A stretch of 64,000 nt of DNA, from positions 1 to 64,000 of the forward strand of contig JAOADA010000002.1 in the NCBI GenBank assembly GCA_026417555.1. The letters are read 5' to 3'. The stretch's first letter is position 1, and every line of letters starts with the position of its first letter. The translations under genes were made by a program, and so were the position numbers. This stretch comes from Brevinematales bacterium. GTDB lineage: Bacteria; Spirochaetota; Brevinematia; Brevinematales; Thermospiraceae. This document shows positions 1-64,000 of the stretch, one piece after another. The notes below the pieces were generated by a model. The model did no database searches, was not told the DNA's origin, and saw nothing but the letters and a program-made list of their open reading frames with translations.

Positions 1-197
1 GCAGAATTAAGCATGCCAGAGCCGGCTGGACCTAAATACCTTGCTGTCCATACGCCAACAAAAAGCCCCACCCCCATACGAAAAACTTTATCAAGAGAGA
101 GCCAGCCAATGTTTTCAACTACACGCAAAAGCATGGGGCGACCAGAAAGCCATTTGCCTACAAACGGTAAGGAGAGCAACAAATTTTGCATATTCAT
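1..197 (-). CDS. Polysaccharide flippase (Wzx/MATE-like), N-terminal part only
   Basis: Reading the minus strand from ATG at 197 gives 65 codons that stay open to the window edge. The peptide has a hydrophobic N-terminus followed by a segment containing NIGWLSLDKVFRMGVGLF and then ARYLGPAGSGMLNS. This matches the start of oligosaccharide or O-antigen flippases, where a helix with W..LxK is followed by ARYLGPxxFG. Such proteins move undecaprenyl-linked sugar units across the inner membrane. A GAGGT ribosome site lies just upstream, and a TTGATT/TACAAT promoter at 213-241 leaves only a leader of about nine bases. It diverges from a GT-C type glycosyltransferase, so the two may belong to one surface-glycan locus. 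Only the first part is visible, so family level is all that can be supported. Confidence 0.7.
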   Translation of the reverse strand, partial: MNMQNLLLSLPFVGKWLSGRPMLLRVVENIGWLSLDKVFRMGVGLFVGVWTARYLGPAGSGMLNS

Positions 198-212
198 ATA
201 ACCTCATCTAAT

Positions 213-241
213 ATTGTACAGAAAAAGAAAAGAAAAATCAA
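213..241 (-). promoter_or_regulatory. Vegetative promoter of the flippase gene
   Basis: On the minus strand, TTGATT (236-241) and TACAAT (213-218) are separated by 17 bases. The predicted start is near 206, directly upstream of the GAGGT site and the ATG at 197. Confidence 0.6.
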
Positions 242-574
242 CTTTTTTCTTCCTATACTGTGTACATTTTGCCAGACAAGGCATAGAAAAAACTTTTGGA
301 GGCATGAAAAAATCGCAAAGAAAAAATAAAATGACCAAAAATCTCGGCAATAAGCTTTTTCCTTGTTTCATTCCTTGATTCTCTTGTTCACGGTCTTTTG
401 CATGATACGAGATGTTATCAGATTTTTGAGGAGAGAGACATTCTCTAAGCAAGCCTCCTCATCCAAGCAAAAAGAGGCTTCGTGCCTCTAGAAGTTTGGA
501 AACAAAGAAATTTTCTTCTCTTTTTTATACAGAATTGACCTCGCCTCTCTCCCCACATACCAAAGACATCCTTC
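242..574. other. AT-rich intergenic region between divergent genes
   Basis: No convincing gene is visible. A short minus-strand open frame (204-452) has a low-complexity lysine/phenylalanine-rich translation and overlaps the flippase promoter, so it is not accepted. Two mutually exclusive small hairpins can form: AAGCCTC (451-457) with GAGGCTT (474-480), or GAGGC (474-478) with GCCTC (484-488). They lie upstream of the promoter at 575 and have no clear role. Confidence 0.4.
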
Positions 575-603
575 TTGATTTTTCTTGCATTTCCTTTTAT
601 ACT
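575..603 (+). promoter_or_regulatory. Vegetative promoter of the membrane glycosyltransferase
   Basis: TTGATT (575-580) and TATACT (598-603) are 17 bases apart. Transcription would start near 610, so the upstream ATG at 496 cannot be the start and the ATG at 655 is supported. Confidence 0.7.
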
Positions 604-654
604 TTTTCAAACTTTCAAAAGTACAAAAGTACAAAGGAAAAAAGAGGAAGAAAT

Positions 655-2475
655 ATGTTTTTTCTTCAAAGTTTCTGGGGATTGTGGTATATCACTTTTT
701 TACCAGGGTTTATCTTCTTGCGTCTTGCTCGATGGAGGGCATGTTTTCTTTTTGAATTGGTGGGAAGCATGGGATTGAGTCTGTTATTCAACTACGGTCT
801 CCTCTTCTTGGCCACCCTTCTGAGGTTACCTCTGAGAGGGACCGTCTGGGCCATGTCTCTTGTGTTTCTCCTTCTCTTGATCTGGCTCCTGGTACGCGAG
901 AATCCCCGCCATCGTCAACAAAGCTTTGTGGTTATTCTCTTTTCTCTTGGAATGCTTTTCTTTCTCTGGTTTCTTAACCAGTTTGTGGCAAAATCAGGGA
1001 GTATTCCTTGGGCAGGAGATGATCTCCTTGGGTGGAACACCTGGGCTCTCGCCTGGTACGAAGGCAAAGGGATATTCACTCAGCAAAACTTCTACCCCCA
1101 AATGCTTCCTATAACCTGGGCAACATCATATCTTTTCAGCGGAACAAGCGAGATCTTCTTCTTTTCAAGGAGTCTGATGCCATACTTTTTCTTTGGAATT
1201 TTTCTCACTGGATTGGCCCTCTGGTGGACTGAGAGAAAAACTCTCACACTTTTTGGTCTGATAAGTCTTGGGTGGCTTTTTGTGCTATGGAGACATTTTC
1301 CCCGAATGACCATGGGGCTTGCCGACATCCCTGCTGCTTTTTTTGGCTTTGCTTCCTTTGGTTTCTTTCTCCTCTTCCGACGTACTCGCGATTATGTCCC
1401 CCTCTGGATCTCGCTACTCCTTGCCACAGCAAGTGCTCTTACAAAACAATATGGAATACTTTATTGGATGGGTTTATGGATCCTTGTTCTCTTTGAAGGT
1501 GTCAAAAACACGCAACTCTGGCAAAAAAAAGTTTTCTGGCTTGTCGCTGGTCTCTGCCTTCTCTTCATCGGTGCATGGTATGGATATGGCTTTTTTGCCC
1601 AGGGATATCATCATTCCCTTGTGAGCTTGATATCCTCAGGACCTTTTGAAGCCTACGCTTCCCATCCCTTGGTCAATAAAGAATCTTCCTCTTTGTTGTC
1701 ATCCCTTGGAAATACTCTCATCAAAAGTACCCTTTTCTTGATGGAGCAATTTCGTCATCCCCTTTTCTTTGTAGCCATGCTTCTTTTCACTGGGATAAGC
1801 CTTTGGATCCGACCATATGGGGGAGTTTTTCTCGTTATTACTCTCCCTGCCTTTCTTTTTTGGAGTGAACTGATAGCCTATGATATTCGAAACTTCTCGG
1901 TAGGACTTGTCTTCTTTGTTTACCAGGCTGGTATAGGCCTAGGATGGGTGATAGAAAAAATCCTCACAGCCTTTCCCCTTCTTGACAAAGGATGGAAACA
2001 CTTTCTTTCGTTTCTCGAAAAAAGTGAAAACTATGGGAAACACATCCTTCCCCATTGTCTGATATTTCTTTGGATAACGCTGAGCACCCTCCTGATAAGC
2101 GGAAGCCTTTTCTTTTCTCAAAGCTATCTTATGAACCAACAAAACCAACGTATGAAAATCTACGTTGGCAACCACCGCGAAGTAAATGCCATGCTCTATG
2201 CCTACCTCTCCATCCATCCAGAAACGGTGATATATACAGACTATCCTTTTATCCGTTATATGCCAGAGGTGAGGTATATACTTTCTGCTTTTACAAACCT
2301 TTCTCAGATTGAAACGGCACTTTCTTCTCATGAAAAAGTGGCTTTCCTCATTATCACCACCAATGGTTTTCCACCCTCCAAATTTTCTCCAGAGGTGGAA
2401 AGCTTTTTTCAGAGTAGCAAAACACTCGTCAAAAAAGCAGATGTGGGAACAGGTCTTTTGATAGAAAAGAGATAG
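655..2475 (+). CDS. GT-C fold membrane glycosyltransferase (PMT/GT39-like)
   Basis: A 606-residue polytopic membrane protein with about ten to twelve hydrophobic segments. Early in the protein, after the third or fourth helix, an external loop carries the acidic motif WAGDDLLGW followed by NTWALAWYEGKG. This resembles the acidic first-loop catalytic motif of GT-C transferases that use polyprenyl-phosphate sugars, and the C-terminal 100 residues form a soluble domain. ATG 655 has a GAGGAAG ribosome site and lies downstream of the promoter at 575-603, whereas the longer frame from 496 starts before that promoter. A strong terminator follows. Acceptor and sugar cannot be told. An O-antigen ligase or another lipid-linked-sugar enzyme is the main alternative. 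Confidence 0.65.
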   Translation: MFFLQSFWGLWYITFLPGFIFLRLARWRACFLFELVGSMGLSLLFNYGLLFLATLLRLPLRGTVWAMSLVFLLLLIWLLVRENPRHRQQSFVVILFSLGMLFFLWFLNQFVAKSGSIPWAGDDLLGWNTWALAWYEGKGIFTQQNFYPQMLPITWATSYLFSGTSEIFFFSRSLMPYFFFGIFLTGLALWWTERKTLTLFGLISLGWLFVLWRHFPRMTMGLADIPAAFFGFASFGFFLLFRRTRDYVPLWISLLLATASALTKQYGILYWMGLWILVLFEGVKNTQLWQKKVFWLVAGLCLLFIGAWYGYGFFAQGYHHSLVSLISSGPFEAYASHPLVNKESSSLLSSLGNTLIKSTLFLMEQFRHPLFFVAMLLFTGISLWIRPYGGVFLVITLPAFLFWSELIAYDIRNFSVGLVFFVYQAGIGLGWVIEKILTAFPLLDKGWKHFLSFLEKSENYGKHILPHCLIFLWITLSTLLISGSLFFSQSYLMNQQNQRMKIYVGNHREVNAMLYAYLSIHPETVIYTDYPFIRYMPEVRYILSAFTNLSQIETALSSHEKVAFLIITTNGFPPSKFSPEVESFFQSSKTLVKKADVGTGLLIEKR

Positions 2476-2486
2476 GATTGTCCTAG

Positions 2487-2520
2487 AAAAAAAGCCTTCC
2501 CTGTAGGAAGGCTTTTTTCT
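2487..2520. terminator. Bidirectional rho-independent terminator
   Basis: A 13-base-pair stem AAAAAAGCCTTCC/GGAAGGCTTTTTT (2488-2500, 2506-2518) with a five-base loop. The A and T ends give a U-tract on both strands, so it can serve the glycosyltransferase (+) and the convergent gene ending at 2565 (-). Confidence 0.85.
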
Positions 2521-2564
2521 TTTTTTGGTTCGTCTCTCACGAGAAAACTTGTCACACCCCTCAC

Positions 2565-3038
2565 CTACTGTCGCGTTTTGGTAGAAACAATTTTCCATTT
2601 CCCATCAATCTTTTTGAGAAGATAATCAACCGACATGGTAATGGTGGGTTTTATTTTGGCTCTTTCCTCCGGTGTGGTAAACTCACTCACTTCTGTTGAT
2701 GTATTCTTGATAAGCCAACGAGTCGTAACCACCGCATACTGAAGACTTCCGTTGGTATAGATCTCTGCCTGAACAATCTCATATCCTCCAAGTTTGTCCA
2801 TTTCTTCCTTCAACCAGGCTTTGGCATTTTTGTTACTCTGAAGATTAGAGAGAATCATAAGGGTTTTCTTTTTTTCATTTTCCTCGGTGAGAAGGAGAAG
2901 ATACTCATAATCCCCCTTCATGAGAAAAATACACGCTGCATCTACCACCAACACCGGATTGGAATAATCAAGTCCCTTGGATTGAGATACAAGCAAGAAA
3001 ACTAACAGACTCAAAACAAAAAGCCACGATTTACGCAT
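2565..3038 (-). CDS. Small exported protein, NTF2-like fold possible
   Basis: A 157-residue protein with an N-terminal signal sequence (MRKSWLFVLSLLVFLLVSQS) and a mature region of about 137 residues. The alternation of strands, with a C-terminal KKIDGKWKIVSTKTR, resembles the last strands of NTF2-like or DUF4878-type lipid-binding folds, where a 'dGkWkI' strand is typical. I do not recognise a specific family. It lies alone between the convergent glycosyltransferase and the divergent SurA-like gene and uses a GGAGG ribosome site. Location is probably the periplasm. No catalytic motif is visible. Confidence 0.6.
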   Translation of the reverse strand: MRKSWLFVLSLLVFLLVSQSKGLDYSNPVLVVDAACIFLMKGDYEYLLLLTEENEKKKTLMILSNLQSNKNAKAWLKEEMDKLGGYEIVQAEIYTNGSLQYAVVTTRWLIKNTSTEVSEFTTPEERAKIKPTITMSVDYLLKKIDGKWKIVSTKTRQ

Positions 3039-3085
3039 AACGCCTCCCTTTGAGATATTTTTTTATCGGTAAAAAAAAGAAAAAC

Positions 3086-3114
3086 TTGATTTTTCTTGCC
3101 CTTCCGGCTAAAAT
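3086..3114 (+). promoter_or_regulatory. Vegetative promoter of the SurA-like gene
   Basis: TTGATT (3086-3091), 17-base spacer, TAAAAT (3109-3114). The bases after the -35 (TTGATTTTTCTTGC) repeat those of the promoter at 575. Confidence 0.7.
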
Positions 3115-3147
3115 TTTGTGTTGAAAAATCAGCACAAGGAGACGATT

Positions 3148-3834
3148 ATGCAAAAAAACTCTGTTGGATTCTCTCTCAGTATCGGTATCGCCATTGGACT
3201 TTGTGTGGGACTGGCGGGTGGTGCTTTGCTTATGAAGCTTCTTACTCCCAAGACACATCCTTCTCTTGAAATGTTTAACCCTCTCCCCAAAACCAAAGGC
3301 ACAAACTGGGTAGCTCAAGTAGGGGAATACACCATTACTCAGGAAGACCTCGACAGGGGACTTCAACTCTTCCTTTCTCAAGTACCCGCAAATCAAAGGG
3401 CACAGATTCTCAACAACCCCTCCCTCAAGAGCCAACTCCTCGAAGAATTTATCAACCAGTACGTCGTTTTGATGGAGGCCCTCAAAGACAAGGCCTTTGA
3501 TACTCCTGAGAACCGATTTCTCATTCAGGCCTCGGTACGACAAGCTGTGTATCAACTCTACCTCAAGAGCCGACTCCCGGCTGACACCTCTGTATTTCTT
3601 CCCACAGAGGCTGAAATCAACGCCTTTTATGAGCAAAATAGGGCCCAACTTTCAAGGATGAACATACCTGCTTCCCAGATGAAGCAGTTCATCCAACAAG
3701 AATTGGGCAACCGCAAACTTCAGGAGTGGGCAGCTCGCTATGTCATGCAACTGCGCGAAGGTTACCCCATCAAGCGAAATACCCAAACCTCTAGCACAGA
3801 CAACACCCTCTCTCCCCTTCCTCTCCAGAAATAA
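3148..3834 (+). CDS. Membrane-anchored SurA N-domain-like protein
   Basis: A 228-residue protein with an N-terminal membrane helix (about residues 6-28, glycine-rich) and then a periplasmic domain starting VAQVGEYTITQEDLDRGL. This is the characteristic opening of SurA/PrsA-type chaperones: a 'vg...it..el...' segment followed by helices that bind unfolded outer-membrane proteins. A stretch like LKSQLLEEFINQYVVLMEAL follows, as in the family. No parvulin isomerase domain is present, so only chaperone-like binding can be inferred. ATG 3148 is preceded by AAGGAG and follows the promoter at 3086. The in-frame TTG at 3118 lies too close to the -10. Its substrate is unknown. Confidence 0.7.
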   Translation: MQKNSVGFSLSIGIAIGLCVGLAGGALLMKLLTPKTHPSLEMFNPLPKTKGTNWVAQVGEYTITQEDLDRGLQLFLSQVPANQRAQILNNPSLKSQLLEEFINQYVVLMEALKDKAFDTPENRFLIQASVRQAVYQLYLKSRLPADTSVFLPTEAEINAFYEQNRAQLSRMNIPASQMKQFIQQELGNRKLQEWAARYVMQLREGYPIKRNTQTSSTDNTLSPLPLQK

Positions 3835-3838
3835 TCCC

Positions 3839-3871
3839 CACGGGGCTAAGACAGACCGTGTTAGCCCCGTG
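3839..3871 (+). terminator. Intergenic hairpin without U-tract
   Basis: Perfect 11-base arms CACGGGGCTAA (3839-3849) and TTAGCCCCGTG (3861-3871) around an 11-base loop. No T-run follows, so it may attenuate or protect mRNA ends rather than terminate. The next gene has no promoter of its own that I can see. Confidence 0.5.
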
Positions 3872-3905
3872 ATATTTACCCCGTAGAAAAACCAAGGAGC
3901 CCACT

Positions 3906-4853
3906 ATGCCTAAAAAAAACACCCTCTCACTTGTAATATGGTTGGGGCTATTCCTCTGTGTCACAGGAATCTATCTTCTTTTTCAAAAACCTTGGGAAAA
4001 GAAACACGTCTCCCCCTCAATTTTTCCTTGGTCATCTGATGAGGTGGTTTTTCTCAGCCGAACCTTTAACAAAACCAACGAAATAGAATATATAGCCTTT
4101 CAGCGCTTTGATAATGAGTGGTTTATGGTTTCCCCAATAAAAGAAAAGGCCCACCCAGAACTCCTGCATCGCTTACTGGATAATCTCAACCGTATCACCA
4201 GTGAGCAAGCCTTTGTCGTTTCCGATGAAACCAAATGGCAAGAGTATGGGTTTTCTCCTTATCTCTACCGTTTCGTGATCAGCAATACACAAGGGGAAAC
4301 ATTCACTCTCGATATTGGCTCGATCAGTGTGGGACAGAATTATTACTATGTACGTATCAATAACTCCCCCACGAATTATCAGGTGTATACGTTTAACCTT
4401 GTTGACCTTGTCCAGGATCGTGGAGAGTATCTCTGGCCAGATATTTTCGACATCCCGTTTGATAACTTAGAAAAAGTTCTTTTCTTCTTCCAGGGAAAAA
4501 AAATCGTAGAACTTCACACCAACGCCGGCGGATGGGAAATGGTCTATCCGGAGAACCGTCTTCTCACCAACTTCTCTGTCAAGTCTCTCCTCCTTGACTT
4601 CTACCCCATTCAGGCAGATCATTTTGTCACTTTTGGTCTCTCCCCTTCCCTTCTCAGACAGTACGGCCTCTCTTCTCCTCGATACGGGGTTATCTTTGTA
4701 GGACAAGGACGAAGCAACACCCTCTGGGTAGGAACACTCAGCAAAGATGGGTTTCTTCATGCGTATTCCCACGAGAAACAGGGCATCTTTGCTGTCTCAG
4801 AGAGTGAAATAATCAGCAAGTGGATAACCCAAGCATCCCAATTAACAAAGTAG
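3906..4853 (+). CDS. DUF4340 domain protein
   Basis: A 315-residue protein with one N-terminal membrane helix (about residues 8-26) and a large exported part. The pattern matches DUF4340: repeated short beta units with 'W.mv.P....a....v..ll..l..i' (EWFMVSPIKEKAHPELLHRL), then 'eygf.p......i......get.tl.iG' (QEYGFSPYLYRFVISNTQG), and a second similar unit beginning KKIVELHTNAGGW. In many bacteria such proteins sit beside ABC-2 or GldG-like transporters, but no transporter is present here. It is encoded 70 bases downstream of the SurA-like gene with AAGGAG before ATG and is probably co-transcribed with it. Function is unknown. Confidence 0.65.
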   Translation: MPKKNTLSLVIWLGLFLCVTGIYLLFQKPWEKKHVSPSIFPWSSDEVVFLSRTFNKTNEIEYIAFQRFDNEWFMVSPIKEKAHPELLHRLLDNLNRITSEQAFVVSDETKWQEYGFSPYLYRFVISNTQGETFTLDIGSISVGQNYYYVRINNSPTNYQVYTFNLVDLVQDRGEYLWPDIFDIPFDNLEKVLFFFQGKKIVELHTNAGGWEMVYPENRLLTNFSVKSLLLDFYPIQADHFVTFGLSPSLLRQYGLSSPRYGVIFVGQGRSNTLWVGTLSKDGFLHAYSHEKQGIFAVSESEIISKWITQASQLTK

Positions 4854-4861
4854 GAAAAAGT

Positions 4862-5470
4862 ATGGAGTATACTGCCGAAACCTTGCTTGGACTTTTTTAC
4901 CAGACGCCATATGTCAATGGGCTCGTGGTTTTCCAGGGCAGTGAGTACCAAGGGGTTATTTTCAAACGAGATTTGGAGAGATTGGTAGGAAAGCCAGGCT
5001 TCAGGGTGGAAAGGCTATTGCAACGTCTCTCATTTTCTCAGGTCGAGGAATTTTTGTTTGTCAAAGAACCTTCCCCCCATCTCCAGATCCCTCTTATCTT
5101 TTTGGAAAAGAGTGATCATCGACTCGTCTCGTATACAGAACTTCGATGGTATTTTCACCCCGAAGAGTTTGCTGTCTCAAGAGTCGAGGGCATCATAAGG
5201 ATGATGGAACACCCTCTCATTATCTGTAGTTTTTTGAAAACAGTACTCTACCAAAACCTTGCAGCCCTTGAATTTTTTGGGGCAGATCTCCTAGGGAAAA
5301 ACATCTACGCCTTTCTCCGGGAGTGGGCTCTTGAGGAAAAAGAAGGGTTTTTCATCGTCTATTCGGAGAAGGGACGGTTCCACCTTTTCATCAGCGAGGC
5401 AAAAGGGAAGGAGGGAGAGATGTGGGTATTTCAGTTTTTCCCTTTTCCTGCGTCCACCACCGCTGGCTGA
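4862..5470 (+). CDS. Hypothetical protein with PAS-like C-terminal half
   Basis: A 202-residue cytosolic protein. The region around residues 120-200 (LAALEFFGADLLGKNIYAFL, then a strand pair ending GRFHLFISEA and MWVFQFFPF) resembles a PAS core: a helix, a 'dllGk.i.dfl' turn and antiparallel strands. The first half is alpha/beta and unrecognised. The start chosen is ATG 4862, eight bases after the stop of the DUF4340 gene; the longer frame from 4820 runs inside that gene. Its last 80 bases overlap the 3' end of the methyltransferase on the other strand, and no terminator separates them. A ligand- or redox-sensing role is possible but not shown. Confidence 0.5.
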   Translation: MEYTAETLLGLFYQTPYVNGLVVFQGSEYQGVIFKRDLERLVGKPGFRVERLLQRLSFSQVEEFLFVKEPSPHLQIPLIFLEKSDHRLVSYTELRWYFHPEEFAVSRVEGIIRMMEHPLIICSFLKTVLYQNLAALEFFGADLLGKNIYAFLREWALEEKEGFFIVYSEKGRFHLFISEAKGKEGEMWVFQFFPFPASTTAG

Positions 5471-6221
5471 AAACTGCCGCCACAATGGCAAAGGCATTGG
5501 CTACGTTGAGTGAGAGCTTTTTTCCATAGAGGGGAATCGTTACCACATGATCCACAAGAGCAAGTGTTTCCTCCGGAAGTCCAAATTCTTCATTTCCCAC
5601 CACAACCACCAGGGGAGACGAAAAAGAACCCTCCCACACTGAAACTGCATGGGAAACTACCTCAAGGGCAAGAATAGCATACCCCTTTTCCCTATACTTG
5701 GCTATTCCCTCCTCTATCGTGGAAAACCTATGCACGTCCATCCATTCATGGGTGGACATACAGGTTTTTGCAACCCGAGGGTGAGAGACATCGGGGGTAA
5801 TCCCACAGAGCCCCACCTCACTCCATCCAAAGGCCTCAGCCGTCCGGATAATACTCCCTACATTAAAAGGAGAACGCACATCGGCAAGGAGAACTGCTGC
5901 CTCCCATCGCTTGAGGGCCTCTTCTCTATCACTCACAGGAAGAAGAAAATCCTCCTCTCTCGCCTCCTCGTGATTGAGCGCAAGAAGATGATGGTAGAGA
6001 TGGTACCACTCGTAGGAACACTGCTCAAGCCTTTCTTTTTTGGTGGTAAAAAGGGCACAAGCCTTTTGAAGTCGAGGGTGAGAGGAGGAGGCTATCCACG
6101 AAATACACTCCAAGAAGGCCTCCCTCTTTGAAGTATTTTTGATACTTTCCCTTGCCAACGACGCAAGTTTTCGGATTTTTTGAGAAACGGTTAACCTCTC
6201 AAAGGCCTCTCTTTGCATCAT
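5391..6221 (-). CDS. SpoU/TrmH-family RNA 2'-O-methyltransferase
   Basis: A 276-residue protein. The C-terminal 150 residues carry the three knotted SPOUT motifs: NVGSIIRTAEAFG (motif 1), VVVGNEEFGLPEE (motif 2) and IPLYGKKLSLNVANAFAIV (motif 3). These bind S-adenosylmethionine and place 2'-O-methyl groups on tRNA or rRNA ribose. The N-terminal 110 residues are helical and unlike the usual RlmB L30e-like substrate domain, so the target RNA cannot be assigned. Two adjacent ATG codons (6221 and 6218) overlap the holA stop; the second has the better distance from GGAGG. The last 20 or so residues, rich in serine and proline, lie beyond the conserved fold and overlap the convergent gene. Confidence 0.85.
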   Translation of the reverse strand: MMQREAFERLTVSQKIRKLASLARESIKNTSKREAFLECISWIASSSHPRLQKACALFTTKKERLEQCSYEWYHLYHHLLALNHEEAREEDFLLPVSDREEALKRWEAAVLLADVRSPFNVGSIIRTAEAFGWSEVGLCGITPDVSHPRVAKTCMSTHEWMDVHRFSTIEEGIAKYREKGYAILALEVVSHAVSVWEGSFSSPLVVVVGNEEFGLPEETLALVDHVVTIPLYGKKLSLNVANAFAIVAAVFSQRWWTQEKGKTEIPTSLPPSLLPR

Positions 6222-7144
6222 CCCTCCAATAAAAACACCTCAAAAAGAGCCTCGGCCACCTCTTCACGGGTACTTTTGGAGAGTTCTTCAAGATAGGCGA
6301 TGGAGGAAAACCATTCACTCAGTTTCTTTTGGGGTGTCTTGAGATCATACTCCCGAATTCTCTTTGCCTCAAAAAGGGAAATAGAAACCTTTTGAGCCCA
6401 CTGCTCCAACGACTGTTGGCCCCGTGTCTTATAGCTCCAGAGAAGACGGGTTGTCCGATAGACCATAGCCAAAATCCGCTGAAGAGATTCCCCCTCCAGA
6501 CGCAAACTCCGAAAGGCAGTAAGCGCAAGAGAGGGGTCACTCGTAAAAATCCCTCGTATAAGATCAAAAATAGAGTGATTAACAGCAGGAGTGAGAAGAC
6601 TCTGGCAAAGAGCCAGGGAAATCCTTGCTGTTTTCGAAGCCGCCTCTAAGAGAATAGCCATCATACGATCAATCTCCTCAAGGGATTCATGACTAATATC
6701 AAGAAGATATTCATACACCTCGGGATCTACTTTCATCCCTCGTTTTTGAAACTCCTCCCTCATAAACCTCTGGATATCCCTCCCATAGAGGGGTTTACAC
6801 TCCTCTATGGAAGCATATTTCTCAATACGCTGGAGAAACTTCTTGCTTACCGACAAAGCAGAGAGAACAAAGATATGCGGACTCTCTGACGCTACCACAC
6901 GAACAAGAGTTTCTTCCCAATCTGCCCTTGCCTCATCCTTCAGTTCATCCCAGTTCTTGAGAAGATACAATTCTCCCCCACCAAAAAGGAAATCAGAAAG
7001 CACCTCCTCTTCAAACACATGGGGAAGCATCTCAGAAACATACCGGATCTCTTTCTCCTTGTTAGGAAACTGCTCTTTCACCTCTTCCACACGACGCCGG
7101 CGAAGAACTTCATTTGGTCCATGGAAAAGAAACATCCGCTTCAT
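6218..7144 (-). CDS. holA: DNA polymerase III, delta subunit
   Basis: A 308-residue protein matching HolA, the subunit that opens the sliding clamp during loading. It has the N-terminal 'f.l.G.ne.l....' segment (MFLFHGPNEVLRRRRVEE), the 'pf......lv.l....' region, and the C-terminal helical domain with SIFDLIRGIFTSDPSLAL and ILAMVYRTTRLLW. Length is close to the usual 320-340. The ATG at 7144 has an excellent TTGGAGGGACAA leader; the open frame from 7198 would extend deep into the upstream gene. It overlaps the end of the lipoprotein gene by 35 bases and the start of the methyltransferase by 4, so the three are likely translated from one message. Confidence 0.85.
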   Translation of the reverse strand: MKRMFLFHGPNEVLRRRRVEEVKEQFPNKEKEIRYVSEMLPHVFEEEVLSDFLFGGGELYLLKNWDELKDEARADWEETLVRVVASESPHIFVLSALSVSKKFLQRIEKYASIEECKPLYGRDIQRFMREEFQKRGMKVDPEVYEYLLDISHESLEEIDRMMAILLEAASKTARISLALCQSLLTPAVNHSIFDLIRGIFTSDPSLALTAFRSLRLEGESLQRILAMVYRTTRLLWSYKTRGQQSLEQWAQKVSISLFEAKRIREYDLKTPQKKLSEWFSSIAYLEELSKSTREEVAEALFEVFLLEG

Positions 7145-7709
7145 TTGTCCCTCCAAGAAATGGTATGGTAGCAAAGTCCTGCGAAACACTCCACCCATAA
7201 TGAATATCCTCGCAAAGATACTGAGACCAACGAGAAAGAAGAAAAGAAAAAATCCCTTCCTCAGGGAAATTGGTTGTCACATAGACCCGATCAAAAACTA
7301 TCACATTCGACCGAAAAGGACTCGTTCCAATCCTCACATCAAAACTGCCCCTCATCTCATATATTTGACGATCTAAACCCACCATTTGATGACGAAGAGC
7401 AAAGAGAGACACCCGAATCTCTGCCTCTGGATAGTCATTGTCTATCATCCTATGAAAAACAAGAAGATTTCGCACAAGAGCATCTTGCACAGACATCCTC
7501 TTTCCCTCAAGAGAGGGGTGAATATCAAGAAAAAGACGTACCCGTCGTATCTCAAGCGGCAAGGCAAGCTCTCGTTTTCGAAGCTGAACCCACGCGTTCG
7601 TCCAGACCAGGCTTTCATAGCGATCAGTGGACTGAACCCCTCGCAAACACCCTTCCATCGACAAGAACACCCCCACCATCAGAAAAACAACGAAGAGTCG
7701 GCGTATCAT
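7110..7709 (-). CDS. Lipoprotein, possible LptE-like
   Basis: A 199-residue protein with a lipoprotein signal peptide: basic MIRR, a hydrophobic core and the lipobox LSMEGC (Cys at about 21). The mature part has the alternating pattern of a small alpha/beta protein, with IRRVRLFLDIHPSLEGKR followed by a helix and further strands. I do not recognise the family from sequence. Its position directly before holA, overlapping it by 35 bases, is the position of lptE (leuS-lptE-holA) in many proteobacteria, where LptE plugs the LptD pore that inserts LPS. That is context only. It begins just after the ilvC terminator with a GAGGAG ribosome site, and I see no clear promoter. Confidence 0.55.
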   Translation of the reverse strand: MIRRLFVVFLMVGVFLSMEGCLRGVQSTDRYESLVWTNAWVQLRKRELALPLEIRRVRLFLDIHPSLEGKRMSVQDALVRNLLVFHRMIDNDYPEAEIRVSLFALRHQMVGLDRQIYEMRGSFDVRIGTSPFRSNVIVFDRVYVTTNFPEEGIFSFLLSRWSQYLCEDIHYGWSVSQDFATIPFLGGTNEADVSFPWTK

Positions 7710-7735
7710 ACTCTCCTCTTGCCGTTTTCACTCAT

Positions 7736-7770
7736 CAAAAGAGGGCCACCTGAAGGTTTCAGATGGCCCC
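7736..7770 (-). terminator. Terminator of the ilvBNC operon
   Basis: The 12-base-pair stem 7743-7754/7758-7769 has one non-Watson-Crick pair, which is a G-U wobble when read on the minus strand. A CTCTTTTG tract follows on that strand. Confidence 0.75.
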
Positions 7771-7779
7771 TTTTTTCTT

Positions 7780-8829
<1,050 letters not shown>

Positions 8830-9303
8830 CTATCCCCGTAAGAGGGCAATCTTTCCTGTTCTGGCCATTTCAATGATACCATAACTTTTGAGAAGTTCAA
8901 TAATAGCATCAACCTTTTCTTCCGAACCAGTCACCTCAATGGTGATAGTGGTATGAGAGATATCCACTACCTTCCCCTTGAAGACATCTGCAATCTCAAT
9001 AATTTCTCGCCGTTTTGTGGAATTCACCCCAACCTTGATAAGGGCAAGTTCACGTTCCACATACTCTTCTTCAGTAAGATCTCGAACCTTGATCACCTCA
9101 ATGAGTTTATTGAGTTGCTTTTTGACTTGATCGACCACACGATTGTCACCATCTACCACAATCGTCATCACAGAAACGGTAGGATCCTCAGTCTCTGCCA
9201 CAGAAAGACTCACAATATTGAATCCCCTTGCGGAAAACAATCCAGCAATACGTGCCAGAACACCAAAATGATTTTCTACCAACACAGAGAGTGTGTACTG
9301 CAT
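8830..9303 (-). CDS. ilvN: Acetolactate synthase, regulatory subunit
   Basis: A 157-residue small subunit with an N-terminal ACT domain (TLSVLVENHFGVLARIAGLF, then ARGFNIVSLSVAETEDP) and the usual C-terminal domain (NSTKRREIIEIADVFKGKVV). It activates IlvB and confers valine feedback inhibition. The start ATG shares one base with the ilvB stop (TGATG), showing coupled translation. Length is typical of the IlvH/IlvN family. Confidence 0.95.
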   Translation of the reverse strand: MQYTLSVLVENHFGVLARIAGLFSARGFNIVSLSVAETEDPTVSVMTIVVDGDNRVVDQVKKQLNKLIEVIKVRDLTEEEYVERELALIKVGVNSTKRREIIEIADVFKGKVVDISHTTITIEVTGSEEKVDAIIELLKSYGIIEMARTGKIALLRG

Positions 9304-11012
9304 CAGGCAAGCCCTCCTATCATTTGTGTGAGATTGGCTCCCGCTGGCACCATGGGGAACACATTTTCCTCCTGTTCAATAATCACATCAAGCAAAGCCG
9401 GCCCATCTTGAGAGAGAAGATCTTTCAAAGCTTTTTCTACATCAGCGGGATCAACAACCCGCGACGCCCACCATCCATACGCCTCAGCTACCTTTACAAA
9501 ATCCGGATAATAACATTCCTTGCCCTCACAGGTCACTTTGGCCAATTTCACTGCCGAATACCGCTTGTTATAAAAAAGTTCCTGCCACTGACGGACCATA
9601 CCAAGGTAGGTATTGTTCAACACAATGACCTTGACAGGGATATCATAATAGCGTGCCGTAGCCATTTCCTGGATATTCATCTGAAGAGATCCATCCCCAG
9701 CTACCACAATCGTTTGGAGAGATGGACAAGCTATCTGCGCTCCAATCCCCGCAGGAAACCCAAACCCCATCGTTCCCAAGCCACCAGAACTGAGAAGTGT
9801 CCGTGGTTTGGTAAATCCATAGTACTGGGCCACCCACATCTGATGCTGACCCACCTCAGTAGAAATAATCGCCTTGCCCTGGGTAAGTCGCGAGAGAATT
9901 TCTATCACGTACTGGGGCTTGATACTCTGCCCACCCTGTTGGTAGGTGAGGGGATTGGATTTCTTCCATTCGGCAATCTGTTTCAGCCATGCCTCCGTAT
10001 GCACACGAATATCATATTTGAGAAGCTCAGTCAGGGCATCCCTCACGTCACCAACAATAGGAACATGAACCACGACGTTTTTGCTTATAGAAGAGGGATC
10101 AATATCCACGTGAATAATCTTGGCTCCTGGAGCAAACTCATCAATCTTGCCTGTCACACGATCATCAAAACGAGCCCCCACCGCCAGGATAAGATCAGAA
10201 TGGTAGATGGCATAATTGGCATATACCGTCCCATGCATACCAAGCATACCAAGATAAAGAGGATCGCTAGTATCTGCTGGATACCCTCCTAACCCCAGCA
10301 AGGTTGAGGTTACAGGAATCTTGTGTTTCCTCGCAAACTCTGTGAGAAGATGTGCGGCATTTCCCGCAATCACTCCTCCACCATAATAGATCACAGGCCG
10401 CTGGGCTTTCTCTATGAGTTCTATGGCCTTTTTGATCTGGCCTTGATTTACTTTGAAAAAAGGTTTGTAACTACGAAGTTCCACCTTTTCTGGCCAGACA
10501 AATTCTGTCTTGCTCGTCAACACATCCTTGGGCACATCAATAAGAACTGGCCCAGGTCTTCCTGTACTGGCAATATAAAAGGCCTCTCGAACAATCCTTG
10601 CCAGATCGTTAACATCCTTGACAAGAAAGTTGTGTTTCGTGATGGGACGCGTAATCCCTGTAATATCCACTTCTTGGAAGGCATCACTCCCTATCATAGA
10701 AGTAGCCACCTGTCCTGTAATAGCCACAACCGGAATAGAATCCATATAGGCAGTGGCTATCCCTGTGACCAAATTGGTGGCTCCAGGTCCACTGGTGGCA
10801 AGACAAACCCCAACCTTGCCTGAGGCCCTGGCATACCCATCAGCCGCATGGGCCGCTCCCTGTTCGTGACGCACATGGATGAGTTTGATATCTTTCTCTT
10901 CATAAAGAACATCAAAGAGGGGAATAACTACCCCACCAGGGTAACCAAAGATCACCTCTACACCCTCTCGCTTCAAACACTCGACTAAGATTTGAGCACC
11001 CGATAGCGTCAC
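9303..11012 (-). CDS. ilvB: Acetolactate synthase, catalytic subunit
   Basis: A 569-residue thiamine-diphosphate enzyme joining two pyruvates, or pyruvate and 2-ketobutyrate. Visible are the N-terminal GVEVIFGYPGGVVIPLFD and HVRHEQGAAHAADGYARA (with the catalytic glutamate), the FAD-binding middle domain, and the C-terminal ThDP site GDGSLQMNIQEMATA with NNTYLGMVRQWQ. GTG at 11012 is chosen as start because GGAGGTGG lies just upstream and the promoter's -10 ends at 11044. The longer frame from 11093 begins upstream of that promoter. It is the first gene of ilvBNC. The leader is only about 25 bases, so there is no room for attenuation. Confidence 0.95.
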   Translation of the reverse strand: MTLSGAQILVECLKREGVEVIFGYPGGVVIPLFDVLYEEKDIKLIHVRHEQGAAHAADGYARASGKVGVCLATSGPGATNLVTGIATAYMDSIPVVAITGQVATSMIGSDAFQEVDITGITRPITKHNFLVKDVNDLARIVREAFYIASTGRPGPVLIDVPKDVLTSKTEFVWPEKVELRSYKPFFKVNQGQIKKAIELIEKAQRPVIYYGGGVIAGNAAHLLTEFARKHKIPVTSTLLGLGGYPADTSDPLYLGMLGMHGTVYANYAIYHSDLILAVGARFDDRVTGKIDEFAPGAKIIHVDIDPSSISKNVVVHVPIVGDVRDALTELLKYDIRVHTEAWLKQIAEWKKSNPLTYQQGGQSIKPQYVIEILSRLTQGKAIISTEVGQHQMWVAQYYGFTKPRTLLSSGGLGTMGFGFPAGIGAQIACPSLQTIVVAGDGSLQMNIQEMATARYYDIPVKVIVLNNTYLGMVRQWQELFYNKRYSAVKLAKVTCEGKECYYPDFVKVAEAYGWWASRVVDPADVEKALKDLLSQDGPALLDVIIEQEENVFPMVPAGANLTQMIGGLA

Positions 11013-11043
11013 TTTTCCACCTCCACCTTTTTCACGTACCATT

Positions 11044-11072
11044 ATTAAAATGCAAAAACAAAAAATAGTCAA
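11044..11072 (-). promoter_or_regulatory. Vegetative promoter of ilvBNC
   Basis: TTGACT (11067-11072), 17-base spacer, TTTAAT (11044-11049), read on the minus strand. It fixes the ilvB start at GTG 11012. Confidence 0.75.
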
Positions 11073-11140
11073 GTTTTTGAGTGTTCTCCCCACATGCCCT
11101 CCACACTATGTGGTCCAAAAATGGAAGACAGCCAAAAATT

Positions 11141-11169
11141 TTCCAAAAAACACCATATCAAAATATAAT
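11141..11169 (+). promoter_or_regulatory. Promoter of flaA
   Basis: A perfect TATAAT (11164-11169) lies 17 bases from TTCCAA (11141-11146), a weak -35. It diverges from the ilv promoter, with about 70 bases between their -35 boxes. Confidence 0.55.
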
Positions 11170-11222
11170 GCTTTTCTGTTTTCTTCCGATTTTCTTGGTG
11201 TAACAACGCAAAGGAGTGGGTT

Positions 11223-12146
11223 ATGAGGAGAATACTCATAGGATGGCTTATCCTATCCCTCGGGACAACAATGTACAGCGTCATCAGCCGAAATGTGATT
11301 GACTTCTCAGAGTATGACCAACGTATCAAGCTTCAGTTTGAGGGACCAGAAGAAAGCTACATCACAAACATAGATGGACAACCTTACCTAAAGTTTGGCT
11401 ACAAGGATTTTCTCCTCGAAAACTGGACCGTGAAGCTGAATGAATCGGCAAACCTCGACCAGAATCGTTTCCAAAGCTATTGTAAATCAGTGGAAAGCAA
11501 ACGTTTTGGAACTGTTCTTGGGGCAAGGATACACTTTCCTACCTGGAAAAACAACGCCAATGCCCTCATCCAACCTCCTTTCCCCATCAAAATCTATGAC
11601 GACGAGGGAAAATACATGAATATCTCCAATGGAGTTATGCCCAATGTCTCTGAAGTCCGTTCTGTCTCCATGTGGATCAGTGGACGAAACTACCCCTTTG
11701 GAGCAAGCGTTCGCTTCCGAGACAAAAACGAAGAATACAAAGAGTTCTTTGTGGGATGGCTCAATTTCGAAGGGTGGAGAAAACTCATGTACGTCAATCC
11801 CAATTTCTCTGAAAAGTTTAATGCCAAGATTCTCCGCCGAGAACCTCTCTATCCCAAGGATGTTCCTTATCTTGTACTGGATGCTATTATCATCTATCGC
11901 TACGCTGATCAGGTGGGGGGAGACTTTGTCACCTACATCAAATCCATCGATATGGAATACACCCCCTATGTCGTAGATAGCGATGTGGTTGAAGACATCA
12001 ACGACGAAGAGGTATGGCAAATTATCACCACGAGAAGCAAACGCCGTCAACGGATAGAGGAAATGCGGCTCGTAGAAAACCTCTACCTCTATCAACAAGA
12101 AAAATACCGTATGCAACTTCAAAAGGATCCTGTCATAGACAAATAG
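11223..12146 (+). CDS. flaA: Spirochaete flagellar filament sheath protein FlaA
   Basis: A 307-residue exported protein with an N-terminal signal sequence. The central region carries the FlaA hallmark: GVMPNVSEVRSVSMWISGRN, then FGASVRFRDKNEEYKEFF, then VGWLNFEGWRKLMYVNP. FlaA coats or underlies the periplasmic flagellar filament and helps set cell shape and motility; the family is confined to spirochaetes, so this gene identifies the phylum. It has AAGGAG eight bases before ATG, its own promoter and its own terminator, so it is monocistronic. The basic, charged C-terminal 50 residues (TRSKRRQRIEEMRLVENL) are probably helical. Confidence 0.9.
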   Translation: MRRILIGWLILSLGTTMYSVISRNVIDFSEYDQRIKLQFEGPEESYITNIDGQPYLKFGYKDFLLENWTVKLNESANLDQNRFQSYCKSVESKRFGTVLGARIHFPTWKNNANALIQPPFPIKIYDDEGKYMNISNGVMPNVSEVRSVSMWISGRNYPFGASVRFRDKNEEYKEFFVGWLNFEGWRKLMYVNPNFSEKFNAKILRREPLYPKDVPYLVLDAIIIYRYADQVGGDFVTYIKSIDMEYTPYVVDSDVVEDINDEEVWQIITTRSKRRQRIEEMRLVENLYLYQQEKYRMQLQKDPVIDK

Positions 12147-12183
12147 GATCAAGAAACCTCCTATAAAAGCTTCCCCCTCCCTG

Positions 12184-12218
12184 GGCCACCTGTTTCCCAC
12201 AGGTGGCCTTTCCTTATT
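12184..12218 (+). terminator. Terminator of flaA
   Basis: Perfect 10-base-pair stem GGCCACCTGT/ACAGGTGGCC (12184-12193, 12199-12208), five-base loop, then TTTCCTTATT. Confidence 0.8.
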
Positions 12219-12319
12219 GTGAGCCTCGTGGTCAAAAAAAGAGAAAAATGTCTCCCACACGTGAGCCTTCCAAGGAAAAAAGTTTTTCTCCACATGGGGC
12301 TTGTCACCCCTTTCCTCAT

Positions 12320-12348
12320 TTGACAAAAGGCAAGAGAATCCCTACAAT
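12320..12348 (+). promoter_or_regulatory. Strong vegetative promoter before the aminopeptidase
   Basis: TTGACA (12320-12325), 17-base spacer, TACAAT (12343-12348). It probably drives the long plus-strand run that begins at 12395. Confidence 0.8.
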
Positions 12349-12394
12349 AATATCTCAAGCCCTTCTGTGATTCTTTTGTGATAAGGAGATACTC

Positions 12395-13801
12395 ATGTCA
12401 GAAAAGAAAAGCCTTCCTTTTGCCTATGAACGCAAAAACGTGTGGGACAACAAGAAAGAGCAAATTGAGGTTATCTATCAGTTTGCCGAGGAGTACAAGG
12501 ACTTCATTTCCTCATGCAAAACAGAACGAGAGTGCGTTCGTTTTGTTGAAGAGGAAGCTATCAAGTATGGATTTCAGTCTCTCGAGAAGAAAACCTCCCT
12601 CTCCACTGGAGACAAGGTTTTCCTCCGCAATGGCTACAGAAATATCCTTCTCGCTATCATAGGAAAACAACCCATCTCCGAAGGAGTAAATATCATTGTT
12701 GCCCACATTGATGCCCCAAGGCTTGATCTTAAGACTGTTCCCCTCATTGAGGATGGGGATATGGCCCTTCTCAAAACACATTACTATGGTGGAATCAAAA
12801 AATACCAGTGGGTAAATATTCCCCTGTCGCTTCATGGAACTGTTATCCGGAGAGACGGCACCAGTGTAGACCTTTGCATAGGAGAAAAAAAAGATGACCC
12901 TGTTTTTACTATCAATGATCTTCTTCCCCACCTTGCGGGAAAATCTCAGGGAGAGAAGAAACTTCTTGATGGAATCGAGGGTGAAAACCTCCGCCTAGTG
13001 GTGGGCAACCGTCCTCTCGAGGACAAAGACCTCTCAGAGCGTATCAAGGCGCTTGCCTTGAAACATCTTTATGAGGAATATGGTATCGAAGAGGAAGACT
13101 TCATTTCTGCCGAGATAGAAATTGTTCCTGCCTTTGAAGCACGGGATATTGGGTTTGATAGGAGCATGGTAGGGGCGTATGGGCACGACGATAGGGTGTG
13201 TAGCTATGCCGCCTATCGGGCTATACGAGATTTTTCCGCAAGACCAGAAAAAACCCTTCTTGTTTTCCTTGTAGATAAAGAAGAAATTGGATCCTATGGT
13301 GTCACAGGAATTCGCTCCCGTTTCTTCCAAAATGCTTTGGGGAAACTTCTTCGTCTCCAGGATCCCTCCGCCTCTGAGGCCTCTTTCCGTGAAATGTTTG
13401 AAAAAAGCTTTGCCCTCTCTGCTGATGTAGGGGCTGTGATCAATCCTATGTTCAAAGAGGTGTTTGATCCCGTGGTATCTCCTCGCATGGGGTATGGTGT
13501 CATTCTCGAAAAATACACCGGCTCTCGAGGCAAAGCAGGGGCAAGCGATGCCTCTGCCGAACTCATGGGCAAGGTAAGAAAAATTTTCAACGACAATGGC
13601 ATCATCTGGCAACCTGGTTCCCTTGGCAAGGTTGACGAAGGCGGCGGTGGCACCGTGGCTTATTATCTTGCTGATCTAGGGATCCACGTCGTCGATTGTG
13701 GGGTTGGAGTAGATGGGATGCACTCCCCCTTCGAGGTGATCAGCAAAGCCGACCTGTATCAGGCCTATGAGGGCTACAAAGCCTTTTTAAAGGATGCCTA
13801 A
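12395..13801 (+). CDS. M18 family aminopeptidase
   Basis: A 468-residue zinc aminopeptidase of the M18 (aminopeptidase I) family. Metal and catalytic motifs are all present: AHIDAPRLDLK (His-x-Asp, near residue 105), GHDDRVCSY (bridging Asp), VDKEEIGSYG (catalytic Glu pair) and HSPFEVISKADLYQ with the final metal-binding His. The family removes N-terminal residues from peptides in the cytosol and forms large tetrahedral or dodecameric assemblies. Length is typical. ATG follows AAGGAG at good distance. It heads the long plus-strand cluster, and the next small gene starts two bases after its stop. Confidence 0.9.
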   Translation: MSEKKSLPFAYERKNVWDNKKEQIEVIYQFAEEYKDFISSCKTERECVRFVEEEAIKYGFQSLEKKTSLSTGDKVFLRNGYRNILLAIIGKQPISEGVNIIVAHIDAPRLDLKTVPLIEDGDMALLKTHYYGGIKKYQWVNIPLSLHGTVIRRDGTSVDLCIGEKKDDPVFTINDLLPHLAGKSQGEKKLLDGIEGENLRLVVGNRPLEDKDLSERIKALALKHLYEEYGIEEEDFISAEIEIVPAFEARDIGFDRSMVGAYGHDDRVCSYAAYRAIRDFSARPEKTLLVFLVDKEEIGSYGVTGIRSRFFQNALGKLLRLQDPSASEASFREMFEKSFALSADVGAVINPMFKEVFDPVVSPRMGYGVILEKYTGSRGKAGASDASAELMGKVRKIFNDNGIIWQPGSLGKVDEGGGGTVAYYLADLGIHVVDCGVGVDGMHSPFEVISKADLYQAYEGYKAFLKDA

Positions 13802-13802
13802 A

Positions 13803-13991
13803 ATGGAAACCATCTTCGACCATCATCCTACTCCCGAGGAGATAAAAGCCATATTTGGTGAGATGATCACCCCTGAGTCTTACGACGTGCTGGATCAGGC
13901 AAACGAATATGGGGTTATCTACCAGCTTTACCGGCTCCGCGGCGATGAGGAAAAAGCCCGTTTTTACTACCACAAAATGGAGAGCCTATGA
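13803..13991 (+). CDS. Small hypothetical protein
   Basis: A 62-residue, probably all-helical, acidic cytosolic protein (METIFDHHPTPEEI, then YQLYRLRGDEEKARFYYHKM). ATG 13803 is preferred over 13794 because AAAGGA lies eight bases before it, while it abuts the earlier ATG. Its stop overlaps the start of agmatine deiminase by four bases (ATGA), so it is translationally coupled between the aminopeptidase and aguA. The last 25 residues resemble a single TPR-like helix pair. I do not recognise a family. Confidence 0.6.
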   Translation: METIFDHHPTPEEIKAIFGEMITPESYDVLDQANEYGVIYQLYRLRGDEEKARFYYHKMESL

Positions 13992-15028
13992 ACCACCGTT
14001 TGCCAGCTGAATGGGAACAGCAGGATGGTATACTTCTTGCTTGGCCTCACTCGGAAAGCGACTGGGCTCCTCTTTTATCGAGCGTAGAAAAAACCTACGA
14101 AAGTCTTATAACGACCATCACTCGTTTTGAACGGGTAGTCGTCCTTGTTCCAGAAGGCACCCTCTCGTCTCTTCGTGTACGACTTGTTGCCGCTGGCGCA
14201 AAAGAGGATCGTCTTCTTCTTGTGGAACTCCCTACCAACGATACGTGGGCAAGAGACTTTGGATTTTTGACTGTCTTTGACAAAAAAGGGCGGCGAAAGC
14301 TTCTTGATTTTGGTTTTAATGGCTGGGGACTCAAGTTTGCCGCAGATAAAGATAATCTCATCAATCGCCGGCTCTTTTCTCAGGGAATATTCAAACGAGG
14401 TGTTTCGCTCTCTACTATTGGCCTTATCCTCGAAGGGGGAAGTATAGAAAGTGATGGTGAGGGAACAATTATGACCTCGCGAGAGTGTCTTCTCTCCCCC
14501 AACCGTAATCCTCACCTCTCCCAGGGACAGATAGAGCGTGCCCTTCGCCGTTATCTTGGCGCCAAACGGATCCTGTGGGTAAACCATGGCTCCCTCGCAG
14601 GGGATGATACGGACTCGCATATTGATACCCTTGCCCGTTTCGCCAACCCCACTACCATCCTCTATGTTTCTTGCGAAGATCCTCAAGATGAACACTTCAG
14701 TGCCCTCAAAGCCATGGAAAACGATCTCAAGAGTTTCCGAACTCGACAGGGAAAACCCTATACCCTCATTCCTCTTCCCTTGCCCAAAGCCTGCTATGAT
14801 GAGAATGGCCATCGCTTACCAGCCACCTACGCCAATTTTCTTTTCATCAATGGGGCTGTTATTGTTCCTACGTATGACGATCCCATTAATGACCCCAAGG
14901 CCTTGGCTATCTTCCAAGAGGTTTTTCCCGAGAGAGAAATTATCGGTATTTCTGCGCTTTCCCTCATCCAACAACACGGTTCTGTTCACTGTATTACCAT
15001 GCAGATTCCAGAAGGGGTGCTTGTATGA
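13988..15028 (+). CDS. aguA: Agmatine deiminase
   Basis: A 346-residue member of the peptidyl-arginine deiminase fold. It hydrolyses agmatine to N-carbamoylputrescine and ammonia, the second step from arginine to putrescine. Visible family motifs: the N-terminal MPAEWE-like LPAEWEQQDGILLAWPH, TNDTWARDFG, LEGGSIESDG, DDTDSHIDTLARF with the catalytic His, and GSVHCITMQ with the nucleophilic Cys near the C-terminus. Length is typical (about 340-370). It overlaps the genes on both sides by four bases and is directly followed by its pathway partner aguB. Arginine decarboxylase is not in the window. Confidence 0.92.
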   Translation: MNHRLPAEWEQQDGILLAWPHSESDWAPLLSSVEKTYESLITTITRFERVVVLVPEGTLSSLRVRLVAAGAKEDRLLLVELPTNDTWARDFGFLTVFDKKGRRKLLDFGFNGWGLKFAADKDNLINRRLFSQGIFKRGVSLSTIGLILEGGSIESDGEGTIMTSRECLLSPNRNPHLSQGQIERALRRYLGAKRILWVNHGSLAGDDTDSHIDTLARFANPTTILYVSCEDPQDEHFSALKAMENDLKSFRTRQGKPYTLIPLPLPKACYDENGHRLPATYANFLFINGAVIVPTYDDPINDPKALAIFQEVFPEREIIGISALSLIQQHGSVHCITMQIPEGVLV

Positions 15029-15909
15029 AATACAAAGTCGCTCTCGTCCAAATGCGTTGTGAGAAAAATCCCGAGGTCAATCTTGCCAAAATCTCAGAGG
15101 CCATCCATCACGCCGCTAGCCGGGGGGCTCAACTTGTCTGTCTTCAAGAGCTCCACAATACCCTCTATTTCTGTCAAGAAGAAGATGTGAAATACTTTGA
15201 CCTTGCTGAGCCTATCCCAGGGCCTACTACCCAATACCTCGCCAAACTCTCTCAGACATACCGTCTTGTTATTGTGGGTTCTCTCTTTGAGAAACGGGCG
15301 CCGGGACTCTATCACAATACGGCTGTTGTGATAGACAAAACAGGGGAAATCGCTGGTATGTACAGAAAAATGCATATCCCTGATGATCCAGGGTTTTATG
15401 AGAAGTTTTATTTCACACCAGGGGATCTTGGTTTTCATCCAATAGAAACCTCCCTTGGGAAACTTGGCGTGCTCGTGTGTTGGGATCAGTGGTACCCGGA
15501 GGCTGCCCGTCTCATGGCTTTAGAGGGGGCCCAACTTCTCATCTATCCCACAGCCATTGGCTGGGATCCTCGGGATAGCGAAGAGGAAAAAATACGCCAG
15601 AAAGAGGCATGGATAACCGTTCAGCGGGGGCATGCTATCGCCAATGGGTGTTATGTCCTGGCTGTTAACCGGGTAGGATATGAACAATGGGAAGGGGTAA
15701 AAGGCATACAATTCTGGGGCAACAGTTTTGTCGCAGGCCCGCAGGGAGAAATTCTCTCGATAGCCAACACAGAAGAAACCATCGTTGAGGCAGAGATTGA
15801 CCTGGAAAGAAGTGAACAGGTCCGCCGTATTTGGCCTTTTTTTCGGGACAGGAGAATTGAGAGTTTCTCCGATCTCACCAAACGCTATAGAGACAGGACA
15901 ACACCATGA
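15025..15909 (+). CDS. aguB: N-carbamoylputrescine amidase
   Basis: A 294-residue nitrilase-superfamily amidase that cleaves N-carbamoylputrescine to putrescine, CO2 and ammonia. The catalytic triad is visible: Glu in LQELHN (about residue 43), Lys in YRKMHIPDD, and Cys in LVCWDQWYPE. The run DDPGFYEKFYFTPGD is characteristic of this subfamily. The ATG overlaps the aguA stop (ATGA), giving a tightly coupled aguAB pair. Length matches the family. Confidence 0.93.
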   Translation: MKYKVALVQMRCEKNPEVNLAKISEAIHHAASRGAQLVCLQELHNTLYFCQEEDVKYFDLAEPIPGPTTQYLAKLSQTYRLVIVGSLFEKRAPGLYHNTAVVIDKTGEIAGMYRKMHIPDDPGFYEKFYFTPGDLGFHPIETSLGKLGVLVCWDQWYPEAARLMALEGAQLLIYPTAIGWDPRDSEEEKIRQKEAWITVQRGHAIANGCYVLAVNRVGYEQWEGVKGIQFWGNSFVAGPQGEILSIANTEETIVEAEIDLERSEQVRRIWPFFRDRRIESFSDLTKRYRDRTTP

Positions 15910-16526
15910 GAGAAGCCCTACTCTGCACCCATAATCATCACAAGGTAGAAGAGATCCGACAGATTCTCCCTATGTTTCAGTGGAAGACGTTGAAGGATAT
16001 AGGGTTCTCTATGGAGATTCCAGAAGAGGGATCAACCTTTGAGGAAAACGCCATCCAGAAAGTCCTTTTCGTTCTTCAACATCTTCCTCCTTCCCATCTT
16101 TTGGCTGTCTCTGATGATTCTGGCCTCGAGGTAGATATCCTTGACAAAAGGCCTGGGGTGCATTCTGCCCGTTATCTGGGAAATGACAGAAACTACGAAA
16201 AGAAATGCCACGGCCTTCTCTCGGAACTTGCCGGTATTCCCCTAGAAAAACGTACCGCACGCTTTGTCTGTGTCGTAGCTGTTCATCTTCCTTCCCACGA
16301 GGTTCTCACCTTTCGCGGGACATGTGAAGGCTATATTGGGTTTGAGAGACGAGGAGATGGGGGATTTGGATTTGATCCTATTTTCTTGCCACAGGAATAC
16401 CATGGACAGAAAACTCTTGCAGAGCTCTCTCCGGAGGAGAAGAATGCCATCAGCCACCGGGGAAGGGCTTTTCGATCCTTTTATCACTGGATTCAAGAAG
16501 AGGGGAAAGCCCATGGCCTCTTGTGA
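15906..16526 (+). CDS. rdgB: XTP/dITP diphosphatase (Ham1 family)
   Basis: A 206-residue house-cleaning nucleotidase that hydrolyses dITP, XTP and related non-canonical purine triphosphates. Motifs: THNHHKVEEIRQIL at the N-terminus (usual T.N..K..E), VSDDSGLEVD (catalytic acidic pair), GVHSARY, GDGGFGFDPIFLP and SHRGRAF near the end. Length is typical. It overlaps aguB by four bases and the glycosylase by 14. Placing it before a uracil glycosylase groups two nucleotide-damage functions, which may be coincidental. Confidence 0.93.
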   Translation: MREALLCTHNHHKVEEIRQILPMFQWKTLKDIGFSMEIPEEGSTFEENAIQKVLFVLQHLPPSHLLAVSDDSGLEVDILDKRPGVHSARYLGNDRNYEKKCHGLLSELAGIPLEKRTARFVCVVAVHLPSHEVLTFRGTCEGYIGFERRGDGGFGFDPIFLPQEYHGQKTLAELSPEEKNAISHRGRAFRSFYHWIQEEGKAHGLL

Positions 16527-17181
16527 TCCCTTTCTGGCCCTTTTCTGTTATCTTACGGGGGAATGGCCCCATCCCCTCAAAAACACCTCTCCTCTACCAT
16601 CGGCCTCTGATGAACTCCTCCTATCGTTAGAAAAGATTCGACAGAGGGTACTCACCTGTACGGCCTGTAGTCTCTATCAGACTGCCAAACAAAGCGTCTT
16701 CTCTGATGGATCTCCTCACACTCCTCTCGTTTTTGTGGGGGAAGCCCCGGGAGAAGAAGAAGACAACCAAGGGCTCCCCTTTGTGGGAAGGGCAGGCAAG
16801 CTTCTCACTGCCACGCTTGAGAAATTCGGCGTCAGCCGAAACAAGGTGTATATCTGCAATATCCTCAAGCATCGTCCCCCCAACAACCGCCCCCCTACCC
16901 TCGAAGAGACTCTGGCCTGTACCCCTTTCCTGCGGGAACAGATCTCTCTCATCCAACCCAAACTCATCGTCGCCTTGGGTAATTCTGCCGCGAAATATCT
17001 CCTCTCTACCGAAGACGGTATCACCAAAACCCGGGGAAAAGAACATACTAGTATTCTGGGGTTTCCTGTATTTCCCACCTTTCACCCTGCGGCTGTTCTG
17101 CGAAATTATACTGCCTATTATCCCCTCTTTGAAACAGACATTCACGAGGCCCTCCAGAGGGTTGGTCTATGCCAAAGGTAG
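16513..17181 (+). CDS. Uracil-DNA glycosylase, family 4-like, variant cluster ligand
   Basis: A 222-residue protein. Family 4 motif A is VGEAPGEEEDNQGLPFVGRAG (residues 75-95) and motif B is FHPAAVLRN (190-198). Family 4 enzymes excise uracil from DNA and hold a [4Fe-4S] cluster by four cysteines. Here C49, C52 and C136 are present, but the third ligand position, usually NxxKC, is NILKH (H120); C115 lies five residues earlier. The start is ATG 16513 (GAGGGG upstream), because the longer frame from 16324 runs inside rdgB. It overlaps priA by 13 bases. Whether a cluster forms with His or C115 cannot be judged from sequence. Confidence 0.85.
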   Translation: MASCDPFLALFCYLTGEWPHPLKNTSPLPSASDELLLSLEKIRQRVLTCTACSLYQTAKQSVFSDGSPHTPLVFVGEAPGEEEDNQGLPFVGRAGKLLTATLEKFGVSRNKVYICNILKHRPPNNRPPTLEETLACTPFLREQISLIQPKLIVALGNSAAKYLLSTEDGITKTRGKEHTSILGFPVFPTFHPAAVLRNYTAYYPLFETDIHEALQRVGLCQR

Positions 17182-19148
17182 CCAGTGTCTTCCTTCCTGT
17201 TCCTCTTGATCAGTCTTTTTTTTATCTTGTAGATGACCAGACTCCCCTCTATGCAAGAGTAGAGGTATCTCTCCGTAAACAGATAATGGTAGGAATTGTG
17301 GGAGAACTCAAAAACATTGACGAGGTACAGGTGTCCTATGAGATCAAACCTGTTCAAAAGGTCTTAGACCCCATCCCTATCCTCACCCCCACCACCTGGC
17401 ACGTGGCTACCTGGATAAGCGAGTACTACGTTACTCCCCTAGGAGAGGTTCTTGGCACCATTCTTCCCAAAGCAAGGCGCCCTACTCCCCTCTATCATCC
17501 CCCAACTCCCCGGCGATCTCTCCATACCCTGAGCCCCGAGCAAAAACAAGCCTTTGAGACTATTTCCCCCTCTATAGGAAGCTCCCAGCGTTTTTTGCTA
17601 CATGGGGTAACGGGAAGTGGCAAAACCGAAATCTACAAACATCTCGTCGCCGACTGCCTCAAAAAAGGCAAATCAGCCCTTCTCCTTCTTCCAGAGATTG
17701 CCCTCACCCCTCAAATGCTGGAACGATTTGCTGAGGTGTTTGGAGAGGGGATAGCCCTCTACCATAGCCGCCTCTCTGCAGGAGAACGTTTTCATGAATG
17801 GCTTCGTTGCCTCAAAGGAGAAGCACGGGTTGCCATTGGACCTCGTTCGGCCATCTTTCTTCCTATGCAAAATCTCGGGCTTATCATCATTGATGAAGAA
17901 CATGAACCCTCTTACAAATCCCAGGAAAGCCCTCGTTATCATGCCCGCCAGGTTGCCTTCTTCCGTTCTCAAAAAGAACAGGCCACACTTGTACTAGGAT
18001 CCGCTACCCCACAGATAGAAACCTACTATCATGCCCTTCAAGGGAAACTCACTCTTGTGAAACTCTCTTCTCGACACGGCGCTACTCCTCTCCCCTCGGT
18101 GCATATTATTGATCTCAAAGAAACCAAAGAACAGGACAACAACCTCATCCTCAGTACTCCCTTGGTCAAGGCCATGCTCACCACCCTCTCCCAGAAACGG
18201 CAGGTCCTCTTGTTTCTCAACCGGCGGGGATTTTCTCCTGTGCTCTTCTGTAGAGACTGTGGACAGAGTTTTACCTGTCCTCATTGTGACATCTCCCTCA
18301 CCTATCACAAGAAAAAAACTCGCCTGGTATGTCACCACTGCGGCTATACCCTTGTACCCCCAGAGATCTGTCCCCATTGTCATGGCACAAACCTCAAAGA
18401 GATCGGTATAGGCACAGAACGCCTTGAGCATTTTCTCACTGAACACTTCCATGGTTACCGAAGTATACGTCTGGATCTCGATACCACAGCCCACAAACAT
18501 AGTTTTGACATCATGATCCAGCAAATCCGAAATCACCAATATGACATTATTGTTGGCACGCAAATGATGGCCAAAGGCCATGACATCGAAAAACTTGACC
18601 TCGTGGGAATCATTTTGGCCGACATAGGACTCCAGATCCCTGACTTCCGATCCTCAGAACGTACCTTTGTTTTGATTACCCAGGTGGTAGGAAGAGCTGG
18701 AAGACGAGATACCCCAGGAGAAGCCTATATCCAGACCTACCTCCCCAACCATCCGGCCATTACTTTTGGGGCCACACAAGACTATGAAGGATTCTACCAA
18801 TACGAGATCCAAAAAAGAAAAGACTTCACCTACCCCCCCTTTGTCCGTCTCGGTCGTGTAGTTATCCGAAGTACCAACAAAGAAAAACTCTCTGAATTTC
18901 TTGCCTCGCTTCAACCAACACTCACTGCCTTCCGTCGAAACCACCCCGCACCGACCGTTCTTCTTGGCCCCCTCCCTTGTCCTCTCGAAAAGTTGAAAAA
19001 TAACTATCGATACCATATAATTATAAAATCAAGAAATATAGAGAACATTCAGGCCTTTTTCCGTGTGATGAGAGAAGAAATAAAGCGAAACAAAAAAAAT
19101 TCTTCGCTTTATCTGGAACTTGATCTTGATCCCTTTCATCTTTTATAG
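17169..19148 (+). CDS. priA: Primosomal replication helicase PriA
   Basis: A 659-residue superfamily 2 helicase that restarts stalled replication forks. An N-terminal DNA-binding domain (residues 1-120) is followed by Walker A in GVTGSGKTEIY, the DEEH box (IIIDEEHEPSYKSQ), GSATPQ, and the split zinc region CRDCGQSFTCPHCDISL, CHHCGY and CPHCHG, giving eight cysteines. The C-terminal helicase motifs GTQMMAKGHD and VVGRAGR follow. Length is slightly short of the E. coli protein (732) but complete. Confidence 0.95.
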   Translation: MPKVASVFLPVPLDQSFFYLVDDQTPLYARVEVSLRKQIMVGIVGELKNIDEVQVSYEIKPVQKVLDPIPILTPTTWHVATWISEYYVTPLGEVLGTILPKARRPTPLYHPPTPRRSLHTLSPEQKQAFETISPSIGSSQRFLLHGVTGSGKTEIYKHLVADCLKKGKSALLLLPEIALTPQMLERFAEVFGEGIALYHSRLSAGERFHEWLRCLKGEARVAIGPRSAIFLPMQNLGLIIIDEEHEPSYKSQESPRYHARQVAFFRSQKEQATLVLGSATPQIETYYHALQGKLTLVKLSSRHGATPLPSVHIIDLKETKEQDNNLILSTPLVKAMLTTLSQKRQVLLFLNRRGFSPVLFCRDCGQSFTCPHCDISLTYHKKKTRLVCHHCGYTLVPPEICPHCHGTNLKEIGIGTERLEHFLTEHFHGYRSIRLDLDTTAHKHSFDIMIQQIRNHQYDIIVGTQMMAKGHDIEKLDLVGIILADIGLQIPDFRSSERTFVLITQVVGRAGRRDTPGEAYIQTYLPNHPAITFGATQDYEGFYQYEIQKRKDFTYPPFVRLGRVVIRSTNKEKLSEFLASLQPTLTAFRRNHPAPTVLLGPLPCPLEKLKNNYRYHIIIKSRNIENIQAFFRVMREEIKRNKKNSSLYLELDLDPFHLL

Positions 19149-19171
19149 GCCTGAGTAAGGAGCATACCCTG

Positions 19172-20980
19172 ATGCAGGAACTCACCAAACGTTCCTTTAC
19201 AAAGATAAAAATCATCTTCGGCATTGTGTATGGCTACATGGCTATTGCTCTCGTGACCGTCATGTTTTTTCAGATCATCCGAAGTGTAGAATATTTTCAA
19301 AAAGCCCAACTCAACCGTGCCCGTGTTCGATTCATCCCTGCCTATCGAAGTGTTATCTACGACAGAAACCTTCAGACTCAACTCGCATACAACGTGAAAT
19401 CTCTCAGTTTAGTCATGATTCCTGGTTTGCTTCCCAGTGGTACCAATCGCACCATGGTTATTGAAAACTTGGCCCACCTTCTCAATACTACTGTCTCCAA
19501 CCTCAATGCCACCATAGAAGAGCAGGCCCTTGACAAATTCACTCCTATCGTGATTGCTTCGGATATCGACGCCAAAACTATGATACGTTTTGCGGAACAT
19601 CAGGAAAACTTCATTGGTGTTTACATGGAGAATCTCCCCCGGCGTTTCTATCCCCTTGCTGAAAAAGCCGCCCACCTTTTGGGATACACTGGCATCATTA
19701 GCAAAACAGAGTATCAGCAACTCAAGGACGACCCTGAGTACTATGCCGGTGCTATCGTAGGCAAAATGGGCATTGAGAAACAATACGACAAACAACTCCG
19801 TGGGAAAAAGGGCATCATGAACCGTGTCGTCGATGCCAAAGGAAAACTCATCCGTGAAGAGATTGCCGAAGAGCCTCAACATGCCCAACCCGTCGTCCTC
19901 ACCATTGACGCCAGACTCCAAGCCATGGCCTATGATCTTTTGGGAGGGAGAAATGGAGCCGTCGTTGTTTCAAAACCTTATACCGGTGAAATTCTTGCCC
20001 TTGTGAGTAGTGCTTCTTTCAACCCTAACGTATTTTCTGATAGATATAGCCGTGAAGAATTCTATATCATCCGTGATGATGAGAACAAACCCTTCTTAAA
20101 TCGAGCCATACAGGGTATCTATCCCCCGAGCTCCACCTTCAAGCTTATCAGTGCTGTAGCTATTCTGGCAAGTGGTATAGATGTGAACCGAAGCGTTTAC
20201 TGTCGAGGTTCCATGAGGATTGCCAACCGTATTTTTAACTGCTGGGATATCCATCAAACGGAGAATTTCTTCGACGGTATTGCCAATTCGTGCGATGTGT
20301 ATTTCTATACGATGGGATTAGAGGTTGGCAAGGACAAGATCCTTGCCTATGCTAGGGATTTTGGGATCCAAGAGAAAACAGGTATCGACCTTCCAGGGGA
20401 AGCCAAGGGTCTCATTCCTGAAGAATCGTGGTTCAAGCGTCGATACAACCGCCCGTGGAGCCCTGGCGATACTGCCAACATCAGTATTGGCCAAGGAGAT
20501 CTTTTGATCACCCCCGTCGGACTCAACAAAATGACAGCGGCTATTGCCAACAAAGGAACGGTATACCGCCCCTTCCTCCTGAAGGCTATTATTGACGATA
20601 TAACAAGAGAAACCCTGTGGGAGAATAAACCCCAGGTATTGCGGAAGGTGGTTCTTCCTGAAAGCTCGTTTGATCTTTTGCAAAGAGCCATGTACAAAGT
20701 AACCACAGAAGGAACAGCTCGATGGGTTCAGTACGCTACTCCTTATCCCATCGCAGGCAAAACAGGCACAGGAGAAGCAGGCAAGGACAAAGAAACCCAT
20801 GCGCTCTTTACGGCGTTTGCCCCCTATGGTTCCAGCAATCCTGAGGATTACATTGTGGTTACTGTGGTCGTAGAGCATGGGGGAGGGGGATCAGCCGCAG
20901 CTGCCCCCATTGCCGTGAAACTCATTGACTATTATTTTCGGGAAATCCACCCCCTTAACCCAAACCAATTCAAGAGGTAG
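19172..20980 (+). CDS. mrdA: Penicillin-binding protein 2
   Basis: A 602-residue class B transpeptidase of the elongasome. It has one N-terminal membrane helix (about residues 14-35), a PBP dimerisation domain with RGxI-like RSVIYDRN, and the transpeptidase domain with SxxK (YPPSSTFKL), the SCD motif (ANSCDVYFY) and KTGTGE. It cross-links peptidoglycan during side-wall growth with RodA, encoded four bases downstream. The start at 19172 uses TAAGGAG with an eleven-base spacing. A TTGATC/TATAGG pair inside the priA end may be a weak internal promoter. Confidence 0.93.
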   Translation: MQELTKRSFTKIKIIFGIVYGYMAIALVTVMFFQIIRSVEYFQKAQLNRARVRFIPAYRSVIYDRNLQTQLAYNVKSLSLVMIPGLLPSGTNRTMVIENLAHLLNTTVSNLNATIEEQALDKFTPIVIASDIDAKTMIRFAEHQENFIGVYMENLPRRFYPLAEKAAHLLGYTGIISKTEYQQLKDDPEYYAGAIVGKMGIEKQYDKQLRGKKGIMNRVVDAKGKLIREEIAEEPQHAQPVVLTIDARLQAMAYDLLGGRNGAVVVSKPYTGEILALVSSASFNPNVFSDRYSREEFYIIRDDENKPFLNRAIQGIYPPSSTFKLISAVAILASGIDVNRSVYCRGSMRIANRIFNCWDIHQTENFFDGIANSCDVYFYTMGLEVGKDKILAYARDFGIQEKTGIDLPGEAKGLIPEESWFKRRYNRPWSPGDTANISIGQGDLLITPVGLNKMTAAIANKGTVYRPFLLKAIIDDITRETLWENKPQVLRKVVLPESSFDLLQRAMYKVTTEGTARWVQYATPYPIAGKTGTGEAGKDKETHALFTAFAPYGSSNPEDYIVVTVVVEHGGGGSAAAAPIAVKLIDYYFREIHPLNPNQFKR

Positions 20981-20983
20981 CCT

Positions 20984-22300
20984 ATGTGGAAAAGAATTTT
21001 TCGTAACGTCGATTGGTTTCTCGTCCTTATCCCCTTGCTCTTGAGTCTGATTGGGATTGTCTTTATCTACAGTACTGGGATCACAGCCACGGGAGAAAAT
21101 ACAGGAAAATACCTCCGACAACTTGTGTGGGTGGGTATCAGCCTGGGGGTATTTCTCATGATACTGTGGATAGATTATTATCGATGGGTAGAACTTTCCT
21201 CGTATTTCTACATTTTGGGAATTTTGCTCCTCATTCTTACCCTTCTCGTGGGCAAAAATATCCGTGGTTCTCGCAGCTGGTTCGGTATTGGAGGTCTTGG
21301 TATCCAAGCCTCTGAGGTGATGAAAATCTTTTATATCCTCTTCCTCGCCAAATACTTGGCAAATGCCCCCGTCATCGAAAAGAGAGTTCAGGTGTTTTTT
21401 GTCTCTAGTATGATTGCTCTTTTCCCCATCGGGCTTATTCTCCTTCAACCAGATCTTGGTACCTCACTCGTCTATATCTGTATCTTCCTCGCCATGGGGT
21501 ATGTAGGAATGGTTGATACCCGCTTCATTCGATATCTTTTGATTGTAGGAATAGTGGGCTCTGTGGTTATCCTCCTCATCGCGCTTTATAAATACTACCT
21601 TGAGGTAGGAAATCCTCCCCTTCCCCTGATTGATGTCCTCATTGATTTCAAAACCCTCTTTAGCATTGCCCTGGCTCTTCTTTTGTATTCTCTCTTTACG
21701 TTTCTGATTGATTTTTTTAACCCTGTCGCCTGGATTAAGAAGATCCTTCCCTTCTCTATTTTTAGTGGGATGGGTTTTCTCATGGCGGCTGGAGCGGTGA
21801 GAGTATTGAAGGGGTATCAGTGGAAGCGTATCCTCGTCATGATAAATCCAGAATTTGACAAGGCTGGGGCAGGCTATAATGTGATCCAATCTCGTATTGC
21901 TATTGGTTCTGGGGGCTTATTCGGCAAGGGACTCTTTCGCGGAACCCAAAATCAGCTTGGATTTCTCCCAGAAAAGGATACCGACTTCATCTTTTCTATT
22001 ATTTGTGAGGAATTGGGACTTGTTGGGGCTATCCTTGTTTTGGGACTCTTTTTCCTCTATTTTTCTTACATGTTCACTATTATAAAAGAGGCCAAGGACA
22101 AAGAAGGAACACTCGTTACCATAGGCATATTTGCCATGTTTGCCAGCCACGTTATCATCAACACGGGTATGGCACTGGGGATCCTTCCTGCCACGGGGCT
22201 TCCCCTCCCCTTCATCAGTTATGGAGGATCGGCCTACCTTGCTTTTGCTATGGGAGCCGCTCTTTTGATCAATATCCACTCACGACGTTTTGTCCATTAA
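20984..22300 (+). CDS. rodA: Rod-shape peptidoglycan polymerase RodA (SEDS)
   Basis: A 438-residue SEDS glycosyltransferase with about ten membrane helices. It polymerises lipid II with PBP2. Family motifs seen: GSRSWFGIGGLGIQASEVMK, LQPDLGTSLVY, KGLFRGTQNQLGFLPEKDTDFIF and the C-terminal GLPLPFISYGGSA. It is about 60 residues longer than typical RodA because of an extra hydrophobic stretch around residues 200-260. It forms a pair with pbp2, and no mreBCD genes are in the window. Confidence 0.93.
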   Translation: MWKRIFRNVDWFLVLIPLLLSLIGIVFIYSTGITATGENTGKYLRQLVWVGISLGVFLMILWIDYYRWVELSSYFYILGILLLILTLLVGKNIRGSRSWFGIGGLGIQASEVMKIFYILFLAKYLANAPVIEKRVQVFFVSSMIALFPIGLILLQPDLGTSLVYICIFLAMGYVGMVDTRFIRYLLIVGIVGSVVILLIALYKYYLEVGNPPLPLIDVLIDFKTLFSIALALLLYSLFTFLIDFFNPVAWIKKILPFSIFSGMGFLMAAGAVRVLKGYQWKRILVMINPEFDKAGAGYNVIQSRIAIGSGGLFGKGLFRGTQNQLGFLPEKDTDFIFSIICEELGLVGAILVLGLFFLYFSYMFTIIKEAKDKEGTLVTIGIFAMFASHVIINTGMALGILPATGLPLPFISYGGSAYLAFAMGAALLINIHSRRFVH

Positions 22301-22316
22301 AGCCCTCTGTCTTTGA

Positions 22317-22349
22317 CTGATCAAAAGGGAAGTACCCCTCTTTTGTCAG
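22317..22349. terminator. Imperfect hairpin between convergent rodA and the FapA-like gene
   Basis: CTGATCAAAAGGG (22317-22329) can pair, with a bulge, with CCCCTCTTTTGTCAG (22335-22349). There is no long T-tract, so termination is uncertain. Confidence 0.35.
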
Positions 22350-22394
22350 AAACCGAATTCTCCCCCTCATGGGAAAAGAAAAAGTGAAACAAGG

Positions 22395-23264
22395 TTAAGC
22401 ATACTTTTTTCGTTTCATGTATTCGTCAAAATCCCCAAGAATCAGAATCCCTTTCTTGTACACAATCACATTGTGGTAACGAGAGTTAACCTCAAGCTTT
22501 TGATTGTCAATGGCCAAGGAAACATTCTCATAAATAGTATCGTGAATGATAATAGTACGCTCCAATTCATCCTGTTTCTGGGACAACTCCCACAATTGTC
22601 TTCGCTCTTGTTGAATCTGGGCTATTTGCTGGCAAATCTGTTGATACCGCTTCACTTGCTGAGCAAGTTCCTGTTTTTTTGCAAGGGGAAGTTGTGTCAC
22701 CTTTTCTCCCAGAATACGAATCACCTGGATCGTTTTTTCATATTTCTCTTTTTCACTTGCAAGTTTTTTCTCCATCTCTCCGAGTTTCTGACTTCTCAAA
22801 AACATATCCGACTGTTTAAAGTTGGTAAGTTTGGCAGTGGTATAAAACCCCTTCTCATTTCCCAAAAACTTTGTCTCTATCTCCATCCCCGCCTCAGCGC
22901 TTCCCCCCACAATAGCTCCTTTTCCCTCTTTGCAGAGGATGGTTTCTTTGGCCACGAGGTGAGCCTCGACCGCCTCATAAAGGATAGTAATAGTTCTCCT
23001 GGCCCGAAGAGTAGCACTCCGTACCGTATGAGCCACAATGTCCCCATCCGCCACAAGGGAGGTTTGATACCCCAACACCAAACCATGAACGGTGATATTT
23101 CCCTCATGGGAAAAGATGCGAGATTGCTCTACATCCCCAATGATGACAATATTCCCTTTTGCTTCAATGTGGTTACCCACCCCAATATTGCCTCGAATCT
23201 CTACATCTTCCTGAAATATCATGGGCTGACTATGCGGAGGAATAGCTGCCTCAATAACCTTCAT
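22395..23264 (-). CDS. FapA/DUF342-family protein
   Basis: A 289-residue protein of the FapA (DUF342, 'flagellar assembly protein A') type. The first 130 residues form a beta-helix of short repeats (NHIEAKGNIVIIGDVEQSRI, then GNITVHGLVLG and so on) ending in the family's glycine-rich IVGGSAEAGMEI. A coiled coil (about 160-235, rich in Lys, Glu, Gln) follows, then a short strand region. The family is common in flagellated bacteria, but its molecular role is not settled. It is the last gene of the fliS-led operon, seven bases after the GAF gene. Lacking the usual N-terminal DUF342 extension, it is shorter than many members. Confidence 0.75.
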   Translation of the reverse strand: MKVIEAAIPPHSQPMIFQEDVEIRGNIGVGNHIEAKGNIVIIGDVEQSRIFSHEGNITVHGLVLGYQTSLVADGDIVAHTVRSATLRARRTITILYEAVEAHLVAKETILCKEGKGAIVGGSAEAGMEIETKFLGNEKGFYTTAKLTNFKQSDMFLRSQKLGEMEKKLASEKEKYEKTIQVIRILGEKVTQLPLAKKQELAQQVKRYQQICQQIAQIQQERRQLWELSQKQDELERTIIIHDTIYENVSLAIDNQKLEVNSRYHNVIVYKKGILILGDFDEYMKRKKYA

Positions 23265-23271
23265 AACTTCT

Positions 23272-24690
23272 TCATACCATCGCCATCAGTTTGGTAATAT
23301 AGGGCAAAAGACTCTCTCCCTCCTCTGGATAACTGGCAAGAGAGGTCTGAACCTGAATAGGGATCTCCCCCTGATGAGAAAACACTTCGGCAACCACGTG
23401 GTGAAGGGTTTCTCCCATAGCCTCAACATCAGAAGAAGGCACCCCCGTAAACACAAAGAGAAACCTCTCCAAGTCATAATGCACCCACTGGGAAAGAGAG
23501 GGAAGCGCATCCACCACCCGATGTTCAAAGGTATGCAAAAGAGATAGCGTTTGTTCCTCTGAATAAAACTCAGGATACTTGGAGAGATTATTGAGCTTGA
23601 GATACAGAAGTGTCATCCCTACCCCGAATTCTCTGGCTTTCTGGGCCTCGGTACGAAGTATCATAAAAAGGGTCTCAAAAGGATTGTGAAGAGACTTCTC
23701 TCTAATCCACTGGGAAAGCAAAAGTGGTGGAGCAATCTGAGAGGCGATAATAGCAAAAAGATTCAGCGTTTCTGTATCAAGTGACGTGATAGGTTGGTTT
23801 TCCAAAGAAAGGATAATCAGTCCCCCCACTCGTCGCTTGACAGTAGAGAGGGGAAGAAAGACATAAGGAGACTTTGACCAGGAGGAGGATGAGATCACTC
23901 TTGGTTGATTATCAGAGAAACATGCCTCCTCCTCGGGAGAAAGAACATACCTCTGATCCACCTGAAATTGATCTATCTGATAACAAAAGGCCACCCTTGC
24001 CTTATCTTGCTGAAAGACAAGCAAAAGAGACGAGGTCACACCAAACCCAGTAGCAAGTGTCTCCTGCAGAAGAGAGGCAATCAAATCAAAATCATCACTC
24101 GAGTTGATGAGGGTGCTAATCTCATAGAGAGCAGAAAGTTGTTTGAGTTTTCTCTCCAAAGCCTCATAGGCCTGTTGAAGGGAAGTATAGAGATGAGCAT
24201 TTTCCAAGGCACTCCCTGCCAACGAAGCCACCGCCTCAATAAAATGATAATCCTCCTCCTGATACACCCCCTCTCCCCGTGGCCCAAGGAGAAGAAAACC
24301 ATTCCATCCGTGTTTACTCATGAGAGGAACAAGCAGACATGGCTTAGCAAGAGAAGAAAAAAAACCGCCCCCTGTAAACTCTTTCACCAACTTCTGAGAA
24401 AACAGAGCCTCTATCCCAAAATCTACTTTCGTATCTATGGTATCCATGCCCTGTTGTTGGGCTAAAATATAGGAAGTATCCTCTTTTTGATAAATAGCCA
24501 CCTCAGAGAGTTGAAATTGCCCCATCAAGGTAAACAAAAGAATCTGCAAGAGTTCTTCACTCTTCAGGGTTGCCCCCAACTCTTTGTTCACCTCCAAGAG
24601 AGTCTGAAGTTCAAGGAGCTTTTTCTCATAGTTGGTAGGAGGTGGTTGGAGACTAAAACGGTAATATTTTGCCTTTTCCCTCAGTCCCAT
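23272..24690 (-). CDS. GAF-GAF-degenerate GGDEF protein
   Basis: A 472-residue cytosolic sensor-like protein. Two GAF-like modules are suggested at about residues 20-165 (ending LAGSALENAHLYTSLQQAY) and 190-330. The last 135 residues follow the diguanylate cyclase fold: LRTEAQKAREFGVGMTLLYL, LHTFEHRVV, the active-site hairpin position and a terminal SLASYPEEGESLLPYITKL. At the hairpin, HYDLERFLF stands where (R)YGGDEF is expected, so the catalytic signature and metal site are lost. It is probably a receptor or scaffold rather than a cyclase. It sits between the acidic repeat protein and the FapA-like protein in the fliS operon. Confidence 0.65.
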   Translation of the reverse strand: MGLREKAKYYRFSLQPPPTNYEKKLLELQTLLEVNKELGATLKSEELLQILLFTLMGQFQLSEVAIYQKEDTSYILAQQQGMDTIDTKVDFGIEALFSQKLVKEFTGGGFFSSLAKPCLLVPLMSKHGWNGFLLLGPRGEGVYQEEDYHFIEAVASLAGSALENAHLYTSLQQAYEALERKLKQLSALYEISTLINSSDDFDLIASLLQETLATGFGVTSSLLLVFQQDKARVAFCYQIDQFQVDQRYVLSPEEEACFSDNQPRVISSSSWSKSPYVFLPLSTVKRRVGGLIILSLENQPITSLDTETLNLFAIIASQIAPPLLLSQWIREKSLHNPFETLFMILRTEAQKAREFGVGMTLLYLKLNNLSKYPEFYSEEQTLSLLHTFEHRVVDALPSLSQWVHYDLERFLFVFTGVPSSDVEAMGETLHHVVAEVFSHQGEIPIQVQTSLASYPEEGESLLPYITKLMAMV

Positions 24691-24699
24691 ACAATTGTC

Positions 24700-26811
24700 C
24701 TACAAACCAAGTTTTTCCATGATCTTCATATAGAGATCATAATACTCCGATTGAGCAAACTCCTTGATTTTTTCCTCAGGAAGATCAGCAAGCAAATTGT
24801 CTAAATATTGAATCACCTTCCGAAGCTCTTCACGAGTAGTACCACTCATGGCATCAAGATTTGTTTCAATCACCTGGCGACGGTCCATCTCTTCTCCCCC
24901 CGAGGGTTCTATATAAGCTTCCCTCACAATGGGCTCTGACACTTCTTCAGGCGTACCCACACCAAGATCAGCCAGAGAAACCTCCACTGTTTCTGCCTCT
25001 TCAATAGGGGGAAGAACCTCTGTTTCTCCTCCTGGAGTTTCTCCCTCACTTGCTAACACCTCAACATCTGGTTCCGCAATCTCAATAAGTTGATTGAGAT
25101 CCTGTTGTTTGATCTCTTCAATCTTTTCTTCTTCTGCAATTATGGATTCAAAACTTTCTGGGGAAAGAGGTACCTCGGTTTCTACAGGGACATCCAAAGG
25201 ACTTCGAAGTTCCATGAAAGCCTCCTCAGGTCCCGTGGATGCCACTTCAACGTTCCCCTCTTCCTCCTCAGCCGAAACAGAAGAGATGGTGAGAGGCGGT
25301 TCTTCGGTCACCTCAATATTATTGAGTTCCTCAAGAGAAAGGGCAATTGGCTCATTCTCATCCTCTACTGTTGGTTGAAGATCAGGAATAGCTGATAGAT
25401 CAAATTGAAAATCCTTCTCCTGGGTCTGTTCTTCTCCCCCTGAGAGTGGGATTTCTGAAACCAAGGGGCTTTCTCCTACTTCAACAACGAGAGGTTCTGT
25501 CTCTACCATTTCAAGGGAAGATGGAGAGGTCTCTTCTTGGAAAAAAGAAGGCCCTGTTTCCCCTTTTCCCTCAAGGATAACAGGCTCCTCCTCAAAAGGA
25601 ATAGGCTCCAAAGAAAGTTCTTCCACTTCGAGAAGAGTCGGCTCCTCAGCAGAAAGAGAAGAAGGCTTTGCTTTCTCTTCCTCAGAGATCTCAACAGGTT
25701 CACCGACTACCTTATCAAGCTCTGACAAATCTGGCAAAGGAACAACCTCCTCCCTTTCGGGGGTTTCTCCACTATCCCGCAACACCTCCGTAGGCTCAGA
25801 GACATAGAGCATCTCTTGGGCGGCAGAGGCTTCATTCTCCACAATGAGCTCAAAATTTTCCTCAAGGGGGACCTGGTTCTTGCTACTTTCCACATACACT
25901 CTCTCCACCGGTGAGGCTACGTGTTGTGGAGAAATGAGAACCTCAGCCGACGCCTCCTCTTGGGGAGGAAGAATCACTTCCTCGCCTTCCTCTTCAGATA
26001 CCACCGGCACTCCCCCTAGGGTATCCCCATACAAAAACCTGTCTAACTCATCCCCACTCAGGCTAATAATCTCATCCTTGTCGTTGATAGGACGAATCTC
26101 CGGGACAACCTCTTCTCCCACAAGTTCAGAACCACTCCCGGCTTCTTCTTTTGAGACCATCTCTTCTCCAACCGGCTCTTGGAGAGGGGGCTCTTCTTCC
26201 GACAAAAGATGAAGGGTGTCCTCCTTTTCAATCCTTGGCACCTCGAGTTCCTGTGGTATCTCTTGTCCCCCCTCAAGAGAAATCGGCCCCCCAAATTCGA
26301 GTTCATCCACATTGAGGCTTTCCAGGGAGGGGGCTTCACCCACACCACTCGCAAGAACATCCTCAGAGAAAGGAGAAGGAGAAGATTCCCCCAAAGAAGG
26401 TGCCGCGGCCTTTGCCACAGCCTCCTCGGTTGCCTGGGAAGAAGCATGAGGGGCAGTTACGGTAAGGTTTTCTGTCTGGATAGTGATTGAGGGAGCTGAA
26501 AGAGTTATCTCCTCAGGTTGAAGCGAGAAACTTCCCGAGAGAGGCACTTCTCCGGAAGAGACACCTCCTCCCCCTCTTTCACCAAACGGCTCGGTTTTCC
26601 CTTCCCCCGCACCACCACCAAAGTTTGCGGTACTGATCTGGATATTCTCTATATTTCCAATACTCCCCACCTCCATACTTCCAGGACCCGTGGCAAACTC
26701 TTGGGGAAGTGGTTCTTCAAACTCTCGAAGATCTATATCATCCAGCGTAATAGTCTCAATATCCATGTCCAGTTCAAAATCGTCGATAATTTCATGGCTC
26801 CCGTTTGGCAT
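24700..26811 (-). CDS. Large acidic disordered protein with repeated short motifs
   Basis: A 703-residue, strongly acidic protein dominated by Glu, Pro, Ser, Gly and Val, with no signal peptide or membrane segment. Short motifs recur between acidic linkers: ITLDDIDL, LNVDELEF, ISLSGDELDRF, LPDLSELDKV, ALSLEELNNI and VSLADLGV, a hydrophobic-Ser/Thr-Leu-x-x-Asp/Glu-Leu pattern. The last 65 residues form a compact helical domain (EELRKVIQYLDNLLADLPEE, then EFAQSEYYDLYMKIMEKLGL). ATG 26811 has AAGGAG six bases upstream. The extra codons from 26838 overlap fliS. I recognise no family. The layout suggests a scaffold binding several copies of a partner. Confidence 0.65.
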   Translation of the reverse strand: MPNGSHEIIDDFELDMDIETITLDDIDLREFEEPLPQEFATGPGSMEVGSIGNIENIQISTANFGGGAGEGKTEPFGERGGGGVSSGEVPLSGSFSLQPEEITLSAPSITIQTENLTVTAPHASSQATEEAVAKAAAPSLGESSPSPFSEDVLASGVGEAPSLESLNVDELEFGGPISLEGGQEIPQELEVPRIEKEDTLHLLSEEEPPLQEPVGEEMVSKEEAGSGSELVGEEVVPEIRPINDKDEIISLSGDELDRFLYGDTLGGVPVVSEEEGEEVILPPQEEASAEVLISPQHVASPVERVYVESSKNQVPLEENFELIVENEASAAQEMLYVSEPTEVLRDSGETPEREEVVPLPDLSELDKVVGEPVEISEEEKAKPSSLSAEEPTLLEVEELSLEPIPFEEEPVILEGKGETGPSFFQEETSPSSLEMVETEPLVVEVGESPLVSEIPLSGGEEQTQEKDFQFDLSAIPDLQPTVEDENEPIALSLEELNNIEVTEEPPLTISSVSAEEEEGNVEVASTGPEEAFMELRSPLDVPVETEVPLSPESFESIIAEEEKIEEIKQQDLNQLIEIAEPDVEVLASEGETPGGETEVLPPIEEAETVEVSLADLGVGTPEEVSEPIVREAYIEPSGGEEMDRRQVIETNLDAMSGTTREELRKVIQYLDNLLADLPEEKIKEFAQSEYYDLYMKIMEKLGL

Positions 26812-26834
26812 ACCACACTCCTTTCTCTCAGGTT

Positions 26835-27242
26835 TCATCCCAACAAGTTCAGATTCTTTTGATCATCAGGAGTCTCTCCTCTCTGCTGGGATAAAAGAAT
26901 CTCCCACGCCTCTTTCAGAGTGGTCATGAGCTTTATCACCTCATCAATAATAGCAACATCCTTGGCTACATTGGCTTCAATGAGACGCCTATTGATATAC
27001 ATATAAAGACTATAAAGGTTTTGAGCAATCTCTCCCGCTTCAAAATTGAGGGAGCTGATAAGTTCAAGCACAATATCCTGGGCTTTGAGAAGATGGTTAT
27101 GAGCCACATCAAGTTTTTTGTTCCGGATGGCTTCTTTAGCGATCCCCAAAAAACGTATCGCCCCCTGATAAAGCATGACCACCAATTTGAGGCCACTCGC
27201 TGTCTCAATATCGACCTCTTTGTAGCTTTGATAGCCTTCCAT
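26835..27242 (-). CDS. fliS: Flagellin export chaperone FliS
   Basis: A 135-residue helical protein starting MEGYQSYKEVDIETASGLKLVVMLYQGAIRFL, the signature of FliS: tyrosine-rich N-terminus, then the 'l...lydgai.fl' helix. It binds the C-terminus of flagellin to prevent polymerisation before export. RNKKLDVAHNHLLKAQDIVLEL and LYMYINRRLIEANV match later helices. It leads the operon with the acidic protein, the GAF protein and the FapA-like protein, uses AAGGAG, and has a sigma-28-like promoter upstream. fliD is not adjacent. Confidence 0.93.
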   Translation of the reverse strand: MEGYQSYKEVDIETASGLKLVVMLYQGAIRFLGIAKEAIRNKKLDVAHNHLLKAQDIVLELISSLNFEAGEIAQNLYSLYMYINRRLIEANVAKDVAIIDEVIKLMTTLKEAWEILLSQQRGETPDDQKNLNLLG

Positions 27243-27275
27243 GGAAAGCTCCTTTTGTCTATTTTTCTCTTAATA

Positions 27276-27303
27276 CCATCGGCATGGAGAGAGTATTTCT
27301 TGA
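27276..27303 (-). promoter_or_regulatory. Possible sigma-28 (FliA) promoter of the fliS operon
   Basis: On the minus strand GCCGATGG (27276-27283) resembles the FliA -10 GCCGATAA. TCAA (27300-27303) lies 16 bases upstream, in the -35 position. No good vegetative promoter was seen in the gap between the hydA terminator and fliS. Confidence 0.4.
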
Positions 27304-27345
27304 AAGGTTTTGTCCAAAAACTCTCTCGTTTTCAGAAAAACCCTC

Positions 27346-27377
27346 AAAAGAAAAAAAGGGAGTGCCGAAGCACTCCC
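27346..27377 (-). terminator. Terminator of the hydrogenase operon
   Basis: Perfect stem GGGAGTGC/GCACTCCC (27358-27365, 27370-27377) with a four-base loop, followed on the minus strand by TTTTTTTCTTTT. It starts eight bases after the hydA stop. Confidence 0.9.
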
Positions 27378-27384
27378 TTGCTCT

Positions 27385-29136
27385 TTAACGGTTGTAAAGA
27401 GGTCTTTCATGGTAATGGGTATGGAGAAGTTTATGACTCTTCTCAGAGAGGGGCTTGCCCAAAAACTCTTTGTAGAGCTGCTGCACCATAGGATTGTGAT
27501 GGGAACAACGAAGATCACTTTGCTTGTCATCCTCATAGATCCCTTTGGCCCGTTTGGCTCGGATCTCATCGGTTGCCCCATAGGGTTGACCACCACCACC
27601 AACACACCCACCACGGCATGCCATCACCTCAATAAAATGGTAAGGAGGTTCTTTGCCAGCAGCAAGTGCGCTCTTGACCTCTTCCATCACATACTGCACA
27701 TTGGCAAGCCCATGGGCAACAGCAATGTTTACCTTGGTACCACTGATATCAATTGTGGCTTTCTTGATACCATCAAGTCCCCGAGTTTGCTCAAAGTCTA
27801 CCTTGCCAAGATCCTTGCCTGTAATAAGGTAGTAAGCCGTACGAAGTGCCGCCTCCATCACTCCACCCGTTGCTCCAAAAATAACCCCAGCCCCTGTATA
27901 ATCCCCCAACATATTATCCGCATCCATGTCTGGGAGATTCAAGAAATCAATCCCTGAGGATTTGATCATCCGGGTAAACTCACGGGTAGTAAGAACAACA
28001 TCCACATCCTGACAACCACTTGCATTCATTTCTTCGGTACGAGTGATCTCATATTTCTTTGCCGTACAGGGCATGATAGAAACCCCATAGATATCACACG
28101 CCTTGAGTCCTTTTTTCTCAGCGTAATACGTCTTGGAAAGCGCCCCTACCATCTCATGGGGAGACTTGGCTGAAGAAAAGTGGGGAATCATATCAGGATA
28201 ATATTTTTCCAGATAATCCACCCATCCAGGACAGCAGGTTGTGATAAGAGGAAGCGGTCCTTTTTTATGAACAAAACGTTCCACAAACTCACTCCCTTCC
28301 TCCATGATGGTAAGGTCAGCCCCAAAGTTAGTATCAAAGACCGCATCAAACCCAAGACGTTTTAGCACACTGTAGATCTTTTTGGTGAGGATAGTGCCTG
28401 GCTCCAATCCAAAAGCCTCTCCGACCGCCACACGCACAGCTGGAGCAATCTGGACAACTTTGTGCTTCTTGGGATCCTGTAGAGCTTCCCATACAGCTGG
28501 GGTTTCATCTTTCTCGTAAAGGGCTCCGACAGGACAGTGTGCCGTACATTGCCCACACTTCACACAAGGACTATCAAGGAGTTTGACATCCGCCGCTGGG
28601 GCAATACGCATATTGTATCCACGCCCAATAAACTCCAGAGCCCAAACGTTTTGCATGACCTGACATACCTCAACACAGCGCCCACATTTCACACACTTTG
28701 CTGGATTGATGGTCAGGGCAGGGGAAGAATCATCCACAGGGTGTTCCACCACCATATTGGTAAATGGTACCTCCCGAATCCCAAAATCCTCCGCAAGTTT
28801 CTGGAGTTCACAGTTGCCGTTTCTTGGACAACGGAGACAATCGTTGGGATGGTTGGAGAGGATCAGTTCCAATACTGTGCGACGAACCTGATAAAGCTCT
28901 GGATCATGGGTGATAACCTCCATACCAGGCTCTGCCTTTGTAGCACAGGCTCGGATCATCTTGGGATTATTCCTGATCTTGACAATACAAAGCCCACAGG
29001 CCGCCGTCGGGGGAAGATCTGGATGATTACAGAGTTTCGGAATATTCACCTGTGCCTTTTTGGCAGCCTCAAGAATGGTTGTCCCCTTCGGAACCTCAAC
29101 AGCAATATCGTTGATCTTTATCTGAATCATTTCCAT
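27385..29136 (-). CDS. hydA: [FeFe] hydrogenase catalytic subunit HydA
   Basis: A 583-residue hydrogenase. N-terminal 2Fe-2S domain (C36, C47, C50, C64); His-Cys3 cluster region (HPNDCLRCPRNGNC, about 96-109); two [4Fe-4S] sets (CVKCGRCVEVC at 148-158, CVKCGQCTAHC at 191-201); then the H-cluster domain with TTCCPGW (299-305), MPCTAKKYE (355-363) and MACRGGCVGGGGQP. The C-terminal small-subunit-like tail (SHHNPMVQQLYKEFLGKPL) is present. With HydB and HydC it forms the bifurcating enzyme that makes H2 from NADH and reduced ferredoxin together. AAAGGAGG precedes ATG. The maturases HydEFG are not in the window. Confidence 0.95.
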   Translation of the reverse strand: MEMIQIKINDIAVEVPKGTTILEAAKKAQVNIPKLCNHPDLPPTAACGLCIVKIRNNPKMIRACATKAEPGMEVITHDPELYQVRRTVLELILSNHPNDCLRCPRNGNCELQKLAEDFGIREVPFTNMVVEHPVDDSSPALTINPAKCVKCGRCVEVCQVMQNVWALEFIGRGYNMRIAPAADVKLLDSPCVKCGQCTAHCPVGALYEKDETPAVWEALQDPKKHKVVQIAPAVRVAVGEAFGLEPGTILTKKIYSVLKRLGFDAVFDTNFGADLTIMEEGSEFVERFVHKKGPLPLITTCCPGWVDYLEKYYPDMIPHFSSAKSPHEMVGALSKTYYAEKKGLKACDIYGVSIMPCTAKKYEITRTEEMNASGCQDVDVVLTTREFTRMIKSSGIDFLNLPDMDADNMLGDYTGAGVIFGATGGVMEAALRTAYYLITGKDLGKVDFEQTRGLDGIKKATIDISGTKVNIAVAHGLANVQYVMEEVKSALAAGKEPPYHFIEVMACRGGCVGGGGQPYGATDEIRAKRAKGIYEDDKQSDLRCSHHNPMVQQLYKEFLGKPLSEKSHKLLHTHYHERPLYNR

Positions 29137-29148
29137 GGCTTGCCTCCT

Positions 29149-30936
29149 TTAGCTTTTCATCACGGCGCCAAACTTACAGACCGTATAACAGTTACCACAC
29201 TTGATACACTTTGCCTGATCAATGGTATGGGGTTTGCGTTTCTCTCCAGAGATACAATTCACAGGACATTTCATAGCACAGAGCCCACACCCAATACACT
29301 TTTGGGGATCAATCACATAACTGACAAGCTCCTTACAACTCCCCGAGGTACATTTCTTCTCCACAATATGCTGACGATATTCATGCTCAAAGTATTTAAG
29401 AGTAGAGAGAACAGGGTTCGGAGCGGTTTGTCCAAGCCCACAGAGAGAAGCCTTTTGCATGGCCTGACCAATTTTCTTGAGTTTGTCAATATCGGAAAGT
29501 TCTCCCTTCCCTTTGGAAATTCTGTCAAGAATCCCATGCATCTGGCGTCCTCCAATACGGCAAGGAGAACATTTCCCACACGATTCATCCACAGTAAACT
29601 CAAGATAAAACTTGGCGATATCAATCATACAGTCGTCTTCATCCATCACAATAAGGCCACCAGACCCCATGATGGAACCCAACTTCTGGAGGTTTTCATA
29701 ATCAATAGGCGTATCCAAATAGTCGGCAGGGATAACACCTCCCGATGGACCCCCAGACTGGACAGCTTTAAACTTCTTGCCACCCTTAATCCCACCCCCA
29801 ATGTCAAAAATCACCTCTCGAAGAGTGGTTCCCATCGGGACCTCAATAAGCCCAGAGTTGTTTACCTTTCCTGTGAGAGCAAATACTTTTGTTCCCTTTG
29901 AGGTCTCGGTTCCTATACTTGAAAACCATTTTCCTCCTTTCAGGATAATGACTGGGATACTTGCCCAGGTTTCCACGTTGTTAATCACCGTGGGCTTGCC
30001 CCAAAGTCCACTCACAGCAGGAAAAGGTGGTCGAGGACGAGGCATCCCTCGATTGCCCTCGATAGAGGCAAGAAGCGCTGTTTCCTCTCCACACACAAAA
30101 GCCCCTGCCCCAAGCCGAATCTCAATATCAAAATTAAACCCACTCCCCAGAATATCTTTTCCCAAAAGCCCAAGTTCTCTCGCTTGGGCAATAGCCTTTT
30201 CCAAGCGTTTGATAGCCAAGGGATACTCCGCTCGAATATACACATATCCCTGATTCGCTCCCACCGTATAGCCACAGATCGTCATAGCCTCAATAATCGA
30301 ATGAGGATCTCCCTCAATCGTACTTCTGTCCATATAAGCACCAGGATCCCCCTCGTCAGCGTTACACACTACATATTTGATATCTGACTGCACATCCTTG
30401 GTGAAGACCCATTTCCTCCAGGTAGGGAAACCAGCCCCACCCCTTCCGCGAAGTCCAGAGATCTTGAGTTCCTCAATCACATCATCTGGCTTCATTTCAA
30501 AAAGCACTTTTTCCAACGCCTTGTATCCATCCCGAGCAATATACTCATTGATATTTTCTGGATCAATAACACCACAGTTGCGAAGGACAATACGGAATTG
30601 TTTCTGATAAAAGGGAATATTCTCAATACGGACATTCTTCTGGCTTTCCTCATATTGGTACACAAGGTCTTTCACAGGGCGTCCCTTTAACAAATGTTCC
30701 TGAACAATCCTGTCAGCATCTTCTACCTTCACATCCACATAAAACGTCTCGTCAGGAAGCACCTTGACAATTGGCCCTTTTTCGCAGAGCCCAAAACACC
30801 CTGTTTTCACAAGCTGAATCTCATCTTGAAGCCCAAGTTCCGTCATTTTCTTTTTCATGGCATCAAAAATGACACCAGCCTTGTTGGATTCACAGCCTGT
30901 CCCACCACAAACCAGAACAAAACCTCTATACGCCAT
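29149..30936 (-). CDS. hydB: Bifurcating hydrogenase subunit HydB (NuoF-like)
   Basis: A 595-residue flavin and iron-sulfur subunit. An N-terminal thioredoxin-like 2Fe-2S domain (CGGTGCESNK, later GCFGLCEKGP) is fused to a NuoF core with FMN site GRGGAGFPTWRKW, NADH site GAGAFVCGEETALLASIEG and the cluster SCGKCSPCR with SLCGLGQ. A C-terminal ferredoxin domain has CIGCGLCAMKC and CIKCGNCYTVC. This is the site of NAD reaction and proposed electron bifurcation. It lies 12 bases before hydA. Length is as in Thermotoga-type HydB. Confidence 0.94.
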   Translation of the reverse strand: MAYRGFVLVCGGTGCESNKAGVIFDAMKKKMTELGLQDEIQLVKTGCFGLCEKGPIVKVLPDETFYVDVKVEDADRIVQEHLLKGRPVKDLVYQYEESQKNVRIENIPFYQKQFRIVLRNCGVIDPENINEYIARDGYKALEKVLFEMKPDDVIEELKISGLRGRGGAGFPTWRKWVFTKDVQSDIKYVVCNADEGDPGAYMDRSTIEGDPHSIIEAMTICGYTVGANQGYVYIRAEYPLAIKRLEKAIAQARELGLLGKDILGSGFNFDIEIRLGAGAFVCGEETALLASIEGNRGMPRPRPPFPAVSGLWGKPTVINNVETWASIPVIILKGGKWFSSIGTETSKGTKVFALTGKVNNSGLIEVPMGTTLREVIFDIGGGIKGGKKFKAVQSGGPSGGVIPADYLDTPIDYENLQKLGSIMGSGGLIVMDEDDCMIDIAKFYLEFTVDESCGKCSPCRIGGRQMHGILDRISKGKGELSDIDKLKKIGQAMQKASLCGLGQTAPNPVLSTLKYFEHEYRQHIVEKKCTSGSCKELVSYVIDPQKCIGCGLCAMKCPVNCISGEKRKPHTIDQAKCIKCGNCYTVCKFGAVMKS

Positions 30937-30945
30937 GGCTTCCTC

Positions 30946-31335
30946 CTACTTCATGATGTCGGCAGCGGGCTTGTCCATGACATGCTCGCTCACCAGTTTT
31001 TTGTGGATCACATGATCCTCAAGAATTTTTCGTGCCACATCAGCAGTCACCTTCCCATAGATGGTTCGAGGCATATCAGGCATTACTACCTCAACAGTAG
31101 GTTCTACATAACAGTACCCCATACACCCTGTCTGTTTCACCACAATATCCTTGAGACCAAGCTTCTCAATGTTCTCTACAAAGGACTTGAGAGTATCCCG
31201 CGCACCCGCAGCAATCCCACACGTCCCCATTCCTACGATAATAATCGTAGATTTACCCTCAACTTCTCGTTTCTCTATTTCAGTCTTTGTTTTCTCACGA
31301 AGACGTCTCAACTCTTCAAGCGTGATTTTTGCCAT
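30946..31335 (-). CDS. Thioredoxin-like 2Fe-2S protein of the hydrogenase operon
   Basis: A 129-residue protein with a short helical N-terminus and a thioredoxin-like ferredoxin domain whose cysteines are GMGTCGIAAGARDTL (one Cys, against CGGTGC in HydB) and QTGCMGYCYVEP. This resembles the N-terminal domain of HydB and the HydC cluster domain. Only three of the usual four ligand cysteines (C38, C70, C74) are apparent, so cluster type is uncertain. Such small ferredoxins are often found between hydB and the HATPase gene in [FeFe]-hydrogenase operons. It overlaps the HATPase gene by 20 bases. Confidence 0.75.
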   Translation of the reverse strand: MAKITLEELRRLREKTKTEIEKREVEGKSTIIIVGMGTCGIAAGARDTLKSFVENIEKLGLKDIVVKQTGCMGYCYVEPTVEVVMPDMPRTIYGKVTADVARKILEDHVIHKKLVSEHVMDKPAADIMK

Positions 31336-31882
31336 AGGCTTCCTCCTTTACCTCTTCCTCTGATCTTTCAAAATACAACTTTACCAGTGAGAATGCCGTC
31401 GCATCCTCAAGTTCTCCCACACTTTCCCGAAGTTCACTACGCACCACCCTATAGGAAACGTTTCCCCTCCTTCTGTGGATAAGCATCTCATATTCCCCCT
31501 GAAAACACATGATTTGAGCAAAAAGATAGGGAAGATCCCCCACTGGGGGCATATCCACATGGTGTTTGGGAAGAACAAGGGCTACAGAAGTTCCTTCACC
31601 TTTATGAGAATCAATATGAAACTCTCCCCCAACCGTCTCACAGAGTTGCTTGGCAAACGCAAGACCCAACCCTACCCTGCGGTGAGCGTGCTTCGTTACA
31701 TCCGTATAAAAAGGATCTGTCGCTTGCTTCATCTCCTCCGTCGACATCCCACACCCATTATCTCCTACACAACAGGTAAGTGTCTGATCATCCTCCAGAT
31801 AATCTACCGTTATAAGTGTGGCTCGAGCCTCAAGAGCATTCTGAACAAGTTCATAAAGGATATCTGTCAGTGTAGCATGCAT
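31316..31882 (-). CDS. HATPase-domain protein of the hydrogenase operon
   Basis: A 188-residue GHKL ATPase-domain protein without a histidine-phosphotransfer or sensor domain. The N-box is ELVQNALEA (11-19), the G1 box DNGCGM (41-46) and the G2 box GLGLAFAK (71-78). These are the ATP-binding motifs of histidine kinases and anti-sigma kinases. The C-terminal 75 residues are unrecognised and acidic. Similar stand-alone HATPase genes occur between hydC and hydB in several anaerobes, but no role is established that I know of. Regulatory phosphorylation or ATP-dependent assembly are both possible. Confidence 0.75.
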   Translation of the reverse strand: MHATLTDILYELVQNALEARATLITVDYLEDDQTLTCCVGDNGCGMSTEEMKQATDPFYTDVTKHAHRRVGLGLAFAKQLCETVGGEFHIDSHKGEGTSVALVLPKHHVDMPPVGDLPYLFAQIMCFQGEYEMLIHRRRGNVSYRVVRSELRESVGELEDATAFSLVKLYFERSEEEVKEEAYGKNHA

Positions 31883-31885
31883 AGG

Positions 31886-32368
31886 CTATTTACTGTACTT
31901 TGCAATAATATCGGGGATCTGGTCCTTCGTCAAACGCCCATACACTTCTCCATCAACGGTAAGGACAGGAGCAAGCCCACAACATCCCAGACAGCGTACG
32001 GCTTGAAGAGAGAATTGCCCATCATCCGTGGTACCATTCACACCGACCCCAAGCTGAACCTCAAGCTCCTTGATGAGATCCTCTCCCCCCTTGAGATAAC
32101 AGGCTGTCCCCATACACACAGAGATAGTATGTTTCCCCGGCTTCACCAAGCGGAAGAAGTGATAAAACGTCACCACCCCATAGATTTTTGCCAGAGGCAC
32201 ATCTAGCATACGGGATAAAGACAGGGCAACATCTCGAGGGATATACCCATATTCCTCCTGTACCCGATGCAGAATCATGATAAGATTCCCCGGTTTTGAC
32301 TTCCATTCTTCTATGAATGAAAGGAGTTCCGGAGACAACTTCACCTCTTTCTCTTTGGTCTCAAACAT
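31886..32368 (-). CDS. hydC: Bifurcating hydrogenase subunit HydC (NuoE-like)
   Basis: A 160-residue NuoE-like subunit: an N-terminal helical domain (LIMILHRVQEEYGYIPRDVA) and a thioredoxin-like 2Fe-2S domain with CMGTACYLKGG and CLGCCGLAPV, giving four ligand cysteines. It passes electrons between HydB and HydA. ATG 32368 follows GGAGGAGAGACG at normal distance; the upstream in-frame ATG at 32410 has no such site. It is the first gene of the five-gene operon, with a leader of about 125 bases. Confidence 0.92.
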   Translation of the reverse strand: MFETKEKEVKLSPELLSFIEEWKSKPGNLIMILHRVQEEYGYIPRDVALSLSRMLDVPLAKIYGVVTFYHFFRLVKPGKHTISVCMGTACYLKGGEDLIKELEVQLGVGVNGTTDDGQFSLQAVRCLGCCGLAPVLTVDGEVYGRLTKDQIPDIIAKYSK

Positions 32369-32501
32369 CGTCTCTCCTCCTTCTTCAGTGTATTTCTTTT
32401 CAGTAAACACTCCCCTTCCTTGGGGAAATCATCTTCACACATCTCTCAAAAAAACGTCCAATGATTCTTTTTTTTGGAAATACTTGCAATTATATGCTAT
32501 T

Positions 32502-32530
32502 ACTATACGAAAAAGAAAGAAAAATCACAA
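32502..32530 (-). promoter_or_regulatory. Promoter of the hydrogenase operon
   Basis: TTGTGA (32525-32530), 17-base spacer, TATAGT (32502-32507) on the minus strand. A second TATAAT (32489-32494) lacks a good -35. The leader to hydC is about 125 bases and can form CCCC/GGGG and AGTGT/ACACT stems. TTGTGA is also a Rex half-site, but no second half is present. Confidence 0.5.
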
Positions 32531-32591
32531 CAAAAAGAAGAAAGAGAGAAACAAAAGAGAGAACATTATAGAAAATAATGTGAGGTTTTTC

Positions 32592-32632
32592 ATAGAAAAC
32601 CCTCAGCCCATCCCGAAAGGATGGGCTGAGGG
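32592..32632 (-). terminator. Terminator of the 507-residue exported protein gene
   Basis: Perfect 14-base-pair stem CCCTCAGCCCATCC/GGATGGGCTGAGGG (32600-32613, 32619-32632), five-base loop, then TTTTCTATG on the minus strand. Confidence 0.85.
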
Positions 32633-32638
32633 AGTATC

Positions 32639-34162
32639 TTACATCCTGAAGATCAGTTCTACCCCAGCAGTTAACCCTGTGGTACCCAGTTTCCCATCCC
32701 AATTTTGGAAGGAAGGAGGTACTGAGACCGTAGCAACATCTTCTCCACTCCCATCTTCGCGGAAGGAAAGGCTCGCAAATTGATAAAAACTCCAATTAAA
32801 TCCCGCAAAAAGACGAAGCTTCGTGGTTTGATTAAACTGGAGATTCCAAGAAGCCTGCGGCAAAAGTGAAAAATCAAACCAGTTCAGAGAGACACTCACC
32901 GGCGTTGCCAACTCCTTCCCCTCAATAGTAATCCGATCAAACGAGCTTGTGATCTTACCAAGATCTTTCCCTCCAATGGTAACAACCACCTTTGTCCCAA
33001 AAACAAGACTCATATTTCGCATATACCACTCATACGCTGGTCCAATATTCATGGAGATGAGCAAGGGATCTCCAAACCCTATCCCAAACGCCGATTCCCA
33101 GAGCCAGTTGTACCCTATCTCAAAATCCAAATGCATAAACACCGACGGCGCAAAGCCACTTAGTGACCCAAAAGAAAGATTGGTGTTGAGCGTAACACTT
33201 CCCGACGTGTAGACGAGCCTTGCATTCTGGGGGACCCCAAGGGGAAGAACACCCAATGCTAAACCAAAACGGCCTCCTGCCTTCGGTGCCTCCACCAATT
33301 GTTGCCCCACGCGAGGATTCCCAAAAATCACATGGCCATACGAATATTCATCACTCACATAACTCACCCGAATGAGCCCTACCCGCTTCTTCTCTTTGAA
33401 ACGATCCATGATCTGGATCTCATCCTCAAGAAAGAACTCATACCCCGGGGTTATCCCCAAATTTTTGCCAAGTTCGAGATACACGTAGTCCCCTTCTACC
33501 CGAAGGATCCCTGTCTTAATCTTAAACTCTTCCACATTGCGAAGATGGTAGGCTAGCCCTCCTACTGCGCTATTTACAGCTTTTTGATAGGCGTCATTGG
33601 GGCTCAGACGAGACACCGCTTCTGCCCCATCATTGTACGTCGCTAACAGATTGCCTTGAGTATCGATGATTTTGATAGAAACATTGACAGTAGCCCGGTG
33701 TTCTTTCACAATCTTGATCTCATATCCACCACCTTTTTTTTCTTGTCTGATCTGAATATCGTAGGTACGCGAATCATACCCTTGAATAGAAGGAACAAAA
33801 ATAAACACCGAGTTTACAAGTCGTTCCATTTCCGCTGCTGGAATCACAGCGACCCCCAGATCTTCATCACGGTACTGGGGATTCTGAAGAACAGCCTGTT
33901 TTTTCAGCTCACGGATTCGCTGGATAAAACGCTCCGCTGTAGTACCATCAAGTCGGTATTGGTATCCGATCACCTGAAAACGCTTCATCGAGGCTATGGT
34001 AGAAATCATCACATCATCAAAGTACATATAGGCTGAACTGGGAAGATTGTACGAGCTATACACGGGCATCACTGCAATCTCTTTGCGCTGAGAAACCTCT
34101 GCTGCTATCACTCTCCCACCTATTACCACTATACCCATGAGAGCAAGCCAGAATTTACGCAT
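32639..34162 (-). CDS. Exported protein, possible CsgG-like N-domain and outer-membrane barrel
   Basis: A 507-residue protein with a signal peptide (MRKFWLALMGIVVIGGRVIAAE). The first third (KEIAVMPVYSSYNL, then FDDVMISTIASMKRFQVIGY) resembles CsgG/FlgT-type domains, where an 'iaVl.f' strand is followed by a 'l...l...~~f.vi.r' helix. The middle has a strand-rich region with LELGKNLGITPGYEFFLED, typical of small FlgT-like C-domains. The last 200 residues alternate aromatic and polar residues as in a beta-barrel and end in ELIFRM, near the aromatic end expected of outer-membrane proteins. Monocistronic. Function unknown; a trans-envelope or flagellar-related role is possible. Confidence 0.6.
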   Translation of the reverse strand: MRKFWLALMGIVVIGGRVIAAEVSQRKEIAVMPVYSSYNLPSSAYMYFDDVMISTIASMKRFQVIGYQYRLDGTTAERFIQRIRELKKQAVLQNPQYRDEDLGVAVIPAAEMERLVNSVFIFVPSIQGYDSRTYDIQIRQEKKGGGYEIKIVKEHRATVNVSIKIIDTQGNLLATYNDGAEAVSRLSPNDAYQKAVNSAVGGLAYHLRNVEEFKIKTGILRVEGDYVYLELGKNLGITPGYEFFLEDEIQIMDRFKEKKRVGLIRVSYVSDEYSYGHVIFGNPRVGQQLVEAPKAGGRFGLALGVLPLGVPQNARLVYTSGSVTLNTNLSFGSLSGFAPSVFMHLDFEIGYNWLWESAFGIGFGDPLLISMNIGPAYEWYMRNMSLVFGTKVVVTIGGKDLGKITSSFDRITIEGKELATPVSVSLNWFDFSLLPQASWNLQFNQTTKLRLFAGFNWSFYQFASLSFREDGSGEDVATVSVPPSFQNWDGKLGTTGLTAGVELIFRM

Positions 34163-34195
34163 ATACCCTCCTCACATACATAACTTCTCTCTAGT

Positions 34196-34224
34196 AGTAT
34201 ATCACCAAAAAATAAAAAAATCAA
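34196..34224 (-). promoter_or_regulatory. Vegetative promoter of the 507-residue exported protein gene
   Basis: TTGATT (34219-34224), 17-base spacer, TATACT (34196-34201), minus strand. The start lies about 30 bases before the ATG. Confidence 0.7.
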
Positions 34225-34483
34225 AATACACTCTCTGTAGTTTGCTTTTTTCTCTCATCCACTATGGACGTTTTTCTTTTGTTTTGATTAAAAATTAGGC
34301 AAAAGAAAGGCATTTGCCTCTTTATTCACCAAGACAGACTGATCTCGCTCTCTCTTTTTCTCAATAGCCGCACTTTCTTGGATTTTTTCTTACCAAAATA
34401 ACTTTTTATATTTCAATGTGTTAAAATCAAAAAAATCAAAAGGATTTCTCATTGTCGAAAAATGGCCTTCATCACAAATACTC
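34225..34483. other. AT-rich intergenic region upstream of amtB
   Basis: No gene is visible. It contains the palindrome AGGCATTTGCCT (34308-34319) with A/T-rich arms, about 165 bases upstream of the sigma-54 promoter. This is a distance at which an enhancer-binding activator could act, but the sequence is not the classical NtrC site. Confidence 0.4.
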
Positions 34484-34499
34484 TGGCACATTTTTTGCT
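34484..34499 (+). promoter_or_regulatory. Sigma-54 promoter of amtB-glnK
   Basis: TGGCAC (34484-34489), five bases, TTGCT (34495-34499). This matches TGGCAC-N5-TTGCW exactly, with the invariant GG and GC ten bases apart. Transcription would start near 34511, 23 bases before the amtB ATG. No vegetative promoter is evident nearer to the gene. Confidence 0.85.
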
Positions 34500-34533
34500 C
34501 AATAAATAGGCAAAACCAAAAAAGGAGGAAACC

Positions 34534-35889
34534 ATGAAACGATGGTTTTGGGTGGCTACGGGTGTTCTCCTCGGCATTTCCGGGGTATTTGCCCAGGAAA
34601 ATGCTGAGATAACAAAAACCCTTTCCGTAGCCCTTGATACGGTATGGGTACTTCTCACCGGGCTTCTTGTATTCTTTATGAATACAGGGTTTGCCATGGT
34701 GGAAGCAGGATTGGCTCGGGCCAAGAACACAGTGAACATTCTTGCCAAGAACTTCATTGTGTTTGCCCTTGCCTCTCTGGCATATTGGGTGATGGGATGG
34801 GGTCTCATGTTCGGTGATGGAAATGGCTTTATGGGACTCACCAACATCTTCTTTGCCAATGGTGGTGTAGATGAGGGCTACAGTGCCATAAGCTGGACCC
34901 AAGTCCCCTTCTGGGCCAAATTTTTCTTCCAGCTAGTGTTTGCCGGCACAGCAGCCACTATTGTCTCGGGAGCTGTAGCAGAGAGGATCAAGTTTCTCTC
35001 CTTTCTCATCTTTTCTCTTGTCCTTGTTGCGGTGGTGTACCCCATTGTAGGACACTGGATATGGGGAGGAGGATGGCTCCAACAGCTCGGGATGTGGGAT
35101 TTTGCCGGTTCGACGGTAGTGCATTCTGTCGGTGGCTGGGCGGCTTTGGCTGGGGTACTTTTATTGGGGCCACGAACAGGGAAATATCGAGCGGATGGAA
35201 GTATCCAACCCATTATGGGGCATAACCTCTCCCTTGTGACCTTGGGAGGGCTCATCCTGTGGTTTGGATGGTTTGGGTTCAACCCTGGTTCGACGATGGC
35301 TGTTGGTGACGGAAAAGCTATTGCTCATATCTTTGTCACTACAAATACCGCTGCCATTATGGCCATCCTGAGTGCTACCATCACCTCGTGGCTGATCCAA
35401 GGGAAACCCGATCTCACCATGCTGGTGAATGGAGCTTTGGCAGGACTCGTGGCTATTACTGCCGGGTGTGCCTTTGTAAGTGTCTCTTCGGCAGCCATTA
35501 TAGGACTCATTGCGGGGCTCCTGGTCGTCCTGAGTGTGATTGCTTTTGACAAACTCAGAATTGATGATCCAGTAGGGGCTCTCTCTGTTCACCTTGTGAA
35601 TGGAATATTTGGTACCATTGCCGTAGGGCTTTTCGCCGAGAATGGGATCACGGGTGCCGAAACAGGCAACGGGCTCTTCTTCGGCGGTGGAATGACACTT
35701 TTGCTCCATCAGATCCTCGGGGTGTTGATGGTAGGAGCCTTTGTGTTCACCGTTGCCTTGATCATCTGGGCTATTCTCCACAAAACCCTGGGCATTCGAG
35801 TCAGCCGAGACGAAGAACTCTTGGGGCTTGATCTCGGTGAACATGGCCAGGAAGCCTACCCTGATTTCCAAGGCTTCCTCACGAAGTAA
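34534..35889 (+). CDS. amtB: Ammonium transporter
   Basis: A 451-residue Amt/Rh channel with a cleavable signal sequence (ending GVFAQ) and eleven membrane helices. The twin pore histidines are seen in VVHSVGGWAAL and LSVHLVNGIFG, the external gate aromatics in the early AYWVMGWGLMFG region, and the family signature in FKLxxx-like WFGWFGFNPGS. It brings ammonium into the cell under nitrogen limitation. AAGGAGG precedes ATG. It is co-transcribed with glnK, 12 bases downstream, whose product normally blocks the channel by inserting its T-loop. Confidence 0.96.
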   Translation: MKRWFWVATGVLLGISGVFAQENAEITKTLSVALDTVWVLLTGLLVFFMNTGFAMVEAGLARAKNTVNILAKNFIVFALASLAYWVMGWGLMFGDGNGFMGLTNIFFANGGVDEGYSAISWTQVPFWAKFFFQLVFAGTAATIVSGAVAERIKFLSFLIFSLVLVAVVYPIVGHWIWGGGWLQQLGMWDFAGSTVVHSVGGWAALAGVLLLGPRTGKYRADGSIQPIMGHNLSLVTLGGLILWFGWFGFNPGSTMAVGDGKAIAHIFVTTNTAAIMAILSATITSWLIQGKPDLTMLVNGALAGLVAITAGCAFVSVSSAAIIGLIAGLLVVLSVIAFDKLRIDDPVGALSVHLVNGIFGTIAVGLFAENGITGAETGNGLFFGGGMTLLLHQILGVLMVGAFVFTVALIIWAILHKTLGIRVSRDEELLGLDLGEHGQEAYPDFQGFLTK

Positions 35890-35901
35890 AGGAGGCATAG
35901 T

Positions 35902-36243
35902 ATGAAGTGGATTATAGCCATTATTCGGCCTGAAAAACTCACCGATGTCAAACAGGCCCTTGCCAATGCAGGGGTAGGCAAGATGACAGTCACCAACGTT
36001 ATTGGGTGTGGTCAACAAGGCGGTTATACCGAAACATATCGTGGAGTGGAGACAGAAATCAACCTCATCAAAAAGGTTAAACTTGAAATTGCCGTGAACG
36101 ACAACTTTGTGGATATCACCATCCGTACCATTATGGACACGGCCTTCACAGGAAAGATTGGTGATGGGAAGATTTTTGTTCTCCCTCTTGAACGGTGCAT
36201 CAGAGTACGCACCGAAGAAGAAGGCCCAGAAGCTATAGGATAG
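35902..36243 (+). CDS. glnK: PII nitrogen regulatory protein GlnK, Tyr51 replaced
   Basis: A 113-residue PII trimer subunit. It aligns without gaps to E. coli GlnB over the first 51 residues: [20 protein letters not shown], then [16 protein letters not shown], with the B-loop [11 protein letters not shown] and the C-terminal [10 protein letters not shown]. The T-loop reads [11 protein letters not shown], so position 51, the usual uridylylated Tyr, is Thr; Tyr46 is kept. It therefore probably signals through ATP/ADP and 2-oxoglutarate binding without uridylylation, though Thr51 could be phosphorylated. It lies 12 bases after amtB, and a strong terminator follows. Confidence 0.94.
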
Positions 36244-36261
36244 TCCTGCCTGCACCCCTAC

Positions 36262-36298
36262 GAGCCATCCAGAAATATCTGGATGGCTCTCTTTTTTT
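36262..36298 (+). terminator. Terminator of amtB-glnK
   Basis: Perfect 11-base-pair stem GAGCCATCCAG/CTGGATGGCTC (36262-36272, 36279-36289) with a six-base loop, then TCTTTTTTT. Confidence 0.9.
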
Positions 36299-36323
36299 GC
36301 AGAGAAAAAAACATACAAGAAAG

Positions 36324-36896
36324 CTACAGTTCATTCATGAGACGACGTTTCTCAGTTTCAATGATGGTCTGGTTTGTGATTAAGAAGATGATATTGCTCA
36401 ACTCTGTATTCATCTTTTTCATAAGCACATAGTCATACACCTTGACAGTTGAAGGTGCCTCAAGTTGAAGTCTCACATCAATTTCCCCATTCTCTCCCCG
36501 TGTGCCATTGGTAAGAATCCCATACCATGCCGCAAAGGTAGCGGTACGGATAGACGCCTTTCCATAGATGTCCTCTAATTTTTCCGCCAAGGAAAGATAA
36601 TCAAAATAGTTAGAATTGTATTCGATGGTAATATGAAAACAGACATTCGAGTAAAACTGCATATAAAGGTTGTTGATAAAGGGCTTATAGGTGGCCTTAA
36701 GAATAAAAGGAGTTTGTTCATTGATCTTGCCAAAGAAGCGTGATTCGTCGATCTTGAAATCCTCGCTTCGGCTGATGATATCCTCCGCTTGCTGTTGGCT
36801 TTGTCCAAGCGTCAACCCCATGTAACTAAAATAACGCTTCTGTCCCACCAAAAGCAAAAGCCCCACACAAAGAAAAAAAGTATCTTTCCACCTCAT
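36324..36896 (-). CDS. Hypothetical membrane-anchored or exported protein
   Basis: A 190-residue protein with an N-terminal hydrophobic segment (FFLCVGLLLLVGQ) that could be a signal or anchor. The rest is a soluble alpha/beta domain containing LTLGQSQQQAEDIISRS, a strand pair around KATYKPFINNLYMQFYSNV, then YFDYLSLAEKLEDIYGKASI and APSTVKVYDYVLMKKMN. The 'lt..qs..~a.~ii' and 'l...l...YGka' elements resemble small periplasmic domains that compare expected and actual values, but I do not recognise the family. It starts four bases inside the stop of the upstream gene (ATGA), so both are one operon. Confidence 0.55.
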   Translation of the reverse strand: MRWKDTFFLCVGLLLLVGQKRYFSYMGLTLGQSQQQAEDIISRSEDFKIDESRFFGKINEQTPFILKATYKPFINNLYMQFYSNVCFHITIEYNSNYFDYLSLAEKLEDIYGKASIRTATFAAWYGILTNGTRGENGEIDVRLQLEAPSTVKVYDYVLMKKMNTELSNIIFLITNQTIIETEKRRLMNEL

Positions 36897-37381
36897 GCAC
36901 TAAACACCTCTAAATCACGACGAAGATGCTGAATCTTCTGAATGAGGCTTTTGAGCTCACGATTTTCTCGCTCAAGGGATTCCTGCACTACAGGAGAGGG
37001 TTCCATATCGTTAAGTGCCGTCAGAGATTTTTCAAGGTAGGCAATACGCTCTTCATACTCCTTGATCTGTTTGAGAATAGCAAGCTTTGTCTCTTCAGAG
37101 AGGGCATTTTGTTGATTTTTGTTTTCAAGGGCATGACAGGCAACCCGGGCTGTCTCTCGTACATAGGGTGGCTCATTTCCATCCTCCGCAAGTTGCCGAA
37201 AATAAAAAAGAAGTGCCTTTTCGTGTTGTTCTGGGGTGATAACCCCATTCCGGAGAAGAATATAGCCTATAGGTTCGGTGTAATTCGTGGTTTGTATGTT
37301 ATACTCCTGTTCCTCAAGAGCCATCTGAAGTTGTTTTTCGGAGATCATCTGAAGATGAAGAAGAACCTCGCCAAATTTCAT
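36893..37381 (-). CDS. Hypothetical protein with PilB/GspE N-terminal-like domain and coiled coil
   Basis: A 162-residue protein. Residues 1-60 (MKFGEVLLHLQMISEKQLQM, then GYILLRNGVITPEQHEKAL) match the T2SSE_N or MshEN-like repeat 'lGeiLvk.g.it..ql..al...' found at the N-terminus of pilus and secretion ATPases. The C-terminal 70 residues are a coiled coil. There is no ATPase domain, so it is a stand-alone version that could bind a partner or c-di-GMP. It is the first gene of a two-gene unit with its own promoter and a GGAGG ribosome site. Confidence 0.55.
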   Translation of the reverse strand: MKFGEVLLHLQMISEKQLQMALEEQEYNIQTTNYTEPIGYILLRNGVITPEQHEKALLFYFRQLAEDGNEPPYVRETARVACHALENKNQQNALSEETKLAILKQIKEYEERIAYLEKSLTALNDMEPSPVVQESLERENRELKSLIQKIQHLRRDLEVFSA

Positions 37382-37398
37382 ACCTCGCCTCCTGATAG

Positions 37399-37427
37399 GG
37401 TATATAGTTCATCGGCAAAAGTATCAA
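37399..37427 (-). promoter_or_regulatory. Promoter of the MshEN-like gene
   Basis: TTGATA (37422-37427), 17-base spacer, TATACC (37399-37404), minus strand; the -10 matches consensus in four of six positions. Confidence 0.5.
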
Positions 37428-37543
37428 AATATTGAGAAACTCCAAGAGGCTTCATGGGAGAACCCCCTCCATCCCCACACTTTTTTTGGTGGCTTTTCCA
37501 AAAATGAGCCCTTTGTTCTCTTTTTCCGGTTTTTTGCTGGAAG

Positions 37544-37572
37544 TTGACACCAGAGGGTGAGCCGGTTATAAT
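37544..37572 (+). promoter_or_regulatory. Consensus vegetative promoter of pdxJ-pfkB-nadD
   Basis: TTGACA (37544-37549), 17-base spacer, TATAAT (37567-37572): a perfect match in both boxes. GGAGG and ATG follow about 30 bases downstream. Confidence 0.9.
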
Positions 37573-37604
37573 ACATATGATTCTCATGATACTGGAGGCT
37601 TTTC

Positions 37605-38342
37605 ATGCTCTTTCTTGGTGTCAATATCGACCATGTCGCTACTCTTCGTCAGGTACGATTAGCCACGTATCCTGATCCTGTGGCAATTGTTCCACTCATC
37701 GAAAAAGCAGGTGCCCACGGAATCACTGTGCACCTTCGAGAGGATAGGCGCCATATTCAAGATCAGGATGTACGTCGACTGAGAGAGTGTATTACTACAC
37801 GATTAAACCTTGAATTGGCTCTCAATGAGGAGATTATTCGTATTGCTCTTGAGGTAAAGCCTGACGAGGTGTGTCTTGTACCAGAAAGACGATCAGAACT
37901 CACCACAGAAGGAGGGCTCGATGTAGTCTCCCAGAAAGAAATGATCTCCAGAGTAGTGACACGATTTCATGAGAAAGGCATAAAAACAAGCCTCTTCATT
38001 GATCCTGACATTTCTCAGATTGAAGCTGCTATGCAAACACACACAGATATGGTAGAACTCCACACTGGTCAATATGCTGAAAGTACAGGGAGTATAAGAG
38101 AAAAAGAATATAGAAGACTTTGTGAAGGAGCCAAGCTTGCAGCCTCCCTTGGGCTTCAGGTCAATGCTGGTCATGGGCTTAACTATGAAAACACGGAGAA
38201 AATAGCCCACATACCAGAACTCCACACCCTCAACATTGGACACGCCATTGTAGCCCGTGCCCTTTTTGTCGGAATGGAAGCGGCCGTTCGAGAAATGCTT
38301 GCCATCATGCAAAAGGCCAGAAATAAGGGAGAAAATCTATGA
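37605..38342 (+). CDS. pdxJ: Pyridoxine 5'-phosphate synthase
   Basis: A 245-residue TIM-barrel enzyme that condenses 1-deoxyxylulose 5-phosphate with 3-amino-2-oxopropyl phosphate to pyridoxine 5'-phosphate. Motifs: GVNIDHVATLRQVR with YPDPV at the N-terminus, ITVHLREDRRHIQDQD, CLVPERRSELTTEGGLD and the C-terminal NAGHGLNYEN and NIGHAIVARA phosphate-binding loops. Length is typical. Its stop overlaps the kinase start by four bases. Confidence 0.95.
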   Translation: MLFLGVNIDHVATLRQVRLATYPDPVAIVPLIEKAGAHGITVHLREDRRHIQDQDVRRLRECITTRLNLELALNEEIIRIALEVKPDEVCLVPERRSELTTEGGLDVVSQKEMISRVVTRFHEKGIKTSLFIDPDISQIEAAMQTHTDMVELHTGQYAESTGSIREKEYRRLCEGAKLAASLGLQVNAGHGLNYENTEKIAHIPELHTLNIGHAIVARALFVGMEAAVREMLAIMQKARNKGENL

Positions 38343-39292
38343 TAGATGTGGTATGTTTGGGAGAGATCCTCATAGATATGACGCCCCGACAGGATCATCA
38401 GCGTACTTTTTATGAGCCCAATCCAGGAGGGGCTCCTGCCAATGTTGCTGTTGCCATTGCTCGATTAGGGAAAAAAGCTGCCTTTGTGGGGAGTGTAGGT
38501 GATGACTTTTTTGGACAATTTTTGAGAGAAACTCTTCTCGCCCATCACGTAGATATCCGCTGTCTCCACACAACTCACAAGGCCCCCACTACCCTTGCCT
38601 TTGTTCACCTGGATGGACAGGGAGAGAGAAGTTTCAGTTTTTATCGTAGCCCGGGAGCGGACCTTTTTCTTCCCTGGGGAAGACAGGAACAAGCCCTCAT
38701 CGCAGAAAGTCGCCTCTTTCATTTTGGTTCCCTTTCTATGACCACCCCTTATGGAAGAAAAATCACCCGAAAGGCCCTTGAGTACGCAAAAAAGAAAGGC
38801 AAGATCATCTCCTTTGATCCAAACCTTCGTCCCTCATTGTGGAAAAACCTCACAGAGGCCAAAAAAACTATTCTCTCCGTTCTCCCCCATATCCATATTC
38901 TCAAGGTTTCCGAAGAGGAACTGTCTTTCCTCTCTGGAAAAGCACACCTTCAAGAGGGAATAAGCTGGGCCCAAAGGCTTGCTCTCCCTTTCGTGATTAT
39001 CACCCGAGGAAAGGAAGGGGTCATATGTCTTCACCAAGGCACCCTTCTTTCTTCAAGTATCTACGAGGTAGAAGTTATCGATACCACAGGGGCAGGAGAT
39101 GCATTTGTCGGAGGATTTCTTTCAAGACTCCTCGAAGAAAATGATCCCTGTTCTCCTTCTCGAGAAAGACTCCTGGCGCATCTCAGGTATGCCTCCGCCG
39201 TGGCCGCCCTCACCGTGTCCAGAAGGGGAGCTATACCCGCTCTCCCCTCTCACAGCGAGGTAGAAAATTTCATGGCATCCTCTCGCCAGTAA
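38339..39292 (+). CDS. PfkB-family sugar kinase (fructokinase-like)
   Basis: A 317-residue ribokinase-fold kinase. The N-terminal VCLGEILIDM, the PfkB signature 1 region PGGAPANVAVAIARLG, GDDFFGQ, and signature 2 DTTGAGDAFVGGFL with the catalytic Asp are present. Overall similarity is to bacterial fructokinases (GEILIDM, ISFDPNLRPSLW). Substrate specificity among fructose and related sugars cannot be fixed. It overlaps pdxJ by four bases (ATGA), but no functional link with vitamin B6 is evident apart from a shared operon; pyridoxal kinases are distant members of the same fold. Confidence 0.85.
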   Translation: MIDVVCLGEILIDMTPRQDHQRTFYEPNPGGAPANVAVAIARLGKKAAFVGSVGDDFFGQFLRETLLAHHVDIRCLHTTHKAPTTLAFVHLDGQGERSFSFYRSPGADLFLPWGRQEQALIAESRLFHFGSLSMTTPYGRKITRKALEYAKKKGKIISFDPNLRPSLWKNLTEAKKTILSVLPHIHILKVSEEELSFLSGKAHLQEGISWAQRLALPFVIITRGKEGVICLHQGTLLSSSIYEVEVIDTTGAGDAFVGGFLSRLLEENDPCSPSRERLLAHLRYASAVAALTVSRRGAIPALPSHSEVENFMASSRQ

Positions 39293-39301
39293 TCCACCGT
39301 T

Positions 39302-39961
39302 ATGAAAAACATAGGAATCTTTGGGAGTGCTTTTCATCCCCCTCATCAGGGACACTCCACTCTTGTAAAAACAGCACAGTCATTTCTTCACCTGGATGAG
39401 ATTCTCTTTGTCCCCACCAAGATTCCCCCTCATAAAACGCTTGTCGAATTGTGGGGATACGAAATACGGGTCCTTCTGGCATGTGTAGCCTTCTCCCTCG
39501 AAAGCCCACAAGAAATCCAAAAGCGAATGCTCTCTCTTCCCGCATTCCACGGAAAAGATCTCTCTAGGTTTCTCTCTCTGTATAAAGAACAGTATCACCC
39601 TGTGAAAGGATGGAAACTCTGGGAGGCAGAAAAAGAAAGAGAAGGTCCCTCTTATACTATCGATACCTTGCGAGAATACCACTCCCTTTTCCCAGACCAT
39701 AAGGTTTTTCTTCTCATTGGACAAGATCAGGCCTCGGTCTTTCACACCTGGAAAGAGTACCAGCGTATTTTTGACCTTGCCACAGTCTGCGTGGCTACTC
39801 GTCCATACTCATCATCTCTGCCACCTCTCCCTTTTGTACACCTTCCCCCCTTTGAGGAGAACATCTCCTCCTCTACCCTTCGAGAGGCATGGCTCAGGGG
39901 AAACTCTCTTCAGGGGCTTGTCCCCCCCCCTGTCGAGACTCTGCTAGAGATGCTCCGTTAA
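39302..39961 (+). CDS. nadD: Nicotinate-nucleotide adenylyltransferase
   Basis: A 219-residue nucleotidyltransferase making deamido-NAD from nicotinate mononucleotide. It has the GxFxPxHxGH motif as GSAFHPPHQGH, FVPTKIPPHK, SYTIDTLREY, LLIGQDQASVFHTWKEY and the C-terminal ISSSTLRE (ISSTxIR) motif. A stretch of about 25 residues around 75-105 is longer than usual. It is the third gene of the pdxJ operon. Its stop codon shares the palindrome TTAA with the convergent lysC stop. Confidence 0.9.
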   Translation: MKNIGIFGSAFHPPHQGHSTLVKTAQSFLHLDEILFVPTKIPPHKTLVELWGYEIRVLLACVAFSLESPQEIQKRMLSLPAFHGKDLSRFLSLYKEQYHPVKGWKLWEAEKEREGPSYTIDTLREYHSLFPDHKVFLLIGQDQASVFHTWKEYQRIFDLATVCVATRPYSSSLPPLPFVHLPPFEENISSSTLREAWLRGNSLQGLVPPPVETLLEMLR

Positions 39962-41166
39962 CCAATAAAACGGGCATGAAGCACTTGCACGGCCTTTTCC
40001 ACAAGTTCCTTACGGATGACCACAGAGATTTTAATCTCAGAGGTGGAGATCATCTCGATGTTTATGTTGTTTTTTGCCAGCTCATCAAAAACAGCAGCAG
40101 CCACACCAAAAGTGGTTTTCATCCCGATGCCCACCACAGATACAATCCCAATATTCTCATCGTATTCTACACCTGAGGCCCCAATTTCTTTTTGGACCTC
40201 TTTCATCACCTCTTTGGCATCGTTGAGGTCTGTGGCCAAAATAGTAAAAGCAATCTCACTCTTGCCGTCATGCCCAACCGATTGAACAATCATATTGACA
40301 TTGATTTTACTCTCTGCCAAGCGCTGAAAGATCTTTGCTGCTACCCCGGGTTTGTCAGGAACCCCTACAATACTGATACGCACCTCGTCGGTTTTTTTGG
40401 CAATACCGGAAACCACCATGTTTTCCATACCCTGATACTCCTTGACTATAAGTGTTCCTTCGTTCTCCACGAAGGTAGAAAGTACCCGTAGAGGAACGTT
40501 ATATTTCATCGCAAACATGACTGAGCGATCATGAAGCACTTTTGCCCCCAGAGAAGCCAATTCCAACATCTCATCAAAAGTAATAACGTCATATTTTTTA
40601 GCGTGGGGGACTATGCGGGGATCTGCAGAGTACACACCATCCACATCCGTATAAATATCACATCTGTCAGCCTTGAGCGCAGCTGCCACAGCAACAGCTG
40701 TGGTATCAGAACCCCCTCGACCAAGAGTAGTGATGTTGAAGTTTTCATCGACCCCTTGAAAACCCGCCAAAACCACAATGTAACCTTCATCCAGAGCCCG
40801 ACGGATACGCGAAGTATCAATATCCAAGATCTTCGCCTTGGTATAGTCAGAAGTGGTTCTGATTCCCACCTGAAGAGCGTTGAAAGAGATGGCTTTTGCA
40901 CCAATATCATTGAGCGCAATAGCAAGCAAAGCAATAGAAATCTGTTCTCCTGTAGAAACCAACATATCCATCTCGCGTTTGTTGGGATTCGAGGTAATCT
41001 GTTTCCCAAGGTTAATAAGATAGTCGGTATTCCCACTCATCGCTGAGACTACCACCACCACCTCATGCCCTGCCTCTCGCGTCGCTTTCACCTTTTTGGC
41101 TACGTTCTTGATGCGTTCGATATCACCAACAGACGTCCCTCCAAACTTTTGGACAATCAGTGCCAC
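39958..41166 (-). CDS. lysC: Aspartokinase
   Basis: A 402-residue single-function aspartate kinase, the first step to lysine, threonine, methionine and diaminopimelate. It starts ALIVQKFGGTSVGDIERI and has VVVSAMSGNTDYL, TLGRGGSDTTAVAVA, IYTDVDGVYSADPRIV, then two ACT domains (VSIVGVPDKPG-like VRISIVGVPDKPGVAAKIF, then GIVSVVGIGMK) for feedback control. GTG 41166 is chosen because AAGGAG lies six bases before it and the promoter ends at 41200; the longer frame from 41388 begins beyond the promoter. There is no lysine riboswitch in the short leader. Confidence 0.95.
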   Translation of the reverse strand: MALIVQKFGGTSVGDIERIKNVAKKVKATREAGHEVVVVVSAMSGNTDYLINLGKQITSNPNKREMDMLVSTGEQISIALLAIALNDIGAKAISFNALQVGIRTTSDYTKAKILDIDTSRIRRALDEGYIVVLAGFQGVDENFNITTLGRGGSDTTAVAVAAALKADRCDIYTDVDGVYSADPRIVPHAKKYDVITFDEMLELASLGAKVLHDRSVMFAMKYNVPLRVLSTFVENEGTLIVKEYQGMENMVVSGIAKKTDEVRISIVGVPDKPGVAAKIFQRLAESKINVNMIVQSVGHDGKSEIAFTILATDLNDAKEVMKEVQKEIGASGVEYDENIGIVSVVGIGMKTTFGVAAAVFDELAKNNINIEMISTSEIKISVVIRKELVEKAVQVLHARFIG

Positions 41167-41199
41167 CGCTTTCTCCTTACAGCAAAATAGAATAGTGCT

Positions 41200-41228
41200 A
41201 TTGTAAAGCAGAGAAAAAATTTTTTCAA
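41200..41228 (-). promoter_or_regulatory. Vegetative promoter of lysC
   Basis: TTGAAA (41223-41228), 17-base spacer, TACAAT (41200-41205), minus strand. The leader is about 25 bases. Confidence 0.7.
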
Positions 41229-41395
41229 ACATTCTTTTGCCACTGATGAGGATACCCTCTTCTCTACACAAGAAGCACATCCCCAAAAAACACACGCCTG
41301 ATTTCTCCTTTGTAGGCTGGATGCTCTTGTTTTTCAGAAAGAGGTGGTGGAAGTGGAAAACACGAAAAATATCCCAGAGGGGGAACAAGGCCCTT

Positions 41396-41958
41396 TCACT
41401 TCTTCTTTATCGACTCTATATACTTCTTCACCTCTTCAGGATTTTCTGGGTCAAAGTTTACAGGGTCAAACACTATACGCTTGGCCTTGTTGAGACAATA
41501 GTTGGAGATGGCTTTGTTTATTCTATTGTAATACATTTCTTTTGTATCCCCAGCAATAAAATTAAATAATAGGTAATCAACTTTATCTATTCTCTTGTTA
41601 TAGCCCTGAGAGATCCATTCTTCCTACTTTTCCTTCAATAAGTTTTAAATCCTTCAGTTGATACCAGCCACAGACAGCCCCCAACCTTCGTTCAAGTGCA
41701 AGCAATGTCATAGTGCTATGGACAGGCCGTCCTCTCGAGATCTTCTCCGCTTGCAGATACCCCCATCGCTTTAAGATATGCATACTGATCCAGATGTACT
41801 CCTTCATGCATTGCCGTAGCCGTATACCAGGCAAGTTTGGCTTTCATCTGTGGGTCTTTCTCCTTACAGGAGAGCTTCTTTGTTCAGCCTTATAGTCTTC
41901 CCATCCTCGCCAGCATATCCATAGTTTCCATCCCCCAGGGGCTATTTCTCCGCCATGT
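41396..41958 (-). pseudogene. Decayed gene with HExxH metallopeptidase-like motif
   Basis: No single frame is open, but the minus strand shows protein-like segments in successive frames. They read, in order: GNYGYAGEDGKTIRLNKEALL then stop; KEKDPQMKAKLAWYTATAMH continuing EGVHLDQYAYLKAMGV; LERRLGAVCGWYQLKDLKLI; and EEWISQGYNKRIDKVDYLLF, ending VNFDPENPEEVKKYIESIKK. The shift between the first two occurs at the TAA near 41865. The AMHEGVH segment fits the HExxH zinc-protease motif, and the overall style resembles metallopeptidase-type toxin or effector domains at the ends of large exported proteins. At least three disruptions make it non-functional. The short segment of 78 codons at 41598-41834 mixes the frames and is not a gene by itself. 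Confidence 0.5.
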
Positions 41959-41986
41959 ATTCTACCATAGCCTATCAGGTTGTCAA
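41959..41986 (-). promoter_or_regulatory. Promoter-like sequence before the pseudogene
   Basis: TTGACA (41981-41986), 16-base spacer, TAGAAT (41959-41964), minus strand. It may be a surviving promoter of the decayed gene or chance. Confidence 0.35.
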
Positions 41987-42048
41987 GGGGGAATTTTTCT
42001 CATCATGTCTCAGATTAGCAAAAAAGGGAAAGAGTCAAGAAAGGCGGG

Positions 42049-42864
42049 TTATTTTCCCCCGAAGAAATGCACCTTGGCATATCGACGAAGCCCACGGGGA
42101 TCGGATTCCTTCATTTTGAGAAAAATCTCTTTTGCCTCTTGTCCACATCCCTTTGGGAAAACCTGTTCCTGACTATCAAACCAATCTAAAAAAAGCTTTC
42201 TGGCAATGAGAGACGCTGCTCCTACCGCAGGATAGCGTTCAGCATGTGTTTCGAGAATAAGTTTTCCTGGAGATATCTGAGAAAGCAAGTGATAGACATG
42301 TGTTTCTTGAGTATAAGCGTCCACTACCACCTCATCCCATGTTCCTTCAAATCGACGAAGAAGATCTTCATACCCAAGGGTCAGAATCGTATTAAGATTG
42401 TGATAGTGCTCATAGAGTTCATTGTACGCCTCTGGACTCCAGACAAGCTCTTCTACCTGGCATAAACAACGTATCTCTCCATACCACTGTCTCAGCTGAT
42501 TAAGTGAGGCCTTTTTGCTCTCTGAGATCCCAAGCATTTGGAGCTTAACAATATTTTCCTTCGGAACACCTACGGCTACCATAACGAGTGGCCCAAAAAC
42601 ATCGCCCTTTCCACACTCATCACACCCTATTTGGGAAAAAACCCCCTCCAGAAATTTCTCCACCTCATTGAGGAAAGTCTGAAGAGAGAGCTCATCCCCT
42701 TGAAGAACCAAGCGTCCACTGGTATAAAGAGAAACCGTCATCCCTTTCCCAACAGCCTGCCAATATCCATATTGGAGAGATCGAAAGGAAAAACCTGCTT
42801 CCTCAAGAGTATTTCGCAAGAGGGGTTCTTTCTGAACCGGAAAGTTAATCGCATGAGAGGCCAT
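42049..42864 (-). CDS. rnhC: Ribonuclease HIII
   Basis: A 271-residue RNase H type 2 enzyme with the N-terminal substrate-binding extension of HIII (about residues 1-75, QYGYWQAVGKGMTVSLYTSG). The catalytic core begins IGCDECGKGDVFGPLV, with the DExGKGD catalytic Asp-Glu, then VVVDAYTQE and ERYPAVGAASLIARKLF with further acidic and Lys residues. It removes RNA from RNA-DNA hybrids. The usual Ser in DESGKGD is Cys. ATG 42864 shares one base with the stop of the SufB-like gene (TGATG). Confidence 0.88.
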   Translation of the reverse strand: MASHAINFPVQKEPLLRNTLEEAGFSFRSLQYGYWQAVGKGMTVSLYTSGRLVLQGDELSLQTFLNEVEKFLEGVFSQIGCDECGKGDVFGPLVMVAVGVPKENIVKLQMLGISESKKASLNQLRQWYGEIRCLCQVEELVWSPEAYNELYEHYHNLNTILTLGYEDLLRRFEGTWDEVVVDAYTQETHVYHLLSQISPGKLILETHAERYPAVGAASLIARKLFLDWFDSQEQVFPKGCGQEAKEIFLKMKESDPRGLRRYAKVHFFGGK

Positions 42865-43952
42865 CAAAGTCCACCATTTTCAAGAAGTTTTACTACCTGA
42901 TCCACACGAGGTCTCAAATGATCTGGTAAACGAAAGGTATCCACATCCAAAAAGCCCTTGACAATCATAGTTTTGGCCTCAGATTCAGAGAGTCCCCGAC
43001 TCATGAGGTAGAGAAGTTCGTCCTGAGCGATCTTGCCCACCGCTGCTTCGTGAGTGAGGGAGACATTGGCCACCGTAGTTTCCAAGATAGGAATAGCTTG
43101 AATCATTCCCCCATCCGACAAGAGAAGAGAGTCGCACTCTACATGCCCTTTGACCTCTTCTGCACGGGCCACCAGATCTCCACGGGCAATCACTGTTCCT
43201 CCATGGGTTACACTCCGGCTAATCACCTCCCCCTGAGTCAAGGGAGCCTCAAAAACAATGCGGGCGCCCGTATCATAATATGACCCTTCAGGAGCATAGA
43301 TGAGAGAATTGAACGATGTTGAGGCCCCTTTGCCTCTCAGATAAGCCGTTGGCATACTCTGCAGGTGTTTTACAGCCTTAAGAGAGATATAATTTGAAAT
43401 AAACTGTGCCTCTTCCTCTAGAGCAATGGCCGTTCGTGGCCGAACCTCAACAGCCTCCGCCCATTCATGAATCATGGTATAGTTAAGTTTGGAACGAGGT
43501 GCAAGAAATATCTCAGTAATCCCAATATGACTTGCCGTTTTCACATAATGGGCTGTCGCACACCCTGTAAAAAGATAGATCTCTGCGTCTTCTTCGAGTA
43601 CGACCACATTGTGAACGGTTTGCACAAACTTCTCCATTGTGATAAAAAGGCATGTCTGGATAGGTTTGGCAGATTTTGTTCCTTTGGCCACGTGAATAAA
43701 ATACCCGGAGAGGCTTTGTTCTTTGAACGCCAAACGGGTATATTCATCCTTCTCGGGATCTACAAGGCTCCACATTTTCTCCTTAAGCCAAGGAAATTCT
43801 TTGATGGCCATAAACATGGGAAGAATAGTAATGCCCTTTTCCAGAGAGGCAAACTCTTCTACATGATCATTGACCACAGCAAGTTTGACATCGCTTTCTC
43901 CAGTGTACCCTACCTTTTGGGTATCTTGCAAAAGATCTTTCTCCATAACCAT
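42864..43952 (-). CDS. sufB: SufB/SufD-family Fe-S scaffold (short, SMS-type SufB)
   Basis: A 362-residue SufB/D beta-helix protein. It has the strand-rich core (VLEEDAEIYLFTGCATAHYV, then ITEIFLAPRSKLNYTMIHEW) and the C-terminal family block HEAAVGKIAQDELLYLMSRGLSESEA with the conserved His-Glu, followed by GF. Full-length SufB is about 470 residues; this is the shorter form found in archaea and some anaerobes, where one SufB-like protein and SufC make a minimal system. No second SufB/D, SufS or SufU is next to it. It starts four bases after sufC. Confidence 0.85.
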   Translation of the reverse strand: MVMEKDLLQDTQKVGYTGESDVKLAVVNDHVEEFASLEKGITILPMFMAIKEFPWLKEKMWSLVDPEKDEYTRLAFKEQSLSGYFIHVAKGTKSAKPIQTCLFITMEKFVQTVHNVVVLEEDAEIYLFTGCATAHYVKTASHIGITEIFLAPRSKLNYTMIHEWAEAVEVRPRTAIALEEEAQFISNYISLKAVKHLQSMPTAYLRGKGASTSFNSLIYAPEGSYYDTGARIVFEAPLTQGEVISRSVTHGGTVIARGDLVARAEEVKGHVECDSLLLSDGGMIQAIPILETTVANVSLTHEAAVGKIAQDELLYLMSRGLSESEAKTMIVKGFLDVDTFRLPDHLRPRVDQVVKLLENGGL

Positions 43953-43955
43953 CCC

Positions 43956-44708
43956 CTATTGCTTCTGTTGTGTGCGTTCACACACCTCACAGAGTTGAAA
44001 CCCCTTTTCCTGAATCAGCTTCAAGAGTTCATAGGGATTATTCTCACATTGGATCTGTCCATCAACAAGGACATACCCCCAATCCGCGGAAAGGTAGTCC
44101 AAAATATATCCTGTATGGGTAATAATCAACGCCGATTTGGTACGTTTTTCTGTTGCTCCTCGATGCAAAATAGAATGAATTGCTTGCCCAAGAGTTTTCA
44201 TATTCTCGATATCCACACCGGACTCCGGCTCATCAAGAAGGATGAGGTCAGGGTTTTGTGCTGAAAGTTGGAGAATTTCAGAACGTTTTCGCTCTCCACC
44301 AGAAAAACCATGATTCACATCTCGATGAAGATAGGTTTGCATGATCAGCTGTCGACTCTCTTCCTCAAGAGAAAACTCAGGAAAAAAGCGGCTAGAAATT
44401 TCGTGAACAAGACTCCCAAGTTTGAGTCCCTTAATGGCTGGGGGAGATTGAAAGGCTATACCCAAACCCATCTTGGCCCGTTCTGAAGGAGCAAGAGAGG
44501 TAATATTCACTCCCTTAAAGAAGATCTCTCCACTCGTTACTTTATATTGGGGAAACCCCATGAGGGTAAGCATGAGAGAGGATTTTCCTGACCCATTAGG
44601 CCCAAACAGAACATGGGTTTCTCCCTCAGGAAGAGAGAGAGAAAGATTCTTCAACACGGGTTTCTCTTCAACTGAAACGCAGAGATTTCGTATCTCAAGG
44701 ATATTCAT
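43956..44708 (-). CDS. sufC: Fe-S assembly ATPase SufC
   Basis: A 250-residue ABC-type ATPase. Walker A is GPNGSGKSSLM, the signature FSGGERKRSEI and Walker B LILLDEPESGVDI, all in the SufC style (SGGEkKR..i, DEpdSGlD). It energises the SufB scaffold rather than a membrane transporter. The C-terminus (FQLCEVCERTQQKQ) has a CxxC not found in most SufC proteins. GGGAGGAAGAGG precedes ATG. The leader is about 130 bases from the promoter at 44845-44873, which lies inside the tcdA end. Confidence 0.92.
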   Translation of the reverse strand: MNILEIRNLCVSVEEKPVLKNLSLSLPEGETHVLFGPNGSGKSSLMLTLMGFPQYKVTSGEIFFKGVNITSLAPSERAKMGLGIAFQSPPAIKGLKLGSLVHEISSRFFPEFSLEEESRQLIMQTYLHRDVNHGFSGGERKRSEILQLSAQNPDLILLDEPESGVDIENMKTLGQAIHSILHRGATEKRTKSALIITHTGYILDYLSADWGYVLVDGQIQCENNPYELLKLIQEKGFQLCEVCERTQQKQ

Positions 44709-44734
44709 CCTCTTCCTCCCGTATATTGTGGCGT

Positions 44735-44844
44735 ATTATAAAGGGGTGTGAAGTTTTCCTCCGAGGGGTATGACCATCCTTTCGTTGGGGATTTCCCTCC
44801 CGTGAAGGGAATTGGCCAAGTTTTTTCGAGGGGAAAAACAACTA
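44735..44844 (-). promoter_or_regulatory. Long leader of the sufCB operon
   Basis: From the predicted start near 44838 to sufC there are about 130 untranslated bases. CCCTT/GAGGG forms a small stem (within 44790-44815), TTGGCCAA (44812-44819) is a palindrome, and CCCCTCG occurs twice, each followed within a few bases by CTT. A second TATAAT (44735-44740) lies 20 bases before the ribosome site but lacks a -35. Confidence 0.35.
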
Positions 44845-44873
44845 AATATACAGAAACACGCACAAAAAGTCAA
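44845..44873 (-). promoter_or_regulatory. Vegetative promoter of sufCB
   Basis: TTGACT (44868-44873), 17-base spacer, TATATT (44845-44850), minus strand, overlapping the last codons of tcdA. Confidence 0.65.
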
Positions 44874-45634
44874 CCCCCACCCCTCTCTTGTGTATGGGAA
44901 GAAGCCAACCTTTGAAGGGCAACTTGGGCACATAGAAGACCCGCCACCATAACAGTGGGGGCAAGACTTCCTCGTGGGATACGCTCTCTTCCCCGTCCAT
45001 AGGTATTGGGCTCCGTCTGATAACCAAGAAGCCCTTGCCCCTGACGAACCATCTCGGTAGAATAAACCACAGAAATATCCTCTAGAAGAACCCCCATTCG
45101 TCGAAGCCTCTGTTTAACTTTTCGGCTGAGGGGACATCCATAAACCTCAGAAAGTTTCCCAATCCGAAAGGAGGAAGCATCCCATCTTGCCGCTGCCCCC
45201 ATTGCCGAAACAAAGGGAATACCTTTTTTCCAGAGGCTCGCCATGAGAAAGACCTTGGGATTTAGACTATCGATGGCATCTATCACAAAATCAACAGGAT
45301 AGTGTGATAGCATCTCCTCCACCCCAGCGTCCACAAAGCCTTCAATGGCTCTCACCTCTGCCTTGGGATTGATAGAGAGAATCCTTTGAGAGGCCACATG
45401 GGCCTTCGATTTCCCAAGAGTTTCTTGAGTGGCAAGTACCTGCCGGTTGAGATTGGTGGGATGAAAAACATCAAAATCAACAACCACAAAGTGACCAACA
45501 CCACTTCTGGCAAGAGCCTCAAGGGCCATTCCTCCTACCCCTCCGAGTCCCACAACCATCACACGACTGTTTTGCCAACGATGAAGAATGGATGTTCCTA
45601 CCAGGGCCTCTGTCCGTAAAAGCCAGTTTTCCAT
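44870..45634 (-). CDS. tcdA: tRNA threonylcarbamoyladenosine dehydratase
   Basis: A 254-residue E1-like enzyme (TcdA/CsdL) that dehydrates t6A37 of tRNA to its cyclic form. Features: VMVVGLGGVGGMALEALARS (nucleotide-binding), DVFHPTNLNRQVLAT, DFVIDAIDSLNPK, SAMGAAARWD and SVVYSTEMV, all in the order of the family. Length is close to E. coli TcdA (268). Related MoeB/ThiF proteins lack the 'MGAg.k.D' and 'VVYS.E' features. A good promoter and TGGAG ribosome site precede it. Confidence 0.88.
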   Translation of the reverse strand: MENWLLRTEALVGTSILHRWQNSRVMVVGLGGVGGMALEALARSGVGHFVVVDFDVFHPTNLNRQVLATQETLGKSKAHVASQRILSINPKAEVRAIEGFVDAGVEEMLSHYPVDFVIDAIDSLNPKVFLMASLWKKGIPFVSAMGAAARWDASSFRIGKLSEVYGCPLSRKVKQRLRRMGVLLEDISVVYSTEMVRQGQGLLGYQTEPNTYGRGRERIPRGSLAPTVMVAGLLCAQVALQRLASSHTQERGGG

Positions 45635-45652
45635 GCTTTGCTCCAGGGGATA

Positions 45653-45681
45653 AGTATAGCATAGCCCTCTAGCTTTCTCAA
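45653..45681 (-). promoter_or_regulatory. Vegetative promoter of tcdA
   Basis: TTGAGA (45676-45681), 17-base spacer, TATACT (45653-45658), with TG one base before the -10 (extended -10), minus strand. Confidence 0.65.
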
Positions 45682-45860
45682 GTTTTCGATAACCATTCCT
45701 TCAACAGACATGTCCCTTGCCTCTATGTGCCCCATTCCTCTCCCGTATCGCCTTGGTCTCTCCTTGGCTCACAAAAACTATTGAAGACAACGAGAAAGAG
45801 CGCCCCTCAAGGCACGCCTTCTCTTTGAAGACACCATACCTACAGACAAAGGGCTTATGT
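45682..45860. other. Intergenic region after tonB with a 9-base direct repeat
   Basis: No gene or clear terminator. TTGAAGACA occurs at 45781-45789 and 45825-45833, 44 bases apart, on the plus strand. AAGGC/GCCTT arms lie between the repeats. Confidence 0.3.
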
Positions 45861-46415
45861 TTATTGAAGTCGAAATCGGAGTGTGAATTCCAAAATCACT
45901 GGGACGGGTTTCCCACTGGCTCTAGCTGGTGAGAATCTTGCCTTTTGCAGACTCTTGAGGGCAGCCTGCGAGAGAAGTTTGTCAGGACTTTTGACTATCT
46001 CAATGTCTTCTACCTCCCCTCTCTCATTGATGTACAACTTCACAACCACCGCCCCCTCGATCCCTAAGCGCCTCGCCTCTTCGGGGTACTCAGGAGAAAT
46101 CTTGACAAGAGGGACTGGAAGATCATCAACTAAATAAAAAGGGAGAAACTCTTTTGAAGGAGGAAGTGATGGAGTGTCCTCTATCTTATTGGTTTCCTCA
46201 ACAACAGGCTTTTCAGAAGGGGTAATATCCCCCTCTTTCTTGGCAACAACAGGGGGTTGTGGCTGAGGCCGAGGCTTCTCTTCTTGGAAATCCACAATCG
46301 TGAGATACGAGAGATCAACATAATGTTTCTTTTTCCAGGTGATCCGCATAGAAAAGCCAATGGCACCCACAATGTGAATAAGAAGGGAAAGAAGAATCCA
46401 GTACCGTATCTTCAT
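45861..46415 (-). CDS. tonB: TonB energy-transducing protein
   Basis: A 184-residue TonB: N-terminal membrane helix with the family's His (LSLLIHIVGAIGF), a proline-rich spacer (KPRPQPQPPVVAKK), and a C-terminal domain with SPEYPEEARRLGIEGAVVVK, LYINERGEVEDIEIVKSP, LSQAALKSLQKARFSPA and GKPVPVILEFTLRFRL. It links ExbB-ExbD in the inner membrane to outer-membrane receptors. It overlaps exbD by four bases and ends the operon. Confidence 0.92.
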   Translation of the reverse strand: MKIRYWILLSLLIHIVGAIGFSMRITWKKKHYVDLSYLTIVDFQEEKPRPQPQPPVVAKKEGDITPSEKPVVEETNKIEDTPSLPPSKEFLPFYLVDDLPVPLVKISPEYPEEARRLGIEGAVVVKLYINERGEVEDIEIVKSPDKLLSQAALKSLQKARFSPARASGKPVPVILEFTLRFRLQ

Positions 46416-46813
46416 AACTCCTCCCTACAGACAAAGGAGAGACGAAGAGGACGATGACTCCGTAACGTTTGCACAATCTCATCAATCTTGTCAAAAGCAA
46501 GGTCTTTGTCTGCAACAATCTGAAGAATAGGTTTTCGAAAGATGGCAGCATGTCTTTCATGGAGAAACTGGATTTCAGCAAGGCTTTTTTCCTCCCCTTT
46601 GTAGTAGAGCTTGCCATATTTGTCAATAAAGAGGGTAAAGATCTCTTCCTGTGGGATCTGAGCCACTTTCTTGACAGCGGGAATCTCTATCTCCAGTTTT
46701 CGACTCTGGTCAAGGGCTGTTGTCACAAGAAAAAACACAAGCAGAAGAAACGCAATATCCCCCATAGCTATCACGGGAAGAGAAGGGGGAAAACTTACCT
46801 GTGGTTTTTTCAT
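46412..46813 (-). CDS. exbD: ExbD-family proton-channel subunit (second copy)
   Basis: A 133-residue protein with one membrane helix (about 19-37: GDIAFLLLVFFLVTTAL) containing the conserved proton-binding Asp19, and a periplasmic domain ending in FDKIDEIVQTLRSH. The second of two adjacent ExbD proteins; the two differ clearly in their periplasmic parts. It overlaps the upstream exbD and the downstream tonB by four bases each. Confidence 0.9.
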   Translation of the reverse strand: MKKPQVSFPPSLPVIAMGDIAFLLLVFFLVTTALDQSRKLEIEIPAVKKVAQIPQEEIFTLFIDKYGKLYYKGEEKSLAEIQFLHERHAAIFRKPILQIVADKDLAFDKIDEIVQTLRSHRPLRLSFVCREEL

Positions 46814-47190
46814 GGCACAACCCTCAAAGAGATTTCTTTGTTGCTCTCCTGCAAAAGTGAAAGCACTTGGACTACCTCTTTGTAGGTGAGCCCTTTCTCC
46901 ACCTCGACAACCAGGTAGCGTTGAGAAAGAAGAGCAAGGGCATCAGGAAGGGTCTCCGTGGTGACAGGTTTTCCTCCAAGGGTGAGGATATGTTTTCCAA
47001 TATGAAGCGTAGCAATATCCCTCTTATAGACCTCCTTGGGCAACGACTGCTTTTTGGGATAAGCAAGAGGGACCCCTGTCTTCACAGCAAACGACGCCGT
47101 AATCAAGAAAAAGATAATAAGCAAAAAGGCTATATCCGACTGACTGGCCGTAGGAATCTCTACAACGGCCCGCTTACCTTTCACTTTCAT
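46810..47190 (-). CDS. exbD: ExbD-family proton-channel subunit (first copy)
   Basis: A 126-residue ExbD with a membrane helix (SDIAFLLIIFFLITASFAV, Asp19 conserved) and a periplasmic domain (TYKEVVQVLSLLQESNKE). Tandem ExbD genes are common in TonB systems of Bacteroidota and other diderms and may form a heterodimer in the pore. It overlaps exbB by 17 bases. Confidence 0.9.
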   Translation of the reverse strand: MKVKGKRAVVEIPTASQSDIAFLLIIFFLITASFAVKTGVPLAYPKKQSLPKEVYKRDIATLHIGKHILTLGGKPVTTETLPDALALLSQRYLVVEVEKGLTYKEVVQVLSLLQESNKEISLRVVP

Positions 47191-47914
47191 GTTCTACAAT
47201 CCTCTCTATGAGATTTTCACCAGCTTCCATGGTCACCTGAGTAAAACGTTCCAGTTTTTGGGTAAAAAGACTATAGAAAAAGTTGATAGTGATAGCAATC
47301 ACCAGGCCAACTTCTGTTGTGATCAAGGCCTCATAGATACCTTTAGCCACGAGGGTAATCGAGACCTGATCCGCGAGGGCGATAGATCGAAAAGCGGCAA
47401 TCATACCCGACACCGTTCCCAAAAAACCCACAAGAGGAGCAAGATTAATAATGGCGGACATCATGGTAAACCCTCTCTGGAGTTCCCCAATATGAGCATT
47501 GAGTTCCATCTCAAGTACTTTGTCAAGATCTTCGATTTTCTTGCGCTTTGAAGAAAGCCGTAGAATCTCCTTGAGTACCGCCGCCGTACGAGATTTCCCC
47601 TCTTTGATACGCTGTTCAAGAGTAGGAAGGGGAGTATCAGATTTACAGAGAGAGAGGAGTTCCTCTTGAAAAAGTTGTTGCCTCAAGGTATAAAACACAA
47701 ACCTCTCGAGAACATACGCCAATCCAAGCACAGACAGAAAGTACAGGGGATACATGAACACCCCTCCCATCCGATGAAACTCAAGAAGCGTGTCAAGAAA
47801 ACTTACGTTTACCCCCACTTTTGAAGAAGTCTCCTGAGCCAAAGGAGCCACATTTGTCTCTTGTCCAAACCCTGCACTCACCACCACCCAGAGTATCCAG
47901 ATCCATCTCTGCAT
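47174..47914 (-). CDS. exbB: ExbB/TolQ-family proton-channel subunit
   Basis: A 246-residue MotA/TolQ/ExbB protein. It has an N-terminal signal-like segment (MQRWIWILWVVVSAGFGQ), a first membrane helix near 50-70 (GGVFMYPLYFLSVLGLAYVL) and the conserved pair in the C-terminal half: IINLAPLVGFLGTVSGMIAAF and YEALITTEVGLVIAI. These line the pentameric stator around ExbD. The N-terminal extension occurs in many TonB-type ExbB proteins. It starts 10 bases after the receptor gene. Confidence 0.92.
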   Translation of the reverse strand: MQRWIWILWVVVSAGFGQETNVAPLAQETSSKVGVNVSFLDTLLEFHRMGGVFMYPLYFLSVLGLAYVLERFVFYTLRQQLFQEELLSLCKSDTPLPTLEQRIKEGKSRTAAVLKEILRLSSKRKKIEDLDKVLEMELNAHIGELQRGFTMMSAIINLAPLVGFLGTVSGMIAAFRSIALADQVSITLVAKGIYEALITTEVGLVIAITINFFYSLFTQKLERFTQVTMEAGENLIERIVEHESER

Positions 47915-47924
47915 TTTCTTCCTC

Positions 47925-50246
47925 CTAAAATTCTATTCGCATCCCACCAAGAATCATAAAAGAGAAATCTTTGATGGGAATCCTTTTGAGTTCATTGTTC
48001 ACCACGGCATACTGATAATCAACAATATTCTCATGATTGTAGATATTTAGAAAGGCAATATACGACGATGAGTTAAATTTGAGCCCAAACACTTTGAGAA
48101 AATCAAAGGGGCTTGAAGGCATAGTAATCTTGAGATCAAGTCGATGATAAAGAGGAGTCCATTCGCTGTTGTATGCCCCTTGAAAAAGATAATATTGGGT
48201 CCCCACACCGGGAATAGTTTGCACAATAAAATTCGTCACAGGGGTGTAGGGATGACCACTCATCACCTGGAATTCCACTCCCACTTTCCAATTGTAGAGC
48301 CAGTCTATCCACTTCTTCCCAGATTGATAACGATTGATGAACTCACATGTTACACTCAAGGTATGCTCTCGGAGAAAACCTGGCGTATACCATGTATTGG
48401 TCACGATTGGAGAGGGAGAAAAAGGATCCGGGGTCCCCATATTGGTGATGCGTTCGTCAGCATGAACATAGGTATAGGTAATCCAACCACTCCACCAGTC
48501 GTTTTCTTTCTTTTTCTTTTGAAGGAAGAGGGATCCCCCATAGGCGATACGCTCTTTGTCATTGTTAAAATTTTTGTCCGTATCTTCCGCAATGAGATCA
48601 TGATACCATTTCCCAAAACCTTCCACACGATATACCCACAGGGAAGAGCTATACTCTATTCCTGCCATGAGATGACGAGATTTCTGAGAGGTGAGGTTTG
48701 GATTGCCATATTCTTTGTCAAGATAGACACCAAACCAGGGGAAGAAGGTATAGTACCCCCCTCGAGTATAGAGAGAGAGGTTCTCTGTCACCTCCCACTT
48801 GAGCCCACCCACAGGAGTAAAGGCATATTCGGCAGTTCTATGAAAATACTCCCCCCGTCCACCCATTTCAAGAATCCAGGAGGGAAGAAATTCCCAGTTG
48901 TCTTGAAGATAGACGTTAGCATAGGGATAGGTAATATTGCTGGCCCTCGTCTCATAAGAGGCATAGTTGGTCCAGTTTCCGAAGGGGTCAAGTCTATAGA
49001 AATAGCCTGTGTACTCTACCTTTGGCATCCAAGGATAGAGAACATTGCCCCCTACGAGGACCTTATGACCTGAAAAAGAGTTGAGGTAGAGATTTGCCCC
49101 ACTTTGGACATACACGATTTCTTGATCCCAGGATTGTTCCGACACAGGAGCCGCATAAAGCTTTCCCTGATTGCGAAGATAAACCATCCCAAGAACAAGA
49201 TCACAGGCATCCTTTTCGTTGAAGCTCTGGTCGTATTTCACAGAACTGATCGCTTGCCATATCCCATAGTTAAAGTCACCAGCAAGCGGCTCTCCATTTT
49301 GGGGATCCCCGGTGAGTTTCCATTTCATACCTTCATCCCCAGCATAGAAAAGAAACGAGAGCTTGTTTTGTGGTGTAGGACGCCAAACCCATTTGAATAT
49401 CCCATCCGTAGTGTATGGAAACTGCTGCCCTGCTCGATCAGGCATAAAAAACGGTGCCGTAAGATCATAGAAGGTCCGTCGAATATTGACATAAAACGTC
49501 TGATTGGCAGAAAGAGGCCCCTCAAGCCCCATCTCCATAGTAGCACTTGACATATCCCAGAAACCCTTGAGATTTTCCTTGTTTCCTTCCTTTACCTTCA
49601 CAATAATCTGACCTGAGAGACCTTGGGCAAAAGAGGCGGGGTATCCCGCTGTGTAGAGATCAATGGTTTCTACCCAATTGGGATTGAACATACTGATTCG
49701 TCCATTCCATCGTTGAGACTGGAGAATAACAAGCCCATCAAGATAATTCATCTGTTCAAATTTGTCTCCGCCTTGGATATACATAGAAGCATCAAAGAGA
49801 GAACCACTACTTCCCACACCCGGCATGGTTTGGAGCACCTTGATAGCATCATTATAAAAACTCTGAGAAACCCCTTTGACCTCTTCTTGGCTGATCACCT
49901 TGACAGCAGGCACTTTCCCTTTCTCGCGTTTGGCTTCTACTGTAATTTCGCCACCAACAACACGTATCCGAGTAAGAGAAAGGGTTTTCTTCGTACCTCC
50001 CCGGGGAAGAACAATCTGACTCGTGTATTTCTCATAGCCTGCTTTCGCAACAACCACCGTATACACCCCCTCTTCCAACTCAAATTCGACTACCCCCGTT
50101 TCATCGGTAGTGTGTTGGATCTTTTTTTCCACAATAAAAACAGTAGCATCTATCACCGGCTTGCCCTTTTCCTGAATAGCAAGTGTAAGGGTTTCTCCCC
50201 ACAGAAAAGATCCAACAAGCGAAAATCCGATAAGAAACTTTCTCAT
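47925..50246 (-). CDS. TonB-dependent outer-membrane receptor
   Basis: A 773-residue receptor. Signal peptide (MRKFLIGFSLVGSFLWG), then a carboxypeptidase-regulatory-like domain (about 20-100: KGKPVIDATVFIVE, ETGVVEFELEEGVYTVVV), a plug domain (about 115-230: DAIKVLQTMPGVGSSGSLFD, MYIQGGDKFEQMNYLDG) and a beta-barrel ending GGMRIEF with a terminal Phe. ATG 50246 has GGAGGTGG just upstream and lies after the promoter at 50281-50309; the 164 extra codons of the longer frame lie before it. The first gene of the receptor-exbB-exbD-exbD-tonB operon. The substrate is not evident. Confidence 0.9.
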   Translation of the reverse strand: MRKFLIGFSLVGSFLWGETLTLAIQEKGKPVIDATVFIVEKKIQHTTDETGVVEFELEEGVYTVVVAKAGYEKYTSQIVLPRGGTKKTLSLTRIRVVGGEITVEAKREKGKVPAVKVISQEEVKGVSQSFYNDAIKVLQTMPGVGSSGSLFDASMYIQGGDKFEQMNYLDGLVILQSQRWNGRISMFNPNWVETIDLYTAGYPASFAQGLSGQIIVKVKEGNKENLKGFWDMSSATMEMGLEGPLSANQTFYVNIRRTFYDLTAPFFMPDRAGQQFPYTTDGIFKWVWRPTPQNKLSFLFYAGDEGMKWKLTGDPQNGEPLAGDFNYGIWQAISSVKYDQSFNEKDACDLVLGMVYLRNQGKLYAAPVSEQSWDQEIVYVQSGANLYLNSFSGHKVLVGGNVLYPWMPKVEYTGYFYRLDPFGNWTNYASYETRASNITYPYANVYLQDNWEFLPSWILEMGGRGEYFHRTAEYAFTPVGGLKWEVTENLSLYTRGGYYTFFPWFGVYLDKEYGNPNLTSQKSRHLMAGIEYSSSLWVYRVEGFGKWYHDLIAEDTDKNFNNDKERIAYGGSLFLQKKKKENDWWSGWITYTYVHADERITNMGTPDPFSPSPIVTNTWYTPGFLREHTLSVTCEFINRYQSGKKWIDWLYNWKVGVEFQVMSGHPYTPVTNFIVQTIPGVGTQYYLFQGAYNSEWTPLYHRLDLKITMPSSPFDFLKVFGLKFNSSSYIAFLNIYNHENIVDYQYAVVNNELKRIPIKDFSFMILGGMRIEF

Positions 50247-50280
50247 ATCCACCTCCATCGTATGTTTCTTCGCTATATAT

Positions 50281-50309
50281 ACTATACTTTCAGGATGAAT
50301 GTTTTTCAA
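50281..50309 (-). promoter_or_regulatory. Promoter of the TonB uptake operon
   Basis: TTGAAA (50304-50309), 17-base spacer, TATAGT (50281-50286), minus strand. No obvious Fur box overlaps it. Confidence 0.65.
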
Positions 50310-50372
50310 GAATAATCTGCAAAACAGAAAAAATACCCAAAAAACCATCTCTCGGCTTGGATCAAAGAAAAA

Positions 50373-50401
50373 TTGCTTTTTCCTTGTTTTTTCAGTATAG
50401 T
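50373..50401 (+). promoter_or_regulatory. Promoter of the YmdB-like gene
   Basis: TTGCTT (50373-50378), 17-base spacer, TATAGT (50396-50401). It excludes the TTG at 50373 as a start codon. Confidence 0.6.
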
Positions 50402-50426
50402 ATACCAAGAAGAAAAGGAGCTTGGG

Positions 50427-51242
50427 ATGAAAGCAGACAACGTCTTTCGAGTGATGGCTTTGGGAGATATTATCGGAGATGCAGGAAGAAAAATCCTCCA
50501 GACAAGGCTTATCCATCTTCAAAGAAAATACGTACCAGATCTTATCATAGCCAATGGAGAAAACGCTGCCCATGGTTTTGGGATCACCAAGAAAATTGTG
50601 GACGAACTCCTTAACTGGGGGATAGACGTTATCACAGGAGGAAATCACATCTGGCAACGCAAAGAAATTTTTGACTTCATCGACAAAACCCCTCAGCTTC
50701 TCCGTCCTCTTAATTACCCCCCTGGCACACCGGGACATGGCTTCTACCTGTGTGAGAAAAAAGGACTCAAGATTGTGGTAGTCAATATCATGGGACGTAT
50801 TTACATGGAACCTATCGATTGCCCATTTCGGGCCATGGACGAACTCCTTGTTTCCCTAGACAAAGAAGACGTCCTCCTCCTTGTAGATTTTCATGCTGAA
50901 GCCACAAGTGAAAAACAATTGATGGGATGGTATCTAGATGGCCGTGTCCATGCCATCTGGGGAACCCATACCCATATTCCTACTGCTGACGAGCGGATTC
51001 TCCCCAAGAAAACCGCCTATATCAGCGACATCGGAATGTGTGGGGCCTCTTATTCTGTGATTGGAATGAATGTCAACGAATCGGTGAGACGTGTCATTCA
51101 CCATCTCCCTGTCCGTTTCTCGCCTGCTACTGAGGGAGATTTAGAGCTTCAGGGCATCTTGATTGATTTCGACAAACGCACCAAATACCCTCTCCTCATT
51201 CAACGCCTCAGCGAACGTATCACGCAGGAATCTTCGTCATGA
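50427..51242 (+). CDS. ymdB: YmdB-family metallophosphodiesterase
   Basis: A 271-residue calcineurin-like phosphoesterase of the YmdB/TIGR00282 family. Metal-binding motifs in order: VMALGDIIGDAGR, ANGENAAHGFG, TGGNHIWQRKEI, DFHAEATSEK and GTHTHIPTADERIL, with GMCGASYSVIG near the end. YmdB hydrolyses cyclic nucleotides and affects developmental decisions in Bacillus. It often lies beside rny, which is not in this window. ATG 50427 has AAGGAG upstream and is the first start after the promoter. Confidence 0.88.
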   Translation: MKADNVFRVMALGDIIGDAGRKILQTRLIHLQRKYVPDLIIANGENAAHGFGITKKIVDELLNWGIDVITGGNHIWQRKEIFDFIDKTPQLLRPLNYPPGTPGHGFYLCEKKGLKIVVVNIMGRIYMEPIDCPFRAMDELLVSLDKEDVLLLVDFHAEATSEKQLMGWYLDGRVHAIWGTHTHIPTADERILPKKTAYISDIGMCGASYSVIGMNVNESVRRVIHHLPVRFSPATEGDLELQGILIDFDKRTKYPLLIQRLSERITQESSS

Positions 51243-51380
51243 GAAGTCTTCTCTCAAAAGAATAGCGTCCCACCCTGCCCCACAGATCCCTCTCTCCTCT
51301 TTTTTGGAAAGCATACACATCCTCTATGAAGAGAACCAAGATTCTTTCCACAAGCTTCCCAAAAGGAGAAGGCCTTTTAC
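51243..51380 (+). other. Short intergenic region before tex
   Basis: A 13-base palindrome GAGAAGTCTTCTC (51241-51253) follows the ymdB stop. Nothing else recognisable. Confidence 0.3.
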
Positions 51381-51409
51381 TTTACAAAAAGCCCATTTTT
51401 GCCTAAAAT
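51381..51409 (+). promoter_or_regulatory. Vegetative promoter of tex
   Basis: TTTACA (51381-51386), 17-base spacer, TAAAAT (51404-51409). ATG follows 34 bases downstream. Confidence 0.65.
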
Positions 51410-51442
51410 AAACAGAGAAAATTTTGCTTTTGGGGTGAAGGT

Positions 51443-53737
51443 ATGGAGTTTACCAAAGAATGGATTGATTCTCTCACTATTGATCCTGTGGGAATTGTCA
51501 GAAAGATCTCAGAACAACTCGGCATTCCTGTTCACCAAGTACAAGCCACTGTCACTCTCCTCAAAGATGGCAATACCATTCCGTTTATCTCCCGGTATCG
51601 GAAGGAAGTAACAGGATCTCTCAACGAGGTACAGGTGAGAGAAATTTCTCACCAATTGAGTTATCTTGAAAATCTTGAAGAGCGAAAACTTGAAGTGGTA
51701 CGGGGTATCTTTTCCCAGGGGAAACTCACCGAAGATCTTTTTGTGAATATTCACAAGTGCCAAACCCTGACAGAGCTTGAGGATCTCTATGCCCCATACA
51801 AAAAGAAGAAAAAAACTCGTGCCATGATTGCTATGGAAAAGGGACTCACCCCTCTCGCTGAGTACATGGAACAGTATCCCGATGTAGAAAACGAGGCCCA
51901 AAAATACATCAATCCAGAATGTGGTGTGAACACCGTTGAAGAGGCTCTCCAAGGAGCCATGGATATCATTGCCGAACGAGTAGCCCAAGACATGGAAAGA
52001 CGAGGAAAAGTCCGGGAATATGTCCAAAAAACAGGCAAGTGTGAGGTAAAAGGTCTCAAAGAGGCTGAGACAAGTGTCTACAAGATGTACTACGACTATA
52101 CCAAAAGCCTCTCTGAAATCAAACCCCATCATATTCTGGCCATTAATCGTGGAGAAAGAGAAGAAGAGCTTGAGGTTTCTCTCGTGTTTGATATGGAGGA
52201 GGGACTTGCACGACTTTTGGAAACCTACACCATCGTCAACCCTTATCAAAAGTCAGCTATCGAAGATGGGTACAAAAGACTTCTGGTACCCTCCATCCTT
52301 CGTGAAATCCGTACCCAACTCACCCAGCAATCAGAGCAACACGGCATCAGGGTATTTGCCGAAAACCTGAAGCACCTTCTCATGCAACCCCCTATAAAAC
52401 GAACAAGGGTACTGGCTATCGATACAGGCATCCGAACCGGAAGTAAGTGTGTCGCTCTCGACGAAAATGGGAAATATCTAGGCCATTTCGTGATTTATCA
52501 ACACCAACCAGAAAGAGCAAAAGCCCTTCTTGTTGATGCTATCCAAAAATACAAGGCTGAACTTATCGCTATCGGCAATGGCACAGGTTCTCACGAGGTT
52601 CAGTTCCTTGTGTCAGAGATGATCAGTGAGTACCATCTTCCCATCCAATTTACCGTGGTAGATGAGGATGGAGCCTCGGTATATTCTGCCTCTGAGATTG
52701 CCATGGAAGAGTTCCCTGAGCTTGATCTTACCGTTCGTGGGGCTATCTCTATTGGCCGCCGGTTACAGGATCCCCTTGCCGAATTGGTCAAGATCGAACC
52801 CAAAGCCTTAGGGGTAGGGCTTTACCAGCATGATGTCGATCAGAAGGAATTGGCAACCAAGTTAGATGAAACAGTGGAATCCGTAGTCAACCAGGTAGGG
52901 GTCAACATCAATACCGCCTCGGCAGCTCTTCTCCGGTACGTTTCCGGGATGAGTTCTCTTCTCGCCAAGAATATTATTGAATACAGAAATGCCAGAGGAG
53001 CGTTCCATAGTCGAGAGGAACTCAAAAAAGTCCCAGGTTTTGGTCCCAAAACCTTTGAACAGGCAGCAGGGTTTCTCAAGGTCCCTGAGTCAGAGGAGTA
53101 TTTAGACAATACGTGGGTCCATCCAGAGAATTACCCCCTCGCGAGGGAGATCCTTACGTATATGAGAGAGAAAAAAGAACTCACCAAAGAGGTGATGGCT
53201 TCCCTCAAGACAAAATATAACGTCGGAGAAACCACCATTCAGGATATTATCCAGGAGCTTCACAAACCCAATCGAGATCCCCGCGAGGATTATCCCCAAC
53301 CTATTCTTCAAAAGGGTGTCATCCATTTTGAGGACCTCCGAGTAGGGATGAAGGTAAAGGGCAAGGTAAAAAATGTCGTGGATTTTGGAGCTTTTGTCGA
53401 TATTGGGATAAAAGAAACCGCCCTTGTCCATCTCTCTCAGCTTAGTGACACTTTTGTCCACCACCCCTCAGAAATCCTCAAGGTAGGGGACATAAGAGAG
53501 TTTACCATCGTTGAGATTGACTCCCTTCGGAAACGGATTGGGCTCTCCCTGAAGAGCGACCCTTTTACCTCTCAGAAAACCAAGCCTCACACCAAAACGG
53601 AAAAACCCCACAATGTGTTGCGAGAGACGAGACAATCTTCTCCCCAATCATCTCGAGAGAAAAGATCCCAAGCCACCAGCCCTACCCTGGGAGACTTTCT
53701 CAAAAATGTAAATTTTGACAAACAGGAGCGCCGATGA
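51443..53737 (+). CDS. tex: Tex-family RNA-binding transcription accessory protein
   Basis: A 764-residue Tex protein. The N-terminal helical region has TIPFISRYRKEVTGSLNEVQ, the YqgF-like RNase H fold begins RVLAIDTGIRTGSKCVALDE, the helix-hairpin-helix part includes VGVNINTASAALLRYVSG and VPGFGPKTFEQAAGFL, and the S1 domain lies near 630-705 (GMKVKGKVKNVVDFGAFVDI). It binds nucleic acid and influences transcription. The last 60 residues are basic, serine- and lysine-rich and disordered. It overlaps uppP by four bases. Confidence 0.95.
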   Translation: MEFTKEWIDSLTIDPVGIVRKISEQLGIPVHQVQATVTLLKDGNTIPFISRYRKEVTGSLNEVQVREISHQLSYLENLEERKLEVVRGIFSQGKLTEDLFVNIHKCQTLTELEDLYAPYKKKKKTRAMIAMEKGLTPLAEYMEQYPDVENEAQKYINPECGVNTVEEALQGAMDIIAERVAQDMERRGKVREYVQKTGKCEVKGLKEAETSVYKMYYDYTKSLSEIKPHHILAINRGEREEELEVSLVFDMEEGLARLLETYTIVNPYQKSAIEDGYKRLLVPSILREIRTQLTQQSEQHGIRVFAENLKHLLMQPPIKRTRVLAIDTGIRTGSKCVALDENGKYLGHFVIYQHQPERAKALLVDAIQKYKAELIAIGNGTGSHEVQFLVSEMISEYHLPIQFTVVDEDGASVYSASEIAMEEFPELDLTVRGAISIGRRLQDPLAELVKIEPKALGVGLYQHDVDQKELATKLDETVESVVNQVGVNINTASAALLRYVSGMSSLLAKNIIEYRNARGAFHSREELKKVPGFGPKTFEQAAGFLKVPESEEYLDNTWVHPENYPLAREILTYMREKKELTKEVMASLKTKYNVGETTIQDIIQELHKPNRDPREDYPQPILQKGVIHFEDLRVGMKVKGKVKNVVDFGAFVDIGIKETALVHLSQLSDTFVHHPSEILKVGDIREFTIVEIDSLRKRIGLSLKSDPFTSQKTKPHTKTEKPHNVLRETRQSSPQSSREKRSQATSPTLGDFLKNVNFDKQERR

Positions 53738-54546
53738 ATGAGATACTCAAGGCTATTCTCTTTGGTGTTGTAGAGGGTCTCACAGAGTTTCTTCCTATCA
53801 GTAGTACGGGACACCTCATCCTCCTCGATAAGGCCATAAAACTCTCGGGGTCTCCCCATTTTGTGGCTACTTTTGAGGTAGTCATTCAGTTAGGGGCTAT
53901 CCTTTCTGTGGTTATGCTCTATTTCTCTGAGTTGTGGCCATTTGGCAAAAAGCAAAAGGCTTCTCAGGTCTGGAAAACGTGGGGATTGGTATTGATAGCT
54001 ACAATTCCTGCATTTGTTCTGGGGTTTCTTCTTGACGATTGGATAGAGGCTCATCTCTTTACCCCCTGGGTGGTAAGTCTTGCTTTGGTGGGGTATGGTA
54101 TACTCCTTTTGATCATCGAATGGTGGGGAGAAAAACATTTCGAACATCGGATCCCTCTTGAACTTCTCTCTCCCTGGCAAGCCCTGGGAATTGGGGTATT
54201 TCAGTGTCTTGCCCTTGTCCCTGGGACCTCCCGTTCCCTCGCTACCATTTTAGGTGGACTCTTTCTTGGGCTTTCAAGAGAGAGTGCTGCTCGATTTTCT
54301 TTTTTTCTCGCTATTCCTGTGATGATTGGGGCTTCTGGACTCAAACTTTTCAAACATGCCTCGGGGTTTTCTCTCCATGAAATAGGGGTCTTAGGAACAG
54401 GTTTTGTTGTCTCCTTTGGGATGGCCTGGCTTGCAATCAAGGGCCTCATGCGTTACATCCAAAGACATAACTTCAAGATCTTCGGCTACTATAGAATCAT
54501 CCTTGGGGGAATAGTGCTTATCCTTCTCTGGAAGGGTGGTATGTGA
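53734..54546 (+). CDS. uppP: Undecaprenyl-diphosphatase
   Basis: A 270-residue membrane enzyme (BacA/UppP) recycling undecaprenyl diphosphate for peptidoglycan and surface-sugar synthesis. Motifs: VEGLTEFLPISSTGHLIL near the N-terminus and ALVPGTSRSLATILGGLFLG in the middle, containing the catalytic Glu/Ser and Arg. About eight membrane helices. ATG overlaps the tex stop, and its own stop overlaps ftsK (GTGA). Confidence 0.95.
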   Translation: MNEILKAILFGVVEGLTEFLPISSTGHLILLDKAIKLSGSPHFVATFEVVIQLGAILSVVMLYFSELWPFGKKQKASQVWKTWGLVLIATIPAFVLGFLLDDWIEAHLFTPWVVSLALVGYGILLLIIEWWGEKHFEHRIPLELLSPWQALGIGVFQCLALVPGTSRSLATILGGLFLGLSRESAARFSFFLAIPVMIGASGLKLFKHASGFSLHEIGVLGTGFVVSFGMAWLAIKGLMRYIQRHNFKIFGYYRIILGGIVLILLWKGGM

Positions 54547-57020
54547 GATTGGTGATAGGATATCTTTGCCTTGGTATAAGTGCTTTTCTTCTCCTTGCTG
54601 TCATAAGTTTCCACCCAACAGATACCGCTCTTTTCGTCTCCCAACCCAATCCAATTGTAGAAAATATAGCTGGCAAGGGAGGGGCATGGGTATCTGCCTA
54701 TCTTGTAGTTATCTATGGTTTTCCCTCTGCCCTTCTCCTTTCTTTCGGGTTTCTTGTGGTGGGGTTGCATATCTTGGCAAAAAGCAAGCTGGGACACATA
54801 TGGTTGAAGGTACTCTTTTTCTTCATGGCAGCCATTTCTCTCTCAGTGGTTTCTGCTGTTCTCTCCAAAGAGGTAGATTATCGATGGGGGGGATTGGTAG
54901 GATTTGCTATTGTTACCACCCTTTCAGAGATTCTTCCTCGTCCCATTATTGGCGGGATTTTTCTTCTCTCTTTTCTGTGGTCTTTAGTAGCCTCCATAAA
55001 GGCTCTCCAAAAGCTCATTTTCCTCTTCATACAAGGACTGGTTTCCCTTGTACAGACCTCACGACATCACGAAGAGCTCTCTGAGGCCCTCTCCCCCCTT
55101 CCTCTAGAGGAAACACACGAAGAACTCTCTTTTGCTCCTGAAAGAGAAGAAGTACGAGAAGAACCCGAGTTTCTCCGTCGCCCCCTTCATAAAGAAGAAG
55201 ATGCCAATATCGAGGTACCTTTCTGGCTTGTAGATTCCTCGGCTTTTCAAGCCCTGAGAGAAGAGGTTGCTCAAGCGTGTGATGTGACCATCCCATCATC
55301 ACCACCGGCTTCTTCTTCTGATCTCACACTCGACACCCATCCCCTCCCTGAGGAATCCCCTGCGCACAAACCCGCTGAAGAAAATCTCTCAGAGAGCCTG
55401 TTCGAAGCCCATACCGAAGAAATACCCCCCCTTTCCCCCCAGGACAAAGAAGAGAGCACACCCTTCTCCTTTTCCTCTCCACCCTCTTTGGAAAAAAATC
55501 CTTCACCACCCACGCATGAAATCCTCTCTCTCCGAGATGACCAACCCCAAGAGGAACACAAACGCTCCTCTCATTTTTCTTATAAACCTCCGGCCACTTC
55601 TCTCCTTGAGGTGGACCTCAAAGAACGTTTTGGGCCTGAAGACGAAAAAGAGGTCAAAGCCATTTCTCATTTGATTGAGATGACATTCAAGAGTTTCAAG
55701 ATTGATGTCAAAGTGGTAGGATATAGCCGGGGACCTGCCATTACTCGCTATGAGGTCCAACCCCCTCTTGGACTTAAACTTCGATCTATCACCAACCTCA
55801 TCGATGACCTCGCCCTTAACTTGGGAGATGCCCACATACGCATTGTCACCCCTATTGGGGAACGAGGTCTTATTGGTATTGAGGTTCCAAACAGAAAACG
55901 TCGACACGTTCTCTTACGTGAGGTAGTAGAAAGCGAAGAGTTCCAAAAAAGTGAAGCCACCCTTCCCCTTATCCTTGGCAAGGATATTACCGGTAATATT
56001 CTCGTCGATGATCTCACAGAAATGCCCCATCTTTTGATTGCTGGCACCACCGGTAGTGGAAAAAGTGTCTACGTCAATGCCCTTTTGGCGAGTCTTCTTT
56101 TCAAAAAGAGTTATGAAGAGATCCGTTTTCTTCTGATTGATCCAAAAATGGTAGAACTTGAGCTCTACAACGGCCTCCCCCATCTCCTTGCCCCTGTGAT
56201 CACCCAACCAGAAGTAGCTATTGTGGTACTCGAATGGGTAGTGCGAGAGATGGAGAGACGATACAAGCTCTTTAGTGAGCGGGGTGTTCGCAATATCGCC
56301 GAATACTTCAAAATCTCCCCACCAGAGAAAGACAACTTCCTCTTCTATCTTGTCGTGGTGATCGATGAATTTGCCGATTTGATGCTTCGGATACCCAAAG
56401 AGACAGAGCGTGTGATTTCCCGTCTGGCTGCCATGGCACGAGCCGTTGGTATTCATCTGGTAGTCGCTACCCAACGCCCCAGTGTTGATGTGGTCACAGG
56501 AATCATCAAGGCAAACTTTCCCTCTCGTATTGCCTTTCGGGTAAGTTCTCAAACAGATTCTCGTACCATCCTCGATCGTGGTGGGGCAGAAAAACTTCTC
56601 GGCAAGGGAGATATGCTTTTCCTCTCTCCAAAAAACACTGATCTACTCCGTCTTCAGGCACCCTACGTTTCTGGCAAGGAGATTGAAACCCTTGTCTATG
56701 AAATCAAGCGCCAGAAAAAACCCGAATACCTTCTCGACATTGATGCCCTCATGGAAGAGGTGGAAAACCCTCCACTCACAGACGGAGAACACGAATCATG
56801 GGATCCTCTCTTTGAAGAAGCCCTTCGTCTTGCTGCAGAAACAGGCGAAGTTTCCGCCTCGTTTCTTCAAAGGAAACTTCGGATCGGGTACAATCGAGCA
56901 TCAAGAATCATGGATATGATGGAGAGTCTTCGGATCCTTGGTCCAAGCACAGGAACAAGTAAACCAAGACAAGTCTTGATTTCTCCCGAGGAGGTTGACC
57001 ACTACCTCGAAACTGAGTAA
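54543..57020 (+). CDS. ftsK: DNA translocase FtsK/SpoIIIE
   Basis: An 825-residue DNA pump for chromosome segregation at division. About four membrane helices occupy residues 1-165, a proline/glutamate-rich linker spans about 170-370, and the motor begins LIEMTFKSFKIDVKVVGYSR. Walker A is GTTGSGKSVYVNAL, Walker B VVIDEFADLM, then VATQRPSVDVVTG. The C-terminal gamma winged-helix domain (SASFLQRKLRIGYNRASRIM) reads KOPS-like sequences. The start is GTG overlapping the uppP stop. Confidence 0.95.
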   Translation: MRLVIGYLCLGISAFLLLAVISFHPTDTALFVSQPNPIVENIAGKGGAWVSAYLVVIYGFPSALLLSFGFLVVGLHILAKSKLGHIWLKVLFFFMAAISLSVVSAVLSKEVDYRWGGLVGFAIVTTLSEILPRPIIGGIFLLSFLWSLVASIKALQKLIFLFIQGLVSLVQTSRHHEELSEALSPLPLEETHEELSFAPEREEVREEPEFLRRPLHKEEDANIEVPFWLVDSSAFQALREEVAQACDVTIPSSPPASSSDLTLDTHPLPEESPAHKPAEENLSESLFEAHTEEIPPLSPQDKEESTPFSFSSPPSLEKNPSPPTHEILSLRDDQPQEEHKRSSHFSYKPPATSLLEVDLKERFGPEDEKEVKAISHLIEMTFKSFKIDVKVVGYSRGPAITRYEVQPPLGLKLRSITNLIDDLALNLGDAHIRIVTPIGERGLIGIEVPNRKRRHVLLREVVESEEFQKSEATLPLILGKDITGNILVDDLTEMPHLLIAGTTGSGKSVYVNALLASLLFKKSYEEIRFLLIDPKMVELELYNGLPHLLAPVITQPEVAIVVLEWVVREMERRYKLFSERGVRNIAEYFKISPPEKDNFLFYLVVVIDEFADLMLRIPKETERVISRLAAMARAVGIHLVVATQRPSVDVVTGIIKANFPSRIAFRVSSQTDSRTILDRGGAEKLLGKGDMLFLSPKNTDLLRLQAPYVSGKEIETLVYEIKRQKKPEYLLDIDALMEEVENPPLTDGEHESWDPLFEEALRLAAETGEVSASFLQRKLRIGYNRASRIMDMMESLRILGPSTGTSKPRQVLISPEEVDHYLETE

Positions 57021-57036
57021 ATAAAAAGGAGGGCCT

Positions 57037-57660
57037 ATGAAAGCCCTGCCACAAAACATGATTTCTGCGGCCTCTGCTGTTTTTGCCAGAGCCTTTCTCC
57101 ATGATCCTTTGTATGCATGGTTTTTCCCCTCTCACAAGAACCGCCTCAAGAAAATCACTCAGTTGTATCGTTTTATTCTCAACGCGCATATCCGACATGT
57201 GTGGATTTCCTCAGACCTTTTGGAGGGCATCGCTCTCTGGGAAACTCCTTATGATCATGGGATGAATGTGTCCCCCTCTCTTTTCTTGCAAGCTTTCAAC
57301 CTGCTTCTTTCCCTTGGTGTTGTTGCCCTTGCAAAAATGATATTCTTTGCTTTTTCTGCCTTTTCACTCTCCAAACGTCTTGTTCCAGAGGAGGCCTTTT
57401 TCCTTGCTGGCATTGTTGTTGATCCCCCCTGCCAGGGCAAAGGAGTAGGGAAAACCATGATCCAGTATTTGTTACAGGAAGCAGACAAAAAGCAAAAACC
57501 CGTGTACCTTGAAACCCAGAATCCAGCCAATATCCCCTACTATGAACATTTTGGCTTTGAGGTGATAGAGGACCGAAAAATAGGTCCCCTTGATCACGTT
57601 GTCATGAAACGAGACTTCCTCCCTCATCGCCAAAATCACCAAAAGAAACAGGCTTTTTGA
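57037..57660 (+). CDS. GNAT-family N-acetyltransferase
   Basis: A 207-residue acetyltransferase. The acetyl-CoA-binding motif is GIVVDPPCQGKGVGKTMIQYLL (RxxGxG as QGKGVGK), followed by YLETQNPANIPYYEHFGFEV, typical of the GNAT family. The N-terminal half includes AFLHDPLYAWFFP. The acceptor is unknown. AAGGAGG precedes ATG, 16 bases after ftsK. It meets the convergent U32 gene 11 bases downstream. Confidence 0.85.
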   Translation: MKALPQNMISAASAVFARAFLHDPLYAWFFPSHKNRLKKITQLYRFILNAHIRHVWISSDLLEGIALWETPYDHGMNVSPSLFLQAFNLLLSLGVVALAKMIFFAFSAFSLSKRLVPEEAFFLAGIVVDPPCQGKGVGKTMIQYLLQEADKKQKPVYLETQNPANIPYYEHFGFEVIEDRKIGPLDHVVMKRDFLPHRQNHQKKQAF

Positions 57661-57668
57661 AAGGTTCT

Positions 57669-57682
57669 GCGTCACAAGACGC
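57669..57682. terminator. Small hairpin between convergent genes
   Basis: GCGTC (57669-57673) and GACGC (57678-57682) around ACAA. It overlaps the stop of the U32 gene and lacks a T-run, so termination is uncertain. Confidence 0.3.
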
Positions 57683-58919
57683 GTGGATTTTCTCGCAAAA
57701 TAGCAAAAGGCTCCAAGACAACCCCTTTCAGCACAAATTCTTCATTGGGTTGGACACGAAATACTTCTTCCCCCTTTACCACAAGTGATGGCTGAGGAAG
57801 CTCCATGTTTCTCCCATCTGGGAAAATGACCTCAATCCTTTGATCCTTACGGATCTGATTCATAGCCTGACATACGGTATCCTGCTGTGTGATCTCCTTA
57901 ACATACGCAAGAAAGGTATATTCTCGAAGATAAGCAGGATCTGTAACCTGAAGGGATTCATTATGAGGAAAATAAAAACCTGTGGTATATTCTCTGTGAC
58001 TTACCTTGTCAAGTTCAGAGAGTATCTCAGGAGAAGGTCTCTCCCCCTTCAGAAAAGCATCAAGGGCATGACGATAGACTCTCGTAACATTGGCAACATA
58101 ATAAATGGATTTCATCCTCCCTTCAATTTTAAAACTATTAATACCCACACTCATAAGCCTATCGAGATGGGCTGCCAGGTTAAGGTCTTTTGAAGAAAGG
58201 ATCGCCGTCCCGTGTTCGGTTTCCTCAAGAGGGATCATCTGATTCCGACGGTTTTTTTCCACAAGGTAATACTCCCATCGGCAACTTTGAGCACAATCCC
58301 CCTGGTTAGCATCCCTCGTGCGGAGCGTCTTGCCAGGGGAGAATTTTTCTCCTGGGGCATAAAGACGAGGATTGGTAAAGTAATTAGAAAGCAAGCATCT
58401 TCCTGAATAGGCCACACACATTGCCCCATGTACAAAGGCCTCCAACTCAAGAGAAACAGCCTCTCGAATCTCTCCAATCTCCTCGAGGGAAAGTTCCCTC
58501 GCAAGGACAATACGACAAACCCCAAGTTTTTCATAGAATCGGCAACTCTCTTTGTTAGTCGTATTCGCCTGGGTACTCACATGAAGAGGAATCTCTGGAT
58601 AATGTTCACGAAGCCAGGAAATCATCCCCAAGTCAGAAACAATCAGCCCATCTACTCCAAGTGGAGCCACTTCTTTAACAAAATCCTGAAAAGGGGCAAG
58701 ATGACGATTGTGAAAAAAGATATTGGTAGTCACATAGAGACGCTTTCCAAGGCGATGGGCATACTGAACAGCCTCAGCAAGCTCCTCAAGAGTGAGATTG
58801 GTAGCTTGCTCTCGAAGAGAAAAAGACTTGACCCCAACATAGACAGCATCGGCTCCATAGGCAAAGGCAAAGCGCATTTTCTCAAAACTTCCGGCCGGAG
58901 AAAGAAGCTCATACCGCAT
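57672..58919 (-). CDS. U32 peptidase-family protein (TrhP/RlhA type)
   Basis: A 415-residue U32 protein. It begins MRYELLSPAGSFEKMRFAFA and YGADAVYVGVKSFSLRE. The PROSITE-type U32 block is EAFVHGAMCVAYSGRCLLS, and ANQGDCAQSCRWEY supplies further cysteines; together the four Cys could bind an iron-sulfur cluster. Relatives such as TrhP and RlhA hydroxylate tRNA or rRNA bases rather than acting as proteases. The start ATG at 58919 shares a base with the thiC stop (TGATG); the longer frame runs inside thiC. Confidence 0.88.
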   Translation of the reverse strand: MRYELLSPAGSFEKMRFAFAYGADAVYVGVKSFSLREQATNLTLEELAEAVQYAHRLGKRLYVTTNIFFHNRHLAPFQDFVKEVAPLGVDGLIVSDLGMISWLREHYPEIPLHVSTQANTTNKESCRFYEKLGVCRIVLARELSLEEIGEIREAVSLELEAFVHGAMCVAYSGRCLLSNYFTNPRLYAPGEKFSPGKTLRTRDANQGDCAQSCRWEYYLVEKNRRNQMIPLEETEHGTAILSSKDLNLAAHLDRLMSVGINSFKIEGRMKSIYYVANVTRVYRHALDAFLKGERPSPEILSELDKVSHREYTTGFYFPHNESLQVTDPAYLREYTFLAYVKEITQQDTVCQAMNQIRKDQRIEVIFPDGRNMELPQPSLVVKGEEVFRVQPNEEFVLKGVVLEPFAILRENPRVL

Positions 58920-60199
58920 CACGACAGAAATCCAAGATCCTGAAGGGTTTTCACACTGCAAAATTCTCCGCACATACTACAATAGCTCTCTTTCACACCA
59001 GAGGATTCCCGACGTTTTCTTGCAAGTTCAGGATCCAAAGAAAGCCGAAACATCGTCTCCCAATCAAGGGCTTTTCGAGCTTGGGACATAGCATTATCTA
59101 CTTTTCGAAAACGCTTCGGATTTTTCACCATATCGGCTGCATGAGCAGCAATTCGAGAGGCCATGATCCCTTGTTTCACATCATCAAGATCGGGAAGAGA
59201 GAGGTGCTCTGCCGGAGTAACATAACAGAGAAAATCTGCACCAGCTGCTCCTGCAACAGCCCCACCAATAGCCGCCGCGATATGATCATATCCCAATGCA
59301 ATATCCGTCACCAGAGGTCCAAGAATATAGAAAGGCGCCCTCTCACATAGACTCTTTTCCATCTGGATATTGGCCACTACCTGATCCAGAGGAACATGCC
59401 CTGGTCCTTCTATCATTACCTGTACCCCTGCTTCTCTTGCACGTCGAGCCAATTCACCAAGGGTGATAAGTTCCTCAACCTGAGCCCTATCTGAGGCATC
59501 AGCTGTTGCCCCCGGACGCATCCCATCCCCAAGGCTCATCGTTATATCATACTCCCGGCAAACCTCGACAAGACGATCAAAATGCTCATAGAGAGGATTC
59601 TCACGGTTGTTTTTCTCCATCCAGGCACACATCATCGCCCCACCACGACTCACCACATCAAGGATACGATTTTTGTGCTTGATATATTGCCAGGCTCTTT
59701 GTGTAACCCCAGCATGAAGCGTCACAAAATCCACTCCCTCTTCCCCATGCTGCCTCAAAACATCAAGAAAATGTTCGATAGTCATGTCCTCAAGACGACG
59801 AGACTTTTGAGCCAACTCAAACCCAACCTGATATATGGGAACTGTCCCCACTGGCAAACGGGTACGCCTGAGGATCCCTTGCCGTACAGCATTGAGGATC
59901 CCTCCCAAACTTAAATCCATCACCGTGTCCGCGCCACATGTTTCACAAACAGAGAGTTTTTCCATCTCCCAGGCAAGATCCATCTTCTCCGGGGAACTTC
60001 CTATATTTGCATTCACCTTGGTGCGCATCTTTGTTCCCACCGCGGTAGGAATAGCCTCTCGTTTGAGATTTTTGAGAATCACCACCTCACCCCTCGCGAC
60101 AAGATCTTTTACCTCGTCCGGAGTAAGCTCCTCTCGTTTGGCAATTTCTATCATCTCAGGGGTGATGAGGTTTTTCTTGGCATATTCCAATTGAGTCAT
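58919..60199 (-). CDS. thiC: Phosphomethylpyrimidine synthase
   Basis: A 426-residue radical-SAM enzyme that rearranges aminoimidazole ribotide to HMP phosphate in thiamine synthesis. It contains KVNANIGSSPEKMD, TVMDLSLGG, DFVTLHAGVTQRAW, MSLGDGMRPGA, MIEGPGHVPLDQV and the C-terminal cluster motif CSMCGEFC (CxxCxxxxC). It is the shorter type lacking the N-terminal extension of the E. coli enzyme. The start overlaps thiD by four bases. No TPP riboswitch lies upstream. Confidence 0.96.
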   Translation of the reverse strand: MTQLEYAKKNLITPEMIEIAKREELTPDEVKDLVARGEVVILKNLKREAIPTAVGTKMRTKVNANIGSSPEKMDLAWEMEKLSVCETCGADTVMDLSLGGILNAVRQGILRRTRLPVGTVPIYQVGFELAQKSRRLEDMTIEHFLDVLRQHGEEGVDFVTLHAGVTQRAWQYIKHKNRILDVVSRGGAMMCAWMEKNNRENPLYEHFDRLVEVCREYDITMSLGDGMRPGATADASDRAQVEELITLGELARRAREAGVQVMIEGPGHVPLDQVVANIQMEKSLCERAPFYILGPLVTDIALGYDHIAAAIGGAVAGAAGADFLCYVTPAEHLSLPDLDDVKQGIMASRIAAHAADMVKNPKRFRKVDNAMSQARKALDWETMFRLSLDPELARKRRESSGVKESYCSMCGEFCSVKTLQDLGFLS

Positions 60200-61008
60200 A
60201 TGTTCTCCTTATATCGATGATGAGGAAGCGGCCCATGCCCTCGACCATAGCTCTCTTCTTTTGTCTGCGTCAGAAGAAAATGTACATAAGCTGTGGCTTT
60301 TTCTATCGCTGAAACAAGCTCTTCCCCACGAGCCACGTAGGCCGCAATAGCTGAGGCAAGGGTACATCCTGTCCCATGGGTGCTTGGAGTAGAAATATAA
60401 GGATGAGAGACCACCCGTGTCAAAATATGTCCCCCCTGCCGATACACAATCACATCCTCAATTTTGCCTTCTTTTACTTCTCTATGCCCCCCCTTCACCA
60501 CTACCGCCTGGAGAGAAGGATAAAAAGAGAGAAGTCTTTTTCCATTTTCCTCTGGATGGTGAGGATCAAACGCCTTCCCCAAAAGCTCAGAGAGTTCGGG
60601 ATAGTTCGGTGTCATCACAGTTGCCAGAGGAAAAAGATACTCTTTCATGGTCTCAATGGCCTTTTTTTCCAAAAGAGGGTACCCCGATTTGGCATACATC
60701 ACAGGATCACACACCAGCACCCCATCCTGGGGAAGACTTTCCGCCACTGCCCGAACAAGAGAAGCATTCCCAAGCATCCCTGTCTTGAAAACACGAAAGG
60801 GAATATCCTCAAGCACGGTACGGATCTGTAACCGAACAAAGGCTGGATCAAGAAACACACTACCGTAGACCCCTGTGGTGTTTTGGGCAGTAAGTGCAGT
60901 AATTACCGCGGCACCATACACACCAAGGGTGGCAAACGTCTTGAGATCAGCTTGGATACCCGCACCACCAGAAGGATCAGACCCCGCAATCGTAAGAACT
61001 CCCTTCAT
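60196..61008 (-). CDS. thiD: HMP/HMP-phosphate kinase
   Basis: A 270-residue ribokinase-fold kinase that phosphorylates the product of ThiC to HMP diphosphate. Motifs: [20 protein letters not shown] at the N-terminus, [21 protein letters not shown] and [16 protein letters not shown] with the catalytic Asp region. ATG 61008 (GGAGAAGGA upstream, ATGA overlap with the membrane-protein stop) is chosen over the frame from 61053. It directly precedes thiC. Confidence 0.95.
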
Positions 61009-61469
61009 GTATCCTTCTCCACAAGCCATTGTCTTTGCCATCCATAAAGCCAAAGAAGATAGGGGGCTGCCAGAGAAAGCAAGAACCCGATCACCCCCAT
61101 AGGAAGATCAACACTCAGCCATAGGGTGATGCCTACCTGCCACAAAGCACAGAGAATCATCCACACCCTCCACACGTTCTTTCCCAAGAATTGTTTCCTC
61201 AAAGTAAGCCCTACCATCCCCAGCCAGCTTATCCCGTCAATAATGATCTCCTTCAACCAAAGAACCACACGAACACCAAACACTTCCCTTGCTAATACCG
61301 CACTCTGTCCCTCTTCCAAAGGATAGTGAAGGGGTTTATCCAACAGCACACTATAGAAAACGAGTTGAAAAGGAGAGAACACTGGTTCACGAATCCATGG
61401 CCCCAAAGCGAGTATACGAAAAACAAACACAAAACCAAAAATAAGGGTGTAAAGACGTATGTTACTCAT
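61005..61469 (-). CDS. Hypothetical integral membrane protein
   Basis: A 154-residue protein with three or four hydrophobic segments ([55 protein letters not shown]) and few charged residues between them. I recognise no family. Translationally coupled to thiD and two bases downstream of the nucleotidyltransferase gene. A transport role for a thiamine precursor is possible from context alone. Confidence 0.6.
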
Positions 61470-61471
61470 AC

Positions 61472-62455
61472 CTACCTCGAAGAGGCAATCTCTGAATCTG
61501 GACCAATATTCATCTCTCGCGGGGCCTCACACAAATACGCGTTATCCCCCACAAGAGAACGGGTGAGAATGGCATTTTCTACGGTGGCATCAGAACCAAT
61601 GATAGAATGAGAAATAATAGCATTCTTGATAATACACCCCTCAGAGATAGAGACATTGGGACCAATGATGGAGCTTTTGATTTCCACAGTCTCATGGATA
61701 TACACAGGGGGAATAATAATTGATCCCGGCACCCGCACCTGAAGATTGGCCAGACGAAGCAAGTGTTCATTGGTTTCCAAAAGCGCCTCTTTTTCCCCAC
61801 AATCGTACCAGTCCGAGATAGGAAACGTCTTGACTTTTTCCCCGGTATACATCAAGCGTTTGATAGCATCCGTAAGCTGATACTCGTTTTTGGTGGTAAT
61901 ATTATGCTCAAAAAGATAATTGATAGCCTCAAAAAGGCGATGCGCACTTCGAAAGTAATATACTCCACCAATGACAATATTTGAAGGAGGATTCTCAGGT
62001 TTCTCGATGAGATTCGTGACATACCCATTCTCATCCATCATCACCACCCCAAAGCGTCTTGGATCAGGAACACTCATCACCCCCAGCATATTGTCCTGAG
62101 CCCCGATAATAGAGGAAAGATGCGCATTAAAAATAATATCTCCCAAAAGAATAACTACATCCTCATCATGTTCAAAAAGATTTCTTGCCTGATAAATCGC
62201 GTGTCCCAGTCCTTTAAACTCCGTCTGACGAACAAACTTCATAGGAAAAGAATAGTGACTCTTGATGAAACTTTTGATCTGATCCCCCAGATGCCCAATG
62301 ATAAACACCATCTCAGAGAAATTGAGAGAAAGACACTGAGAGAGAATATAATCAATAATCGGCTTGCCTGCTACACGAATAAGCGACTTTGGGGTCACAT
62401 GGGTATGGGGTCTCAAACGACTTCCCACCCCTGCCACAGGAATAATAATCTTCAT
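61472..62455 (-). CDS. NDP-sugar pyrophosphorylase-like nucleotidyltransferase
   Basis: A 327-residue sugar-1-phosphate nucleotidyltransferase. It starts KIIIPVAGVGSRLRPHTHVT with the signature GxGxRLxP...PK, and continues GKPIIDYIL, GLGHAIYQA and VVILLGDIIF (metal-binding Asp). The last 80 residues are left-handed beta-helix hexapeptides (SIIGPNVSISEGCIIKNAII). It probably makes an NDP-hexose (glucose or mannose type) for surface sugars; the exact sugar cannot be assigned. ATG 62455 follows GAGGAGAAATAT and the promoter; the longer frame from 62635 begins upstream of it. Confidence 0.88.
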   Translation of the reverse strand: MKIIIPVAGVGSRLRPHTHVTPKSLIRVAGKPIIDYILSQCLSLNFSEMVFIIGHLGDQIKSFIKSHYSFPMKFVRQTEFKGLGHAIYQARNLFEHDEDVVILLGDIIFNAHLSSIIGAQDNMLGVMSVPDPRRFGVVMMDENGYVTNLIEKPENPPSNIVIGGVYYFRSAHRLFEAINYLFEHNITTKNEYQLTDAIKRLMYTGEKVKTFPISDWYDCGEKEALLETNEHLLRLANLQVRVPGSIIIPPVYIHETVEIKSSIIGPNVSISEGCIIKNAIISHSIIGSDATVENAILTRSLVGDNAYLCEAPREMNIGPDSEIASSR

Positions 62456-62482
62456 ATATTTCTCCTCTTTCCCCCTGAGAAT

Positions 62483-62511
62483 ATTATAATGGAAAGGGGG
62501 GATTTTGTAAA
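62483..62511 (-). promoter_or_regulatory. Promoter of the nucleotidyltransferase-thiD-thiC operon
   Basis: TTTACA (62506-62511), 17-base spacer, TATAAT (62483-62488), minus strand. The leader is about 20 bases, too short for a riboswitch. Confidence 0.7.
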
Positions 62512-62591
62512 GGATTTGAGGGAACTGGGAAAAGGTAAAAAAAAATACTATGCCAGCAGGACAAGATTTTCCATCTTCCCTGAACAAGGAC

Positions 62592-62620
62592 TTGATTTTT
62601 TGCATCCTTTGCCTTATGAT
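62592..62620 (+). promoter_or_regulatory. Promoter of the ArsR gene
   Basis: TTGATT (62592-62597), 17-base spacer, TATGAT (62615-62620). The expected transcription start falls on or next to the ATG at 62628. AT-rich inverted sequence (TATATATG...CAAATATATC, 62623-62652) could be an operator. Confidence 0.6.
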
Positions 62621-62627
62621 TGTATAT

Positions 62628-63050
62628 ATGGACAAATATGCAAATATATCCCCATCTCACCCGGTGGTCTTATGGAAGGTTTTAAGTGACGCTACTCGAT
62701 TCCGGATTGTCAAACTTCTTCTCCAGGCTGAGTGGCTGTACGTATGCGAGATCGCAGATATTCTGTCTCTCCCTTTTTATACCATCTCCCGACACCTCAA
62801 AGAACTCAAATTCTCCGGTCTCATCCAGGAAAAGAGAGAAGGAAGGTTTATCCAGTATTTTCTTGTTCGCAGAGAGACCCCATACGAACAAAAACTCCTT
62901 GAGATAATCGAGGTGTTTGAGGATGAAACAACCCACACAGACAGCCTGGCCCTTCACAAACGCCTTCTCCTAAGAAAGTCAAATACCTGTTCTCTTTCTC
63001 ACCCCCTTGAGACACCCACCATATCTGAAAAAAGGAGGAAAAAACCATGA
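62628..63050 (+). CDS. ArsR-family transcriptional regulator
   Basis: A 140-residue winged-helix repressor. LWKVLSDATRFRIVKLLLQA and ICEIAD-like VCEIADILSLPFYTISRHLKELKFSGL carry the helix-turn-helix, followed by the wing (LIQEKREGRFIQYFLV). Cys residues are at WLYVCEI and in the C-terminal NTCSLS, so thiol sensing of metals or arsenicals is possible. The extra codons of the longer frame from 62550 overlap the promoter, so ATG 62628 is used. No ribosome site can be present if transcription starts at the ATG. It leads a redox-protein and permease gene pair. Confidence 0.88.
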   Translation: MDKYANISPSHPVVLWKVLSDATRFRIVKLLLQAEWLYVCEIADILSLPFYTISRHLKELKFSGLIQEKREGRFIQYFLVRRETPYEQKLLEIIEVFEDETTHTDSLALHKRLLLRKSNTCSLSHPLETPTISEKRRKKP

Positions 63051-63283
63051 AAATATCTATCCTCGGCAAAGGATGCCCAAATTGCCGTCGTCTTGAGGAA
63101 AACACTCGCCAAGCCCTCTCATTAGTGGGCAAAGAGGCCACCATAGAAAAAATTACCGACATGGATACCATCCTCGAATACGGGGTGATGCGAACCCCAG
63201 CTCTGGTCATTAACGAAAAGGTGGTGAGCTCTGGTACTGTCCTTTCTGTCGAGCAGATCGTTTCCCTCCTCAAAAACGAGTGA
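63047..63283 (+). CDS. Small thioredoxin-like redox-active disulfide protein
   Basis: A 78-residue protein of the 'redox-active disulfide protein 2' family: MKISILGKGCPNCRRLEENT with a CPNC active site, then VMRTPALVINEKVVSSG with the cis-Pro loop. This group is commonly encoded between an ArsR-type regulator and a DUF318/UPF0718 permease. It overlaps the ArsR stop by four bases and is followed 13 bases later by the permease, so they form one operon. Confidence 0.88.
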   Translation: MKISILGKGCPNCRRLEENTRQALSLVGKEATIEKITDMDTILEYGVMRTPALVINEKVVSSGTVLSVEQIVSLLKNE

Positions 63284-63296
63284 AAAGAAGGCTTGT

Positions 63297-64000
63297 ATGA
63301 TACTCTCGTCTTCTGAGAACAAAAGATTCTTTCTGTATATGGCTCTCTTCGTAGGAGTGTATCTTTGTCCTTTTGAGAGCCCTTCTCTCCAGAAGGCTCT
63401 TCTGGAGGCTTTTTTCATGTTAGGAGACTATGCTCGTCAGCATGTTCTTCTCTGCCTTGTGCCTGCCTTTTTTATTGCTGGGGCTATCACCGTGTTTGTA
63501 AATCAGCAGGCAGTGATTCGCTACCTTGGGCCCAAATCCCCCCCGTGGCTTGCCTACTCCGTGGCCTCTGTCTCTGGGGCTATCCTTGCTGTGTGTTCCT
63601 GTACTATCCTTCCTCTTTTCAAAGGCATCTACAAAAAGGGAGCAGGTCTTGGGCCTGCCATAAGCTTTCTTTACTCAGGCCCAGCTATCAATATTTTGGC
63701 AATTGTTCTCTCCATCAAAGTCCTTGGTTTTAGACTTGGGATAGCAAGAACAGCAGGGGCTATCCTCTTTTCAGTCATTGTTGGTTTCTTGATGCATCTT
63801 CTCTTTCGCAAAGAAGATGAAGCACGGCTTGCTGATGAACGTCTTTTTGCCGTTTCTTCTCACACCATGCCAAGAAAACTCTGGCAGGATGCCCTTTATC
63901 TTTTCATTATGGTAGGGATTCTCGTTTCGCTCAATTGGACTCCTTCCAGGGGAAATATCGTCTTTTGGGACACCATCTACCAAAACAAATGGATCATCAC
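63297..64000 (+). CDS. UPF0718/ArsP-like permease, 3' end outside window
   Basis: An open frame from ATG 63297 runs 234 codons to the window edge. It has several membrane helices and the family core VSGAILAVCSCTILPLFKGI followed by YKKGAGLGPAISFLYSGPAI, with CSC and SGPA motifs of COG0701 permeases (which include ArsP, an exporter of methylated trivalent arsenicals). A weak AGAAGG ribosome site precedes ATG. Regulator, thioredoxin and permease together suggest export of a thiol-reactive compound, but the substrate is not known. The C-terminal part is missing. Confidence 0.88.
   Translation, partial: MILSSSENKRFFLYMALFVGVYLCPFESPSLQKALLEAFFMLGDYARQHVLLCLVPAFFIAGAITVFVNQQAVIRYLGPKSPPWLAYSVASVSGAILAVCSCTILPLFKGIYKKGAGLGPAISFLYSGPAINILAIVLSIKVLGFRLGIARTAGAILFSVIVGFLMHLLFRKEDEARLADERLFAVSSHTMPRKLWQDALYLFIMVGILVSLNWTPSRGNIVFWDTIYQNKWII

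Follow-up and report, generated by a model that had tools for sequence, protein, structure and literature searches.

A single-copy acidic protein family of spirochaetes whose C-terminal module is encoded next to an N-terminal MGLxxKA peptide, with a recurrence in archaea

The stretch of DNA analysed here (the window; 64,000 nucleotides of contig JAOADA010000002.1 from a Brevinematales bacterium) encodes an acidic protein, hereafter the scaffold, that belongs to a single-copy family of no assigned function conserved over most of the spirochaete phylum. Members of this family combine a long disordered arm, which carries a short conserved motif, with a small C-terminal module, and the scaffold gene is typically followed by a gene, hereafter the partner, whose product starts with an MGLxxKA peptide; the module and the gene pairing recur in archaea. 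The most informative part of this system consists of the last 65 residues of the scaffold and the N-terminal 10 residues of the protein encoded next, a pair that is conserved phylum-wide and in archaea.

The explanation that we favour, and consider reasonably probable, is that the scaffold is a disordered motility adaptor, in which a C-terminal docking domain binds the MGLxxKA helix of the next gene product and the motifs of the arm gather clients. Specifically, the C-terminal 65 residues would fold as a small helical docking domain (socket) that would bind the amphipathic helix MGL[LMR]x[KR]A (plug) at the N-terminus of the next gene product, in the window, a protein with GAF and degenerate GGDEF domains. 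Translation of the plug gene would begin where the socket gene ends, which may favour assembly, and the long acidic arm would display 1–7 copies (two in the window) of a helix-forming motif to a client; a sensory-type partner would thereby be brought together with flagellar clients. If the contact between the module and the peptide is real, a domain of 65 residues and a peptide of 12 residues provide a testable handle, the orphan GAF/GGDEF-like proteins of spirochaetes and the extended N-terminus of pilus ATPases in archaea gain a partner, and the pair would be a rare protein-interaction cassette common to one bacterial and one archaeal phylum.

The scaffold gene, its spread and its neighbourhood

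The open reading frame described in an earlier note on this DNA, with its strand, length of 703 residues and coordinates (Table 1), is supported by the ORF call, by the Shine-Dalgarno site and by the start codon, which is retained in two congeners (71% and 61% identity). The protein is as acidic as that note had it, with Glu and Asp accounting for 25% of the residues versus 5% for Lys and Arg, and a pI of about 4.05. The note could name no family, and neither could we: the window scaffold produced no matches to Pfam or NCBIfam at an E-value of 1. Apparently, family databases have missed these proteins because nearly all of the sequence is disordered. The notion of a multivalent scaffold remains the best broad description, that is, a disordered, flagella-linked protein for which we infer multivalency and a flagellar role; the form of the motif proposed with it and the general linkage to fliS did not hold up, as detailed below.

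Table 1. Features of the scaffold locus (positions in the window)
Feature	Position	Strand	Remarks
FapA-like beta-solenoid protein	22395..23264	-	PF03961, E 1.7e-40; same direction as scaffold
Partner gene, GAF + degenerate GGDEF	23272..24690	-	472 aa; ATG 9 nt past scaffold TAG stop
Partner N-terminal peptide MGLREKAKYYRF	24655..24690	-	starts MGLREKA; proposed ligand of C-terminal module
Scaffold ORF	24700..26811	-	703 aa, acidic, mostly disordered; ATG at 26811
C-terminal module, residues 637-703	24703..24903	-	four predicted helices; proposed docking domain
Motif copy 2 IALSLEELNNIE, residues 489-500	25312..25347	-	phylum-wide motif; profile E 1.5e-5 in whole genome
Motif copy 1 ISLSGDELDRFL, residues 249-260	26032..26067	-	phylum-wide motif; profile E 1.9e-7 in whole genome
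Weak motif-like ESLNVDEL, residues 164-171	26299..26322	-	outside phylum-wide motif
Conserved N-terminal segment, residues 1-35	26707..26811	-	near-invariant within genus; partial matches in family f3
Weak motif-like ITLDDIDL, residues 21-28	26728..26751	-	outside phylum-wide motif
Shine-Dalgarno AAAGGAG	26818..26824	-	6 nt 5' of ATG at 26811
fliS	26835..27242	-	PF02561, E 3.1e-39; directly upstream of scaffold; linkage mainly in window's order

When the last 65 residues were searched as a profile, along the lines proposed in the earlier note, matches were detected in 287 of the 393 spirochaete genomes, representing 146 of the 168 genera, almost always one per genome. FliM, used as the flagellar marker, was found in 338 of the 393 genomes. 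Comparison of the two lists by eye yielded about 273 genomes with both proteins, 65 with FliM alone (36 of these from the Borreliaceae-like family f36), about 14 with the module and no detected FliM, mostly, incomplete assemblies, and 41 with neither, including family f49. This co-occurrence fits a flagellar role, with modest weight given that few independent events are involved. In the Borreliaceae-like genomes, FliM is retained and the module is not detected by the profile; thus, the scaffold is not required for every periplasmic flagellum. The profile match is weak in the Brachyspira-like genomes (family f14), and no plasmids with the module were found in searches for it.

The scaffold is present also in a Treponema pallidum-like genome (G068), where the scaffold, the partner, two MptE-like genes and a gene for a weak-GGDEF protein lie in a row (L063). 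The partner in this locus contains no recognizable GAF, GGDEF or other Pfam domain. The position of the locus suggests that the T. pallidum scaffold gene may lie at TP0180-TP0182; a literature search by this likely locus number returned nothing useful on the gene.

To characterize the neighbourhoods, stretches of up to 20 kb were read from 40 further genomes. In the window, Pfam searches with the neighbouring proteins agree with the earlier placement of the scaffold between FliS and the GAF/degenerate-GGDEF protein. The expectation that the fliS neighbourhood would be a shared trait of spirochaetes, however, was not borne out: fliS adjoins the scaffold gene in the taxonomic order of the window (L002, L047-L050), and elsewhere it was seen nearby only once, in L059, arranged as scaffold-Maf-fliS, so that fliS was rejected as a universal neighbour. 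One or two Maf/MptE-like genes (PF01973, PF20157) lie downstream in many families, and fliM is also encountered downstream, at a distance of three genes in L076 and of about 2.7 kb in G033. The proximity of fliS, Maf/MptE-like genes and fliM speaks for a flagellar link; in several loci, by our reading of the sequences, the genes upstream of the pair are not flagellar and instead resemble ATP synthase or smpB genes. Maf-type genes act on flagellin in other bacteria, and their frequent presence beside the scaffold gene, together with the adjacent fliS in the window's order and in L059, is compatible with a version of the earlier note's flagellar scaffold in which it would act with FliS in flagellin export. 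Most families, however, lack fliS next to the scaffold, and the archaeal homologues sit among type IV pilus or other genes, so we consider this idea improbable. Directly beyond fliS in the window, on the same strand (27385-32410, -), there are HydA-, HydB/NuoF- and NuoE-like ORFs that, from the sequence only, resemble an electron-bifurcating [FeFe]-hydrogenase.

The C-terminal module and the MGLxxKA peptide

In 28 of the 42 loci, a next gene whose product starts with MGL[LMR]x[KR]A lies no more than about 18 codons from the stop codon of the scaffold, and 6 more loci contain close variants of this start; among independent loci, the start is present in 16 of the 24. By comparison, none of the 568 other neighbouring ORFs starts in this manner. 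In a minority of the loci (for example, L050, L054, L056 and L059), no recognizable partner adjoins the scaffold. The peptide that is proposed to dock on residues 637-703 has the form MGLREKAKYYRFSLQ. GL[LMR]x[KR]A is also often repeated inside the partners (47 copies vs 2.3 expected), and the number of peptide copies in the partner rises with the number of motif copies in the scaffold (rho 0.47, p 0.015, uncorrected for kinship). One of the partners (L073:9969-12896, +) contains about ten GLMHRAEQARHSEESGSGS-type units, in which the plug peptide is borne on Gly/Ser-rich spacers. Matches to MGLLTKA near fliM in treponemes were rejected because they belong to a 62-aa stretch that resembles a conserved segment of FliR, where the Met is internal and not a start.

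The compact helical C-terminal domain anticipated in the earlier note was recovered by AlphaFold, which models the module as four helices with a pLDDT of 85. A sequence profile search of the PDB gave no match below an E-value of 0.1, and a Foldseek search with the model gave a best E-value of 4.9 and no fold match. In L061, the gap between the stop codon of the scaffold and the start codon of the partner is in frame, so that the read-through chain consists of the module, an 18-residue linker and the partner peptide. The AlphaFold model of this chain, with a pLDDT of 93-95 for the module, 53 for the linker and about 88 for the peptide helix, suggests contact between the module and the peptide, although the run returned pLDDT only, with no coordinates or scrambled control, and a lone helix can score well. 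Taken together with the pairing of the genes, the module is probably a docking domain that would bind the MGLLxKA helix.

Among 84,980 species genomes scanned with a pattern, 30 spirochaete-type loci were recovered, together with a single archaeal MAG, 'Euryarchaeota archaeon SAT205' (L197). The module protein of this archaeon contains two tandem modules, and the gene that comes within a few codons after it starts with MGLLDKVENAK. The archaeon appears to belong to the order Poseidoniales of the phylum Thermoplasmatota. A profile built from spirochaete sequences only detected the module in 66 of the 97 genomes of this order, and a joint profile detected it in 127 of the 293 genomes of the phylum, with E-values down to 1e-19. 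Within the order, the loci read have, with two exceptions, a next gene that starts with MGLL[DE]KA or a sequence near it; outside the order, an MGL-type gene is located directly behind the module gene in most of the 20 loci, in one case (L328) apparently using a GTG start codon. As with the spirochaete protein, the archaeal relative has no matches in Pfam or NCBIfam (at an E-value of 0.05).

The bodies of the archaeal partners differ completely and include T2SSE/PilB3 ATPases, an RDD membrane protein, a MoxR-type AAA protein and long coiled coils. The partner ATPases sit in operons that also encode archaeal pilins, prepilin peptidase and T2SSF. In three type IV pilus operons (L325-L327; pilins, prepilin peptidase, T2SSE, T2SSF), the module gene lies just before the ATPase gene. 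Furthermore, L296, L304 and L307 each contain a chain of three genes: the middle one, flanked by a module gene and a peptide gene, encodes a protein with MGL[LR]xKA at its N-terminus and a module at its C-terminus. An ATPase encoded away from the module would be expected to lack the peptide if the two belong together. Indeed, among the T2SSE ATPases with a readable start, 8 of the 9 that adjoin the module carry the peptide (the ninth reads MGLLEQS), compared to 0 of 7 encoded at other sites of these genomes and 0 of 20 from module-free genomes; the starts were derived from stop-to-stop frames, and loci in which no ATPase frame could be read were excluded.

These observations bear on two other explanations of the pairing. 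It could be a by-product of operon conservation, with the module and the peptide functioning separately: gene order alone never proves contact, and the spirochaete pair could be one inherited block. Such an origin seems distinctly improbable because the pair recurs in both Bacteria and Archaea, its partner bodies are of at least four unrelated kinds, and the ATPases carry the peptide only where the genes are adjacent. Alternatively, MGLLxKA might be a membrane-targeting amphipathic helix, with the module dimerising or also located at the membrane rather than binding the peptide; the two genes would then be paired because both products act at the membrane. N-terminal amphipathic helices rich in Leu and Lys/Arg are a common membrane anchor, and some of the archaeal partners are membrane proteins (RDD). 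Nevertheless, the peptide is found on unrelated partners, some of which are in the membrane already, is present on ATPases only beside the module (8/9 vs 0/27), is repeated internally with linkers and takes part, in both-ended proteins, in three-gene chains, so membrane targeting appears unlikely to account for the pairing.

Extending the docking explanation beyond the spirochaetes, we regard as evenly balanced the case for a docking code common to Bacteria and Archaea. The module and MGLLxKA would have moved among GAF sensors, PilB-type ATPases, RDD and AAA proteins, tethering these to disordered scaffolds at flagella or pili and, in some archaea, forming head-to-tail chains.

The motif of the acidic arm

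According to the earlier note, the pattern hydrophobic-[ST]-L-x-x-[DE]-L occurs six or more times, at intervals of 70-100 residues. This pattern has no matches in the window scaffold, either as written or in a slightly looser form. When three residues are allowed between L and [DE], 3-4 matches appear (residues 21, 164, 249 and 489) compared to 0.1-0.3 in shuffled sequences; these are spaced by 143, 85 and 240 residues, which does not agree with the spacing given before. What is conserved is a longer motif, an acidic run followed by I-x-L-[ST]-x-[DE]-E-L-[DN]-x-I, with two copies in the window scaffold (Table 1); the sequence of the inner-motif peptide is DEPIALSLEELNNIEV. Across 42 homologues, there are 58 copies of this motif vs 2.5 in shuffled sequences, with the pattern drawn from these same proteins; across 24 homologues outside its definition, there are 27 copies vs 2.0. 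The spirochaete homologues mostly retain the motif, with 1-7 copies each, and absence of conserved motifs from homologues, which the earlier note had named as evidence against its reading, is not what was found. In a motif profile search of 12 whole genomes, the scaffold was the sole strong match in each. In one locus (L072:7599-9875, -), the partner protein itself contains a single copy of the scaffold motif, ITLTAEELADL.

A CheY-like receiver is one idea for the client of the motif because the N-termini of FliM look alike. Under this explanation, the motif would be a FliM-N-like (EIDALL-type) peptide that binds CheY-P, and the scaffold would serve as a buffer or dock for CheY-P near the motors. 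The motif, L-[ST]-x-[DE]-E-L-[DN]-x-I-L, indeed resembles the FliM N-termini of the same phylum (LSQDEIDQLL) position by position, and most FliM segments obtain 7-15 bits when scored with the motif matrix, a scale on which only 4 of the 135,661 background 12-mers reach 12. Conversely, the motif profile misses FliM in the 12 whole genomes even at an E-value of 10, a helix-capping box followed by an amphipathic helix is a common arrangement, and FliM has nothing equivalent to the acidic run upstream of the motif or to its leading I-A. On balance, a CheY-P dock seems rather unlikely, and we favour the motility adaptor, with the motifs gathering clients.

Comparison with known systems

The partner in the window is similar to the GAF/GGDEF diguanylate cyclase DgcA in that it combines a GAF domain with a GGDEF-like end (NCBIfam DgcA, E-value of 1.4e-12, far under the cut-off) but differs in that its GGDEF end is weak and degenerate and in the additional N-terminal MGLxxKA peptide. 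The motif of the arm is similar to the CheY-binding N-terminal peptide of FliM in how its residues are spaced, L-[ST]-x-x-E-[LI]-D-x-[IL]-L; unlike the FliM peptide, it is internal, repeated and preceded by an acidic run and I-A.

In its overall layout, the scaffold is reminiscent of polar hubs. In the FimV/HubP/TspA proteins, which are linked to flagella or pili, an acidic arm in the cytosol is likewise joined to a small domain at the C-terminus, whereas the scaffold has no FimV, LysM or other Pfam or NCBIfam match. PopZ, the polar hub of alphaproteobacteria, similarly consists of a short N-terminal region, a long acidic disordered linker and a compact helical C-terminus. No sequence relation between the two proteins was found (no Pfam match), and, in contrast to PopZ, the C-terminus of the scaffold appears to take up a peptide of its partner and not simply to self-assemble, and the linker contains 1-7 client motifs.

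For the proposed contact itself, a parallel is provided by the C- and N-terminal docking domains of modular polyketide and peptide synthases, to which the module shows no sequence homology in Pfam. In these synthases, a small helical C-terminus meets a short N-terminal helix of the next gene product, an arrangement matched here by the pairing of the genes, and both-ended proteins line up in ordered chains, as in L296, L304 and L307. The system described here differs from the synthases in that the partners are sensors, ATPases and membrane proteins, the peptides are often repeated and, in archaea, the modules occur in tandem.
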